Below, one piece after another: positions 1 to 64,000 of a stretch of 64,000 nucleotides of DNA. Both the position numbers and the translations under genes were made by a program. The notes below the pieces were generated by a model. The model saw only the letters and a list, made by a program, of their open reading frames with translations. It was not told where the DNA came from and did not search any database. Positions within the stretch are counted from its first letter, which is position 1. Every line of letters begins with the position of its first letter. Source of the stretch: Jiella marina (GTDB lineage: Bacteria > Pseudomonadota > Alphaproteobacteria > Rhizobiales > Rhizobiaceae); NCBI RefSeq assembly GCF_024359545.1, contig NZ_JAKQZG010000015.1, positions 62,001 to 126,000 of the forward strand. Reading direction: 5' to 3'.

Positions 1-2
1 GC

Positions 3-914
3 GGAACCGGTCTTGCCCGGCTTTATTCGCTGGCCGTCGCGCCGCAGGCTGCGGGCCGGGGGATAGGGCGGAGCCTGCTCGACGCGGCCGAGGCGGCGGC
101 CTTCGACTGCGACCGCATCCTCTTGCGGCTGGAAGTCCGGGAGGACAACACCCGGGCGATCGGCCTTTATCGTGCAGCCGGCTACCGGCCGATCGGACGC
201 TATCTCGATTATTACGCCGATCACATGCCGGCGCTCCGCTTTGAAAAGACTCTGCGCGGCTCGCGCCCGTTCGAGACGGGCGTGCCCTATTACGAGCAGA
301 CGACCGACTTCACCTGCGGCGCCTGCTGCCTGATGATGGCGATGGCCCGTGACCTGCCGGACTTCGAGTTGGATCCGGTGATGGAGATCCGGCTTTGGCG
401 CGAGGCGACGACCGTCTTCATGATGTCGGGGCCCGGGGGATGCGACCCATACGGCCTCGCCGTGACCGCCTATGAATTTGGGCTCGACGCGGCAATTCAC
501 GTCTCCCATGCAGGCGATCTGTTTCTCGACAGCGTGCGCAGCGTCGAGAAGCAGAAGGTCATGGCGCTCGCCCAGGAGGATTTTCGCCGCCGGGCGGCGC
601 GCTACGCGATTCCCGTTGTCGTCTCGCCGTTCTCGCTGGACGATCTGCGCCGACAGATCGCCGCTGGCGGCACGGCGATCGTCCTCGTCTCCGGCTACCA
701 GATGTTCTCCAAGAAGGTGCCGCATTGGGTGCTCGTCCATGGCGACGACGGGCGCCATCTGATCGTCCATGATCCATGGGTGGCGGACGAGCGCGGCGAA
801 TCGATCGCCGATGCGGCCTATCTTCCCGTTCCCTACGAGACCTTCGACAGAATGGCCCGCTTCGGCAAGGCGGGCCTGAGGGCGGCGGTCATGTTGTCCA
901 AGCGTCGGAGCTGA
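3..914 (+). CDS. GNAT acetyltransferase / C39-like peptidase fusion, 5' partial
   Basis: The frame is open to the left edge of the window, so the true start lies outside. About the first 80 visible residues are the C-terminal half of a GNAT fold: an acetyl-CoA-binding motif A (APQAAGRGIGRSLL) and the DNTRAIGLYRAAGY motif B. After a short linker comes a papain-like C39 peptidase-type domain, with its catalytic Cys in TDFTCGACC, the His in HWVLVH and an Asp in HDPW. The family pairing (GNAT plus C39) is known and is usually followed by a RimK-like ligase, as here 9 nt downstream, so the two are probably co-transcribed. I infer peptide or protein modification; no substrate is known. An internal ATG at 123 exists but would cut off the GNAT motif A. 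Confidence 0.88.
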   Translation, partial: GTGLARLYSLAVAPQAAGRGIGRSLLDAAEAAAFDCDRILLRLEVREDNTRAIGLYRAAGYRPIGRYLDYYADHMPALRFEKTLRGSRPFETGVPYYEQTTDFTCGACCLMMAMARDLPDFELDPVMEIRLWREATTVFMMSGPGGCDPYGLAVTAYEFGLDAAIHVSHAGDLFLDSVRSVEKQKVMALAQEDFRRRAARYAIPVVVSPFSLDDLRRQIAAGGTAIVLVSGYQMFSKKVPHWVLVHGDDGRHLIVHDPWVADERGESIADAAYLPVPYETFDRMARFGKAGLRAAVMLSKRRS

Positions 915-923
915 ATCGTCGTC

Positions 924-2378
924 ATGTCCCAGTGGGTTGTCCTCGTCGGGCGATCGTCCGAACTCGACAATGGCGCGACGCCGCACAAGGTGATGACGTG
1001 CCGCGACTATCTCGCACGGCCCGCTCTGTTTCGCGGGCAGCGGCCGAAGATCATCAACCTGTCCCGCTCCTACGCGTATCAGAGCCGTGCCTATTACGCT
1101 TCGCTTCTAGCCGAGGCGCGGGGTCATCGGATCATTCCTTCGGTCGAGACGATGATCGACCTGTCGGAGAAGAAGCTCTACGAGAACGCCCTGCCGGAAC
1201 TCGACGCTGCGCTTCGCAAGGCGACGGAGAAGGGCGAACGACCGGCCTCGCCGATCCGGGTCTATTTCGGCTATGTCGAGGACCCGCGGCTCGAACGCTT
1301 CGCCAAGCTGGTGTTCGACTGGTTTCGCGCCCCGGCCTTGGAAGTCCATCTGGAGCCGGCCGCATCGCCCCTGATCATTCGGCGGATCGCCTTCGCTCCG
1401 CTCGGCAAGCTGGACGACGCCGAGATGCGGCGCCTCAACAGCGCGATGGAGCGCTACACGGCGCGTGAATGGCGGGCTGCAAAGACCAAGACGCCGGCGA
1501 AATATGCTTTTGCGACGCTCTACGATCCCCGCGAGGAATTGCCGCCGTCCTCCGTCGATACGCTGAAGCACTGGGCGCGGGTGGCTGCAAGGCTCGGAGT
1601 CGATGTCGAGCCGATCACCCGCAAGGACTTGCCGCGCCTTGCCAATTTCGACGCGCTGTTCATTCGCGAGACGACGTCGATCTCGAACCACACCTATCGT
1701 TTCGCAAGGCGCGCGATGCAGGAGGGGATGCCGGTCATCGACGACCCGATCTCGATGATCCGCTGCACGAACAAGGTCTATCTCAACGAGCTGATGGCGG
1801 CGAACGGGGTCGCCTGTCCGCCGAGCGTCATGATCGCCGGGCGTGAGGACTTCAGGAAAGCGGCCGACGTGCTGGGTTTCCCGATGGTCCTGAAGATCCC
1901 GGACGGGTCCTTCTCGCGCGGGGTGAAGAAGGTCGACGACTTTGCCGGCCTCGAGAAACTCGCCAGTGCCTGGCTGGAGGACAGCGACCTTCTCATTGCC
2001 CAGAAATTCATGCCGACGAAGTTCGACTGGCGGATCGGCGTCCTCGGCGGTGAACCGCTGTTTGCTGTCCAGTATCTGATGGCGAAAAGCCATTGGCAGA
2101 TCATCAATCACGAGACCGGCGGACGGCCTCTCGAAGGCGGCTTCAAGGCATTCTCGCTGGGCGAGGCTCCGCCCCATGTGCTGGACGCGGGCCTGCGGTC
2201 GGCTCGCTGCATCGGCGACGGGCTCTATGGCGTCGACCTCAAGGAGACCGAGGACGGTGTCTTCGTCATCGAGGTCAACGACAATCCGAACCTCGAACAC
2301 GGTGTCGAGGATCAGATCGAAAAGGACGAGGTCTGGACCCGGCTCACCCGCTGGTTCATCGAGCGGCTGGAGCGGTAG
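924..2378 (+). CDS. RimK-like ATP-grasp ligase with RLAN N-terminal domain
   Basis: A 484-residue protein. Residues 1-180 match the RimK-like N-terminal (RLAN) region, and residues about 282-480 are an ATP-grasp domain: the nucleotide-binding Lys is in MVLKIPDGSFSRGV (about 321-334), the DWR motif at 368-370, and the Mg ligands are D438 and the E450/N452 pair in VIEVNDNPNLEHG. RimK-type enzymes form amide bonds between an amino acid (often glutamate) and a protein or peptide using ATP. The gene starts 9 nt after the GNAT/C39 gene and very probably shares its transcript. Unlike true RimK (about 300 residues) it carries the long N-terminal half, so its substrate is likely different. It converges on the tail-fibre-like gene with only 23 nt between stops. 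Confidence 0.9.
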   Translation: MSQWVVLVGRSSELDNGATPHKVMTCRDYLARPALFRGQRPKIINLSRSYAYQSRAYYASLLAEARGHRIIPSVETMIDLSEKKLYENALPELDAALRKATEKGERPASPIRVYFGYVEDPRLERFAKLVFDWFRAPALEVHLEPAASPLIIRRIAFAPLGKLDDAEMRRLNSAMERYTAREWRAAKTKTPAKYAFATLYDPREELPPSSVDTLKHWARVAARLGVDVEPITRKDLPRLANFDALFIRETTSISNHTYRFARRAMQEGMPVIDDPISMIRCTNKVYLNELMAANGVACPPSVMIAGREDFRKAADVLGFPMVLKIPDGSFSRGVKKVDDFAGLEKLASAWLEDSDLLIAQKFMPTKFDWRIGVLGGEPLFAVQYLMAKSHWQIINHETGGRPLEGGFKAFSLGEAPPHVLDAGLRSARCIGDGLYGVDLKETEDGVFVIEVNDNPNLEHGVEDQIEKDEVWTRLTRWFIERLER

Positions 2379-2401
2379 ACGCTCCAGCTTGGCGGGCGCC
2401 T

Positions 2402-4282
2402 CTATGCAGGCGCTCCGTGCCCCGCGGCTTCCAACGCCTCGATGCGCCAACGCAGATAGGCGGCTTCGAGCACCAGGCACTGGTCGTAGCGCAACCCGTA
2501 ACGAGTCTCACCCGTTGCCACTTCGACGTCCACAGTTTCGGTGATCTCGACGGTTTCCGTCTCCGGCACGGGATACGTCACCGCACAGCCGGCGGGATCC
2601 AGCACCGCTTCGCCCGCCTCGTCGAGAACCGGCATCTCCCGGACCACGGGCTCCTCCATCATGTCCTCGTGGACGACCAGGACCGGCACTCCCTCGCGGA
2701 TCACGATGTCTTCCCGCCGCCGGGTCGTTGGCCGCGTGACCGGTCGCGTGACCGCTCGGGTGCGGCTGACCGCACGCCGCTCGACCACCGCATCCGTACA
2801 GAAGAGCGCATAGCGTTCCGGGTCGAGGCCTTCGGCGCGGAAAGCGTCTGCCACATCCTGCGCGATATAGCCCAGATGCAGTCGCGCATTGTCGGTCCCC
2901 TTGGCGTCGATGGCGTTCTTCCATTGGAAGACAGCTGGCCGAACGCGCGCCCAGGCCCGCAATTCCGCTGCAGTTGGCGCGCTGCGCAGGATCTTCTCGG
3001 CGGCATCAGAGGTGTTGATCGTTCCGGTGGCGGCGTAGACGACCGAGGCTCTGAGCGCGGCGGTGCCGAAGCTGTAGGCGTTGTCGCTGGCATGGGCGAT
3101 CGCACCCTGCGCTCGGATCGCCTCGGCGCCCGGCACGGTTCCCACCCCGAGTCTGCCGGCAAGATACGCCGACCCGTCGCCCATGACGTAGAATGTCTCC
3201 GTGCCATTGCCGCGACCGGAATACATTCGCTGTCCTGCCGTCGCCGTGACCGTGGCCAGAAAAGTCGAATAGGCGCCCGGCGAGACGGCCGAATTGTAGC
3301 TCTTGACGCCGTCGGCGGCCGAAAGGTTCAGATTGTTGGCGATCGAAAGAAGGCTGGTGTCATCGGCGAATCCCCCAAAGCCGATGCGCGGACTTGCGCT
3401 CGCCGTCTTGCGAAATTCGGCGATCACACCGCCGGTGCCGAAACCCGTCCCGAGATTGACCACCCGCAGGGCATCGGACGAGGTAGCCGGGTTGTGGTAG
3501 GACGTCAGCAGCCACTTCGCATTGGCGGTGCCGCCATTGACGTCCTCGATCGCGAGGCCTGCGAAACCGCCGACACCGGAGATCGACAAGGAAGCTGATG
3601 GGCTGTCCGTGCCTATGCCGATCCACCCAGTGTCCTTGTCGATGACCAGGGCATCGGCGAAATTCGTGCCATCGGGCGAGACCTTGATGCGAAAGTCGTC
3701 GTCGCCGTAAAGCCCCATCAGGGCTCGCGTCGACCAGCCCGTCTGGAATGCGAATCCGGAATCGTCGCTTTCGGCCTCCTTGTTGAAGGTGCCCAGCACG
3801 CTGCCATTGCCGCTGCCGGAGACGTCGTCATGGCTGATGAGGACGGCCGAGGTCTTGACCGCGAGCCGGTTGAAATCGTCGGCCGTCGTGTTGACGCCGA
3901 AGGTTTGAACCGCCCCGCTGCCGAGATCCGCGGCGCTGAGTCCGACAGGCACCCAGCCGGCGTCACCATAGACCAGGAGCGCCGAGTCGGCTTCGCTCCA
4001 GCAGCGCCAGCCGATCTGCGGCGCAAGATGCATCCAGGCGCCATCCTGCCAAACGGCGACCGTGCCGGTCTGGCCGCTCCACGCTCCGCTCGCTCCAGAG
4101 GCGACGATGTAGCGCGCGCCGTCGGCGGGCGGCTCGGCCGGCGGAGCGGTGAGGTCGTCCTGCAGCACGGAGAGCTGGACGATCGCGTCCAGACGAACCA
4201 GCGCCTCGTTGTGCGAGACGTGCTTCTGGGCCTGGTCGGCAAGAATATAGGGAAGGGCGAGGCGGTCGGTATCGTTCGGCAT
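2402..4282 (-). CDS. Tail-fibre-like protein: DUF2793 domain plus S74-like chaperone end
   Basis: A 626-residue protein starting at ATG 4282, where the DUF2793 domain begins; the frame stays open upstream, but that part looks non-coding. Residues 1-120 are DUF2793, a domain found in GTA and phage-like tail proteins (ILADQAQKHVSHNEAL, WQDGAWMHLAPQIGW). The middle, 120-420, is Gly/Ser/Asp-rich and beta-like, as in fibre shafts. Residues 424-480 resemble the S74 intramolecular chaperone autoprotease: an S425-D426 with K430 forms the expected Ser-Lys dyad, followed by a GYIAQDV motif. The tail, 505-626, has Arg/Thr repeats and a final helical segment. No other phage gene is near, so it is either a domesticated tail/surface adhesin or part of a dispersed gene transfer agent. 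Activity of the dyad is inferred. Confidence 0.82.
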   Translation of the reverse strand: MPNDTDRLALPYILADQAQKHVSHNEALVRLDAIVQLSVLQDDLTAPPAEPPADGARYIVASGASGAWSGQTGTVAVWQDGAWMHLAPQIGWRCWSEADSALLVYGDAGWVPVGLSAADLGSGAVQTFGVNTTADDFNRLAVKTSAVLISHDDVSGSGNGSVLGTFNKEAESDDSGFAFQTGWSTRALMGLYGDDDFRIKVSPDGTNFADALVIDKDTGWIGIGTDSPSASLSISGVGGFAGLAIEDVNGGTANAKWLLTSYHNPATSSDALRVVNLGTGFGTGGVIAEFRKTASASPRIGFGGFADDTSLLSIANNLNLSAADGVKSYNSAVSPGAYSTFLATVTATAGQRMYSGRGNGTETFYVMGDGSAYLAGRLGVGTVPGAEAIRAQGAIAHASDNAYSFGTAALRASVVYAATGTINTSDAAEKILRSAPTAAELRAWARVRPAVFQWKNAIDAKGTDNARLHLGYIAQDVADAFRAEGLDPERYALFCTDAVVERRAVSRTRAVTRPVTRPTTRRREDIVIREGVPVLVVHEDMMEEPVVREMPVLDEAGEAVLDPAGCAVTYPVPETETVEITETVDVEVATGETRYGLRYDQCLVLEAAYLRWRIEALEAAGHGAPA

Positions 4283-4400
4283 GGCGGCGTCCCATTTGGG
4301 TTTCTTCCAAAGGATCGCCGGTTTTCGAGAGGCGGGGATAAGTCTGTGTTTGTCCGCAAGCGTCGTCTGATGACGAGGACCCGGTAGTGTCAGATACGCT

Positions 4401-5120
4401 TCAGCCGAAGAGCGACCACAGGAACGGCAGCAGGATCGCCGTCGCCAGCGCATTGAGGCCCATGGCGAGGCCGGAGAAGGCACCGGCGACCTCGCTTTCC
4501 TGCAGCGCCCTTGCTGTGCCGATCCCGTGTGATGCCGTGCCGAGCGCGAAGCCGCGCGCCGTTGGATCGAAGATCCGCAGCCGATCGAGCACGACAGGAC
4601 CGAGCGCACCCCCGAGGATGCCGGTGATGATCACGAAGACGGCGGTCAATGACGGCAGTCCGCCGAGCTTCTCGACGATGCCCATCGCGACGGGCGCCGT
4701 CACCGATTTGGGCGCGAGCGAGACGAGGCTGATCGCGTCGAGCCGCAGGAGGTAGCCGATCCCGACGGCCGTCGTCATGGCTGTGAGGGAGCCGGCGAGA
4801 AGGCTGACGGTGATCGCAAGTGCGCTCTCCTTCACCCGTTCGATCTGCCGATAGAGCGGGATCGCCAGCGCTACTGTCGCCGGGCCGAGCAGGAAGTGGA
4901 TGAACTGCGCGCCTTCGAAATAGGTCGGGTAGGGCGTGTCGGTGGCGATGAGGATCGCCACGATCGCCGCCGCCGAGAGAAAGACCGGATTGAGCAACGC
5001 CGGCCGACCGGCCTTGCGGTAGAGCCATTGCGCCACCTGGAACAGGACGAGCGTCATGGTCAGAGCCAGGAGAGGACTGGCCGCAAGATAGACCCAGATG
5101 TCGGAAATCGTCTCTCCCAT
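4401..5120 (-). CDS. LrgB/CidB-family membrane protein
   Basis: A 239-residue, very hydrophobic protein with six or seven membrane segments and the LrgB family signature regions (SLAPKSVTAPVAMGI and FALGTASHGIGTARAL). LrgB proteins act with LrgA partners; in Bacillus the homologous pair PftAB carries pyruvate, and in other bacteria these pairs affect murein hydrolase export and lysis. The lrgA-type gene lies 6 nt upstream on the same strand, so the two form one operon and probably one inner-membrane complex. Which solute it moves here cannot be read from the sequence. Confidence 0.92.
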   Translation of the reverse strand: MGETISDIWVYLAASPLLALTMTLVLFQVAQWLYRKAGRPALLNPVFLSAAAIVAILIATDTPYPTYFEGAQFIHFLLGPATVALAIPLYRQIERVKESALAITVSLLAGSLTAMTTAVGIGYLLRLDAISLVSLAPKSVTAPVAMGIVEKLGGLPSLTAVFVIITGILGGALGPVVLDRLRIFDPTARGFALGTASHGIGTARALQESEVAGAFSGLAMGLNALATAILLPFLWSLFG

Positions 5121-5126
5121 CGCCGA

Positions 5127-5501
5127 TCAGTCCTTGCTGCTCGCGGCATGCGTCTGGCCACCGGAATGGCGGGGCGTGAACCGGCTCATGACGAATGCCG
5201 TGACCGCGATCGTCAGGAGCGTCGAGGCAAGAAGTGCACCCCCGACGGCAAAGGCCTCGTCTTCGAGCCGCGCCGCATGCTGCATGATGCCGACGCCGGC
5301 CGGCACGAAGAGCAGGGAGAGATTCGACAACAGCCCGTCGCCGACTTTTGCCAGCGAACCCGGCACCTTGCCCCTGATCACGAGAGCGGCGAACAACAGC
5401 ACCATCCCCACCACAGGGCCCGGCAGCGGCAGGCCGGCGCCGACCGTGATGGCCTCACCGACGAGTTGACACAGGAAGATCGCGGTCAGGGCCGGCAGCA
5501 T
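5127..5501 (-). CDS. LrgA/CidA-family membrane protein
   Basis: A 124-residue protein with four predicted membrane helices and the LrgA/CidA core (LVGEAITVGAGLPLPGPVVGM, with GMVLLF following, and LSLLFVPAGVGIM). The frame extends upstream across the start of dnaG on the other strand, but the family begins at ATG 5501, which I chose. It is the holin-like small partner of the LrgB gene just downstream. The intergenic 5502-5621 must hold the divergent promoters for this operon and for dnaG. Confidence 0.9.
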   Translation of the reverse strand: MLPALTAIFLCQLVGEAITVGAGLPLPGPVVGMVLLFAALVIRGKVPGSLAKVGDGLLSNLSLLFVPAGVGIMQHAARLEDEAFAVGGALLASTLLTIAVTAFVMSRFTPRHSGGQTHAASSKD

Positions 5502-5621
5502 TGGCCTCTCCTTCGGCTGTTGGGAAAGCCTCGCCAGCCTATTGCGGTCGACACCGCATGGCGAGGGAGGACTGGCAACTTCACCCTCGCATCCGATCGG
5601 CCTTCGTGGCATGGAACGCTC

Positions 5622-7571
5622 ATGCGCTTTCCACCTCACTTCCTCGATGAAATCCGCGACCGGATTCCGATCTCCGAGGTCGTCGGCCGGCGCGTGACCT
5701 TCGACCGGAAGAAATCGAACCCGGGCCGGGGGGATTTCTGGGCCTGCTGCCCTTTCCATGGCGAAAAGACGCCGTCTTTCCACTGCGAGGACCGCAAGGG
5801 TCGCTATCACTGCTTCGGCTGCGGCGTCTCGGGGGATCATTTCCGGTTTCTGACCGAACTCGAAGGCATGTCCTTTCCCGAAGCGGTCGAACGGCTGGCT
5901 GGTGAGGCCGGTGTCGCCATGCCGGAGCGCGATCCGGCCGCGGAGGAACGCGAGGCCCGGCGGGGCACGCTGATGGACGCGCTGACCGAAGCGGCCGCCT
6001 TCTTCCGTCAGACCCTGCACGAAACCGAGGGCGCCAAGGCGCGAGCGTATCTGCGCGACCGGGGGATGGACCCCCGCACGCAGGCGGCCTTCGGCCTCGG
6101 CTATGCCCCGAACTCCCGCAACCGGCTGAAGGAGCATCTGACCTCAAAGGGGATCGGCAAGGCGGAGGTCGAAGCGGCCGGCCTCGTCGTGCACGGCGAC
6201 GACATCGCCGTCTCCTATGACCGGTTCCGGGACCGGATCATGTTTCCGATCGCCGATCTGCGCGAGCAGGTCGTTGCCTTCGGCGGCCGCGCGATGTCGG
6301 CCGAGGCCCAGGCAAAATACCTGAACTCGCCGGAGACCGAGGTCTTCCACAAGGGCGAGATGCTGTTCAATCTTGCCAAGGCTCGCCGCGCGGCTCGCGA
6401 GGCCGGCACCCTGATCGTCGTCGAAGGCTATATGGACGCGATCATGCTGTCGCAGGCGGGCTTCGAACATGCGGTCGCGCCGCTCGGCACGGCGATGACC
6501 GAGCGCCAGCTCGAGCTTCTCTGGCGCACGGCGGCGGAGCCGATCCTGTGTTTCGACGGTGACGCCGCCGGCATCAAGGCCGCCAACCGGGCGGCCGAAC
6601 TCGCTCTGCCGGCACTCAAGCCCGGCCGCTCGCTGCGCTTTGCCCTTCTGCCCGAGGGCAAGGATCCCGACGATTTGCTCCGCGACGGTGGCGCCGATGC
6701 CTTCCACGAGGTTCTGCGCGCAGCGCGGCCGCTTGCCGACCTCGTCTGGATGCGCGAAACGCAGGGTGGGACTTTCGACACGCCGGAGCGCCGGGCCGAC
6801 CTGGAACACAGGCTGAAGGCGATGTTTCGCCAGATTGCGGACGAGTCAGTCCGCCGTCACTATCTCGACGATCTGACGACGCGGCTGCGAAGCTTTTTCC
6901 GGCCGGCTCCGGGCGGGCCAGGCCGATCCCGGCGAGATGGCGGTCAGAAGGGACGTGGCAGGCCCCAGGGGGGCGGGGGAGGATATGGTCGCGGCCAGGC
7001 ACAGACCCGCGCCGCGGTTTCCGATCGGCTGGCACGTTCGCCGCTTCTGGCTTCGAACCGACTGCCCGAGCCTTCCATGCGCGAGATCGCGATCGTGATC
7101 GGCTTCGTCAATCATCCGCTCCTGCTGGAGGAAGAGTTCGACGTCTTTGCCGATCTGGAACTGCCGGCGGGCGATCTGGCGCGGCTCCGGTCGGCCGTTC
7201 TCGATGCCCATGTCGCCAATCCGCCGCAGGACCGCGAGGCGCTTCTGGCCGAATTGACGCGCCACGGCGTCTCTTCCGTCTTTTCGACCTACGAGGCGAA
7301 GGTACGGACCTTGCGCCTTTGGCCGGTCCTTGCCGAGGCGGCGCCGGAGGACGCGCGTCAGGCTTTGCGACAGCTTCTCCATCTGCACCACCGCTTTCTC
7401 GCGCTGCGCCGCGAATTGCGCTTTGCCGAGGAGAGCTTCGGGCGAGAGCAGACCGAGGCAGCCTATGCGCACATGATGGAGGTCAAGAGCGAGATCGAGC
7501 GCGTCGAAGGCACCGAGGCTCTCATCGAAGGTTTCGGCCTCTTGTCCGGGCGGCCGATGAAGGCGATTTGA
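5622..7571 (+). CDS. dnaG: DNA primase
   Basis: A 649-residue DnaG that synthesises RNA primers at the replication fork. The CHC2 zinc-binding domain is at the N terminus (C43, H46, C64, C67 in CPFH and CFGC). The Toprim catalytic core follows, with the acidic motifs VVEGYMDAIML and LCFDGDAAGIKAA, then a Gly/Arg-rich linker around residues 440-465 and a C-terminal helicase-interaction region. The frame is open far upstream, but the family starts at MRFPPHFLDEIRDRI, so ATG 5622 is chosen; an overlapping ATG at 5611 is in another frame. dnaG-rpoD adjacency is the classic macromolecular synthesis arrangement, with rpsU absent as in many alphaproteobacteria. Confidence 0.97.
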   Translation: MRFPPHFLDEIRDRIPISEVVGRRVTFDRKKSNPGRGDFWACCPFHGEKTPSFHCEDRKGRYHCFGCGVSGDHFRFLTELEGMSFPEAVERLAGEAGVAMPERDPAAEEREARRGTLMDALTEAAAFFRQTLHETEGAKARAYLRDRGMDPRTQAAFGLGYAPNSRNRLKEHLTSKGIGKAEVEAAGLVVHGDDIAVSYDRFRDRIMFPIADLREQVVAFGGRAMSAEAQAKYLNSPETEVFHKGEMLFNLAKARRAAREAGTLIVVEGYMDAIMLSQAGFEHAVAPLGTAMTERQLELLWRTAAEPILCFDGDAAGIKAANRAAELALPALKPGRSLRFALLPEGKDPDDLLRDGGADAFHEVLRAARPLADLVWMRETQGGTFDTPERRADLEHRLKAMFRQIADESVRRHYLDDLTTRLRSFFRPAPGGPGRSRRDGGQKGRGRPQGGGGGYGRGQAQTRAAVSDRLARSPLLASNRLPEPSMREIAIVIGFVNHPLLLEEEFDVFADLELPAGDLARLRSAVLDAHVANPPQDREALLAELTRHGVSSVFSTYEAKVRTLRLWPVLAEAAPEDARQALRQLLHLHHRFLALRRELRFAEESFGREQTEAAYAHMMEVKSEIERVEGTEALIEGFGLLSGRPMKAI

Positions 7572-7887
7572 GCTTTTGGGCTTTTCGCCTTAAAAAACCT
7601 CGCAAATTCGCCGCAGCCATTGCACCGGACTGCTTGACAGAACATATGTGATCGGTCGAGACGACAAACAATCCGATTCCTGAGCTTGAAAGATTGCGGA
7701 ACTGCGCCTTTTACGAGGCGCCGTCTGGCGAAATCCGCACCGCGCGAACAGCAAGCGCGTGCCATGGTTAAGCCGGCGTTAACGGCAGATGTCTTAGCAT
7801 AGCGGCCGTGTGCGTCGCAGCATGGCGCCAACCCTCGATGTTTCCAGAGGGTCCGCCCGCCGGCATGCGAACTGGAGAATGAGACGA
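7572..7887 (+). other. dnaG-rpoD intergenic region
   Basis: This 316-nt gap has no credible gene. It holds a perfect TTGACA at 7634-7639, though the bases 16-18 nt downstream are a poor -10 match, and a consensus CtrA box at 7768-7783. It therefore probably contains the rpoD promoter or promoters. I see no good intrinsic terminator for dnaG. Confidence 0.6.
7768..7783 (+). promoter_or_regulatory. Candidate CtrA-binding box upstream of rpoD
   Basis: The sequence reads TTAA, seven bases, TTAAC, which is the full consensus for the alphaproteobacterial cell-cycle regulator CtrA. It lies about 105 nt upstream of the rpoD start in the only intergenic space before that gene. CtrA control of rpoD has, as I recall, been reported in Brucella, so the placement is plausible. 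Binding here is inferred from the motif only. Confidence 0.55.
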
Positions 7888-9906
<2,019 letters not shown>

Positions 9907-9919
9907 CGGGTCAGAGGCG

Positions 9920-10195
9920 ATGCCGACAGTCGCGGTCTTCTACGGCATCGTCATTCGCATGTACTTCTTCGACCACAACCCGCCGCACTTCCATGCCCAG
10001 TATGGACGTGCGCGGGCTTTGGTGCGCATATCCGACGGGGAAATCATCGCGGGCGCTCTGCCCAAGACCGCGACCCGCATGATCCGCGAATGGGCTCTCG
10101 ACCGGCGCGAACAGCTTGAGCTAAACTGGCGAAACGCAAGTGTCGGGATAGCGCTGGAGCGCATTCCCGGTCCCGATGGAGATGGCCATGAGTGA
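9920..10195 (+). CDS. DUF4160 domain protein
   Basis: A 91-residue protein whole-length similar to DUF4160: the hallmark [13 protein letters not shown] near residues 17-31 and a C-terminal helix with [16 protein letters not shown]4160 genes are typically next to a DUF2442 gene, as here, where the two reading frames overlap by 8 nt. Such pairs look like toxin-antitoxin or small regulatory modules, but no activity has been established to my knowledge. It follows rpoD by 13 nt with no terminator between, so read-through from rpoD is likely. Confidence 0.85.
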
Positions 10196-10472
10196 CACGG
10201 CATTTCCGATGGTGGATGTCCTCGCGGTGCGGGCCTTGCCGGGCCACGTCCTGGAACTTCGCTTTTCGACAGGCGAGGAGGGGCGTTTTTCCCTGGCCGA
10301 TCTCGTCGCTTCCGACGCGCCGATGGTTCGACCGCTGAAGGACGAGACAGAGTTCGCGCGTGTCTTCCTCGAGCTTGGCAATCCGGTCTGGCCGCATGGT
10401 TTCGACCTCGATGCCATCGCCCTCTACATGGACATGCGAGATCGTGGCCTGTTGCGAAGGCCCGCGGCATGA
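10188..10472 (+). CDS. DUF2442 domain protein
   Basis: A 94-residue protein of the DUF2442 family (VRALPGHVLELRFSTGEEGRF near the N terminus, WPHGFDLDAIALYMDM near the C terminus). Three in-frame ATGs occur at 10176, 10182 and 10188. A GGAG at 10178-10181 sits 6 nt before 10188, so that start is preferred, giving an 8-nt overlap with the DUF4160 stop and translational coupling. The next gene starts inside its stop codon (ATGA). The role is unknown; pairing with DUF4160 suggests the two act together. Confidence 0.85.
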   Translation: MSDTAFPMVDVLAVRALPGHVLELRFSTGEEGRFSLADLVASDAPMVRPLKDETEFARVFLELGNPVWPHGFDLDAIALYMDMRDRGLLRRPAA

Positions 10473-11071
10473 GCGCGCTTCCCGATCATCTTGCCGAGTC
10501 GCCTCAACCCCCCACCACCCAGGCCGCGGAAGGCATGCTGCGTCGCCCGTTCACCGTCGCCGAGATCGAGGCGATGGTCGCCGCCGGCATCATGGACGAG
10601 CATGACCGCGTCGAACTGATCGGCGGAGAGCTCGTGCCGATGTCCGCCAAGGGGATCAGCCACGAGCGGCTCAAGACCTTCCTCAACATGGACCTGGCGA
10701 GACAGCTCCCCGCGCCATTGGCATTCACGCCCGAAACCACCTTTCGCCTCTCTGACGACACGTTTCTCGAGCCCGATTTCGTCGTCTATGAGAAATCTGT
10801 CGGTCTCGAAGGCTTGAACGGTGCGACCTGCCTCTTGGCGATCGAGATCGGCGCCTCCAGTCTTGCCTATGATCGCGGCCGCACGGCCATGATCTATGCC
10901 GGTTTCGGTATCCGTGAGCTCTGGGTGATCGACGCAGCAACGCTCGAAACCCGCGTCTTCCGCGAGCCGACACCGACCGGCTACCGCCGCATCGCGGATC
11001 TTCTGCCAGACACCACTCTCGCCGCACTTTTCGTGCCGGGCCTCGCCATTCGCCTCTCCGGCCATAGCTGA
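10469..11071 (+). CDS. Uma2-family (DUF820) putative nuclease
   Basis: A 200-residue member of the Uma2/DUF820 family, which has a PD-(D/E)xK nuclease-like fold. Visible family features are the RVELIGGELVPMS strand-turn, the acidic EPDFVVYE segment and the LLAIEIGASSLAYDRG motif, containing the E and the downstream basic residue in IYAGFGIRELWVID. The usual core Asp (PD) and Glu (IE) positions are present, so it may be catalytically competent. The start overlaps the DUF2442 stop by 4 nt (ATGA), making this the third gene of one compact unit. Family function is unknown; the family is rare in most Rhizobiales and expanded in cyanobacteria. Confidence 0.85.
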   Translation: MSALPDHLAESPQPPTTQAAEGMLRRPFTVAEIEAMVAAGIMDEHDRVELIGGELVPMSAKGISHERLKTFLNMDLARQLPAPLAFTPETTFRLSDDTFLEPDFVVYEKSVGLEGLNGATCLLAIEIGASSLAYDRGRTAMIYAGFGIRELWVIDAATLETRVFREPTPTGYRRIADLLPDTTLAALFVPGLAIRLSGHS

Positions 11072-11096
11072 CCGGTCGACGGAGAAAACGAGGCGT

Positions 11097-11405
11097 ATGA
11101 TGTCCATCCTGAAGAAGCTGTTCGGAATTGGCGGCCCGAGTGCCGGGGCAACCGGCGAGTCCGGCGAGGCGCCTCCGACCGACAGCCGCGACTACAAGGG
11201 CTTCACCATCCACGCCACGCCGATCCCCGAAGGCGGCCAGTTCCGCCTCTCGGCCCTGATCCAGAAGGAAATCGGCGGCGAGACCAAATCCCACCGCCTG
11301 GTCCGCGCCGATCTGTTTTCCTCAAAGGACGAGGCGGCGACCTTCGCCTTCCGCAAGGCCGAGCAGGTGATCGATGAACAGGGCGATCAGGTCTTCGAGG
11401 GGTAG
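11097..11405 (+). CDS. HlyU-family protein
   Basis: A 102-residue protein. Residues about 30-100 match the HlyU family (YKGFTIHATPIPEGGQFRLS, HRLVRADLFSSKDEAA). In Vibrio the name-giving HlyU family refers to transcriptional activators, but this Pfam family in alphaproteobacteria is small and functionally uncharacterised. Two adjacent ATGs (11097 and 11100) are possible starts; the GAGG at 11090-11093 fits the second slightly better. The gene follows the Uma2 gene by 25 nt and could be the end of the same transcript. Confidence 0.8.
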   Translation: MMSILKKLFGIGGPSAGATGESGEAPPTDSRDYKGFTIHATPIPEGGQFRLSALIQKEIGGETKSHRLVRADLFSSKDEAATFAFRKAEQVIDEQGDQVFEG

Positions 11406-11570
11406 CGGGGAAATTGGTGCCATGGGGCGGATTGCCCTCGGCTGATTTAGCAGTCCGCCTGATGCGCCATCGAACCGCGAACTCCGGCCATCTTAGATAT
11501 CCGGCTGCGACAGCCCTTGCCACATAACTACCCGGCATTGCATTCTGACTGACAGAGGCAAGGGGATGGC

Positions 11571-13553
11571 GTGGCTGCGACCGAACGCGAAGAAATTACA
11601 GACCAAGAAAGCTTTAAACGCTGGCTCGAAGGTCAGCCGAATGATGTCGCGCAGGTCATGGCGGTTCGTGCCGCTTTGCGGGTTTTTCCGCTTGTGCTGG
11701 GTGAACATGTCTACCGTCGGACGCGGAAGCATTATGTCGATGACCTGATTCGATTGACCTTAACTAGTGCACGATGTCTGATCATCTCGTGGGCTGCGCG
11801 CAAATATCCGATCCACGAAATGGCCGAAGCCGCTGCTTCTGCCGCCGACACCGCCGCTTACGCCGCCAGAGCCGCCATTGCCCACACCGCCTTCGCCGCC
11901 CACGCCGCCGACGCCGCCGCCGCCGCCGCCGACGCCGCCGCTGCAGCTGCTAGAGCCGCTTTCGCCGCCGACGCCGCCAGAGCTGCTGCCGCCAGAGCCG
12001 CCTCAGCTGCCGCCGCCGCTGCGTACGCCGCTGCCTATGCGGCCGCCGCCGCCGCCGATGTCGCCGCTGGCACCGCCGCTTGGAAGGCTGTCGAAATCGA
12101 GGCGCGCTGGATTGATAAAGGCGGGAATGCGGGAGACCTGCTCAATACGCCACTCTGGCCTGCAGATGAGCACAGCACGCTGTGCACTGGCGCCGACACG
12201 ATAGCGCTCGATGGCGGCCGCATAGCACCCGAATGGGTATTATCTGCGCTAGAATCCTATTCGAACGACCCAAACATTCGTGCCAGTTCTTGGGTGCTTT
12301 GGGCGGAATGGTATTCTGCGCTGCTTCCAATGCATCCGTTTAAAACGCCGTTCAGCGCCTTTGGCGAGGCGGCGGACCTCGAGATCGTGCGCCAATCGAA
12401 TAACTTCTGGGATCGTCATCCCGACGACGTGATGGCGGCCATCGCCTCGATCGTCGAAAGGCGTCGTGGGACGGTGAAGGTCGAGGATGGTGGTGAGGAT
12501 GAATCTCTTCCAGACGACACGACATTGTCCCAGTTTATCTTCAGTCTTCTGCAGTCCGAGCTTCGTGAATATTCGCTCGATGAAATCGTGGCTGCGTGTA
12601 GAGAGGCCGGCTTTACAGGACCGCGGTCTTCAATTCGGGGGCGCGTGAACACGCTGACGAGTGAAGGGCGTATTCGACGAGTGTCCCGAGCCATCTACGC
12701 TTCGATCGGCTACGAGCCGCCTGGACTAACGTCCGACGTCGAGATCCCACCCCAAGAGCGCGCGCCCGTCGAGACTGTCGTTTCAGACGGCAGAGTCCTG
12801 CGTCTGGTCCATCCGCCTTCTACCGAGAATGCTAGCGTTGCGACAATTCATGGGATCCTTCGCACGGAAGCCGATTGGCTTCGGGGACGGATAAGCGGAC
12901 AAATGCCTGATGCTACAACGTCCTTTGATCAGTTGATCAACGAGCTCGGCATCGATTTGCAGACTATGAACGTGGTCGGTGCCGGATATTGGACGAATGT
13001 CCTCGCTCAGATGGCAGCGCGGGTGGATGAAACACTGCTTGAAGATGCGGCCGGTCGGTTCGCAGGCTTTGTGGTCAATCTGGATCTGTTTCTGAAGCAG
13101 TTTCCAGAGTGGGAGGAGTACATCCGCGGTGCACAAAATGCCGAACTGCGGGCGCTCTCCCAAACTGATACCGAGGCGGAAACGATGGATCTCGTCGAAG
13201 CGCTTGTGGAGGCCAATGATGTAATCGACTCGTCGGTTTCGGACCCGATCAGCTTTCTCAACAAGGCGCTCTTGGATGCGCCGGTGTATAATCCTGAAAC
13301 GGCGTATGGCTTTTACCAAAGCCTTTCGAACGTATTGCGCTCAATTGCGCAGATCGCGGTCAGGCACGGACCCGAGCAACTGGCTCGTCTCGCTCGGGAA
13401 ACGGGAACGGAGGCACGTAAGAAGGCTGTCTCTTGGACGGTCGGCGGGATACTTCTCGGCTGCGGCTTAAGTCTGGGGAGACTCGCCGAGCAGGTTCCTT
13501 CGATGTTCGGTTTCCTTGGTCCTGTGTTGAAGCTGTTCGGTGTTGGTGGCTAG
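11571..13553 (+). CDS. Alanine-rich protein with winged-helix-like segment, unknown function
   Basis: A 660-residue protein I do not recognise. The GTG start at 11571 follows an AGGGGA Shine-Dalgarno 5 nt upstream. Residues 1-80 are ordinary globular sequence; 85-170 are an almost pure Ala run with periodic Asp, Arg, Tyr and Ser, expected to be one long helix. Residues 180-300 are globular and Trp-rich. Residues 317-378 look like a winged helix (SLDEIVAACREAGF, then SSIRGRVNTLTSEGRIRRV). Residues 400-610 are helical, and 622-660 are hydrophobic and Gly-rich, possibly membrane-associating. Codon use is less GC-rich after 12,200 than in neighbours, pointing to transfer. The stop codon TAG is formed by the left junction of an IS630 element; without the element the same codon would be TAA, so the protein is intact. 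Confidence 0.75.
   Translation: MAATEREEITDQESFKRWLEGQPNDVAQVMAVRAALRVFPLVLGEHVYRRTRKHYVDDLIRLTLTSARCLIISWAARKYPIHEMAEAAASAADTAAYAARAAIAHTAFAAHAADAAAAAADAAAAAARAAFAADAARAAAARAASAAAAAAYAAAYAAAAAADVAAGTAAWKAVEIEARWIDKGGNAGDLLNTPLWPADEHSTLCTGADTIALDGGRIAPEWVLSALESYSNDPNIRASSWVLWAEWYSALLPMHPFKTPFSAFGEAADLEIVRQSNNFWDRHPDDVMAAIASIVERRRGTVKVEDGGEDESLPDDTTLSQFIFSLLQSELREYSLDEIVAACREAGFTGPRSSIRGRVNTLTSEGRIRRVSRAIYASIGYEPPGLTSDVEIPPQERAPVETVVSDGRVLRLVHPPSTENASVATIHGILRTEADWLRGRISGQMPDATTSFDQLINELGIDLQTMNVVGAGYWTNVLAQMAARVDETLLEDAAGRFAGFVVNLDLFLKQFPEWEEYIRGAQNAELRALSQTDTEAETMDLVEALVEANDVIDSSVSDPISFLNKALLDAPVYNPETAYGFYQSLSNVLRSIAQIAVRHGPEQLARLARETGTEARKKAVSWTVGGILLGCGLSLGRLAEQVPSMFGFLGPVLKLFGVGG
11823..12080 (+). 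repeat. GCC-codon low-complexity repeat encoding Ala-rich helix
   Basis: The run is built from GCC/GCT/GCA alanine codons with interspersed GAC, AGA and TAC codons, forming imperfect 6-, 9- and 15-nt repeats. It encodes residues 85-170 of the 660-residue protein. Such a tract can change length by strand slippage in steps of three without breaking the frame. Confidence 0.75.
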
Positions 13554-13565
13554 AGCATCGGACAC

Positions 13566-14168
13566 TTAACCGTACGCATATCCTGCTTCTGTGAGGTAGT
13601 TCCAACATTCGTCTTTGTCATAGAGACCGCAGATGTCGCCGATGATCCGCCATAAGGCGTCGAAGGTCCGAGCTTCTGCCTTGCGCAAGTGGGCTTTGAG
13701 CTTGGCGAAGGCCATCTCGATCGGGTTGATGTCGGGGCTGTAGGGTGGGAGAAAGAGGAACCAGGCGCCTCTTTCCTTCAGGATCGCTGCCGCCTTTGCG
13801 CTTTTGTGAACCGCCAGATTGTCGAGGACGACCACGTCGCCCTTGCTGAGCGTGGGGGTGAGCTGGGTCTCGACATAGGTATCGAAGACGGATCGGTTCA
13901 TGGCTTGATCGAGCACCCAGGGCGCCGTCAGACGGTCGCAACGCAGGCCGGCGATGAAGGTCTGCGTGCCCCAGTGGCCGAAGGGTGCCTTGGCCCGCAG
14001 CCTCTGGCCCTTTCGGCTTCGACCACGCAATTGGGTCATCTTCGTATTGACCGAAGTTTCATCGATAAAGACCAACCGATGGGGCTGCAGCCGCATCCGT
14101 GGCTGGCGCTTGTCGACCCAGACGCGTCGCTCGTCACGAATGTCTGCGCGTGCGCACTCCGCTGCCAT
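13566..14168 (-). CDS. IS630-family transposase, orfB (catalytic part)
   Basis: A 200-residue ORF with the DDE catalytic core of IS630 transposases: D36 in RLVFIDETS, the second Asp in [11 protein letters not shown], and the Glu in [18 protein letters not shown]. It joins mobile DNA at TA targets. It overlaps orfA, and the natural protein is probably an OrfAB fusion made at a seven-A tract (14175-14181 on the minus strand). The fused reading [10 protein letters not shown] needs one A to be skipped. No internal stop or other damage is visible, so the element may be active. Confidence 0.9.
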
Positions 14169-14523
14169 CAGCGATTTTTTTATATGTGAAGCCGCGGCGG
14201 CACAGAAAGCGCGACAACACGGCCGGGTCGGCCGTCATCCCATGAATCTCCAGAAGTCTGGCTGCCAGTTCCGGCATCGTGATGTCCGGTTGGCGTTCGA
14301 CTTCGCCAATCAGAAAGGTCTCGAAAGGCTCCAGCTTGCCGCTGCCCCGTGGCCGACCCTGCCGCGGTGGGACAGCCGAGCCCTCGCGATCATGACGCTG
14401 CATCAGCTTGATCGCGAAGCTCTCGCTCACACCGAAATGCCGCGCCGTCGAGCGACGGGAATGTCCCTCCGCAATGCGCCCGACCACACGTTCACGAAGA
14501 TCCATCGAATAGCTGCGGCCCAT
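14134..14523 (-). CDS. IS630-family transposase, orfA (DNA-binding part)
   Basis: A 129-residue ORF with the N-terminal helix-turn-helix of IS630 transposases ([20 protein letters not shown], then [18 protein letters not shown]) and a second HTH-like region ([15 protein letters not shown]). It reads through the A7 tract into about 11 off-family residues before stopping. Without frameshifting it would yield a short DNA-binding protein that could compete with the fusion, as in other two-ORF insertion sequences. Confidence 0.88.
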
Positions 14524-14796
14524 GATCCACCTCCTGTCTCAGTGAATCACCCTTCAGAAAACTTGCAAACCTTCGATTCTCATTTCATGTCCGTCGCTCT
14601 AAAAGGGGCGCATCGACGGGTTCGCGCCATCTGCGGCCAGCCTTCTCAGGCGGTAGAATGAACCCTCATCCGCTTTACGGGCACCTTCCCCCCCTGTGCG
14701 GGAGAAGTCGTGGGCGCCTTGGCTCGGGCGGCTTGACTTCGACCAAAGCCGGCATCCTCTCAACGCCTCTTGCCACCACCCTATCTCCGGTCCACA

Positions 14797-14812
14797 TTGA
14801 CGTAAACGTCAA
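14797..14812 (+). promoter_or_regulatory. Perfect dyad TTGACG-TAAA-CGTCAA, candidate LiuR-type operator
   Basis: A 16-bp site with perfect 6-bp arms and a 4-bp spacer lies 15 nt upstream of the SDR start, directly before its AGGGAGG Shine-Dalgarno. The layout resembles operators of MerR-family regulators such as LiuR (branched-chain amino acid and fatty acid catabolism). The assignment to LiuR is an inference from motif resemblance. Confidence 0.45.
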
Positions 14813-14827
14813 AGGGAGGGCGCCGCC

Positions 14828-15700
14828 ATGGCCGAGACACTCAAAGGCAAGACGATCTTCATGTCCGGCGGGTCGCGCGGGATTGGGCTGGCGATCGCGC
14901 TGCGGGCCGCGCGGGACGGGGCGAATGTGGTGGTGGCGGCGAAGACCGCCGAGCCGCATCCCAAGCTGCCGGGGACGATCCACACCGCCGTCGAGGAGAT
15001 CGAGAAGGCTGGCGGGCAGGGGCTTGGCGTTCTGTGCGACATCCGCGAGGAGACACAGGTTCAGGCTGCTGTGGATCAGGCGGTCGAGCGGTTCGGCGGG
15101 ATCGACATCGTCGTCAACAACGCCTCGGCGATCCAGCTGACCGATACGGTCTCGACCCACATGAAGCGCTACGACCTGATGAACGGGGTCAATGCGCGCG
15201 GCACGTTCCTGGTTTCCAAGCTCTCTATCCCGCATCTGAAGAAGGCGGACAACCCGCATATCCTGACGCTGTCGCCGCCGCTCGACATGAAGGCGAAATG
15301 GTTCGCCGGCCACATCGCCTATTCCATGGCGAAGTTCGGCATGTCGATGGTCACGCTTGGCCTGGCCGAGGAGTTGAGGAAGGACGGCATCGCCGCGAAT
15401 TCGCTCTGGCCGATTTCGGTGATCGACACGGCGGCGGTGCGCAACGTCCTGGGCGGCGCGTCCATGGCCGCGATGAGCCGCTCGCCGGAGATCATGGCCG
15501 ATGCGGCCCATGCCATTCTGACCCGGTCGGCGCGCGAATGCTCCGGCAATTTCTTCATCGACGAACTCCTCCTCATGGAAGAGGGCGTGACGGACTTTTC
15601 GCAATACGGGCCGGAGGAGGGCGTGCCGATGGCCGATTTCTTCGTGCCGGACGAAGCCTTCGAGAAGGCGATCACCAAGGTGAAGCGGCAATTCGGTTGA
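14828..15700 (+). CDS. SDR-family oxidoreductase (HSDL2-like)
   Basis: A 290-residue short-chain dehydrogenase. The nucleotide-binding motif SGGSRGIG is at 13-20, NNAS at 97-100, and the catalytic Ser149, Tyr165 and Lys169 (YSMAK) are all present. The length and the C-terminal extension match the HSDL2-like subgroup, which is linked to lipid or short-chain acyl metabolism. The gene has a strong AGGGAGG ribosome site and a perfect 16-bp dyad just upstream. The NTF2-like and GNAT genes follow on the same strand with a 76-nt gap, so a shared transcript is possible. The true substrate cannot be read from the sequence. Confidence 0.88.
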   Translation: MAETLKGKTIFMSGGSRGIGLAIALRAARDGANVVVAAKTAEPHPKLPGTIHTAVEEIEKAGGQGLGVLCDIREETQVQAAVDQAVERFGGIDIVVNNASAIQLTDTVSTHMKRYDLMNGVNARGTFLVSKLSIPHLKKADNPHILTLSPPLDMKAKWFAGHIAYSMAKFGMSMVTLGLAEELRKDGIAANSLWPISVIDTAAVRNVLGGASMAAMSRSPEIMADAAHAILTRSARECSGNFFIDELLLMEEGVTDFSQYGPEEGVPMADFFVPDEAFEKAITKVKRQFG

Positions 15701-15776
15701 CAGGTCTGCGCGGGTTTGGAAATCGGAGCGGGATGGTTCGGCCGGTGACGACCGCCCGTGCGCCCGAGGAGATCCG

Positions 15777-16190
15777 ATGACCCAAGCCGACACGCATGCG
15801 CTGATCACGCGCTATCTCGACGCCTTCAACGCGGGCGATGTGGACACCATGCTCGCCTGTCTCGACGAGGACGTCGCCCATGACGTGAACGAGGGCGGCC
15901 GGGAGATCGGCCGCGACCCGTTCCGCAGCTTCATCGCCACCATGGCCCGCCACTACGACGAGCAGCTCGGCGACATCGTCGTCTTCGCCTCCGAGGACGG
16001 CACCCGCGCGGCGGCGGAATTCACCGTCCGTGGCCGCTATCGTGAGACGGCGCCGGGCCTGCCGGAAGCCTCCAACCAGGCCTATTCGATCCCCGCCGGC
16101 CAGTTCTTCTCGGTCGAGAACGGCAAGATCGCCCGGGTCACCACCTATTACAATCTCAAGGCCTGGATCGCGGCGGTGTCGACGGCATGA
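15777..16190 (+). CDS. NTF2-like (SnoaL/ketosteroid isomerase-related) protein
   Basis: A 137-residue protein with the cone-shaped NTF2/SnoaL fold signature: N-terminal helices (LITRYLDAFNAGDVDTMLAC), a following Asp/Glu-rich strand and a C-terminal strand pair (FFSVENGKIARVTTYYNL). Members either isomerise or hydrolyse small hydrophobic molecules or act as binding modules. Its neighbours, an SDR upstream and a GNAT overlapping its stop by 4 nt (ATGA), suggest small-molecule metabolism. No catalytic residue set can be assigned with certainty. Confidence 0.85.
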   Translation: MTQADTHALITRYLDAFNAGDVDTMLACLDEDVAHDVNEGGREIGRDPFRSFIATMARHYDEQLGDIVVFASEDGTRAAAEFTVRGRYRETAPGLPEASNQAYSIPAGQFFSVENGKIARVTTYYNLKAWIAAVSTA

Positions 16191-16795
16191 GCGACCAAAC
16201 CCCCACCCTGTCCTTTCCCGTCCTGAAGGGCGAGGAGATCAAGACCGTCCTCGACGATCTGGCGCGCCTGCGCATCGTGGTGTTTCGCGCCTTTCCCTAT
16301 CTCTACGAGGGCGACGAGGACTATGAACGTCGCTATCTCGCGACCTATTCCGAATCCCCCGGTGCGATGACGGTGCTCGCCCGCACCGCCGAGGGGGAAA
16401 TCGTCGGCGCGGCGACGGCAGCCCCGCTGGGCGATCACCAGCCGCAATTGTCGCAAGCCTTCGCCGATCATGGGATCGACCCAGCCGGCGTCTTCTATCT
16501 CGCCGAATCCGTGCTCCTGCCGGAATATCGCGGGCTGGGCGTCGGCCATCGGTTCTTCGATGCCCGAGAGGCCGCGGGACGGGACGGCGGCTATCGCACG
16601 GCGGCATTCTGCGGCGTGGTGCGCCCGGCCGACCACCCGGCGCGGCCGGTGGATTATCGCCCGCTCGACGGTTTCTGGCAGAAGCGCGGCTACCGGCGGG
16701 TCGAGGGTCTCGTCTCGCATATGAGCTGGCGCGATATCGGCGAGACGGACGAGAGCGAGAAGCCGATGCAGTTCTGGACGCAGCCGCTGGATTGA
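16187..16795 (+). CDS. GNAT-family N-acetyltransferase
   Basis: A 202-residue acetyltransferase. Motif A is LLPEYRGLGVGHRFFDAREA (acetyl-CoA pyrophosphate loop RGLGVG), and the C-terminal strand region includes FWQKRGYRRVEG. The start overlaps the upstream stop by 4 nt, so translation is coupled to the NTF2-like gene. The acceptor substrate is unknown. Confidence 0.88.
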   Translation: MSDQTPTLSFPVLKGEEIKTVLDDLARLRIVVFRAFPYLYEGDEDYERRYLATYSESPGAMTVLARTAEGEIVGAATAAPLGDHQPQLSQAFADHGIDPAGVFYLAESVLLPEYRGLGVGHRFFDAREAAGRDGGYRTAAFCGVVRPADHPARPVDYRPLDGFWQKRGYRRVEGLVSHMSWRDIGETDESEKPMQFWTQPLD

Positions 16796-16926
16796 CGGCT
16801 CGTCTTCACGGGGCGGGCACGAAGCTTTGATCGCCGCATCACCGGTGCAAAGAGGCGAGGGCGGTTTCCACACGCTCTCGCCTATCTAGCCTTGTCCCCA
16901 TCGAAATCTTCGAGGAGGCAAGGCAA

Positions 16927-17697
16927 ATGACGAAACGCTTGGGAGTTTCCATCGGCGCAGCGGTGACGATACTCGCCGCCGGCGCGACGATGGCGTCGGC
17001 CGGTGAGATGGTGAGCTATTCCGCCGCGGGCAGCGAGTATGAAGGCTACTACGCGCCTGCCGAGGGCGACGCCAAGGGCCTCGTGCTGGTCATTCACGAC
17101 TGGGACGGGCTGACCGACTACGAGCGCACCCGCGCCGACATGCTGGCCGAGATGGGCTACGACGCCTTCTCGCTGGACCTCTACGGCGCCGGCAACCGGC
17201 CGGAGACGACCGAAGCCAAGAAGGCCGAGACGGGCAAGCTCTACGAGGATCGCGAAGCCATGCGCACCCGCATCCTCGCTGGTCTCGAAGCGGCGCGAGG
17301 CCAGTCCGACGAGAATATGGCGGTGGTCATGGGCTATTGCTTCGGCGGCGCGGCGGTTCTCGAACTCGCTCGATCAGGGCAGGCCGAAAACGTCACGGGC
17401 TACGCGACCTTCCATGGCGGCCTCTCCACACCGGAGGGCCAGAGCTATCCGGACGACACGCCGCCGATCCTGATCTCCCATGGCGGCGCTGACACCTCGA
17501 TCTCCATCGAGGACGCCGCCACGCTTGCGAAAACACTCGAAGATGCCGGCATAACCTACGAGCTCGACATCTATTCCGGCGCTCCGCACGCCTTCACCGT
17601 CTTCGGTTCCGACCGTTATCAGGAGGTCGCCGACACCAAGTCCTGGGCGGACTTTACCGACTTCCTGGAGCGGTACCTCGCCTCTGGCGAAAGCTGA
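16927..17697 (+). CDS. Dienelactone hydrolase-family protein, exported
   Basis: A 256-residue alpha/beta hydrolase. It begins with a signal peptide (basic start, hydrophobic core, cleavage likely after ASA near residue 25), so the mature enzyme should be periplasmic. The Cys-Asp-His triad of dienelactone hydrolases is visible: C138 in GYCFGG, D189 in HGGADTSI and H221 in GAPHAF. Family members hydrolyse lactones and esters. An AGGAGG-like ribosome site precedes ATG 16927. The gene ends 18 nt from the stop of argC, which faces it. Confidence 0.9.
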   Translation: MTKRLGVSIGAAVTILAAGATMASAGEMVSYSAAGSEYEGYYAPAEGDAKGLVLVIHDWDGLTDYERTRADMLAEMGYDAFSLDLYGAGNRPETTEAKKAETGKLYEDREAMRTRILAGLEAARGQSDENMAVVMGYCFGGAAVLELARSGQAENVTGYATFHGGLSTPEGQSYPDDTPPILISHGGADTSISIEDAATLAKTLEDAGITYELDIYSGAPHAFTVFGSDRYQEVADTKSWADFTDFLERYLASGES

Positions 17698-17715
17698 GCG
17701 AGCGAGGCGGCGGGC

Positions 17716-18771
17716 TTACGGAAACAGCGGCAGCTGTTCGATCCCCGTCGTCTCTTCGATGCCGAAGGCGACGTTGAAGTTCTGCACCGCCTGGCCGGCT
17801 GAGCCCTTCACCAGATTGTCCAGCGTCGAGATGACGATCGCCCGGCCGGGAATCCGGTCGGGCACCACATTAATGACCACATAGTTCGAACCGCGGACCA
17901 TCTGGGTCTGCGGAAGCACACCCTCGTCCGCCACCGTCACGAAAGGTTCCTTGGCGAAGGTCTCGATCAGGTGCTGGCGCAGGTCCTTGGCGGTCTGGCC
18001 CTTGGCCAGCCGGACATAACTCGTGCAGAGTTCGCCCCGGCTCATCGGGATGAGGTGGGGCGTGAAGTTGAGCCTGAGATCGGAAAGGCCGGCTGCGGCC
18101 GCGATTTCCTGCTCGATCTCCGGCATGTGGCGATGCTGGCCGACCGCATAGGGGGAAAGACCTTCACCGGCCTCGCAGAACAGCGTGTTCTCCTTCAGGC
18201 CCCGCCCGGCGCCGGAGACGCCGGATTTGGCGTCGATGACGATGTCGGACACGTCGATCAGCCCGGCGCTCGCGAGCGGGATCAGGGAGAGAAGGACCGC
18301 GGTCGGATAGCAGCCGGGGCAGGCGATCAGCCGGGCATGGGCGATCTTGTCGCGATAGATCTCGGTCAGGCCGTAGACCGCCTCGTTCTGAATGTCGGTC
18401 GCCGCGTGCTCGATGCCGTACCATTGCTGGTAGACCGAGGCGTCCCGCAGCCGGAAATCGGCCGACATGTCGATGATCTTCACCTTCGGAAACTGGCCGA
18501 AGATCGTCTTGGTGATGGCCTGGGTCGTGCCGTGTGGCAGACCGCAGAACACCGCGTCTACGGCGCCCCAGTCGGCATCCTCGACCTTGACGAGATCCGG
18601 CAGAGGCAGGTGGGCGAAATGCTTGAAGACGGCGCGCATCGGCTTGCCGGCATGGCTGTTCGCCGTCAGGACGACGATCTCCATGTTCGGATGGCGGGCG
18701 GCGAGGCGCACGAGGTCCGCACCCGTATATCCGCTCGCGCCAAGAACGCCGATCCTGAGCTTTTCGGCCAT
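17716..18771 (-). CDS. argC: N-acetyl-gamma-glutamyl-phosphate reductase
   Basis: A 351-residue ArgC, which reduces N-acetylglutamyl phosphate to the semialdehyde in arginine biosynthesis using NADPH. The Rossmann motif GASGYTGAD is at 11-19, the catalytic Cys154 lies in CPGCYPT, and the substrate region is QHRHMPEIEQE. The length is normal for the type 1 enzyme. It is transcribed on the minus strand, 102 nt after the aminotransferase gene; no other arg gene is in the window. Confidence 0.97.
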   Translation of the reverse strand: MAEKLRIGVLGASGYTGADLVRLAARHPNMEIVVLTANSHAGKPMRAVFKHFAHLPLPDLVKVEDADWGAVDAVFCGLPHGTTQAITKTIFGQFPKVKIIDMSADFRLRDASVYQQWYGIEHAATDIQNEAVYGLTEIYRDKIAHARLIACPGCYPTAVLLSLIPLASAGLIDVSDIVIDAKSGVSGAGRGLKENTLFCEAGEGLSPYAVGQHRHMPEIEQEIAAAAGLSDLRLNFTPHLIPMSRGELCTSYVRLAKGQTAKDLRQHLIETFAKEPFVTVADEGVLPQTQMVRGSNYVVINVVPDRIPGRAIVISTLDNLVKGSAGQAVQNFNVAFGIEETTGIEQLPLFP

Positions 18772-18873
18772 GTCCGCCTCCGTCGAGAGTTTCCGCCTCG
18801 CGCGCAGCAGGGCCAGCGCGAGATACGTCGGCGGGGGTTTAACGAATTCTGACGCGGTGTCGAGACCGTGCGG

Positions 18874-20013
18874 TCAGCGCGCCAACACGCCGGTCAGCGT
18901 CTCCACGATGTAATCCTGCGTCTCTTCGTCGAGATAGGCGTGCATCGGCAGGCTGATCACGTCCTTCGAGATTGCGTCGGAAGCCTTCAATTCGCCTCGC
19001 GAGACAGGGTAGTGCTCATAGGCCGTCTGCCGATGCAGGGGCTTGGGATAATAGATTGCCGTCGGAATGCCGGCATCCTTGAGCTTGGCCGCCACCGCGG
19101 CGCGGTCGGTACCTTCGGGCAGCCGCACCGTGTATTGCGCCCAGGTCGAGACGGCATCCCGCAGCAGGGCCTGCGTCCTCACGACGTGGGAGAGCTTCTG
19201 CGAGTAGCGCGCGGCAATGCGCCCCCGCGCCTCGATTTCCTCGGGGAAAATCGCCAGTTTTTCCAGAAGGATCGCGGCCTGGATCGTGTCCATGCGGCCG
19301 TTGATACCGATCCGGATGTTGTCGTACTTGTCTTCCAGGTTCTGGCCGTGGACACGCAGCGAGGTCATGACCGCGGCGAGCTCCGCGTCGTTGGTCTGGA
19401 CGGCGCCGCCGTCACCGTAGCAGCCGAGAGGCTTGGCCGGAAAGAAACTCGTCGAGACGACGTCTGCCCAACGGCTTGCCATGGCCCCGTCGATCGTACC
19501 GCCATATCCCTGAGCGGCGTCGGCGATGAGCTTCAGCCCATGCTTGTCAGCGATCCGACGCAGGGCGGGATAGTCAGCCGGCTGGCCGAAAAGGCAGACG
19601 CCGATGATGGCGCGCGGATTGAGCCGGCCCTCGGCCTTTACCTCGGCGATGGCCGCTTCGAGGCTGTCGAGGTCCATGTTGAACGTGGTTTCGTCGACGT
19701 CGACGAAATAAGGGGTCGCGCCGAGCAATGCGACGGTCTCGGCGGTCGCTGCGAAGGTGAAGCTCGGGCAGAAGACGGCGTCGCCTTCCTTGATGCCCCA
19801 TGCCATCAGGGGGAGGGTCAGCGCGTCGGTGCCGGAGGCGCAGCTCAGCGTGTGCTGCATGCTGCCGAAGAGTGACAAAGCCGTCTCCAATTCCCGGACT
19901 TCCGGCCCCATGATGAAGGCGCCGTGATCGAGGACGGTGGCGATACGCCGGTCGACCTTCTCGCGGATCCGGTCGCGTTGGGTCTGAAGGTCGATGAAGG
20001 GAATCGGCTGCAT
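18874..20013 (-). CDS. DegT/DnrJ/EryC1-family sugar aminotransferase (WbpE-like)
   Basis: A 379-residue PLP enzyme. The PLP-binding Lys194 is in SFFPAKPLGCYGDGG, the ring-nitrogen Asp165 in IADAAQ, and conserved GTDAL and NGRMDTIQAAILL segments are present. Its motifs closely follow WbpE/WlbC, which place the 3-amino group on UDP-2-acetamido-2-deoxy-3-oxo-glucuronate for surface polysaccharides. The partner genes (dehydrogenase, acetyltransferase) are not in the window. It sits between argC and speB, so its context does not explain it, though the glycan locus at 25.6-31.7 kb could use such a sugar. The exact substrate is inferred. Confidence 0.88.
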   Translation of the reverse strand: MQPIPFIDLQTQRDRIREKVDRRIATVLDHGAFIMGPEVRELETALSLFGSMQHTLSCASGTDALTLPLMAWGIKEGDAVFCPSFTFAATAETVALLGATPYFVDVDETTFNMDLDSLEAAIAEVKAEGRLNPRAIIGVCLFGQPADYPALRRIADKHGLKLIADAAQGYGGTIDGAMASRWADVVSTSFFPAKPLGCYGDGGAVQTNDAELAAVMTSLRVHGQNLEDKYDNIRIGINGRMDTIQAAILLEKLAIFPEEIEARGRIAARYSQKLSHVVRTQALLRDAVSTWAQYTVRLPEGTDRAAVAAKLKDAGIPTAIYYPKPLHRQTAYEHYPVSRGELKASDAISKDVISLPMHAYLDEETQDYIVETLTGVLAR

Positions 20014-20146
20014 GGCTTTTTCAGGTCTGTCGGATTGATCGTGATTCGCTGGTGCACTGGCAGGTGGGCGAAATCATGCCGCGGTGCCAGTCAAGATTCG
20101 TGACAGGGGCTCACACAGAGGCATTGCCTGGCGTCAGGAACCACCG

Positions 20147-21115
20147 TTAGCCTTGGCCCGCCTTCTTCTCCGCCAGAATGCCGATAAGATACATTGCGAC
20201 GCTCGATCCGGCGATGGCGGTGATGTCGGCGTGGTCGTAGGCGGGTGCGACCTCGACCACGTCGGCGCCGACGAGCTGCAGATTCTTCAGGTGACGCAGG
20301 ACGGCAAGCATCTTGGCGCTCGACGGGCCGCCCGCGACGGGCGTTCCGGTCCCCGGCGCGAAGGCGGGATCGAGGCAGTCGATGTCGAAGGTGAGGTAAA
20401 CATTGGTCCCACCGGTGCGCTCGTAGATCGCCGCTGCGATTTCGGCGCTGGTCATGTCCTCCAGATCGGCGCCACCCAGCATCGCGATGTCGCAGGTCTC
20501 CGGCGCATGGGTGCGGATCCCGACCTGGATCGATGTCGCGGGATCGATCAGGCCGGTCTCGACCGCCGCCTTGACGAAGGAGCCGTGATCGACGCGGAGG
20601 CCGCCATCTTCGCGGGAGGCCACCGGCCAAGTGTCCTGATGGGCGTCGAACTGGACGAGCGAGACTCGCCCGTGGCGTTCGACATGAGCCTGGAGGAGCG
20701 GATAGGTGATCGAGTGATCGCCGCCGAGGGTCAGGAGAAAGCCCGTGTCGGCGAGCAGGCGAGCCGCTTCCTTCCGGATCGCCTCATGCGCCGTTTCCGG
20801 CAGGCGATAGTCGAGAAGGCAATCCCCGTAGTCGACCACGGCCAGCGCCTCGAAGAAATCGCGCTCGAACGGATATTGCGGGTCGTTGTCGAAGATCGCC
20901 GAGGCGCGACGCAGCGCCTGCGGGCCGAATCGCGCACCGGGCCGGTTTGAGACCGCGCTGTCGAACGGAACGCCCCAGACGGTCACGTCCGAGCCGGACA
21001 CATCCTTGGTGAAGCGTCGCCGCATGAAGGAGAGGGCGCCGGCATAGGTCGGATCGCTCGCGGCCCCGAGGACCTGCGGGGCGGTGAAGGCGTTGTCGAT
21101 GGAATTTCCGGCCAT
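20147..21115 (-). CDS. speB: Agmatinase (ureohydrolase family)
   Basis: A 322-residue ureohydrolase: agmatine to putrescine and urea. The two-manganese site motifs are visible: GGDHS, DAHQD and DIDCLDPAFAPGTGTP. The frame extends 34 codons upstream, but ATG 21115 has a GGAG 5 nt before it and gives the family length. Other ureohydrolases (guanidinobutyrase, proclavaminate amidinohydrolase) share these motifs, so the substrate is likely but not proven. Confidence 0.9.
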   Translation of the reverse strand: MAGNSIDNAFTAPQVLGAASDPTYAGALSFMRRRFTKDVSGSDVTVWGVPFDSAVSNRPGARFGPQALRRASAIFDNDPQYPFERDFFEALAVVDYGDCLLDYRLPETAHEAIRKEAARLLADTGFLLTLGGDHSITYPLLQAHVERHGRVSLVQFDAHQDTWPVASREDGGLRVDHGSFVKAAVETGLIDPATSIQVGIRTHAPETCDIAMLGGADLEDMTSAEIAAAIYERTGGTNVYLTFDIDCLDPAFAPGTGTPVAGGPSSAKMLAVLRHLKNLQLVGADVVEVAPAYDHADITAIAGSSVAMYLIGILAEKKAGQG

Positions 21116-21244
21116 GAGCGCTCCGCTTGGAAGAGTGTCGCGTATTGCCGGAAGCGATAGCGCTCGACTGCGCAAATTGAAGGGTCCGAATTCTCCTGGC
21201 CGCGATCGGTTCGCCATGTCTGAGGCGTAAAGGGCTCGCTCGCC

Positions 21245-22090
21245 TCAGCTTCCCAGATGCCGTCTCGCCGTATAGAGCGCGATCGCGGCGGCGTTCGAGA
21301 CGTTCAGAGAGCGAATCGCGCCCGGCATCGAGAGCCGGGCGAGTGCCGAGACCGTCTCTCGGGTCTTCTGGCGCAGGCCCTTTCCTTCGGCACCGAGAAC
21401 GATGGCAATCCGCTGTTCGGCGAGTATTGCCTCGAAACCGGCTTCTCCGTCCGAATCGAGGCCGACCGTCTGGAAACCGCGTTCCGCCAACTCCTCGATC
21501 GCTTCCGCCAGATTGCGGACTTCGATCTGGCGCACATGCTCCAGCGCGCCGGATGCCGCCTTGGCAAGGACGCCGCTCTCCTGGGGCGAATGCCGCGTGG
21601 TGCTGATCACGGCATCGGCGGCAAAAGCGGTCGCCGAGCGCAGGATCGCGCCGACATTGTGCGGGTCGGTGATCTGATCGAGGACAAGGACGAGCCTTGC
21701 GTCCTGAAGTTCACGCAAATCCATCGCCGGCAATGGATCGGCTTCGAGCGCCACGCCCTGATGGACGGCTTCCGAGCCCAGTTCTTCCGCGAGTTGCCGC
21801 GGCTCGACCATCTCCACCGGGCAGGGGATGTCGGATTCAGCGGTGTCGAGACGACCCAGCGCATTACGTGTTGCAAGAAGGCGATGAAGCTTCCGATTCG
21901 GGTTCTTCAGCGCCTCGGAAACGGTGTGGAGGCCATAGAGCCAGATCCGGCCCGGTTTCGGCGGCCTGCCGGCGGTCTTCTTCGGTGAGGCCTTGGGCTG
22001 CGCCGCGCCGCTCGCGCGCTTGGCGTCGCGATGGGCGCGACGCAGCCGGGCATAATGGGCGTCTTTGGGCGTTCCGGTGTCGTCGGTCAT
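21245..22090 (-). CDS. rlmB: 23S rRNA (guanosine-2'-O-)-methyltransferase RlmB
   Basis: A 281-residue SPOUT methyltransferase with a basic N-terminal tail (residues 1-45), an L30e-like substrate-binding domain from WLYGLHTVSEALKN, and the knotted catalytic domain. Motif 1 is QITDPHNVGAILRSA, motif 2 IVLGAEGKGLR, motif 3 LSMPGAIRSLNVSNAAAIALY-like. It methylates G2251 (E. coli numbering) in the peptidyl-transferase P loop. Its position head-to-head with tRNA-Tyr is typical for Rhizobiales. Confidence 0.95.
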   Translation of the reverse strand: MTDDTGTPKDAHYARLRRAHRDAKRASGAAQPKASPKKTAGRPPKPGRIWLYGLHTVSEALKNPNRKLHRLLATRNALGRLDTAESDIPCPVEMVEPRQLAEELGSEAVHQGVALEADPLPAMDLRELQDARLVLVLDQITDPHNVGAILRSATAFAADAVISTTRHSPQESGVLAKAASGALEHVRQIEVRNLAEAIEELAERGFQTVGLDSDGEAGFEAILAEQRIAIVLGAEGKGLRQKTRETVSALARLSMPGAIRSLNVSNAAAIALYTARRHLGS

Positions 22091-22283
22091 GCCATTCGCT
22101 TAGCGAAGCCCGATCGGCAGGGGAAGAGCGAAACGGGCGGTGATTTTGATGACGATGACTGCCAAGACGGCGTTGACAGATGGCCTTTCGCCTTTCATAA
22201 GGCCGCTCGGACACGCTGGAGGGCCGCAAGGTCGAGCCGGACGTTGCGATTGAAGGGAACGGTTCGCCGTTTTCGTGGTGATC

Positions 22284-22368
22284 GGAGGGGTGTCCGAGTG
22301 GTTAAAGGAGACGGACTGTAAATCCGTTGGCTAAGCCTACGCTGGTTCGAATCCAGCCCCCTCCACCA
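22284..22368 (+). tRNA. tRNA-Tyr (GTA)
   Basis: An 85-nt tRNA with acceptor stem GGAGGGG/CCCCTCC, a long variable arm, anticodon GTA in CTGTAAA, the TTCGAATCC T loop and an encoded CCA end. A D arm with GTGGTTAAAGGAG is present. Length and long variable arm fit tyrosine. Confidence 0.97.
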
Positions 22369-22393
22369 TCGCATCGAAATCGGCTATAAGGAT

Positions 22394-22416
22394 CCAGCCG
22401 AGTGCCGCGTGCGGGT
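22394..22416 (+). repeat. 23-bp direct repeat, left copy (overlaps tRNA-Gly 5' end)
   Basis: Copy 1 of a 23-bp repeat; the other copy is at 24030-24052 with one mismatch (G22404 versus A24040). The last six bases (GCGGGT) are the start of tRNA-Gly. Together the copies frame the AT-rich micro-island. Confidence 0.8.
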
Positions 22417-22484
22417 ATAGCTCAATGGTAGAGCAGCAGCCTTCCAAGCTGAATACGCGGGTTCGATTCCCGCTACCCGCTCCA
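22411..22484 (+). tRNA. tRNA-Gly (TCC)
   Basis: A 74-nt tRNA with acceptor stem GCGGGTA/TACCCGC, D arm GCTCAATGGTAGAGC, anticodon TCC in CTTCCAA, T loop GTTCGATTC and an encoded CCA end. It follows tRNA-Tyr by 42 nt and is probably processed from the same transcript. Confidence 0.97.
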
Positions 22485-22607
22485 TTCACTTCGATAAAAG
22501 CGTTTGTCGCTGTATCGTTTAGATCTTACCCGCACACCTTGTCAGTTCGGCTCCTGCAAGCCTTCTTGGCAACGCAGTGGTTTGGCTAACCTTAATTCGG
22601 TATTCCG

Positions 22608-22628
22608 CCTGAGGGTCGCGACCTCAGG
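22608..22628. repeat. 21-nt near-perfect palindrome
   Basis: CCTGAGGGTCGCGACCTCAGG: outer arms CCTGA/TCAGG and inner palindrome GGTCGCGACC, with one unpaired G. It could be an operator or an RNA hairpin. Confidence 0.6.
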
Positions 22629-22645
22629 TTTCCAATGACTGATAA

Positions 22646-22673
22646 GAGCCCTTATGGTGGCCATAAGAAGCTC
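22646..22673. repeat. Strong hairpin: 7-bp plus 4-bp stem
   Basis: Inner arms CTTATGG and CCATAAG around a TGG loop (22651-22667), extended by GAGC/GCTC at 22646-22649 and 22670-22673 with small bulges. It lies in the island leader and is not followed by a T tract, so it looks more like a structured RNA or protein-binding site than a terminator. Confidence 0.6.
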
Positions 22674-22759
22674 AATTGCCATTTACCGCGTCCCTCGCAA
22701 TTCGACTACGAAAGCCACAAAAGAAATAGGCGACCTTCTATGTTGCAGTGTTGCATGAT

Positions 22760-22784
22760 CGTCACACCAGTGGACGTTTTTTTT
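22760..22784 (+). terminator. Weak hairpin followed by T8
   Basis: CGTCAC/GTGGACG can pair over 6 bp with a bulged G and is followed at once by eight T residues (22777-22784). It may end transcription coming from the tRNA genes. Confidence 0.45.
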
Positions 22785-22882
22785 GAGTCTGCCTATTTAT
22801 GTTGAGAGACATGAAGGCGGCGGTCGAACAGCGCTCGCCTAAGTGAAATGCCGAGATACCAACCTAGCCTTCATAGATTTGA

Positions 22883-22888
22883 TATAAT
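22883..22888 (+). promoter_or_regulatory. Consensus -10 box TATAAT before micro-island operon
   Basis: A perfect TATAAT lies 35 nt before the ATG at 22924. No good -35 hexamer is visible 16-18 nt upstream. Such an AT-rich consensus box is unusual in this GC-rich genome and fits imported DNA. Confidence 0.5.
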
Positions 22889-22923
22889 GCCAAATTGGCG
22901 GGTGGGTGTTTGGAGGAAACGTA

Positions 22924-23280
22924 ATGAGTGCAATAGATACTACCGCAAAAGAACGTAGGCAGGAGTACCAACGTAGGTTCAGATATCTGCAAGAACGCGC
23001 TGTGCCACGAGACGTCGCGCGCAGATTGGCTAAGCAACAAATGAGCCGCGAGGTCGCCAGCGGGGCATCCATTGCAGCAAACGCTTTCCTTGCGGGAATG
23101 TCAGGACCGGCCCTTTTTGTTGCTCCGCTGACTCGCCTTGCATCACCTATTGCTGGAAGCTCAGTCGCGGCTGCATGGCGCGGGGCAGGTGAGGCGTTGC
23201 GTCGCACCATGATGGCCATACCGCCTTCGGCGGCGTCACAATTGACAATTGAAAAATTCAATGAGAAAAATCCATCATAG
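22924..23280 (+). CDS. Micro-island gene 1, unknown function
   Basis: A 118-residue protein with no family I recognise. It begins with a charged, Arg-rich helical segment (residues 8-45), has a moderately hydrophobic Ala/Gly/Pro centre (46-80, containing AFLAGMSGPALFVAPLT) and ends polar. ATG 22924 has a GGAGG 7 nt upstream, so the start is well supported. The codon use is less GC-biased than in the surrounding housekeeping genes. Its 3' end overlaps the next gene, suggesting a coupled three-gene operon. Confidence 0.65.
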   Translation: MSAIDTTAKERRQEYQRRFRYLQERAVPRDVARRLAKQQMSREVASGASIAANAFLAGMSGPALFVAPLTRLASPIAGSSVAAAWRGAGEALRRTMMAIPPSAASQLTIEKFNEKNPS

Positions 23281-23509
23281 TGACGAACTTCCCCCAGTTG
23301 ATAAACAGGATCGCGGTTCGGTGACTACTACGGGGAACCGCGACGCTGGTGGCAACAACGGCAGTGATATTCAATTGGATAAGGCAGTTCTCGCAAAAAT
23401 ATTTGCTGACTACGAAATTGAATCGGCGACCTTGTTTGAGAGTGTTGCGGGAAGATACCTCGATGCGACGACGGTCTCTGAGATTATCGCAGTATCGAGG
23501 AGCAGTTGA
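23249..23509 (+). CDS. Micro-island gene 2, unknown function
   Basis: An 86-residue protein of unknown family: a polar, Gly/Asn-rich first half and an amphipathic second half (LDKAVLAKIFADYEIESATL). The frame can start at ATG 23249 or at ATG 23261; both lie inside the end of gene 1, and neither has a strong ribosome site, so translation may depend on reading of gene 1. Its stop overlaps the TTG start of gene 3. It could be a small soluble partner of the membrane protein that follows. Confidence 0.5.
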   Translation: MKNSMRKIHHSDELPPVDKQDRGSVTTTGNRDAGGNNGSDIQLDKAVLAKIFADYEIESATLFESVAGRYLDATTVSEIIAVSRSS

Positions 23510-23889
23510 GTAGTGGTAATTCGGCTGTTGAAGTTATTAAATCCGGTCTCAAAGTAACAAGTTCTCCTATACCCTCTGCCGAACAATTAAGAGCCTATGA
23601 GGAGATTTCAACTGGTATGGCTAGCGAAATTGTCGGCATGGCACAAGTAGAGCAAAGTTCTTATATCTTTGGGAGGGATGATAAGAGGCGTCGCGATGAT
23701 CGCTATAGACTTGCAGGTCTATTTTGTGGGCTTATAGCGTTCGCAGCAATGCTCTTCTTGGTTGCGTTTCTAGCCAGGCTTGGCAGCGATAGCGTAGCTT
23801 TGGCTGTATGTGGTTTTGGTATCGCCACGATTGTCAGTAGTTTTATCGTAGGCAATAAACTTAAAAATAATAAAAGCATCGAGAATTAA
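23506..23889 (+). CDS. DUF2335-type small membrane protein
   Basis: A 127-residue protein whose second half matches the DUF2335 pattern: the EISTGMASEIVGMAQVEQ helix, a charged linker (GRDDKRRRDDRYR) and two membrane segments (about 70-90 and 95-117, LFCGLIAFAAMLFLVAFLA and ALAVCGFGIATIVSSFIVG). The start is TTG at 23506, inside the previous stop (TTGA), with GAGGAG about 3-8 nt upstream. DUF2335 proteins occur on phages and islands; their role is unknown. The overlap with gene 2 implies co-expression. Confidence 0.68.
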   Translation: MSSGNSAVEVIKSGLKVTSSPIPSAEQLRAYEEISTGMASEIVGMAQVEQSSYIFGRDDKRRRDDRYRLAGLFCGLIAFAAMLFLVAFLARLGSDSVALAVCGFGIATIVSSFIVGNKLKNNKSIEN

Positions 23890-24029
23890 TTCCCATACTT
23901 AGGGACGTTATGACTGCTCAATTCAAACACGGTGCCATTAACCCGAGAAAAATGAGTAGCCGACGTTCGTGATGCCTCATTTACGGCGCGCCCGCTCGCA
24001 CATGCCGGGCAGGGTACTAATCTAATATA

Positions 24030-24052
24030 CCAGCCGAGTACCGCGTGCGGGT
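24030..24052 (+). repeat. 23-bp direct repeat, right copy
   Basis: Copy 2 of the repeat at 22394-22416 (22 of 23 identical). What follows does not fold into a tRNA, so only the 5' flank and first six bases of tRNA-Gly are duplicated. It marks the right edge of the AT-rich insert before the tuf promoter region. Confidence 0.8.
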
Positions 24053-24188
24053 TACGTCAGCTTGGGTCTCAGTGAGCTTCTGGTTGCAAGGGTGCGTGGG
24101 ATGCGAGCTTCTTGGGTCGGTTGCGTCACGTTTCAACCAATGTCCCTGGCGATGTTGCGCTTTGCCGAGCGATCAATTCAAAGCGGGC

Positions 24189-24217
24189 TTGCTTCTCTGT
24201 CCCCAAGCTTCTATGTC
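24189..24217 (+). promoter_or_regulatory. Promoter candidate for tuf copy 1
   Basis: TTGCTT at 24189-24194 and TATGTC at 24212-24217 are separated by 17 nt, in the space directly upstream of tuf. The -10 is only a partial match. tuf starts 37 nt after it. Confidence 0.5.
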
Positions 24218-24254
24218 GCGCGCACCGTAATTCTTCCGAAAATGGGGGCTGGCG

Positions 24255-25430
<1,176 letters not shown>

Positions 25431-25486
25431 GTGACGCGTCAGGGCCAGCAAGCCGGCCTCGGCGATACGATACGACATGCATTTGA

Positions 25487-25511
25487 ACGGGCGCCGAAGG
25501 CGCCCGTTTTT
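25487..25511 (+). terminator. Intrinsic terminator after tuf copy 1
   Basis: A perfect 9-bp stem (ACGGGCGCC/GGCGCCCGT) with a GAA loop is followed by five T residues, 57 nt after the tuf stop. Confidence 0.9.
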
Positions 25512-25641
25512 GCGAGGGCGTGCCTGGGAGTCGGATGGGTGACTTCCTACAGGCCCTCAGCGGCGGGGTGAAATAGGTCGGCAGGTCTCAAGAATATTCT
25601 CGAGCGCCGAGAAAGGCCCATGGGACCCGGATCAGTCCGTT

Positions 25642-26382
25642 TCAGGCTTCCGCCTTGCGGACGAGCGCCTGACCCGTCGGGAGTTCGATGATGCCGGCCT
25701 TGTCCGCAAAGAACTCGTCGAACGCCTTGCGTGCGCCGGGACATTTTCGCGAGCCATAATCGTCCGACACGACCATTCCTCCAGGCACGACGAGCGGCCA
25801 GAAGAATTCGAGAGAGTCCCGTGTGGGTGCGTGCAGGTCCACGTCGATATGGACGAGCGCGAAGGAGCCCCCTGCCACGGCCGTCAGCGTCTGCGGGATC
25901 CAGCCCACATGAAAGCTCACGTTGGAAAAGCCCGACAGGTTTTCGCGTGCGACTGCCTCCTCCGTGGATAGGTCGCCTTCGGTCCAGCGCACACTTCCAT
26001 CTGCGAGGCGGTCGTCTTCGGTTGGTTCGGGAAGGCCTTCGAAAGCGTCGAAGAGATGGTAGGTCCTCTCGGCTTCATCCGCCGTCAGCATGAAATATGT
26101 CGACCGTCCGCGCCTGACGCCGCATTCGGCAACGTCGCCTTTCACCTGGGCAAGCGACCTGATCACGCTTTGCAAAACGAAGCAGCGTGGATCGGCGATA
26201 CCGGGAATGCCGGTTGCGCCGGTCCACGCCTTCTCGAAAAACGGTTGCTCCTTCCAGACCATATGGTCGGAATAGATGTAGTAACCCGCTTCCCGCGCTG
26301 CGCGTCTGGCGAGGCGGCGTCGCAGGTTGCGCTTTTCTTCGGTCGACGCAAAAATCATCCCGATCGCCTCGGAAACCTTCAT
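25642..26382 (-). CDS. TylF/MycF-family O-methyltransferase
   Basis: A 246-residue SAM-dependent methyltransferase of the TylF/MycF (macrocin O-methyltransferase) family: AECGVRRGRSTYFM as SAM motif I, the acidic FDAFEGLPEP segment, and the metal-site region HIDVDLHAPTRDSLEFF with DDYG. Family members methylate sugar hydroxyls in antibiotics and in surface glycans. Its ATG overlaps the stop of the upstream glycan gene by 4 nt, making it the last gene of a five-gene minus-strand operon; it probably methylates the glycan made there. Confidence 0.88.
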   Translation of the reverse strand: MKVSEAIGMIFASTEEKRNLRRRLARRAAREAGYYIYSDHMVWKEQPFFEKAWTGATGIPGIADPRCFVLQSVIRSLAQVKGDVAECGVRRGRSTYFMLTADEAERTYHLFDAFEGLPEPTEDDRLADGSVRWTEGDLSTEEAVARENLSGFSNVSFHVGWIPQTLTAVAGGSFALVHIDVDLHAPTRDSLEFFWPLVVPGGMVVSDDYGSRKCPGARKAFDEFFADKAGIIELPTGQALVRKAEA

Positions 26383-27089
26383 GGCGTCTTGTCATCCTTC
26401 TCGTCGGCTGGCGGAGCGGAGTGCCAATCTCTGTGCGCAGGCGCATAGAGCGTCAATCCGGTTCGTTGAGCAAGGGCAGGCTCGCTGGTAACGACCTGAC
26501 CGTGGCGTCTTGCGATGGCGGAAAGGGCTGCCTCGTCCTGAGGGACATGCCGTCGCTTCCGCTTCTGTTCGTTGTAGGCATGACCATCGGACGAAAGCGA
26601 CATGCCGGCCACGATGATTTGCGGGATCCCCACGGCAATGGCATAGCAGATCATGGTGATGCCGTTCGAGGGCCGGTCGTCACTTCCAAGCTCGGCGAAC
26701 AGGGACCCCGCGATCGACTCGATCAGCAAATCCCGCTCCCGGTGGCGGATTTCAAACTCCTGAAACGGAACGAACGGGACCAGTCGCTTCATCCGCATGG
26801 TCCATGAGCCGCCTCGGCGCATGCGCAGGGTCGTCCGGATGTTCAACCCTGCGATCTGCTCCGGTTTGGTCTTTTGCAGAAGGAATGTCAGGTCTGAATC
26901 GGGCAAACCCTGCTTGGCCGCTGAGTGCCCGGCATATTTGATGTGAATATGCGCTGCGTTTTCTGGCAGCTCAGTCGGGATTGTCGGCTCCGGCGCGGAG
27001 GCCAGCAGAAACCAGGGCCGATCGGTCAATCCCCTGGCCGAGAGCCAGCGCCTCTGTTGACCGATGAGGCGGTCGAGTTTGCTGCTCAT
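26379..27089 (-). CDS. Sialyltransferase-fold-like glycosyltransferase (paralogue A)
   Basis: A 236-residue protein. The N-terminal FLLASAPEPT resembles the nucleotide-sugar loop seen in GT29/GT42-type sialyltransferases, and the NGITMICYAIAVGIPQIIVAGMSL stretch resembles their donor-site helix and strand. A His follows in DGHAYNE with a basic KRKRRH. It is clearly paralogous to the protein at 28075-28746. The frame runs further upstream, but ATG 27089 overlaps the ELM1 gene stop by 4 nt and is preferred. The transferase activity is inferred; the donor sugar is unknown. Confidence 0.6.
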   Translation of the reverse strand: MSSKLDRLIGQQRRWLSARGLTDRPWFLLASAPEPTIPTELPENAAHIHIKYAGHSAAKQGLPDSDLTFLLQKTKPEQIAGLNIRTTLRMRRGGSWTMRMKRLVPFVPFQEFEIRHRERDLLIESIAGSLFAELGSDDRPSNGITMICYAIAVGIPQIIVAGMSLSSDGHAYNEQKRKRRHVPQDEAALSAIARRHGQVVTSEPALAQRTGLTLYAPAHRDWHSAPPADEKDDKTP

Positions 27090-28078
27090 CGCCGCTTCTT
27101 CTTGGTTCGGTGCGCATATTCCGCCTGGACCATGGCTCCGATGCGTTTGGTCTCGTCGAGGGGTTCGTAAGCATAGTCGTAGAGCTCGCCCTCGAAATTG
27201 CGCGTGAGACCAAGAGTGTTTTGCATGTCGTTGTGCATCCATTCGAACTTTTGGAGATACCGACCGTCCGGTCGGTGTCTGAGTGCGAAGGTGAAGGTCG
27301 GTTTGCCTGTGGTCAGCGCTTCACACGTCATTGTCACGGAATCGGCAGTGATGATGAAATAATCCGCCGCTGCAAGAAAATCGCGGTATGGGTTCTCGCC
27401 CTGGCGATTCCACACGAAGACCCGATCGTGGCGCAGGGCCGAGATATTCTCCTGCAAGCTCGGCGGCGACCGGCGCGAGGTCGACACGAGGACGCGAAAA
27501 CCCTTTTCCGCCAGATCGAAGACCGTGGCAGAGAGGCGATCGACGGTCGGTTGGTCGAAATCGTAGGCCTTGTTCGGCCCCCCGACCAACAAGGCGACCG
27601 TGGGTTCTCCCTGCGGAACGAAGCACCGCCGTGCTTCTGCTCGGCGCGCGCTTATCGCATCTGCGTGGATCTGATGGGGTACGCCGACCATCGCGTGAAA
27701 GCGCGGGTGCTCGTGTCCGACATCGCGCAAATCGTGTCGGGACGCGAAGGCCATGTCGAAACGTCTCTCGAACTGTGGCGCCGGACGTGCCAGATGAACC
27801 ATGAATGGCCGGCGCCTGCAGCACGCGGCGATCACCATCGCGTGGGATTGTGCCTTGCCTCCGCAGGAGATGATGATGTCCGGCGGGCCTCTGGAGAAGA
27901 GCTTGGGTAAGAAATCGAGCTTCGGGCGCCACCACTGGAAGCGTCGCCGCATCGTCACGATGGTCGGGTCCGGATCGAGGAGCCGCGCCACGCCGAGGCA
28001 TTGCGTCAGTGTTCCCGCCTTGGCCTCGCTGACGGTCCAGACACGGAGAGGGGCGGGCGCCTCGCTGCGGCCTGTCAT
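27086..28078 (-). CDS. Mitochondrial fission ELM1-family protein
   Basis: A 330-residue member of the ELM1 family, found in alphaproteobacteria and in plant mitochondria. Signature stretches are VSEAKAGTLTQCLGVA near the N terminus, PDIIISCGGKAQSHAM, VALLVGGPNKAYDFD, and FIITADSVTMTCEAL toward the C terminus. The layout suggests a GT-B glycosyltransferase-like fold. Placement among glycan genes supports a sugar-transfer role over a fission role. ATG 28078 overlaps the upstream stop by 4 nt; a GTG at 28093 is an alternative start giving 335 residues. Confidence 0.85.
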   Translation of the reverse strand: MTGRSEAPAPLRVWTVSEAKAGTLTQCLGVARLLDPDPTIVTMRRRFQWWRPKLDFLPKLFSRGPPDIIISCGGKAQSHAMVIAACCRRRPFMVHLARPAPQFERRFDMAFASRHDLRDVGHEHPRFHAMVGVPHQIHADAISARRAEARRCFVPQGEPTVALLVGGPNKAYDFDQPTVDRLSATVFDLAEKGFRVLVSTSRRSPPSLQENISALRHDRVFVWNRQGENPYRDFLAAADYFIITADSVTMTCEALTTGKPTFTFALRHRPDGRYLQKFEWMHNDMQNTLGLTRNFEGELYDYAYEPLDETKRIGAMVQAEYAHRTKKKRR

Positions 28079-28746
28079 GTCGGTTTCGACCACTGGCGTA
28101 TCCCGACATCCGCGGCCAGGTCCGCTTCGGTCGTGGCGAGTCGAGCGTCGCTCGCCAGTGCCGTCAGGACAGCGCGATCCTCGTCCACCTGCCGGCGCTT
28201 GCGGTCGAGCTGATCGTAGGAATGGCCAGTTTTCGAAAGGGAGATGCCGGAGAGAACGACTTCCGGCACGCCGAGAAGCAGGCCATAACAGGCCATGGCG
28301 ACGCCATTCGTGACCTTGCCGAGATCGCCGATTTCGTCGAGTGCGATGCCACTGACCTCAAGCACGACGCGCTCGCGATCCCGTCGTCGAAGCGGCCGCA
28401 CGCGCCCGATATGATCGTAGGGCTTGCCCAGAAGGAGAAACCGAAGAGCAAGTCCCGGCACGGTATGAATCCACAAGAGGAGTCGGGTGTCGATGTGGCG
28501 GTGCTCTTCCCAGGATTTCTTCTTGGCCCTCACCGTCAGGTCAGCGCGCCCGAACCCCATCCCTTGGGCTGTGCGACCGGCGTTGTTGATGTCGACGCGC
28601 GCATGAGTGGCAAAGATGTCCCCCGGAACCGTCGGGTTCGGGGCCGAGCCGAGGATGAGCCAGGGCTTGTCCAGGATGCCGAGCGGTTTGAGCCATTTAC
28701 GATGCTGGGCGACGAACGACCCTCGATTCCATTCTGTCCTACTCAT
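28075..28746 (-). CDS. Sialyltransferase-fold-like glycosyltransferase (paralogue B)
   Basis: A 223-residue paralogue of the protein at 26379-27089: WLILGSAPNPTVPG corresponds to FLLASAPEPT, and NGVAMACYGLLLGVPEVVLSGISL to the central region; GHSYDQLDRKRRQV also aligns with the other copy's DGHAYNE-KRKRR region. This pairing suggests duplication followed by specialisation for two steps of one glycan. It overlaps the upstream gene by 8 nt and the downstream gene by 4 nt. Family assignment rests on motif resemblance only. Confidence 0.6.
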   Translation of the reverse strand: MSRTEWNRGSFVAQHRKWLKPLGILDKPWLILGSAPNPTVPGDIFATHARVDINNAGRTAQGMGFGRADLTVRAKKKSWEEHRHIDTRLLLWIHTVPGLALRFLLLGKPYDHIGRVRPLRRRDRERVVLEVSGIALDEIGDLGKVTNGVAMACYGLLLGVPEVVLSGISLSKTGHSYDQLDRKRRQVDEDRAVLTALASDARLATTEADLAADVGIRQWSKPT

Positions 28747-29704
28747 CTTGCCCGGGCACCTGCACGGTCTCTTCGATGGAGCGCAGCATTCGCTGATATT
28801 CCTCCGAATTCTTCATCCTCCAGCTCTGGGCGGTCCAGACCAGTGGATCGCAATCGAGTTCCGGGCTGGAAAGCGACGTCGTGAGCGGAGCGACCGTCAG
28901 ACCGTCCTTTCGCGTCATCGCCTCGCTGACATGGTGGAGCGTTATCTGATCGACGTGATAGCGCGGCAGCTTGCTGAGATTGGCGAGAAGGGCGCGCGAC
29001 AACGCATCGGTGAAGTTCAGGCCTTGCCTCGTCGGCGCGAACGCGGCTGCTCCGGCTCGCACCTTCCGCCAGGGCTGCTTTTCGTCCCTGCGAATCAATG
29101 CGGCGTCAGAGCCGTCCAGCGCAGCAGCGACGGTCGGCCATAGGGGCTTTCGTGCGATTCCGTCGACATCGAGGCAGAGAACCGGCCGGCCTGTGGTGGT
29201 GAGAACGCCATGGAGCACGATAAAGCGCAAGGCGGTGAAATAGACCGACTGATAGGGCAGCGAATGAGCAATGGATGCGTCGTCAGTCGTCAGGGAGAGC
29301 GCAAGGTGGTGGAATTTGTCCGCCAGGCGTCGAACGTCCTCGATCGTCTCCTGGTCCGCGCCGGAGATATGGAGGTGTACTGATTGCGGAGCGGCGACTT
29401 TCTCGAAGGAGAGTAACATCCCGCGCGCGAACGAGTGGTAGTAGAAGCCGTTACAGGCCAGCAGGATCACTCCTTCGGTAGCAATCTCCCGCGGAAAGCT
29501 CAGGCCAGCGAGAAACGCATCCCGTTCGGCGCGAAAGTACGCCGCATCGCGGACAGCCCTGAGGCAGCGGGCTCCAATGCGAAAGCGCTGCCAACGCGAA
29601 TGCCGCTTGCGCTGTATGATCTCGGCTTTGTCGAGCGTCGGCAATGCGGCCACCCTCCGTTTCGTCAGACCCGTGCTGATAATCGCCTCTTCCCGCAGTG
29701 TCAC
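28739..29704 (-). CDS. Putative GT-A-like glycosyltransferase
   Basis: A 321-residue protein I cannot place in a named family. It shows a GT-A-like pattern: a strand GVILLACNGFYYHSF, a middle region with SLPYQSVYFTALRFI, and a DxD-type motif in VLCLDVDGIARKPLW that could bind metal and nucleotide sugar. A GTG at 29704 has GGAG 7 nt upstream and is my chosen start; a GTG at 29746 (335 residues) is possible. It is the first gene of the minus-strand glycan operon and overlaps the next by 8 nt. Confidence 0.6.
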   Translation of the reverse strand: MTLREEAIISTGLTKRRVAALPTLDKAEIIQRKRHSRWQRFRIGARCLRAVRDAAYFRAERDAFLAGLSFPREIATEGVILLACNGFYYHSFARGMLLSFEKVAAPQSVHLHISGADQETIEDVRRLADKFHHLALSLTTDDASIAHSLPYQSVYFTALRFIVLHGVLTTTGRPVLCLDVDGIARKPLWPTVAAALDGSDAALIRRDEKQPWRKVRAGAAAFAPTRQGLNFTDALSRALLANLSKLPRYHVDQITLHHVSEAMTRKDGLTVAPLTTSLSSPELDCDPLVWTAQSWRMKNSEEYQRMLRSIEETVQVPGQDE

Positions 29705-30117
29705 GGGGGTTCTCCAGCGTTTGGTCGCGATCGGCCGCAGTTGCACGGGGACGGATCATTCGAATTCGCCGGGCGGCCTACCGTTCTCCTTCCTGCCGCC
29801 CAGATCGGCTTCGCTCTTACGGGAGGAGACGACTGCTCCCCTCGATCTTGGCACGGTCCCGTCCGGAATGGCTTTGGAGCGCCCGCTTTCTGGCGAGCGC
29901 GTCGGTCCGGGACACCCGCTGCCTCCCACGCAATCGAGTACCCTGGCGCACGATCGTTTGACTTGGCGCAAAGACACTCTTCGTATGCCGCAGGAAACCG
30001 TTTTTGCTGCGCTGCCGTCGACTCGCCACTCTTTGACGCCGTTCACTTTGCGAGCCCGGCTTTCAGGAGCGACCGCTTCTTGCTAGAGCAGCGCAGAAAC
30101 CAAGAGGGAATTAGCAA
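29705..30117. other. Divergent intergenic region of the glycan locus
   Basis: A 413-nt space between the minus-strand operon and the plus-strand glycosyltransferase. Open frames here are shadows without ribosome sites or family likeness. It must hold divergent promoters; TTGACT near 29958 and TTGACG near 30035 are possible -35 elements, but I see no matching -10. Confidence 0.5.
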
Positions 30118-30810
30118 ATGACCATCGACGTCGCCCGCGTTTTCATCGGCTTCGACACCAAGGAGGTGCTCGCCTACCACGTGCTTGCGCAGAGCATCTT
30201 GGAAAACTCCTCGATGCCGGTCGCATTTTCTCCAATCGTTCTAAAGAACCTCGAAGGTATCTTTAAGCGCGAGCGACATAATCTCCAATCCACAGAATTT
30301 TCCTTCTCGCGCTTCCTGGTCCCCGCCTTGTCGAACTACGAGGGCTGGAGCCTGTTCATGGATTGCGACATGATGCTGAGGGCCGACATTGCCGAACTCT
30401 GGAAGCTTCGTGACGATCGCTATGCCGCCATGTGCGTCAAGCATGACTATACGCCGAAGATCGAGACCAAGTTCCTCGGCCAGACCCAGACCAAATACGA
30501 GAAGAAGAACTGGTCGAGCGTCATCCTGTTCAACAACGCCAAATGCAAGGCGCTGACCGAGGACTACGTCAACTCGGCTTCGGGTCTGCAACTCCATCAG
30601 TTCAAGTGGCTCGAGAACGACGATCTGATCGGCGAGCTGCCGGCGGAATGGAACTGGCTCGTCAACGAGTACGAATATAACGAGAACGCCAAGAACGTTC
30701 ACTTCACCGATGGCGGCCCCTATTTCGACGAATACAAGGACTGCGACTATGCCGACGAGTGGTTCGCCGCGCGCGACCGCACGCTCTTCGTTCAGCAGCG
30801 CGAAGGCTGA
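30118..30810 (+). CDS. Glycosyltransferase, GT8-like
   Basis: A 230-residue GT-A glycosyltransferase: N-terminal VFIGFDTKEVLAYHVLAQSI, a DxD-type metal motif in LFMDCDMMLRADI, and the acceptor-side NWSSVILFNN and WNWLVNEYEYN segments typical of the family. It transfers a sugar from a nucleotide donor to a surface glycan, donor unknown. ATG 30118 has GAGG upstream. It is transcribed away from the minus-strand glycan operon. Confidence 0.82.
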   Translation: MTIDVARVFIGFDTKEVLAYHVLAQSILENSSMPVAFSPIVLKNLEGIFKRERHNLQSTEFSFSRFLVPALSNYEGWSLFMDCDMMLRADIAELWKLRDDRYAAMCVKHDYTPKIETKFLGQTQTKYEKKNWSSVILFNNAKCKALTEDYVNSASGLQLHQFKWLENDDLIGELPAEWNWLVNEYEYNENAKNVHFTDGGPYFDEYKDCDYADEWFAARDRTLFVQQREG

Positions 30811-30884
30811 GGCAGCCGTTCGCGGAATCCGGATCGGTTGTCACCAGGCCGGGCCTCCTGAACTGCCACGGATGACGGACATCG

Positions 30885-31721
30885 ATGAGTGAGCTTCCAG
30901 ACGAGCCGACTGATTGGGCTCGTTTCTTCGCGCGTTACCGCACGGTGGTGCTGGTGGCCAACAGCGAGGCGGCGGATATCCCGGCGCTTCGCCACCGTTT
31001 CGGCGAGGGCGTGCTGTTCGTCTTCTTCAACAAGGTCTACAAGGTTCTCGACGAACCCTTTGACCGACCGGCGCTTTTGGTGTCTCGATCCAGTCCGGCC
31101 GGGGCGAATCTGGTCTACCGCCGAGAAGTGGACGCGGTGTGCCGGTTCTTTCCCGGTCACGCGTTCCTCGGAATCCTCAATCTCGTCGCAGCGACCGGCG
31201 AACGCTTCAGCAGCGCCGACGAGTTTGGGGGGCGCGCCGTCGGTCATCTCGACCTCGTATCGCACTATTCCGGCTTCTATCCGGCCGACTACGCGCCGAC
31301 GAGCGGTTTTGCACTCGCCGTCTGGCTCGTCGAATCATGCCCGGATGTTTCGGTGATTCTCGCCGGCTTCACCGCCGAACGCTCGGATCGGTGGAAACTC
31401 TTTCACGATCATGAATGGACCTTCGAGCAGATCGTCCAGCGACTTTTGATGCGGGCCGGGCGCCTTGGAGCGATCGGCGGACGCGAGCGGCCGCCGTTGA
31501 CCGCCATCGCACAGCGCTTCCCGGATGTGCAGCCACAGGAGATCGCGCTGGTTGCGGCCGAAGTACTGTCCGCTCGCCAGGAGGGGACCAACCGATCGGT
31601 CGACCGTCTCTATTCGATCGTGAAGCCGCTGGCTTCGATCGACGGGATCTTTCGGCGACTGAAGCCGAAGACGCGAAAGCAGCGCCTCCAGGAACGGGCC
31701 GATCGACCAGAAGGAGGTTGA
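30885..31721 (+). CDS. Sialyltransferase-fold-like protein (paralogue C)
   Basis: A 278-residue protein. Its centre (ADYAPTSGFALAVWLVE, VILAGFTAERSDRW, then HDHEWTFEQ) closely resembles the donor-site helix, following strand and catalytic-His region of GT42/GT29-type sialyltransferases; the N-terminal VVLVANSEAAD would be the first strand and loop. The C-terminal third (from about 185) is a separate helical and basic domain. It lies 74 nt after the GT8-like gene and probably shares its transcript. No CMP-sugar synthase is near, so the donor may not be sialic acid. Confidence 0.6.
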   Translation: MSELPDEPTDWARFFARYRTVVLVANSEAADIPALRHRFGEGVLFVFFNKVYKVLDEPFDRPALLVSRSSPAGANLVYRREVDAVCRFFPGHAFLGILNLVAATGERFSSADEFGGRAVGHLDLVSHYSGFYPADYAPTSGFALAVWLVESCPDVSVILAGFTAERSDRWKLFHDHEWTFEQIVQRLLMRAGRLGAIGGRERPPLTAIAQRFPDVQPQEIALVAAEVLSARQEGTNRSVDRLYSIVKPLASIDGIFRRLKPKTRKQRLQERADRPEGG

Positions 31722-31789
31722 AAAGGGCCTTGTGCGCCGTGCGTAGGGGCACGACGTTTGCTTGGCACGAAATCATCCCGACCTGGGTC

Positions 31790-31818
31790 TTGCAGTTCCC
31801 GCGGCAAGGCGATATTGC
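31790..31818 (+). promoter_or_regulatory. Promoter candidate for tRNA-Trp
   Basis: TTGCAG at 31790-31795 and TATTGC at 31813-31818, 17 nt apart, with the tRNA starting 13 nt after the -10. Confidence 0.5.
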
Positions 31819-31830
31819 GGCTTCGGCCAT

Positions 31831-31906
<76 letters not shown>

Positions 31907-31959
31907 TTCGCCTGATGCCGCTTTTTCGTCGGGCCACAGTTTTTCACCCGGTATGGGCC

Positions 31960-31988
31960 TTGTGAATCAGCGCGAGGCCCGCTAAATA
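31960..31988 (+). promoter_or_regulatory. Promoter candidate for secE-nusG
   Basis: TTGTGA at 31960-31965 and TAAATA at 31983-31988 with 17-nt spacing, 70 nt before the secE start. Confidence 0.5.
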
Positions 31989-32057
31989 CCTGCCGAAACA
32001 TGAACGGCGCGTGGGGCTGGTCAACCGCCTTTCACGCGCTTTAGCCGTGAGCACTCG

Positions 32058-32255
32058 ATGGCCAAGACGAATCCCTTCACTTTCCTCGAGCAGGTGCGTT
32101 CGGAAACGTCGAAGGTGACGTGGCCGACCCGGCGCGAGACGGTGATCTCGACGATCATGGTGTTCGTGATGGTCGCCTTCGCGGCGGCGTTTTTCTTTAT
32201 TGCCGATCAGGCGCTCGGCTACATCGTCGGCCTGATCATGAACGCGGGCGTCTGA
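32058..32255 (+). CDS. secE: Preprotein translocase subunit SecE
   Basis: A 65-residue short-form SecE with the amphipathic FLEQVRSETSKVTWPTRRET helix and a single membrane helix (about 30-58). It clamps SecY in the Sec translocon. Its place between tRNA-Trp and nusG (28 nt downstream) is the usual alphaproteobacterial one. Confidence 0.96.
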   Translation: MAKTNPFTFLEQVRSETSKVTWPTRRETVISTIMVFVMVAFAAAFFFIADQALGYIVGLIMNAGV

Positions 32256-32283
32256 CGGCGCCTCGGGAGACATCGACAGTTTC

Positions 32284-32814
32284 ATGACCGCCCGCTGGTA
32301 TATCGTTCACGCCTATTCGAATTTCGAAAAGAAGGTGGCCGAATCGATCGAGGAGCAAGCCCGTCAGAAGGGGCTTTCCGACAAGTTCGAGAAGATCCTC
32401 GTGCCGACCGAGAAGGTCGTCGAGGTGCGTCGTGGCCGCAAGGTCGATGCCGAGCGCAAGTTCTTCCCCGGCTATGTTCTGGTCAAGGCCGAGCTGACCG
32501 ATCAGGTCTTCTCGATGATCAAGAACACGCCGAAGGTGACGGGATTTCTCGGGCCGGACAACCGCCCGGTGCCGATCTCCGAGGCCGAGGCCGACCATAT
32601 TCTGAACCAGGTCCAGGATGGCGTCGAGCGGCCGAAGCCGACCATGTCCTTCGATATCGGCGAGCAGGTGCGGGTCTCCGACGGTCCCTTTGCCTCGTTC
32701 AACGGCGTCGTTCAGGAAGTCGACCAGGAGCGCGCGCGTCTCAAGGTGGAAGTTTCGATCTTCGGGCGTGCGACGCCCGTCGATCTCGAATTCGGTCAGG
32801 TCGAAAAGGTCTGA
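32284..32814 (+). CDS. nusG: Transcription antitermination factor NusG
   Basis: A 176-residue NusG: the NGN domain begins RWYIVHAYSNFEKKVAESI and contains the FFPGYVLVKAEL motif; the C-terminal KOW domain has GEQVRVSDGPFASFNGVV. It binds RNA polymerase to reduce pausing and links to Rho or the ribosome. It is likely co-transcribed with secE and separated from rplK by 137 nt that includes a small GCGGGC/GCCCGC hairpin (32823-32837). Confidence 0.97.
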   Translation: MTARWYIVHAYSNFEKKVAESIEEQARQKGLSDKFEKILVPTEKVVEVRRGRKVDAERKFFPGYVLVKAELTDQVFSMIKNTPKVTGFLGPDNRPVPISEAEADHILNQVQDGVERPKPTMSFDIGEQVRVSDGPFASFNGVVQEVDQERARLKVEVSIFGRATPVDLEFGQVEKV

Positions 32815-32951
32815 TCGGACAGGCGGGCTCGGCCCGCTTCTCGTGCGGGAGGCGAGGCGGCTTTGCCGGCCGATATCGCCGCACCGCGCGGACTGCGAAA
32901 CGCCGGTGGCGCAAGACGCTCTGACCGGCAGACGAATGAAGGCAGGAGCAA

Positions 32952-33380
32952 ATGGCTAAGAAAGTTGCGGGCCAGCTGAAGCTTCAGGTCCCGGCCGGAT
33001 CGGCGACGCCGTCGCCCCCGATCGGACCGGCGCTCGGTCAGCGTGGCATTAACATCATGGAGTTCTGCAAGGCGTTCAACGCGCAGACCCAGGAAGCCGA
33101 GAAGGGTTCGCCCATCCCGGTGGTGATCACCTACTATCAGGACAAGTCCTTCACCTTCGCGATGAAGACGCCGCCGGTGACCTACTTCCTCAAGAAGGCG
33201 GTCAACCTGAAGAGCGGCTCCAAGGCGCCGGGCAAGGAGACGGCCGGCACCGTGTCGCGCACTCAGCTGCGCGAGATCGCCGAGAAGAAGATGGTGGACC
33301 TCAACGCCAACGACCTCGACGCCGCTACGGCGATGGTCGAAGGCTCAGCGCGGTCCATGGGCCTGCAGGTGGTGGAGTAA
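32952..33380 (+). CDS. rplK: 50S ribosomal protein L11
   Basis: A 142-residue L11 with the N-terminal [20 protein letters not shown] proline-rich segment that contacts factor-binding rRNA, and the C-terminal rRNA-binding domain ([18 protein letters not shown]). Part of the stalk base. Starts the rplKA pair; rplA follows after 5 nt. Confidence 0.98.
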
Positions 33381-33385
33381 GCACG

Positions 33386-34093
<708 letters not shown>

Positions 34094-34466
34094 CCCTTCA
34101 ATTCGCGGGGGCGAGTGTTTATATCGCGCCCTCGCGCTTTAAAGAATTCCGGGCTCGTCCCGGGAACGGGAGCCGCCGGAAGGGGGCTCCCGAAATGCCT
34201 GTCCGAGATTGTGGGCGACCGGCCGTTTTCAAGCGACCGGTCATAATCGTGAGAAAGCCTGCATGAGACGGGGAAGGACCAGTTTCCGGCGGATGCCGGA
34301 TTTGGGTTCGAACTCCGAATGCCTTGCGCCGCCCGTGGGTTCCATCCCGCGTGGATCGGGTGAGGGGACAGGATCTCCGAGCGTCGTCCGGATGATCCGG
34401 GCGGCAAAAGGCAACCAGACCGCATGGTTCGCTCCGGCGAACGGCGCGGTCAACTGGAGAGAGGCA
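34094..34466 (+). promoter_or_regulatory. rplJ leader region (probable L10 leader RNA)
   Basis: A 373-nt stretch before rplJ with no gene. It contains stable hairpins, for example CCGGGctcgtCCCGG (about 34149-34163) and GGGAGCC/GGCTCCC (34169-34193), and conserved-looking sequence running to the rplJ start. In bacteria this region carries the structured leader bound by L10(L12)4 that represses rplJL. The structure match is inferred, not folded here. Open frames extending through it are not used by L10. Confidence 0.6.
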
Positions 34467-34985
34467 GTGGACAGAGCGGAAAAACGCGAATTCGTCACGT
34501 CGCTCAACGAGACCTTCAAGGACTCGGGATCGATCGTGGTGGCCCACTATGCCGGTCTCACCGTGGCGCAGATGAACGACTATCGTTCCAAGATGCGTCA
34601 GGCCGGTGGGTCCGTCAAAGTCGCGAAGAACCGTCTCGCCAAGATCGCTCTTCAAGGCACGGACGCCGAAGGCATCTCGAACCTGTTCGAGGGCCAGACT
34701 CTGATCGCTTATTCCAGCGATCCGATCGTGGCGGCCAAGGTCTCCAACGACTTCGCCAAGGGTAACGAGAAGCTCGTGATCCTCGGCGGCGCCATGGGGC
34801 CGACCACCCTGGATGCGGACGGTGTGAAGGCTCTCGCCACCATGCCGTCGCTGGATGAACTCAGAGCGAAGCTCGTCGGCATGATCAACACGCCGGCCAC
34901 GCGCATCGCTGGGGTTCTTCAGGCACCGGCGGGTCAGCTCGCACGCGTGTTTGGGGCCTATGCCAAGAAGGACGAGGCGGCGTGA
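34467..34985 (+). CDS. rplJ: 50S ribosomal protein L10
   Basis: A 172-residue L10, base of the L7/L12 stalk. The frame is open to 34209, but family proteins begin [15 protein letters not shown], which corresponds to the GTG at 34467 preceded by GGAGAGAGG. The rRNA-binding N-terminal region ([20 protein letters not shown]) and the C-terminal helix that binds L12 dimers ([18 protein letters not shown]) are present. A GTG start may help keep L10 below L12. Confidence 0.96.
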
Positions 34986-35036
34986 GGCTGGTTCCTCGCT
35001 GCTCAACTCAAAGTTCGAACCTAAGGAAGATGAAAA

Positions 35037-35417
35037 ATGGCTGATCTCGCCAAGATCGTTGAAGACCTGTCGAGCCTGACCGTCCTCGAGGCGGCTGAGC
35101 TGTCGAAGATGCTGGAAGAGAAGTGGGGCGTCTCCGCCGCTGCTCCGGTCGCCGTCGCGGCTGCCGGTGGCGCTGGTGGTGAGGCTGCCGCGGCTGTCGA
35201 AGAGCAGACGGAGTTCACCGTCATCCTCGCCAGCGCCGGCGCTCAGAAGATCAACGTCATCAAGGAAGTCCGCGCGCTCACGGGCCTTGGCCTCAAGGAA
35301 GCCAAGGACCTCGTCGACAACGCGCCGAAGCCGATCAAGGAAGACGTCGACAAGGACGAGGCCAACAAGATCAAGGAAGCGCTGGAGAAAGCCGGCGCGA
35401 CCGTCGAACTCAAGTAA
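35037..35417 (+). CDS. rplL: 50S ribosomal protein L7/L12
   Basis: A 126-residue L7/L12: N-terminal dimerisation domain, an Ala/Gly/Val-rich hinge (about 38-55) and the C-terminal factor-binding domain with [20 protein letters not shown]. It recruits EF-G, EF-Tu and other GTPases to the ribosome. An AGGAAG ribosome site precedes the ATG. Confidence 0.98.
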
Positions 35418-35813
35418 TCGCGGCTTTGGCCGCGGTTTCGCGACGAAAATTGGTGGGCGGAGCGGCTTCTTGCCGTTCCGCCTTCCGTGCTCGCTGGAAT
35501 CGGTGAACGAGGCCTTCCTTGGAGGGTCGTTAAAGCCGGTCTCGGGAGCGAGGTGAGCCAGGACAGCGATGGGTGCGTATCATCGAACGTTCCAGGCGGT
35601 CTCTTTCCGGCACGAAACGGCCGCTGAAGATCGGGTGCGTTGGGTGATACGGACCGGCAAGCCGGACGAACCATAGTTTTCACGCCTTGTGCGTGGCCGG
35701 GTCTTCGACCCGACAGTCGAGTTTCGCCGCGGCAACGCGGCTTCCCTCTCCACAGAGGGATAGCAATGTCAGCCCTTCGGTCAAGGGCTCAGACGTCACG
35801 AGAAGGAGCGACG
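35418..35813 (+). other. rplL-rpoB intergenic region with attenuator-like hairpins
   Basis: A 396-nt space without a gene. It has three hairpins: CGCGGC/GCCGCG at 35419-35434, a strong 11-bp stem at 35456-35482, and AGCCCTT/AAGGGCT at 35771-35789 just before the rpoB ribosome site. In enterobacteria this gap holds an attenuator and an RNase III site that lower rpoBC relative to rplL; these hairpins could do the same. Confidence 0.6.
35456..35482 (+). terminator. Attenuator-like hairpin between rplL and rpoB
   Basis: An 11-bp stem (GGCGGAGCGGC with GCCGTTCCGCC, one G-T pair) around a TTCTT loop. Only a short pyrimidine tract follows, so it probably ends transcription partly or serves as a processing site. 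Confidence 0.55.
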
Positions 35814-39962
<4,149 letters not shown>

Positions 39963-40100
39963 GACGAAGACCTGCGAGGGCCGCCGGAGACGGTGGCCCG
40001 AACCGGCGCCGAGACCCGCGCCGGTTCGAATGCGAGGATGATTTCAGCGGCAGGCCTCGCCGCCGCGATTCAGGGGTGAATGCCCCAGAAGGAGAAAGCC

Positions 40101-44300
<4,200 letters not shown>

Positions 44301-44326
44301 GCGCGTCTAAAGAACGAGACTGCACG

Positions 44327-44358
44327 GAGGCCGCCCTAGTGGGCGGCCTCTTGCATTT
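44327..44358 (+). terminator. Terminator-like hairpin after rpoC
   Basis: A perfect 10-bp stem GAGGCCGCCC/GGGCGGCCTC with a TAGT loop, followed by TTGCATTT, which is a weak T tract. It likely ends most rpoBC transcripts. Confidence 0.75.
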
Positions 44359-44424
44359 GTGCTCGGAAATATTGGAAGGCGGAGCTCGCTCCCCAATCGG
44401 TGCATATGAAAGAAGGACAACGGC

Positions 44425-44943
44425 ATGCTGGGCGCTGATAGCTCGATCCTGGCGATCGACCTGGATGACCGCGAGACGATGGCGCCGCTGCTCGCGCTCA
44501 ACAACGCGCATGCCGCGGAGCTCTCGCTTCTCGACGAGACGGGCTTTCATCTGCTGGTCGGCGCCGCGCGTCTGGCGTTGCGCTCCGCCGATTCGACAGC
44601 CTTCGTCTTGGCCCTCGATCAGACCGCCACGACCTATGACAGTCCGAACTATCACTGGTTCCGCGACCGTTACGAGCGTTTCCTCTACGTCGACCGGATC
44701 GTCGTCGCACCGGCTGCACGGGGCAGGGGACTGGCACGCCGCCTGTACGACGCCGTCTTCATGGGCGCCGACCAGTCGGCGATTCCCCGGGTGGTCTGCG
44801 AGGTGAACATCCAGCCGCCGAATCCGGCTTCAGAGCGGTTCCACGAAGCGCTCGGGTTTCGCGTCGTCGGGGAGGCGACCATCCATGGCGGTCAAAAAAC
44901 GGTACGATATTACGAGCGTCCGGTCCCCGGTGCGCCCCAGTGA
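44425..44943 (+). CDS. GNAT-family N-acetyltransferase
   Basis: A 172-residue acetyltransferase: motif A VDRIVVAPAARGRGLARRLYD and motif B NPASERFHEALGFRVVGE. The acceptor is unknown. It lies between the rpoC terminator and rpsL, a place normally without genes, and may be expressed by read-through from rpoC or by its own promoter. Candidate roles include ribosomal-protein acetylation, but nothing in the sequence proves this. Confidence 0.87.
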   Translation: MLGADSSILAIDLDDRETMAPLLALNNAHAAELSLLDETGFHLLVGAARLALRSADSTAFVLALDQTATTYDSPNYHWFRDRYERFLYVDRIVVAPAARGRGLARRLYDAVFMGADQSAIPRVVCEVNIQPPNPASERFHEALGFRVVGEATIHGGQKTVRYYERPVPGAPQ

Positions 44944-45273
44944 CGCGAAAGCCTTCAAAATCGAGCCGGAAACCCGCTTCCCCGGCTTGACTGTGTCTGA
45001 AGGACCGATTAGGTACGCGCCAACCGAGCCGATGTGAGGCCGAATCTTCCCGTAGACGCCACGTCCGGGAAACCGGCGCCTCAAACAAGGCTTCGTTCAA
45101 CGAGACGTCAATCTCTGGCGCATGACCGCTTCTGTGGTCCTCTGCATTCGTCCGGGCCGTCCGCAAGTGAAGCGGAACGATGGCCCGGTTTCGCGCATGG
45201 AGAACGGAAGTTCTCTCTGCGCGGAGAGACTCTCGTGTCGAACCTGGGACTGGAAGTTTTAAAGGAAGGTTGG
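44944..45273 (+). other. Intergenic region before rpsL (str operon leader)
   Basis: A 330-nt space with no supported gene. It contains a promoter candidate at 44987-45015 and a leader of about 250 nt. The rpsL frame is open upstream to 45034, but those codons are not part of S12. Confidence 0.6.
44987..45015 (+). promoter_or_regulatory. Promoter candidate for the str operon
   Basis: TTGACT at 44987-44992 and TAGGTA at 45010-45015, 17 nt apart. It is the best sigma-70 match in the gap before rpsL. Confidence 0.55.
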
Positions 45274-45645
45274 ATGCCGACCATCAACCAATTGATCCGG
45301 AAGCCGCGCGTGCGTCCCACCGAACGCAACACGGTCCCGGCCCTCGAGGCGAACCCCCAGAAGCGCGGCGTCTGCACGCGCGTCTACACGACCACGCCGA
45401 AGAAGCCGAACTCGGCGCTTCGTAAGGTCGCCAAGGTGCGTCTCGTCAACGGCTACGAAGTCATCGGCTACATTCCGGGCGAGGGCCACAATCTTCAGGA
45501 GCACTCCGTGGTGATGATCCGCGGCGGGCGCGTGAAGGACTTGCCTGGCGTGCGCTATCACATCATCCGCGGCGTTCTGGATACCCAGGGCGTGAAGAAC
45601 CGGAAGCAGCGTCGTTCGAAGTACGGCGCCAAGCGTCCGAAGTAA
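45274..45645 (+). CDS. rpsL: 30S ribosomal protein S12
   Basis: A 123-residue S12, the decoding-centre protein. ATG 45274 follows AAGGAAGG and gives the family start [10 protein letters not shown]. The streptomycin-related lysines K43 and K88 (in TPKKPN and GGRVKDLPG) are wild type. First gene of the str operon, 31 nt before rpsG. Confidence 0.98.
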
Positions 45646-45664
45646 TCGACCCGCGATAAGTTGA

Positions 45665-46147
<483 letters not shown>

Positions 46148-46178
46148 TTCTGGCTTCCTTCTGAAAGGCGACGCCCCG

Positions 46179-48269
<2,091 letters not shown>

Positions 48270-48332
48270 CCAGCTTCGGTCTGAAACGGTGGGGCTCCAA
48301 GCGAGCCGAATTGAATTAAACGGAGTGGCAAG

Positions 48333-49508
<1,176 letters not shown>

Positions 49509-49518
49509 GTGACGCGTC

Positions 49519-49563
49519 AGGGCCGGCGCGCCGCGGAGTGTTCCGCCAGCGCCGGCCCTTTGC
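49519..49563 (+). terminator. Hairpin after tuf copy 2
   Basis: An 11-bp perfect stem AGGGCCGGCGC/GCGCCGGCCCT (49519-49529 and 49549-49559) with a 19-nt loop and a short T run. Likely the end of the str operon or a processing site. Confidence 0.65.
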
Positions 49564-49579
49564 CGCCGAAGGGCGGTAG

Positions 49580-49598
49580 CGGGACGAGGTCCCGTTTT
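49580..49598 (+). terminator. Short intrinsic terminator before rpsJ
   Basis: CGGGAC/GTCCCG 6-bp stem with a GAG loop followed by TTTT. It lies between the first hairpin and rpsJ and may be a second terminator or an S10-leader element. Confidence 0.6.
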
Positions 49599-49677
49599 CG
49601 AACTTGGCTGCCTTGAAAGAACAAGCGTTCGGAAAAGGGCTGGCGTGCCGGTCGCTTCCGACAGAGGACAATAGAAC

Positions 49678-49986
49678 ATGAACGGCCAGAATATCCGCAT
49701 CCGTCTGAAGGCGTTCGACCATCGGGTCCTCGACGCTTCGACGCGCGAGATCGTGTCGACGGCCAAGCGCACCGGCGCGAATGTGCGCGGGCCGATCCCG
49801 CTGCCGACGCGGATCGAGAAGTTCACGGTCAACCGCTCGCCGCACATCGACAAGAAGTCGCGCGAGCAGTTCGAAATGCGCACCCACAAGCGGCTCCTCG
49901 ACATCGTCGATCCGACGCCGCAGACGGTCGATGCGCTGATGAAGCTCGATCTCGCCGCTGGCGTTGATGTCGAGATCAAGCTCTGA
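49678..49986 (+). CDS. rpsJ: 30S ribosomal protein S10
   Basis: A 102-residue S10 ([17 protein letters not shown] start; [19 protein letters not shown] loop; C-terminal [11 protein letters not shown]-like end). It is also NusE in antitermination. First gene of the S10 operon; rplC follows after 25 nt. Confidence 0.98.
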
Positions 49987-50011
49987 TCCGAGCACGGGAA
50001 GGATAACGCCC

Positions 50012-50737
50012 ATGCGTTCAGGTGTGATTGCACAGAAGGTCGGCATGACCCGCGTCTACAACGACGCCGGCGAGCATGTTCCGGTCACCGTCCTGAAGGT
50101 CGAGAACCTGCAGGTCGTCGCCCAGCGGACCGCTGAGAAGAACGGCTACACTGCCGTTCAGCTCGGTGCGGGTCTCGCCAAGGTGAAGAACACGTCCAAG
50201 GCCATGCGCGGCGTCTTCGCGCAGGCCTCGGTCGAGCCCAAGCGCAAGCTCGTCGAGTTTCGCGTCTCCGAAGACAACATGATCGACGTCGGGTCCGAGA
50301 TCACCGCCGATCATTTCGTCGCCGGACAGATGGTCGACGTGACCGGGACCTCCATCGGTAAGGGTTTTGCCGGTGCGATGAAGCGGCACAATTTCGGCGG
50401 TCTGCGCGCCACCCACGGCGTATCCGTTTCGCACCGTTCGCACGGTTCGACCGGTCAGCGCCAGGATCCCGGCAAGGTCTTCAAGAACAAGAAGATGGCC
50501 GGTCACATGGGCCAGGTGCGGGTGACCACCCAGAACCTGGAGATCGTCCGCACGGATCCCGAAAAGGGCCTGATCCTCGTGCGCGGCGCCGTGCCGGGCT
50601 CGAAGGGCGGTTGGATCGAGATTCGCGACGCCGTGAAGGCTTCGCTGCCGGAGAACGCGCCGAAGCCGGCCGCGCTCCGCGGTGCAGCCGATGGGGCGGC
50701 GCAGGCCGAAGCGGCCGAGACCGAGGGTGCTGAGTAA
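50012..50737 (+). CDS. rplC: 50S ribosomal protein L3
   Basis: A 241-residue L3. The frame is open from 49964, but ATG 50012 after GAAGGA gives the family start [16 protein letters not shown]. The central [20 protein letters not shown] loop that reaches the peptidyl-transferase centre is intact. The C terminus has an Ala/Glu-rich extension usual in alphaproteobacteria. Its stop overlaps the rplD start by 1 nt. Confidence 0.97.
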
Positions 50738-51357
50738 TGGATATCACGATCAAAAGCCTCGACGGGTCGGACGCCGGCAAGGCGACCCTCGCCGACGACA
50801 TCTTCGGTCTGGAGCCGCGCGACGACATTCTCCAGCGCATGGTGCGCTGGCAGCTTGCCAAGCGCCAGCAGGGCACGCATCAGTCGCTCGGCCGTTCGGA
50901 GATCGCCCGGACTGGCGCGAAGCTCTACCGGCAGAAGGGCACCGGTCGTGCCCGTCACGGCTCGGCCCGCGCTCCGCAGTTCCGCGGCGGCGGCAAGGCC
51001 CACGGCCCTGTGTCGCGGAGCCATGCCCACGACCTTCCCAAGAAGGTGCGGGCGCTGGCGCTGAAGCACGCCCTTTCGGCCAAGGCGAAGTCCGGCGGTC
51101 TCATCATCGTCGACGAGCTGAAGTCGGCCGAGGCCAAGACCAAGGCGACCGCGAAGCAGTTCGCTGATCTGGGTCTTGCCAATGCGCTGATCATCGGCGG
51201 CGCGGAGATCGACGAGAACTTCTCGCGGTCGGCGCGCAACATTCCGCACATCGACGTCCTGCCGGTTCAGGGCATCAATGTTTACGACATTCTGCGCCGC
51301 CAGACGCTGGTTCTGTCCAAGGCGGCCGTCGAAGCTCTCGAGGAGCGGTTCAAATGA
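50737..51357 (+). CDS. rplD: 50S ribosomal protein L4
   Basis: A 206-residue L4 with the long tunnel loop ([20 protein letters not shown]). L4 in enterobacteria represses its own operon. Start overlaps the rplC stop (TAATG) and its stop overlaps rplW by 4 nt. Confidence 0.98.
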
Positions 51358-51647
51358 CCGATCTGCGCCATTACGACGTCATCACCTCGCCGGTGATCAC
51401 CGAGAAGTCGACGCTGCAGTCGGAATCGAACCAGGTCGTCTTCAACGTTCCGAAGACGGCGACGAAGCCCGAGATCAAGGCGGCAGTCGAGAACCTGTTC
51501 AACGTCAAGGTCGCCGCTGTGAACACGCTGGTTCGCAAGGGCAAGGTCAAGCGCTTCCGCGGTCGGATTGGTCGCCAGAGCGACAAGAAGAAAGCCGTCG
51601 TGACGCTGGCCGAGGGCCAGTCCATCGACGTCTCGACCGGACTCTGA
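51354..51647 (+). CDS. rplW: 50S ribosomal protein L23
   Basis: A 97-residue L23 ([35 protein letters not shown]). It lies at the tunnel exit and docks trigger factor and SRP. ATGA overlap with rplD. Confidence 0.98.
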
Positions 51648-51669
51648 GCGGGACCGGAGGAATAGGCAC

Positions 51670-52506
51670 ATGGCACTGAAGAATTTCAAGCCGAACACGC
51701 CGAGCCAGCGTCAGCTGGTCATCGTCGACCGTTCGGGCCTCCACAAGGGCAAGCCGGTCAAGCATCTGACCGAGGGCCTGTCGCAGAAGGGTGGCCGCAA
51801 CAACACCGGCCGCGTGACAGCCCGCTATCAGGGTGGTGGTCACAAGCGCACCTACCGCATCGTCGACTTCAAGCGTCGCAAGCTCGACGTTGAAGGCATC
51901 GTCGAGCGGATCGAATACGATCCGAACCGGACGGCGTTCATCGCCCTGGTCAAGTATTCCGATGGCGAGCTGGCCTACATCCTGGCTCCGCAGCGTCTTT
52001 CGGCGGGCGACACGGTCGTCGCCGGCATGTCCGGCGTCGACGTGAAGCCGGGCAATGCGATGCCGCTTTCGGCGATCCCGGTCGGCACCATCATCCACAA
52101 TGTGGAAATGAAGCCGGAGAAGGGTGGTCAGATCGCGCGCTCGGCCGGGTCCTACGCACAGCTCGTCGGCCGTGACCAGGGCATGGCGATCCTGCGCCTG
52201 AACTCGGGCGAACAGCGCCTGGTGCCGTCGAACTGTTTTGCAACGGTCGGTGCTGTGTCGAACCCCGACCACGGCAACATCAACAACGGCAAGGCGGGCC
52301 GCTCGCGCTGGCTCGGCAAGCGGCCGCATGTTCGCGGCGTTGCGATGAACCCGGTCGACCACCCGCACGGTGGCGGTGAAGGCCGCACCTCCGGCGGCCG
52401 CCATCCGGTGAGCCCCTGGGGCAAGCCGACCAAGGGCAAGCGCACGCGCCAGAACAAGGCGACCGACAAGTTCATCATGCGCTCGCGCCATCAGCGCAAG
52501 AAGTAA
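51670..52506 (+). CDS. rplB: 50S ribosomal protein L2
   Basis: A 278-residue L2 with [21 protein letters not shown] and the C-terminal [18 protein letters not shown] segment near the peptidyl-transferase centre. Located 22 nt after rplW and 11 nt before rpsS. Confidence 0.98.
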
Positions 52507-52517
52507 GGAAAGCTCTC

Positions 52518-52796
52518 ATGGCACGTTCTGTCTGGAAGGGCCCGTTCGTCGATGGCTTTCTTCTGAAGAAGGCCGACAAGGCCCGTTCGAGCGGTCGCAA
52601 CGACGTCATCAAGATTTGGAGCCGTCGCTCGACCATTTTGCCGCAATTCGTCGGCCTGACCTTCGGCGTCTACAACGGTTCCAAGCATGTTCCGGTGTCG
52701 GTGAACGAGGACATGGTCGGACACAAGTTCGGCGAGTTCGCACCGACCCGCACCTATTACGGCCACGGCGCCGACAAGAAGGCGAAGAGGAAGTAA
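52518..52796 (+). CDS. rpsS: 30S ribosomal protein S19
   Basis: A 92-residue S19 ([37 protein letters not shown]). It binds the head of the small subunit with S13. Located 3 nt before rplV. Confidence 0.98.
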
Positions 52797-52799
52797 ACC

Positions 52800-53189
52800 A
52801 TGGGCAAGGCGAAAGCCGAGCGTCGGCTGTCGGACAACGAGGCGAAGGCTGTCGCCCGTTCCATCCGCGTCAGCCCGCAGAAACTCAATCTCGTCGCGCA
52901 GCTGATCCGCGGCAAGAAGGTCGACACGGCGCTGGCCGAACTGACCTTCTCGCGCAAGCGGATCGCCGAGACGGTGAAGAAGACGTTGGAAAGCGCAATC
53001 GCCAACGCCGAGAACAACCATGATCTCGACGTCGATTCGCTGGTGGTTGCCGAGGCTTACGTGGGCAAGTCGATCACCATGAAGCGCTTCCATGCCCGCG
53101 GTCGCGGTCGTGCGAGCCGGGTGGAGAAGCCCTTCGCGCATCTGACCATCGTCGTGCGCGAAGTCGAGGAAATCGAGGAGGCCGCGTAA
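52800..53189 (+). CDS. rplV: 50S ribosomal protein L22
   Basis: A 129-residue L22 with the tunnel hairpin region ([20 protein letters not shown]), where macrolide-resistance changes occur; no obvious change is seen. Stop and the rpsC start share one base (TAATG). Confidence 0.98.
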
Positions 53190-53896
53190 TGGGTCAGAAA
53201 GTCAATCCGACCGGCCTCAGGCTCGGCATCAATCGGACCTGGGATTCGCGCTGGTTCGCGGACAAGGCCGAGTATGGCCAGCTGCTGCACGAAGACCTGA
53301 AGATCCGCAATTACCTCTTGAAGGAACTCAAGCAGGCTGCGGTTTCCAAGGTCGTCATCGAGCGCCCGCATAAAAAGTGCCGGATCACCATCCACTCGGC
53401 TCGTCCGGGTATTGTGATCGGCAAGAAGGGTGCCGACATTGAGAAGCTGCGTCGCAAGCTGACGCAGATGACCAAGGCCGAGACGCACATCAACATCGTC
53501 GAGGTGCGCAAGCCCGAGACCGATGCGACCCTGGTCGCCCAGTCGATCGCTCAGCAGCTGGAGCGCCGCGTGGCGTTCCGCCGGGCGATGAAGCGGGCGG
53601 TTCAGTCTGCGATGCGCCTCGGGGCCGAAGGCATCCGTATCAATTGCGGCGGCCGTCTCGGCGGCGCGGAAATCGCGCGCACCGAGTGGTACCGCGAGGG
53701 CCGGGTGCCGCTGCATACGCTTCGTGCGGATATCGACTACGGCACGGCCGAAGCCGAGACCGCCTACGGCATCTGCGGCGTCAAGGTTTGGATCTTCAAG
53801 GGCGAGATCCTCGAACACGATCCGATGGCTGCCGAGCGGCGTCAGGTCGAGGGCGAGGGCAATCAGGGCGGCGGTCGCCGTCGCGAGCACGCCTGA
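53189..53896 (+). CDS. rpsC: 30S ribosomal protein S3
   Basis: A 235-residue S3: start [22 protein letters not shown] domain [14 protein letters not shown], and C-terminal domain [20 protein letters not shown]. It lines the mRNA entry site. The C-terminal tail is Gly/Arg-rich. Confidence 0.98.
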
Positions 53897-53923
53897 GCGC
53901 CTTTAGAATTCGGAGTTTAGAAG

Positions 53924-54337
53924 ATGCTGCAGCCAAAGCGCACCAAATACCGCAAGGCGTTCAAGGGACGCATTCACGGTGCGGCGAAGGGCGGGACCGC
54001 GTTGAATTTCGGCGCCTATGGTCTGAAGGCCCTTGAGCCGGATCGGGTCACCGCCCGGCAGATCGAGGCCGCTCGCCGCGCCATTACGCGTCAGATGAAG
54101 CGTCAGGGCCGTGTGTGGATCCGGATCTTCCCGGACCTTCCCGTGACCTCGAAGCCGACCGAAGTTCGAATGGGTAAGGGCAAGGGTTCCGTCGACTACT
54201 GGGCCGCCCGGGTTCATCCCGGCCGCGTCATGTTCGAGATCGACGGCGTTCCCGAGGACATCGCCCGCGAGGCCCTGCGCCTCGGTGCCGCGAAGCTGTC
54301 GGTTCGTACGCGCTTCATCCAGCGCATCGCCGAATAA
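53924..54337 (+). CDS. rplP: 50S ribosomal protein L16
   Basis: A 137-residue L16 ([39 protein letters not shown]). It helps shape the A-site tRNA and 5S contact. Located 27 nt after rpsC. Confidence 0.98.
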
Positions 54338-54349
54338 GGAGAGTTTGAC

Positions 54350-54550
54350 GTGAAAGCTTCCGACGTCAGAGCCATGACCCAGGACGAACTCACCGACGAG
54401 CTCGCCAAGCTGAAGAAAGAGCAGTTCAATCTGCGTTTCCAGCAGGCCACGGGTCAGCTCGAAAACACCGCGCGCGTCAGGCAGGTTCGGCGTGACATCG
54501 CCCGGATCAAGACGATTGCCCGCGCCAAGGCGGACACCGCCAAGGCCTAA
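54350..54550 (+). CDS. rpmC: 50S ribosomal protein L29
   Basis: A 66-residue L29 with a GTG start at 54350 ([17 protein letters not shown]) and the [18 protein letters not shown] helix hairpin. It lies at the tunnel exit beside L23. A ribosome site GGAGAG is 7-12 nt upstream. Confidence 0.97.
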
Positions 54551-54561
54551 AGGACGAGACA

Positions 54562-54813
54562 ATGCCGAAACGCATTCTGCAAGGGACTGTCGTCTCCGAC
54601 AAGAACGACAAGACGGTGGTTGTGCTGGTGGAACGCCGTTTCACCCACCCGCTGTTCAAGAAGACGGTGCGCCGCTCCAAGAAGTACAAGGCGCATGACG
54701 AAGCCAACCAGTACAAGGTCGGCGATATCGTCTCCATCCAGGAATCTCGTCCGATTTCGAAGGACAAGAACTGGGTCGTCGTTGCGACGGAAACGGCCCA
54801 AGCGGCAAGTTGA
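54562..54813 (+). CDS. rpsQ: 30S ribosomal protein S17
   Basis: An 83-residue S17 ([33 protein letters not shown]). A 65-nt gap then leads to rplN. Confidence 0.98.
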
Positions 54814-54878
54814 ACATCATCGCCGGTCCCGCGCCGAACAGGCGCTTTCCGGCGGCAAGCTTTTGAAGGCGGCCTGAC

Positions 54879-55247
54879 ATGATTCAGATGCAAACAAACC
54901 TCGACGTCGCGGACAATTCCGGCGCGCGTCGTGTCATGTGCATCAAGGTTCTGGGCGGCTCGAAGCGGAAATACGCCTCGGTCGGCGACGTCATCGTCGT
55001 GTCCGTCAAGGAGGCGATCCCGCGTGGCCGCGTCAAGAAGGGCGACGTGATGAAGGCCGTGGTGGTTCGTACCGCCAAGGACATCCGTCGCGCCGACGGT
55101 TCGGTGATTCGGTTCGATTCGAACGCCGCCGTCCTGATCGACAACAAGAAGGAGCCGATCGGCACTCGTATCTTCGGGCCGGTTCCCCGCGAACTTCGCG
55201 GCAAGAACCACATGAAGATCGTGTCGCTCGCCCCCGAGGTTCTTTAA
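54879..55247 (+). CDS. rplN: 50S ribosomal protein L14
   Basis: A 122-residue L14 ([40 protein letters not shown]). It contacts L19 and the subunit interface. First gene of the classical spc operon, though here no separate promoter or terminator is visible before it. Confidence 0.98.
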
Positions 55248-55261
55248 GAGGAGAGCGGACG

Positions 55262-55576
55262 ATGCAGAAGATCCGCAAGGGCGACACGGTCGTCGTGCTC
55301 GCCGGCAAGGACAAGGGCCGGTCGGGTGAAGTCATTCAGGTGATGCCGAAGGACGATCGCGCTTTGGTGCGCGGCGTGAACATGGTCAAGCGCCATCAGC
55401 GCCAGACGGCTTCCCAGGAAGCCGGCATCGTCAACAAGGAAGCCCCGATCCACCTGTCGAATCTGGCCGTCGCCGATCCGAAGGACGGCAAGGTGACCCG
55501 TATCGGCATCAAGACTCTCGAAGACGGCACCAAGGTGCGCGTCGCCAAGCGTTCGGGGGAACAGATCAATGGCTGA
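55262..55576 (+). CDS. rplX: 50S ribosomal protein L24
   Basis: A 104-residue L24. The frame opens further upstream inside rplN, but ATG 55262 gives the family start [20 protein letters not shown] after AGGAGAG. It nucleates 50S assembly. Overlaps rplE by 8 nt. Confidence 0.97.
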
Positions 55577-56132
55577 AGCCGCCACCTACGAACCGCGCCT
55601 GAAGCGCGTTTATCGCGATGACATTCGCAAGGCCCTGCAGGAAGAGTTCTCCTACGAGAACAACATGCAGGTTCCGCGTCTGGACAAGATCGTGATCAAT
55701 ATGGGCGTCGGTGAAGCCACCGGCGATTCCAAGAAGCCGACCACGGCGGCCGAGGACCTGGCGCGCATTGCCGGCCAGAAGCCGGTGATCACCCGCGCCT
55801 CGAAGTCGATTGCCGGCTTCAAGGTCCGCGAGGGCATGCCGATCGGCTGCAAGGTCACGCTTCGCCGCGAACGCATGTACGAGTTTCTGGATCGTCTGAT
55901 CCAGATCGCACTGCCGCGTGTCCGCGACTTCCGCGGCCTGAACCCCAAGAGCTTCGATGGCCGCGGCAACTTCGCCATGGGCATCAAGGAGCACATCGTG
56001 TTCCCCGAGATCAACTACGACAAGGTTGATCAGATGTGGGGCATGGACATCATCGTCTGTACGACGGCCAAGACCGACGAGGAAGCACGCGCCCTTCTCA
56101 AGGCGTTCAACTTCCCCTTCCGTCAGAACTGA
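55569..56132 (+). CDS. rplE: 50S ribosomal protein L5
   Basis: A 187-residue L5 ([50 protein letters not shown]). It binds 5S rRNA and bridges to the small subunit. Confidence 0.98.
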
Positions 56133-56166
56133 AGCCTGTAACGGCAGACGAGCAAAGGACGATAGA

Positions 56167-56472
56167 ATGGCCAAGAAGGGCATGATCGAACAGAACAAGC
56201 ACCGCGAAAAGCTGGTGGCGAAGTACGCCGCCAAGCGGGCTGCTCTGAAGGCGATTACCAAGAACGGCGAGCTTCCGATGGAAGAGCGGTTCAAGGCGCA
56301 GCTCGAGCTCGCCGAACTGCCGCGCAACGGTTCGAAGGTGCGCATCCGCAATCGCTGCGAAGTGACGGGGCGTCCGCGCGCCTACTATCGCAAGCTCAAG
56401 ATGAGCCGTATCGCGCTCCGGGAACTCGGCAATAACGGCCAGATCCCCGGCATCGTGAAGTCGAGCTGGTAA
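56167..56472 (+). CDS. rpsN: 30S ribosomal protein S14
   Basis: A 101-residue S14. ATG 56167 gives the family start [16 protein letters not shown]. It is the longer, zinc-free type: the zinc CxxC pairs of the short form are absent. [20 protein letters not shown] is the conserved rRNA-binding end. Confidence 0.98.
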
Positions 56473-56483
56473 GGAGGTTCGTC

Positions 56484-56882
56484 ATGTCGATGTCTGATCC
56501 GCTCGGCGATATGCTGACGCGCATCCGCAATGCGGTCATGCGTAACAAGTCCTCGGTTTCCACGCCCGCTTCCAAGCTGCGCGGCCGTGTGCTCGACGTT
56601 CTCAAGGACGAAGGGTATATCCGGGGCTACACGCACACCGATTTCGGCAACGGCAAGTCCGAGTTCGAGATCGAGCTGAAGTATTACGAAGGCCAGCCGG
56701 TCATCCGCGAGATTGCGCGCGTGTCCAAGCCGGGTCGCCGCGTCTATGTGTCGGCCAAGACGATCCCGCAGGTCGCCAATGGCCTGGGCATTTCGGTGCT
56801 TTCGACGCCGAAGGGCGTGATGGCCGATCATAGTGCGCGTGAACACAATGTGGGGGGCGAGGTTCTCTGCCAGATCTTCTGA
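56484..56882 (+). CDS. rpsH: 30S ribosomal protein S8
   Basis: A 132-residue S8 ([38 protein letters not shown]). ATG 56484 follows an AAGGAGG site. In E. coli S8 represses the spc operon. A 148-nt gap to rplF follows, longer than others here. Confidence 0.98.
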
Positions 56883-57030
56883 TCGGGCAGGCACCATGCC
56901 TTGGGAAGGATCGAGGCGCGACCGGGTTCGCGCGTCGATCCGTTTCCTGTAATTGAGCCGAGCATGATCCCGCTCGCGGCCTTGGGCCAAGCAGAACGGG
57001 TTTCATGCCTGAAACGGACAGGGTTTCGAA

Positions 57031-57564
57031 ATGTCTCGTATTGGTAAGAAGCCGGTCGCCATTCCCGATGGCGTTACCGCCACGGTCGAAGGGCAGACGG
57101 TCAAGGCCAAGGGTCCCAAGGGCGAGCTCTCCTTCGTCGTGAACGACGAGGTTCTGGTCAAGCTTGATGAAGGGGCGATCAAGGTCGACCCGCGCGATCA
57201 GAGCAAGCAGGCCCTGTCAAAATGGGGCATGTCGCGCACGATGATCTCCAACATCCTCAACGGGGTGAAGACCGGCTTCGAGAAGAAGCTCGAGATCAGC
57301 GGCGTGGGTTATCGCGCCGCGATGCAGGGCAAGAACCTGCAGCTTTCGCTGGGCTTTTCGCACGAGGTCGTCTACCAGACGCCGGAAGGCATCCAGATCC
57401 AGGTCCCCAAGCCGACCGAGATCGTCGTGTCGGGAATCGACAAGCAGCGCGTGGGCCAGGTCGCGTCCGAGATCCGCGAATATCGCTCTCCCGAGCCCTA
57501 CAAGGGCAAGGGCGTGAAATACGCGAACGAGACCATCGTTCGCAAGGAAGGCAAGAAGAAGTAA
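57031..57564 (+). CDS. rplF: 50S ribosomal protein L6
   Basis: A 177-residue L6 ([60 protein letters not shown]). It supports the factor-binding region of 50S. Confidence 0.98.
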
Positions 57565-57572
57565 GGTCCGTC

Positions 57573-57935
57573 ATGGCTACTCCGAAGGAATCGCTCCGGC
57601 GCCGTGCTTCGCGCATCCGCCGCTCATTGAAGAAGGTGGCGAATGGCCGTCCGCGGCTGTCCGTTCATCGCTCTTCCAAGAATATCTATGCCCAGGTCAT
57701 CGACGACGAAGCGGGCCGCACGCTGGCCGCCGCATCGTCGCTTGAGCCGTCGCTGCGCGGCGAGTTGAAGACCGGTGCCGACGTTGCCGCTGCGGCTGCT
57801 GTCGGCAAGCTCGTCGCCGAGCGCGCGAAGGAAGCCGGTGTCACCGACGTCGTTTTCGATCGCGGCGCGTTCATCTATCACGGCCGGGTCAAGGCCGTTG
57901 CCGATTCGGCCCGCGAGGCCGGTCTGAACTTCTAG
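57573..57935 (+). CDS. rplR: 50S ribosomal protein L18
   Basis: A 120-residue L18 that binds 5S rRNA ([40 protein letters not shown]). The frame runs in from rplF; ATG 57573, 8 nt after the rplF stop, is the family start. A perfect hairpin follows the stop. Confidence 0.97.
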
Positions 57936-57953
57936 GAGTTCGACAAGTTTCCG

Positions 57954-57980
57954 ACACGGCGGGCAAAACCCGCCGTGTTT
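57954..57980 (+). terminator. Internal terminator-like hairpin, rplR-rpsE
   Basis: A perfect 10-bp stem ACACGGCGGG/CCCGCCGTGT with a CAAAA loop, followed by TT and then CGC. It lies within the spc operon and could cause partial termination or RNA processing. Confidence 0.65.
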
Positions 57981-58043
57981 CGCTGCGGCCTGCAACGTCT
58001 GGCCGTTCCCTGGACGCCTCCGGAAAAGAACAAGGACTAGGAT

Positions 58044-58628
58044 ATGGCGCCTCGTAATGACCGCAATGATCGGCGTGACGATCATGACGACGGGTTTGTC
58101 GACAAGCTCGTTCACATCAACCGCGTCGCCAAGGTGGTGAAGGGCGGCCGTCGATTCGGCTTCGCCGCGCTCGTCGTCGTCGGCGATTTGAAGGGCCGGG
58201 TCGGTTTCGGCCATGGCAAGGCGCGCGAAGTGCCCGAGGCGATCCGCAAGGCGACGGAAGCCGCCAAGCGCGATCTGATCTTCGTGCCGCTGCGCGATGC
58301 CCGCACGCTGCACCATGACGTGACCGGCCGCCACGGCGCTGGCAAGGTCATTCTGCGCGCGGCCGAGGCCGGTACGGGTATCATCGCCGGTGGCCCGATG
58401 CGTGCGGTGTTCGAGGCGGTCGGCATGCATGACGTGGTCGCGAAGTCGCTTGGCACGTCGAACCCCTACAACATGGTTCGTGCCACGTTCGACGCGTTGA
58501 AGAACGCCACCCATCCGAAGGACGTCGCGGCTCGTCGCGGCATCAAGTATTCGACGCTGCAGGCTCGCCGCCGCGAGGGTGGTGCCGCCGCGCAGGCGCC
58601 CGCCGAAGAAGCCGCCGCAGCCGAGTAA
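58044..58628 (+). CDS. rpsE: 30S ribosomal protein S5
   Basis: A 194-residue S5 ([20 protein letters not shown] with the spectinomycin loop region; [19 protein letters not shown]; an Ala/Glu-rich C-terminal tail). The loop appears wild type. Located 108 nt after rplR and 38 nt before rpmD. Confidence 0.98.
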
Positions 58629-58666
58629 TCCGGCTTTCCGCGCTATTGTTTGAAGGAGCCAAAACC

Positions 58667-58870
58667 ATGGCCAAGAGCAAGACTGCCGGCAAGACGGTTA
58701 CCGTCGAGCAGATCGGCAGCCCTATCCGCCGCCCGAAGGATCAGCGTCAGACGCTGGTGGGTCTCGGATTGGGCAAGATGAACCGGCGCCGTACCCTGGA
58801 AGATACGCCGGCCGTTCGCGGAATGATCGCGAAGGTCTCCCATATGGTGCGAGTCGTCGAGGAGGCGTAA
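58667..58870 (+). CDS. rpmD: 50S ribosomal protein L30
   Basis: A 67-residue L30 ([39 protein letters not shown]). ATG 58667 follows GAAGGAGCC and is the family start; an earlier in-frame start at 58646 has no role. Confidence 0.97.
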
Positions 58871-58987
58871 TCCGCCTTCGGAAGCTGCAGTGGCTCGGTC
58901 CTTGGAGGGCCGCCAATCAGCGAATCTCATTTGCCAGGCCGTTCGGGCGCTCCGTGTGAGCGGCAGCCGCGGCCAAGGAGAACGGAC

Positions 58988-59464
58988 ATGAAACTCAACG
59001 AGCTTTCCGACAAGGAGGGCGCCACCCACTCCCGCAAGCGCGTCGGTCGCGGCATCGGTTCGGGCCGTGGCAAGACTGGTGGTCGGGGCGTCAAGGGTCA
59101 GAAGTCGCGCTCGGGCGTTGCCGTCAACGCCTTCGAGGGCGGTCAGATGCCGCTTTATCGGCGTCTGCCGAAGCGTGGCTTCGTCAACATCTTCGCCAAG
59201 GATTACAATGTCGTGTCGGTCGGGCGCCTGCAGCAGGCTGTCGACGCCGGTCGGCTCGACGCGAGCGCGCCGATCGATCTGGCGACGCTGGTCGAAGCGG
59301 GCATCGTCCGCCGTCCCAAGGATGGCGTTCGTCTCCTCGGCGACGGCGATCTGTCCGCCAAGCTGACCCTCACCGTCGCGGGCGCCTCCAAGTCGGCGGT
59401 CGCGAAGGTCGAGAAGGCCGGGGGTTCGGTGACGACGACGGCACCGGCGAAGGCGGCCGAGTAA
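58988..59464 (+). CDS. rplO: 50S ribosomal protein L15
   Basis: A 158-residue L15 ([40 protein letters not shown]; a C-terminal Ala/Lys tail). ATG 58988 is chosen over an earlier in-frame start. A strong terminator-like hairpin follows before secY. Confidence 0.97.
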
Positions 59465-59498
59465 GCGTCAGCTTCTCGAAACCCATATCAATGCATCA

Positions 59499-59528
59499 CG
59501 GTCGGCCGCTTATGCGGCCGATCGTTTT
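59499..59528 (+). terminator. Intrinsic terminator between rplO and secY
   Basis: An 11-bp stem (CGGTCGGCCGC with GCGGCCGATCG, one G-T pair) and TTAT loop followed by TTTT. It separates secY-adk from the ribosomal genes in a 255-nt gap, suggesting secY has its own promoter in 59530-59719, although I could not see a strong one. Confidence 0.8.
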
Positions 59529-59719
59529 CCTGCGGTGCGTACCATACGCCGAGCGTCGCCTGTCCCGAAGGTGGGACATCTCTATGCTTGCATGGCGAGG
59601 CCGCGCCGCTTATTTGACGGACTCTCGGGAAGAGGGTCGGTTCAGTCTGCCCGAGTTCGGTCGGGCGCCCTGACGCGCTTTCCGGCCAACAATCGGGACA
59701 ACCGGGAGAGCGCCTCGTC

Positions 59720-61063
59720 ATGGCATCGGCAGCGGAACAACTTGCCGCAAATCTCAACTTTTCGGCTTTTGCCAAGGCCGAGGATCTGAAAAAGCGCATC
59801 TGGTTCACTCTTGGCGCTTTGCTCGTCTATCGCCTGGGGACGTATATCCCCATGCCCGGCATCGATCCGGAAGCGCTCGCACGAGCCTTCGAGCAGCAGT
59901 CCACCGGCATTCTCGGCCTCTTCAACATGTTCTCGGGCGGCGCCGTCGGGCGCATGGCGATCTTCGCCCTCGGGATCATGCCCTACATCTCCGCCTCGAT
60001 CATCATTCAGCTGATGACCTCGGTCGTTCCCTCGCTGGAACAGCTGAAGAAGGAAGGTGAGCAGGGCCGTAAGGTCATCAACCAGTACACCCGTTACGGC
60101 ACGGTGCTGCTTGCGACGTTCCAGGCCTATGGCATTGCCGTCGGGTTGGAGACGCAGGCAGGGCTCGTCGTCGATCCGGGCTGGTTCTTCCGGATCTCGG
60201 CAGTCATTACGCTTGTCGGCGGTACGATGTTCCTGATGTGGCTCGGTGAACAGATTACCTCGCGCGGCATCGGCAACGGTATTTCGCTGATCATCTTCGC
60301 GGGCATCGTCGCGCATCTGCCGGCCGCGATCGCCAACCTCCTCGAACTTGGCCGCACGGGCGCTCTGTCGACCGCGGTGATCCTGCTGGTCATCGTCGTC
60401 GCGATCGCCTGCATCGCCTTCATCGTTTTCATGGAGCGCGCCCAGCGCCGTCTTCTGATCCAGTATCCGAAGCGACAGGTGGGCAACCGCATGTTCCAGG
60501 GTGACACGTCGCACCTGCCGCTGAAGCTGAACACCGCCGGCGTCATTCCGCCAATCTTCGCCTCATCGCTTCTGCTCCTGCCGGTGACGGTGGCGAATTT
60601 CGCCGATACCGAGAACCTGCCGGACTGGGGCACGGCGATCGTCGCCGCGCTTGGGCACGGCCAGCCGCTCTACATGCTGTTCTATGCGGGCCTGATCGCC
60701 TTCTTCGCCTTCTTCTACACGGCCGTCGTCTTCAATCCGAAGGACACTGCCGACAATCTGAAGAAGCATGGCGGCTTCATTCCCGGCATTCGGCCGGGCG
60801 AACGGACGGCCGAGTATATCGACTACGTCTTGACGCGCATTACGGTGGTCGGCGCGCTCTACCTGGTCCTGATCTGCCTGCTGCCCGAATTCCTGATTTC
60901 CGCAGCCGGCGTTCCGTTCTATCTCGGTGGTACGTCGCTGCTCATCGTCGTCAGCGTGACGATGGACACGGTGGCTCAGATTCAGGGGCATCTGCTGGCC
61001 CATCAGTATGAAGGGCTCGTGAAGAAAGCCAAGCTCAGAGGGGGGAAACGGGGAGCCAGATGA
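59720..61063 (+). CDS. secY: Preprotein translocase subunit SecY
   Basis: A 447-residue channel subunit with ten membrane helices. Conserved parts are [51 protein letters not shown] and the cytoplasmic [17 protein letters not shown] loop. It forms the Sec pore with SecE. Its stop overlaps adk by 4 nt. Confidence 0.98.
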
Positions 61064-61707
61064 AGCTGATTTTGCTAGGACCGCCGGGCGCGGGGAAGGG
61101 CACGCAGGCGCAAAGGCTGGTCAATCGCCACAACATTCCGCAGCTTTCCACCGGCGACATGCTGCGGGCGGCCGTGGCGGCCGAAACCGAAGTCGGGAAG
61201 AAGGCCAAGGCGATCATGGACGCCGGTGATCTGGTTCCCGACGAGGTGGTGAACGCCATCGTCGCGGAGCGGATCGAACAGCCGGATTGTGCGAACGGCT
61301 TCATCCTCGACGGCTATCCCCGCACGCTGAAGCAGGCGGACGCCCTCGAAGCGCTGCTTGCCGAGCGGGGGCTGAAACTCGATCATGTGATCGAGATGCG
61401 GGTCGAAGACGAGGTCCTCGTCAAGCGGGTCTCGGGGCGGTTTTCCTGCGCCAAATGCGGCGCGGTCTATCACGATGAGGATCATAAGCCGAAGGCGGAA
61501 GGCGTTTGCGACAATTGCGGCTCCACCGACTTCAAGCGGCGCCCTGACGACAACGCCGAGACCATGCGCTCGCGGTTGCGCACCTACTACAAGGAAACCT
61601 CGCCGCTCCTCGGCTACTACCATTGCAAGGGAACGCTGAAGACGATCGACGGGATGGCGCCGATCGATACGGTGACGAACAGTATCGAGTCCATCCTGGC
61701 AGGCTAG
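61060..61707 (+). CDS. adk: Adenylate kinase, zinc-lid long form
   Basis: A 215-residue adenylate kinase (ATP + AMP to 2 ADP). The P loop [10 protein letters not shown] is at 8-17, the AMP region TGDMLRAAV at 31-39, and DGYPRT at 84-89. The LID contains a four-cysteine zinc site (C130, C133, C150, C153). The ATGA overlap with secY couples translation. Several well-known alphaproteobacterial Adk proteins are the short-lid form, so the long zinc form is a lineage marker. Confidence 0.97.
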
Positions 61708-61931
61708 GGAGCCACGGCTACGTAGCGAAGACAGGGGACGCCGCCCTGCCGGTGTCCCGCCGCTGCGATTCTCTCGCCGACTGCCTGTCCGCTGCCCGCC
61801 GGGATCATGTCTGCATTGCCGGTGACGGGCTGGCGGTGGCCCCCTCGTTCGCTAAGATCTCCTACGTGTTGAAGGTCGAGGGCGACTGTACGCACGCCTC
61901 TGGCCTCGCTGAGGGGCCGTAACGTGATAGG
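61708..61931 (+). other. adk-metX intergenic region
   Basis: A 224-nt space. The rpsM-rpsK-rpoA-rplQ genes usually found after adk are not here. I see no clear intrinsic terminator and no convincing SAM-binding riboswitch; only a GCTAAGAT stretch near 61853 recalls part of SAM-II. Small open frames are shadows. Confidence 0.6.
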
Positions 61932-63131
61932 ATGATATCGCCGATGACGGTCGACATCGCCCGGGAAAATCTGGAAATCGGCGCCGGCAGTCGAGAGGTC
62001 TACGAGCCCTCCAGCCCGGTGGCCCAGTTCGGCCCGGACGAACCGCTGCATCTCGATGCCGGTGTCGACCTCGCGCCTTTCCAGCTGGCCTACAATACGT
62101 ACGGCACACTCAACGCCAGCAAGACCAACGCGATCCTTGTCTGTCATGCGCTGACGGGTGATCACTATGCTGCCAGCCAATCGCCCGTGACGGGCAAGCC
62201 GGGCTGGTGGTCTTCGATCATCGGGCCCGGCAAGCCGATCGACACGGATCGTTATTTCGTCATCTGTTCCAACGTCCTCGGCGGTTGTCTCGGCTCGACG
62301 GGGCCGGCCTCGATCAACCCCAAGACCGGCGAACCCTACGGCCTCACCCTGCCGGTCATCACGATCCGGGACATGGTGCGCGCCCAGGCCATGCTGGTCG
62401 AGAAGCTCGGCATCGACACGTTGTTCGCCGTCATCGGTGGGTCGATGGGTGGCATGCAGGTCCTGCAGTGGACGGTGAGCTATCCCAACAAGGTGTTTGC
62501 CGCGTTGCCGATCGCGACCGGCGCACGCCACTGCGCTCAGAACATCGCCTTCCACGAAGTCGGCCGCCAGGCTGTCATGGCCGATCCCGACTGGCATGGC
62601 GGTCGCTATTTCGCGCATGGCAAGCGACCGGTGAAGGGCCTCGCCGTCGCCCGCATGACCGCGCACGTGACCTATCTGTCGGAAATGGCGCTGCACCGGA
62701 AGTTCGGGCGCAACCTGCAGGATCGCGAGACGCTGGGATTCGGCTTCGAAGCCGACTTCCAGATCGAGAGCTACCTGCGCCACCAGGGCATGACCTTCGT
62801 CGACCGCTTCGATGCCAACTCCTATCTCTACATGACCCGCGCGATGGACTATTTCGACATCGCAGCGGATTACGGTGGCAGCCTTGCCCGCGCGTTCAGG
62901 GGGTCGCAGACGCGATTCTGCCTGGTGTCCTTCTCGTCCGACTGGCTGTTTCCGACCGAGGAGAATCGGGCCGTGGTCCACGCTCTCAACGCGGCGGCGG
63001 CCTCGGTTTCCTTCGTCGAGATCGAGACCGATCGTGGCCACGACGCGTTTCTTCTGGAGGAGCCACACTTCTTCGATGCGATCAACGGTTTCGTCTCTTC
63101 GGCTGCCCGGGCGAGGGGGCTTTCCTCGTGA
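61932..63131 (+). CDS. metX: Homoserine O-acetyltransferase (MetX type)
   Basis: A 399-residue alpha/beta hydrolase-fold acyltransferase that activates homoserine for methionine synthesis. The nucleophile S171 is in [11 protein letters not shown], the triad Asp is in [12 protein letters not shown], and the His in [13 protein letters not shown]. The family can use acetyl- or succinyl-CoA, so the donor is not certain. ATG 61932 is used; ATG 61944 is an alternative. Its stop overlaps metW by 4 nt (GTGA). Confidence 0.94.
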
Positions 63132-63796
63132 GCGTTTCTGCGCAAACCGGAGCGGTCTCTTCAACGGCCACGAGTGAGCTAGTCACAGCGCCCGCGACGG
63201 CGCGCGTCGACCTCGAACTGATCGCGGAACTGGTCGCACCCTACTCCCGCGTGCTCGACGTCGGTTGTGGGGACGGAGCGCTCCTGTCGCTCCTTGAGAT
63301 GCGCCGCTCGATCGACGGCCGCGGCGTCGAACTCAGCCAGGTTGGCGTCAACGAATGCGTCGCACGCGGGCTTTCGGTCATTCAGGGCGATGCCGACAAG
63401 GACCTCGTCTATTATCCCGACGACAGTTTCGACTATGTCATCCTGTCCCAGACGATCCAGGCGACCCACAATCCCAAGACCGTGCTGGCCGAGCTCCTGC
63501 GGATCGGGGGACGCGCGATCGTCTCGTTCCCCAATTTCGGCCATTGGTCGATTCGATACTGGGTCGGTCTGCGCGGGCGGATGCCGGTGACGAAAAATCT
63601 CAGCCAGGCCTGGTACGAGACGCCCAACATCCATTTTTGCACGATCCGCGATTTCGTGGCCCTGGCGGAAGAACTCGGCGCGACGGTCGAGACCGCGATG
63701 GCGATCAATGCGACCGGCCAGAAGATGGGCATGAAGATGCCCTGGTGGTTCTGGAATCTCTTCGGGCAGCAGGCCGTATTCGTCCTCAAGCGCTGA
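63128..63796 (+). CDS. metW: Methionine biosynthesis protein MetW
   Basis: A 222-residue SAM-methyltransferase-fold protein with motif [16 protein letters not shown] and the family hallmarks [20 protein letters not shown] and [20 protein letters not shown]. MetW acts with MetX in methionine synthesis. The GTG start overlaps the metX stop (GTGA), so the two are translated together. Confidence 0.95.
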
Positions 63797-64000
63797 CGGC
63801 GCCGGGTATCCCAAAGCCTCTGAGCGAGCGCGGGGCCGCCATGCAGGCGTCGTTCACCGCCGTGACCTTTCCTCCAGGAGAATGGCGACGGATCGTCTGG
63901 CGATCGGCAGCGGTGCCTTCGGATCAATGGGGCGTGGCGGTTCGTCAGGGTGGTCGGAGCGCAGTTCCAGACGGAAGCGATGGTCCGGTCGCGGCGTCGG
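63797..64000. other. Region after metW to window edge
   Basis: The plus frame from ATG 63841 is open to the edge (53 codons) and a minus frame ending at 63854 is also open to the edge; neither has a recognised domain, so no gene is called. In related genomes a minus-strand gene often follows metW. Confidence 0.35.

Follow-up and report, generated by a model that had tools for sequence, protein, structure and literature searches.

A modular family of alphaproteobacterial proteins with a shared helical module and interchangeable back ends: candidate single-gene conflict proteins often encoded behind rpoD

The predicted 660-residue protein encoded at positions 11571–13553 of the forward strand of the analysed DNA (hereafter the window, a stretch of 64,000 nucleotides from Jiella marina) is shown by comparison with its homologs to be a member of an unnamed modular family, in which a shared front is followed by varied back ends. 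Such swapping of back ends is typical of bacterial self-defence proteins and, by analogy with them, the family probably plays a role in immunity. As regards the window protein itself, the chances are roughly even that it is a single-gene conflict protein of the abortive-infection type, whose module would control a back end composed of a winged helix and a membrane-acting part; the defence role is one that we infer. The coordinates are collected in Table 1.

Table 1. Predicted domains of the window protein and features of its genomic site
Feature	Position	Strand	Description and evidence
rpoD	7810..9906	+	family gene within 2 kb downstream in 12 of 25 positive genomes
HlyU-family gene	11097..11405	+	Pfam HlyU, E 1.5e-30; syntenic marker of the rpoD block
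Front half of module	11589..11837	+	residues 7-89; WLEGqP..AQ..A.R.ALR.P ... R...ISWAARKYP; profile A3 (built from five rows, the window protein among them), E 1.3e-39
Ala-rich helical insert	11823..12086	+	residues 85-172; GCC-rich repeats in the DNA
Rear half of module	12075..12464	+	residues 169-298; W.AVE..A.W ... LLNTPLW ... W.LWAEWYS.LL ... FWDR.P..V.A.IA; profiles A2 (E 1.0e-45) and A6 (E 2.5e-32), the window protein being a row of both
Winged-helix-like domain	12519..12704	+	residues 317-378; 21-36% identity to three relatives
C-terminal helical domain	12747..13550	+	residues 393-660; Ahrensia homology; helices in low-confidence model
Moderately hydrophobic C-terminal segments	13428..13550	+	residues 620-660; hydropathy
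IS element	13553..14599	-	DDE_3 transposase (Pfam); ends inferred; at stop-codon TA; protein intact
Short-chain dehydrogenase (SDR)	14828..15700	+	labelled by eye; marks the right side of the site

Results

The conserved module

Independent support for the front half of the module comes from a KAP-fused protein of Jiella pacifica (L053; 60% identity over 81 aa), and the rear half was first detected by a plain sequence search, in genomes G105 and G173. Two tryptophans (W196 and W280 in the window numbering) are invariant across 30 aligned members, and R33, R37, P40, W247 and Y248 are among the residues kept in at least 90% of them. The existence of a module-only protein (L108, 275 aa) supports the domain border. 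The Ala-rich stretch noticed in a preceding sequence-only reading was confirmed, with 61 Ala among the 88 residues at positions 85–172, and the remaining residues recur with a period of 3.50 (shuffling the same residues gives p = 0.03). The suggestion of one long rod-like helix found no support: the same position contains less than 38% Ala in 9 of 28 members, and the module model made from the relative L058 splits the region into several low-confidence helices. Across the members the Ala content of the insert ranges from 15 to 81% (at least 38% in 19/28), its length varies too between relatives at the same position, and TRF identified units of 3, 9, 18, 21 and 39 bases in the DNA of the window's Ala-rich part. 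As far as can be judged from these sequences, the Ala-rich part represents a labile insert, built from repeats, that separates the two module halves. Slippage of the Ala repeat was rejected as an on/off switch, since every TRF unit (3 to 60 bases) has a length divisible by three.

The insert of L089 (6214–6519) is built from a 60-base unit (5.1 copies, 89% matching) and exhibits a four-residue period, unusual for a helix. The protein encoded at L078:2244–4772 possesses two tandem modules, the halves of the first being closer together. Members comprising the front half only are encoded at L073:5854–6372 and L083:5983–6438, both away from contig ends; the rear half is absent from every frame of the next 2.4 kb, and these forms may be remnants or short forms. 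A motif similar to WEQGPAxVNAEI is one that we take to be common in Rhizobiales.

Relatives and phyletic spread

The architecture had been described as one that could not be matched, which holds with respect to named families, as neither Pfam nor NCBIfam yielded a match above cut-off for the window protein, but was overturned at the sequence level, where a modular family of relatives exists. The homology search with the non-Ala parts, proposed together with that description, identified relatives in 5 of the 199 genomes sampled for it from the window's family, its own genome included. Within the same family, the profile of the front 80 residues matched 25 of 394 genomes, belonging to 15 of 109 genera. 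In the class sample this profile matched 7 of 289 genomes, two of which were dropped (G344, with L096, a 1514-aa protein that looks unrelated, and G263, with L097, a front piece of 28 residues and possibly a remnant), and the rear profile matched 5 of 289. All 8 matches among 299 genomes of the phylum sample fall within the window's class or nearer. A scan of genome contigs revealed 13 loci, mostly assigned to Rhizobiaceae, to the Rhizobiaceae group or to genera including Jiella, Aquibium, Ahrensia and Rhizobium, the others being one assigned only to Alphaproteobacteria, one of Sphingomonadales and one Pseudorhodobacter. Searches of viral, phage and plasmid collections with the queries used here did not detect the module.

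Interchangeable back ends

Pfam analysis of 30 members identified TIR, KAP and AAA domains, plus two single weak coil-like matches. TIR_2 is present in three members (best E 6.7e-26) and KAP_NTPase in four (best E 1.3e-30); NCBIfam QatA is likewise matched by four of the 30 (best E 9.9e-23), and the PADLOC and NCBIfam matches of the members are the same in kind (QatA, PifA, SAVED-TIR and pAgo-TIR). Four members scanned singly gave no Pfam match inside the module. Inspected by eye, the TIR glutamate and the KAP Walker motifs of the relatives appear intact. A winged-helix-like part occupies, in 4 members, the slot taken by TIR or KAP in others, and the remaining back ends comprise helices only, most with a hydrophobic end (KAP in L107 and the winged helix in L063 and L080 were labelled by eye).

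On a tree of 31 modules the five KAP rows correspond to 5 changes, the three TIR rows to 3 and the three winged-helix rows to 3, counts that are independent of the TM labelling. All five back-end classes together take 14 changes, against a mean of 13.4 for shuffled labels (as low in 200 of 200), the 'TMonly' and 'noTM' labels being rough (L076 and L081 count as TM though they have no segment on the second hydropathy scale, and L091, which has such a segment, counts as noTM). Because the class changes match those of shuffled labels, the back end does not track the module. The tree omits L063 (whose Ala region contains two Ns and a change of frame), L088, L092 and L108–L111, the contig-end fragments L067, L069, L093, L094 and L095, and the front-only L060 (a short piece), L073 and L083.

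On this tree the sister of the window module is a KAP-fused module (support 98/95), and the back of the KAP-fused Jiella pacifica protein (a 1330-codon frame) is unrelated to that of the window protein. The latter is 48% identical, gap-free over 261 aa, to the back of a protein from an Ahrensia MAG, the middles of the two showing no similarity. In the rear module half, two proteins of one MAG share 81% identity over 129 aa; they have no significant match behind it. The protein that has the window's C-terminus and a middle domain (residues about 290–440) without similarity to that of the window protein is encoded at L057:4965–7130, and in L072, from an Ahrensia MAG, a TIR member and a member with the window's C-terminus (407–2476 and 11309–13474) lie 9 kb apart downstream of rpoD. 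The protein encoded at L172:5242–6735, on a plasmid of Rhizobium indigoferae, resembles the TIR members in its tail (32%, E 3e-4), which follows a different N-terminal part, and its gene adjoins DUF4007 and cysteine desulfurase genes, a neighbourhood that presumably resembles a DNA phosphorothioation-type locus.

C-terminal hydrophobic segments were found in 21 of the 28 members without TIR or KAP, in none of three with TIR and in none of five with KAP, on hydropathy scales and with a segment cut-off of our own; the KAP members have two hydrophobic segments in the NTPase region instead. This complementarity of tails and TIR or KAP domains suggests membrane action as one of the alternative outputs. 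Profile comparison linked several C-terminal groups (A-G 97%, D-F 93–95%, C-D 80–90%), and the group of the window protein gave no significant match to other C-terminal groups.

The back end of the window protein

No TIR, KAP or P-loop NTPase was identified in the window protein with Pfam or NCBIfam. The winged-helix-like part proposed in the sequence-only reading at residues 317–378 received an AbiEi-type signal, which is weak (PADLOC, E 0.0033), and no winged-helix model of Pfam matched the segment, its best hit there being a UBA model (0.012). Among the four aligned winged-helix members, two match AbiEi_4 (best 0.00096; in L003, 16 bits, below the cut-off of 25 bits) and one matches the Hop2 winged helix (0.0043). 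Thus, the winged-helix part weakly resembles the AbiEi antitoxin (AbiEi_4), by Pfam in the relatives and by PADLOC in the window protein, but all matches are sub-threshold and the window protein itself has no AbiEi_4 match in Pfam. An AbiEii nucleotidyltransferase is absent beside the gene, the adjacent genes coding for HlyU and a DDE_3 transposase (Pfam). The hydrophobic end is present as claimed, but only moderate: the Kyte-Doolittle value is 1.30 at residue 620 and the second scale gives two segments, which is borderline for a membrane segment, and many relatives have a more strongly hydrophobic C-terminus.

The structure prediction that had been called for succeeded in part. The AlphaFold model of the full window protein is poor (pLDDT 43.6, pTM 0.29), and the module model made from L058 (pLDDT 67.5, pTM 0.70) is almost entirely helical; the conserved blocks are modelled with fair to good confidence, the insert with poor confidence. 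Searches with this model found no clear match to solved structures (best Foldseek E 0.41; best structural Z 6.2, to a designed protein); GPCRs and similar matches resemble the usual noise of helical proteins. At the sequence level, the best E in the PDB was 0.13 for queries consisting of the non-Ala protein and the profiles of the winged helix and of the rear module.

The gene and the rpoD site

The reading frame is intact, with a GTG start, 660 codons and no internal stops, inside a stop-to-stop frame of only 666 codons. The N-terminus (VAATEREEITD) resembles that of a same-genus relative (VAASEREKITD), which suggests a start codon common to both predicted proteins. Codon use unlike that of the neighbours, another feature noticed earlier, was borne out by a GC3 of 0.614, compared with 0.741–0.884 in 11 nearby genes (IS included), as was the adjacent insertion sequence, the DDE_3 transposase gene lying next door.

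Where the family gene lies behind rpoD it is on the same strand, at distances of 105–1952 bases (1665 in the window); of the 12 such genomes, two (G197 and G523) are truncated at contig ends, and in G173 Ns are present and the frame is altered. An rpoD-downstream copy is also present in L058 and in G718 (another family of the order). The other 13 positive genomes have no rpoD in the flank examined, the flanks being shortened by contig ends in several. No members were found within up to 6 kb at 60 rpoD-anchored sites (59 genera plus one further genome of the window's genus) taken in handle order, three stretches being shorter than 2.3 kb owing to contig ends, and this absence fits 12 of 394. 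The gene is thus rare at the rpoD site, yet often there when a genome has it. On the tree the rpoD position is occupied in 11 of 31 rows, with 7 changes (a raw count, unshuffled); the gene at this site may be an old resident with many losses or may have arrived repeatedly.

In G041, from another genus, HlyU and SDR are separated by about 80–96 bases, an empty version of the site, and in the window the gene and the IS lie between them. In G122, of the window's own genus, the SDR is missing from the stretch behind rpoD; an SDR relative also occurs near members in L064 and L066. The rpoD–HlyU interval (9906–11405 in the window) is a variable block, with Uma2 here, presumably together with DUF4160-like and DUF2442-like genes, and other genes elsewhere. 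Uma2 lies behind rpoD at 7 of the 60 sampled sites and beside members in L062, L063 and L069. A general defence island behind rpoD was rejected, as 18 rpoD–HlyU intervals inspected by eye contain Uma2, YjbQ-like and other ordinary genes.

The IS, which we take to be of the IS630 type, has probable inverted repeats at 13551–13564 and 14588–14601 (one of 20 pairs listed), the left one starting inside the stop codon; it is flanked by TA on both sides, and a stop can be read at the right flank too. The overlap between its two ORFs lies close to seven consecutive T, where a frameshift could occur; such frameshifting is typical of some IS630 elements. Because it is located at the gene's stop codon, the element probably did not bring the gene and was rejected as its carrier. 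Transfer of the gene, raised in the sequence-only reading, agrees with the low GC3, with the lack of a match in six of seven other sampled genomes of the genus and with the short HlyU–SDR distance in another genus, but not with the IS as vehicle.

Neighbouring genes

Across 44 stretches the recurrent neighbours are rpoD (13), dnaG (11, labelled by eye) and HlyU (6), the next occurring in 5, all at rpoD sites; neither a widely recurrent partner gene nor a small immunity-like neighbour was found in them, the genes in these stretches, in the 18 rpoD–HlyU intervals and around members away from rpoD having been called by a codon-score script, not a gene finder. For members away from rpoD, 96 neighbours were selected and 94 scanned. 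Among the matches listed (25 of 40 PADLOC models), mad3, mad8 and AriA are the commonest and look like generic ABC-type ATPase hits, and a type II methyltransferase, SduA, AbiLi, PDC-S03 and PDC-S06 were each matched once; for Pfam, the best 25 of 136 models were considered. The survey of homologs' neighbours for defence genes, proposed earlier, thus showed few of them among the 94 in the matches listed, and no evident enrichment by plain count (no control loci).

Discussion

Possible function

In the proposed mechanism, the conserved all-helical module would sense infection or stress and restrain an effector through helix packing or oligomerisation, and the released effector (a TIR NADase, a KAP NTPase or a helical, membrane-inserting tail) would disable the cell. 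For the window protein, this effector would consist of the winged helix, with a possible role in nucleic-acid binding or protein contact, and the helical domain with the hydrophobic end, so that the likeliest output of this single gene would be membrane association or damage. The earlier guess of a defence or signalling gene agrees with the presence of TIR or KAP on the same module in relatives, but the window protein has neither; the weak winged helix, the borderline hydrophobic end and the front-only relatives L073 and L083 also speak against defence, as do the lack of a significant profile match between its C-terminal domain and the other C-terminal groups, the scarcity of defence genes among the 94 scanned neighbours and the failure to detect the module in the viral, phage and plasmid collections. 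The wider proposal, that the family represents a new kind of immune receptor, with an Ala-rich, repeat-expandable sensor or oligomerisation module and freely swapped effectors, often encoded behind rpoD, is a tentative one, to which we give somewhat less than even odds.

The winged helix could equally mean a transcription factor. Perhaps the module detects a ligand and DNA binding by the winged helix tunes genes in the vicinity, rpoD or hlyU among them, the TIR and KAP proteins being signalling variants? The winged-helix-like part at 317–378, the recurrent place directly behind rpoD and the weak matches to AbiEi regulators are consistent with such a regulator, but the winged helix is present in 4 members only, members without it hold the same place behind rpoD, many members have a hydrophobic tail, and TIR and KAP domains are not DNA binders; we regard this reading as unlikely. 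A little less likely still is a membrane-stress or envelope protein with no defence role, the Ala-rich helix and the tail of which would lie on or in the membrane: the hydrophobic ends of 21 of the 28 members without TIR or KAP and the lack of an evident defence-island context would suit it, but it leaves the scattered TIR and KAP fusions and the patchy presence (25 of 394 genomes) unexplained. The constant front and variable back also recall a polymorphic-toxin-like or interbacterial system, in which the front would serve delivery and the back ends would be toxic; this we consider improbable, as secretion-related Pfam families are absent from the 30 members, the widely recurrent small neighbour expected of an immunity gene was not found in the 44 stretches, and TIR and KAP effectors usually act inside their own cell. 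Finally, a decaying or selfish gene without function, at the rpoD site by chance, would agree with the low GC3, the patchy presence, the front-only L073 and L083 and the short piece L060, but is very improbable given the intact frame in the window, the gap-free C-terminus 48% identical across genera and the TIR and KAP motifs of relatives, intact by eye.

Relationship to known systems

Imm5-like small helical proteins are, as we assume, similar to the module, and the DUF416 structure (2q9r) is also a small helical protein (Z 5.1, rmsd 5.5 over 133 residues, a Z too low to be informative for helical bundles); neither Imm5-like nor DUF416 families are matched by the window protein in Pfam. The QatA/KAP P-loop NTPases share with the family the KAP_NTPase and QatA matches of 4 of 30 members, but the window protein lacks KAP and no Qat partner is among the widely recurrent neighbours. 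Similarly, TIR_2 in 3 of 30 members recalls the TIR effectors of Thoeris, SAVED-TIR and pAgo-TIR, but the window protein has no TIR and no Thoeris or CBASS partner recurs in the 44 stretches. The closest parallel in principle is offered by the conflict systems with effector-associated domains (EADs) from the work of Kaur, Iyer and Aravind (PMC7159879, PMC8195603), which are described as combining shared regulatory domains with interchangeable effectors, TIR domains and membrane perforation being named as effector actions and KAP ATPases as able to displace STAND NTPases in prokaryotic conflict systems (PMC8195603). The likeness to the present family lies in interchangeable effectors on one shared domain; the differences are the larger module (about 290 aa), its Ala-rich repeat insert and the lack of a widely recurrent partner gene. 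No EAD, Death-like or peptidase part was matched by Pfam in 30 members (EAD profiles were covered incompletely), and 'alanine' occurs in neither paper and 'Rhizobi' once in one of them, on bacteroid aggregates. No earlier description of the module was found in the literature searched (limited terms, titles and abstract openings). The module is unnamed in the domain libraries searched, and the principle of one regulator with many effectors is already known.

If the proposed role is true, a so far undescribed regulatory module of alphaproteobacterial conflict proteins would get a name, and the TIR, KAP and membrane versions of this one module would provide a short list of single-gene candidates. 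It would then be interesting to determine whether low-complexity Ala repeats serve to tune immune activation, and why a family with swapped effectors recurs behind the gene for the housekeeping sigma factor.
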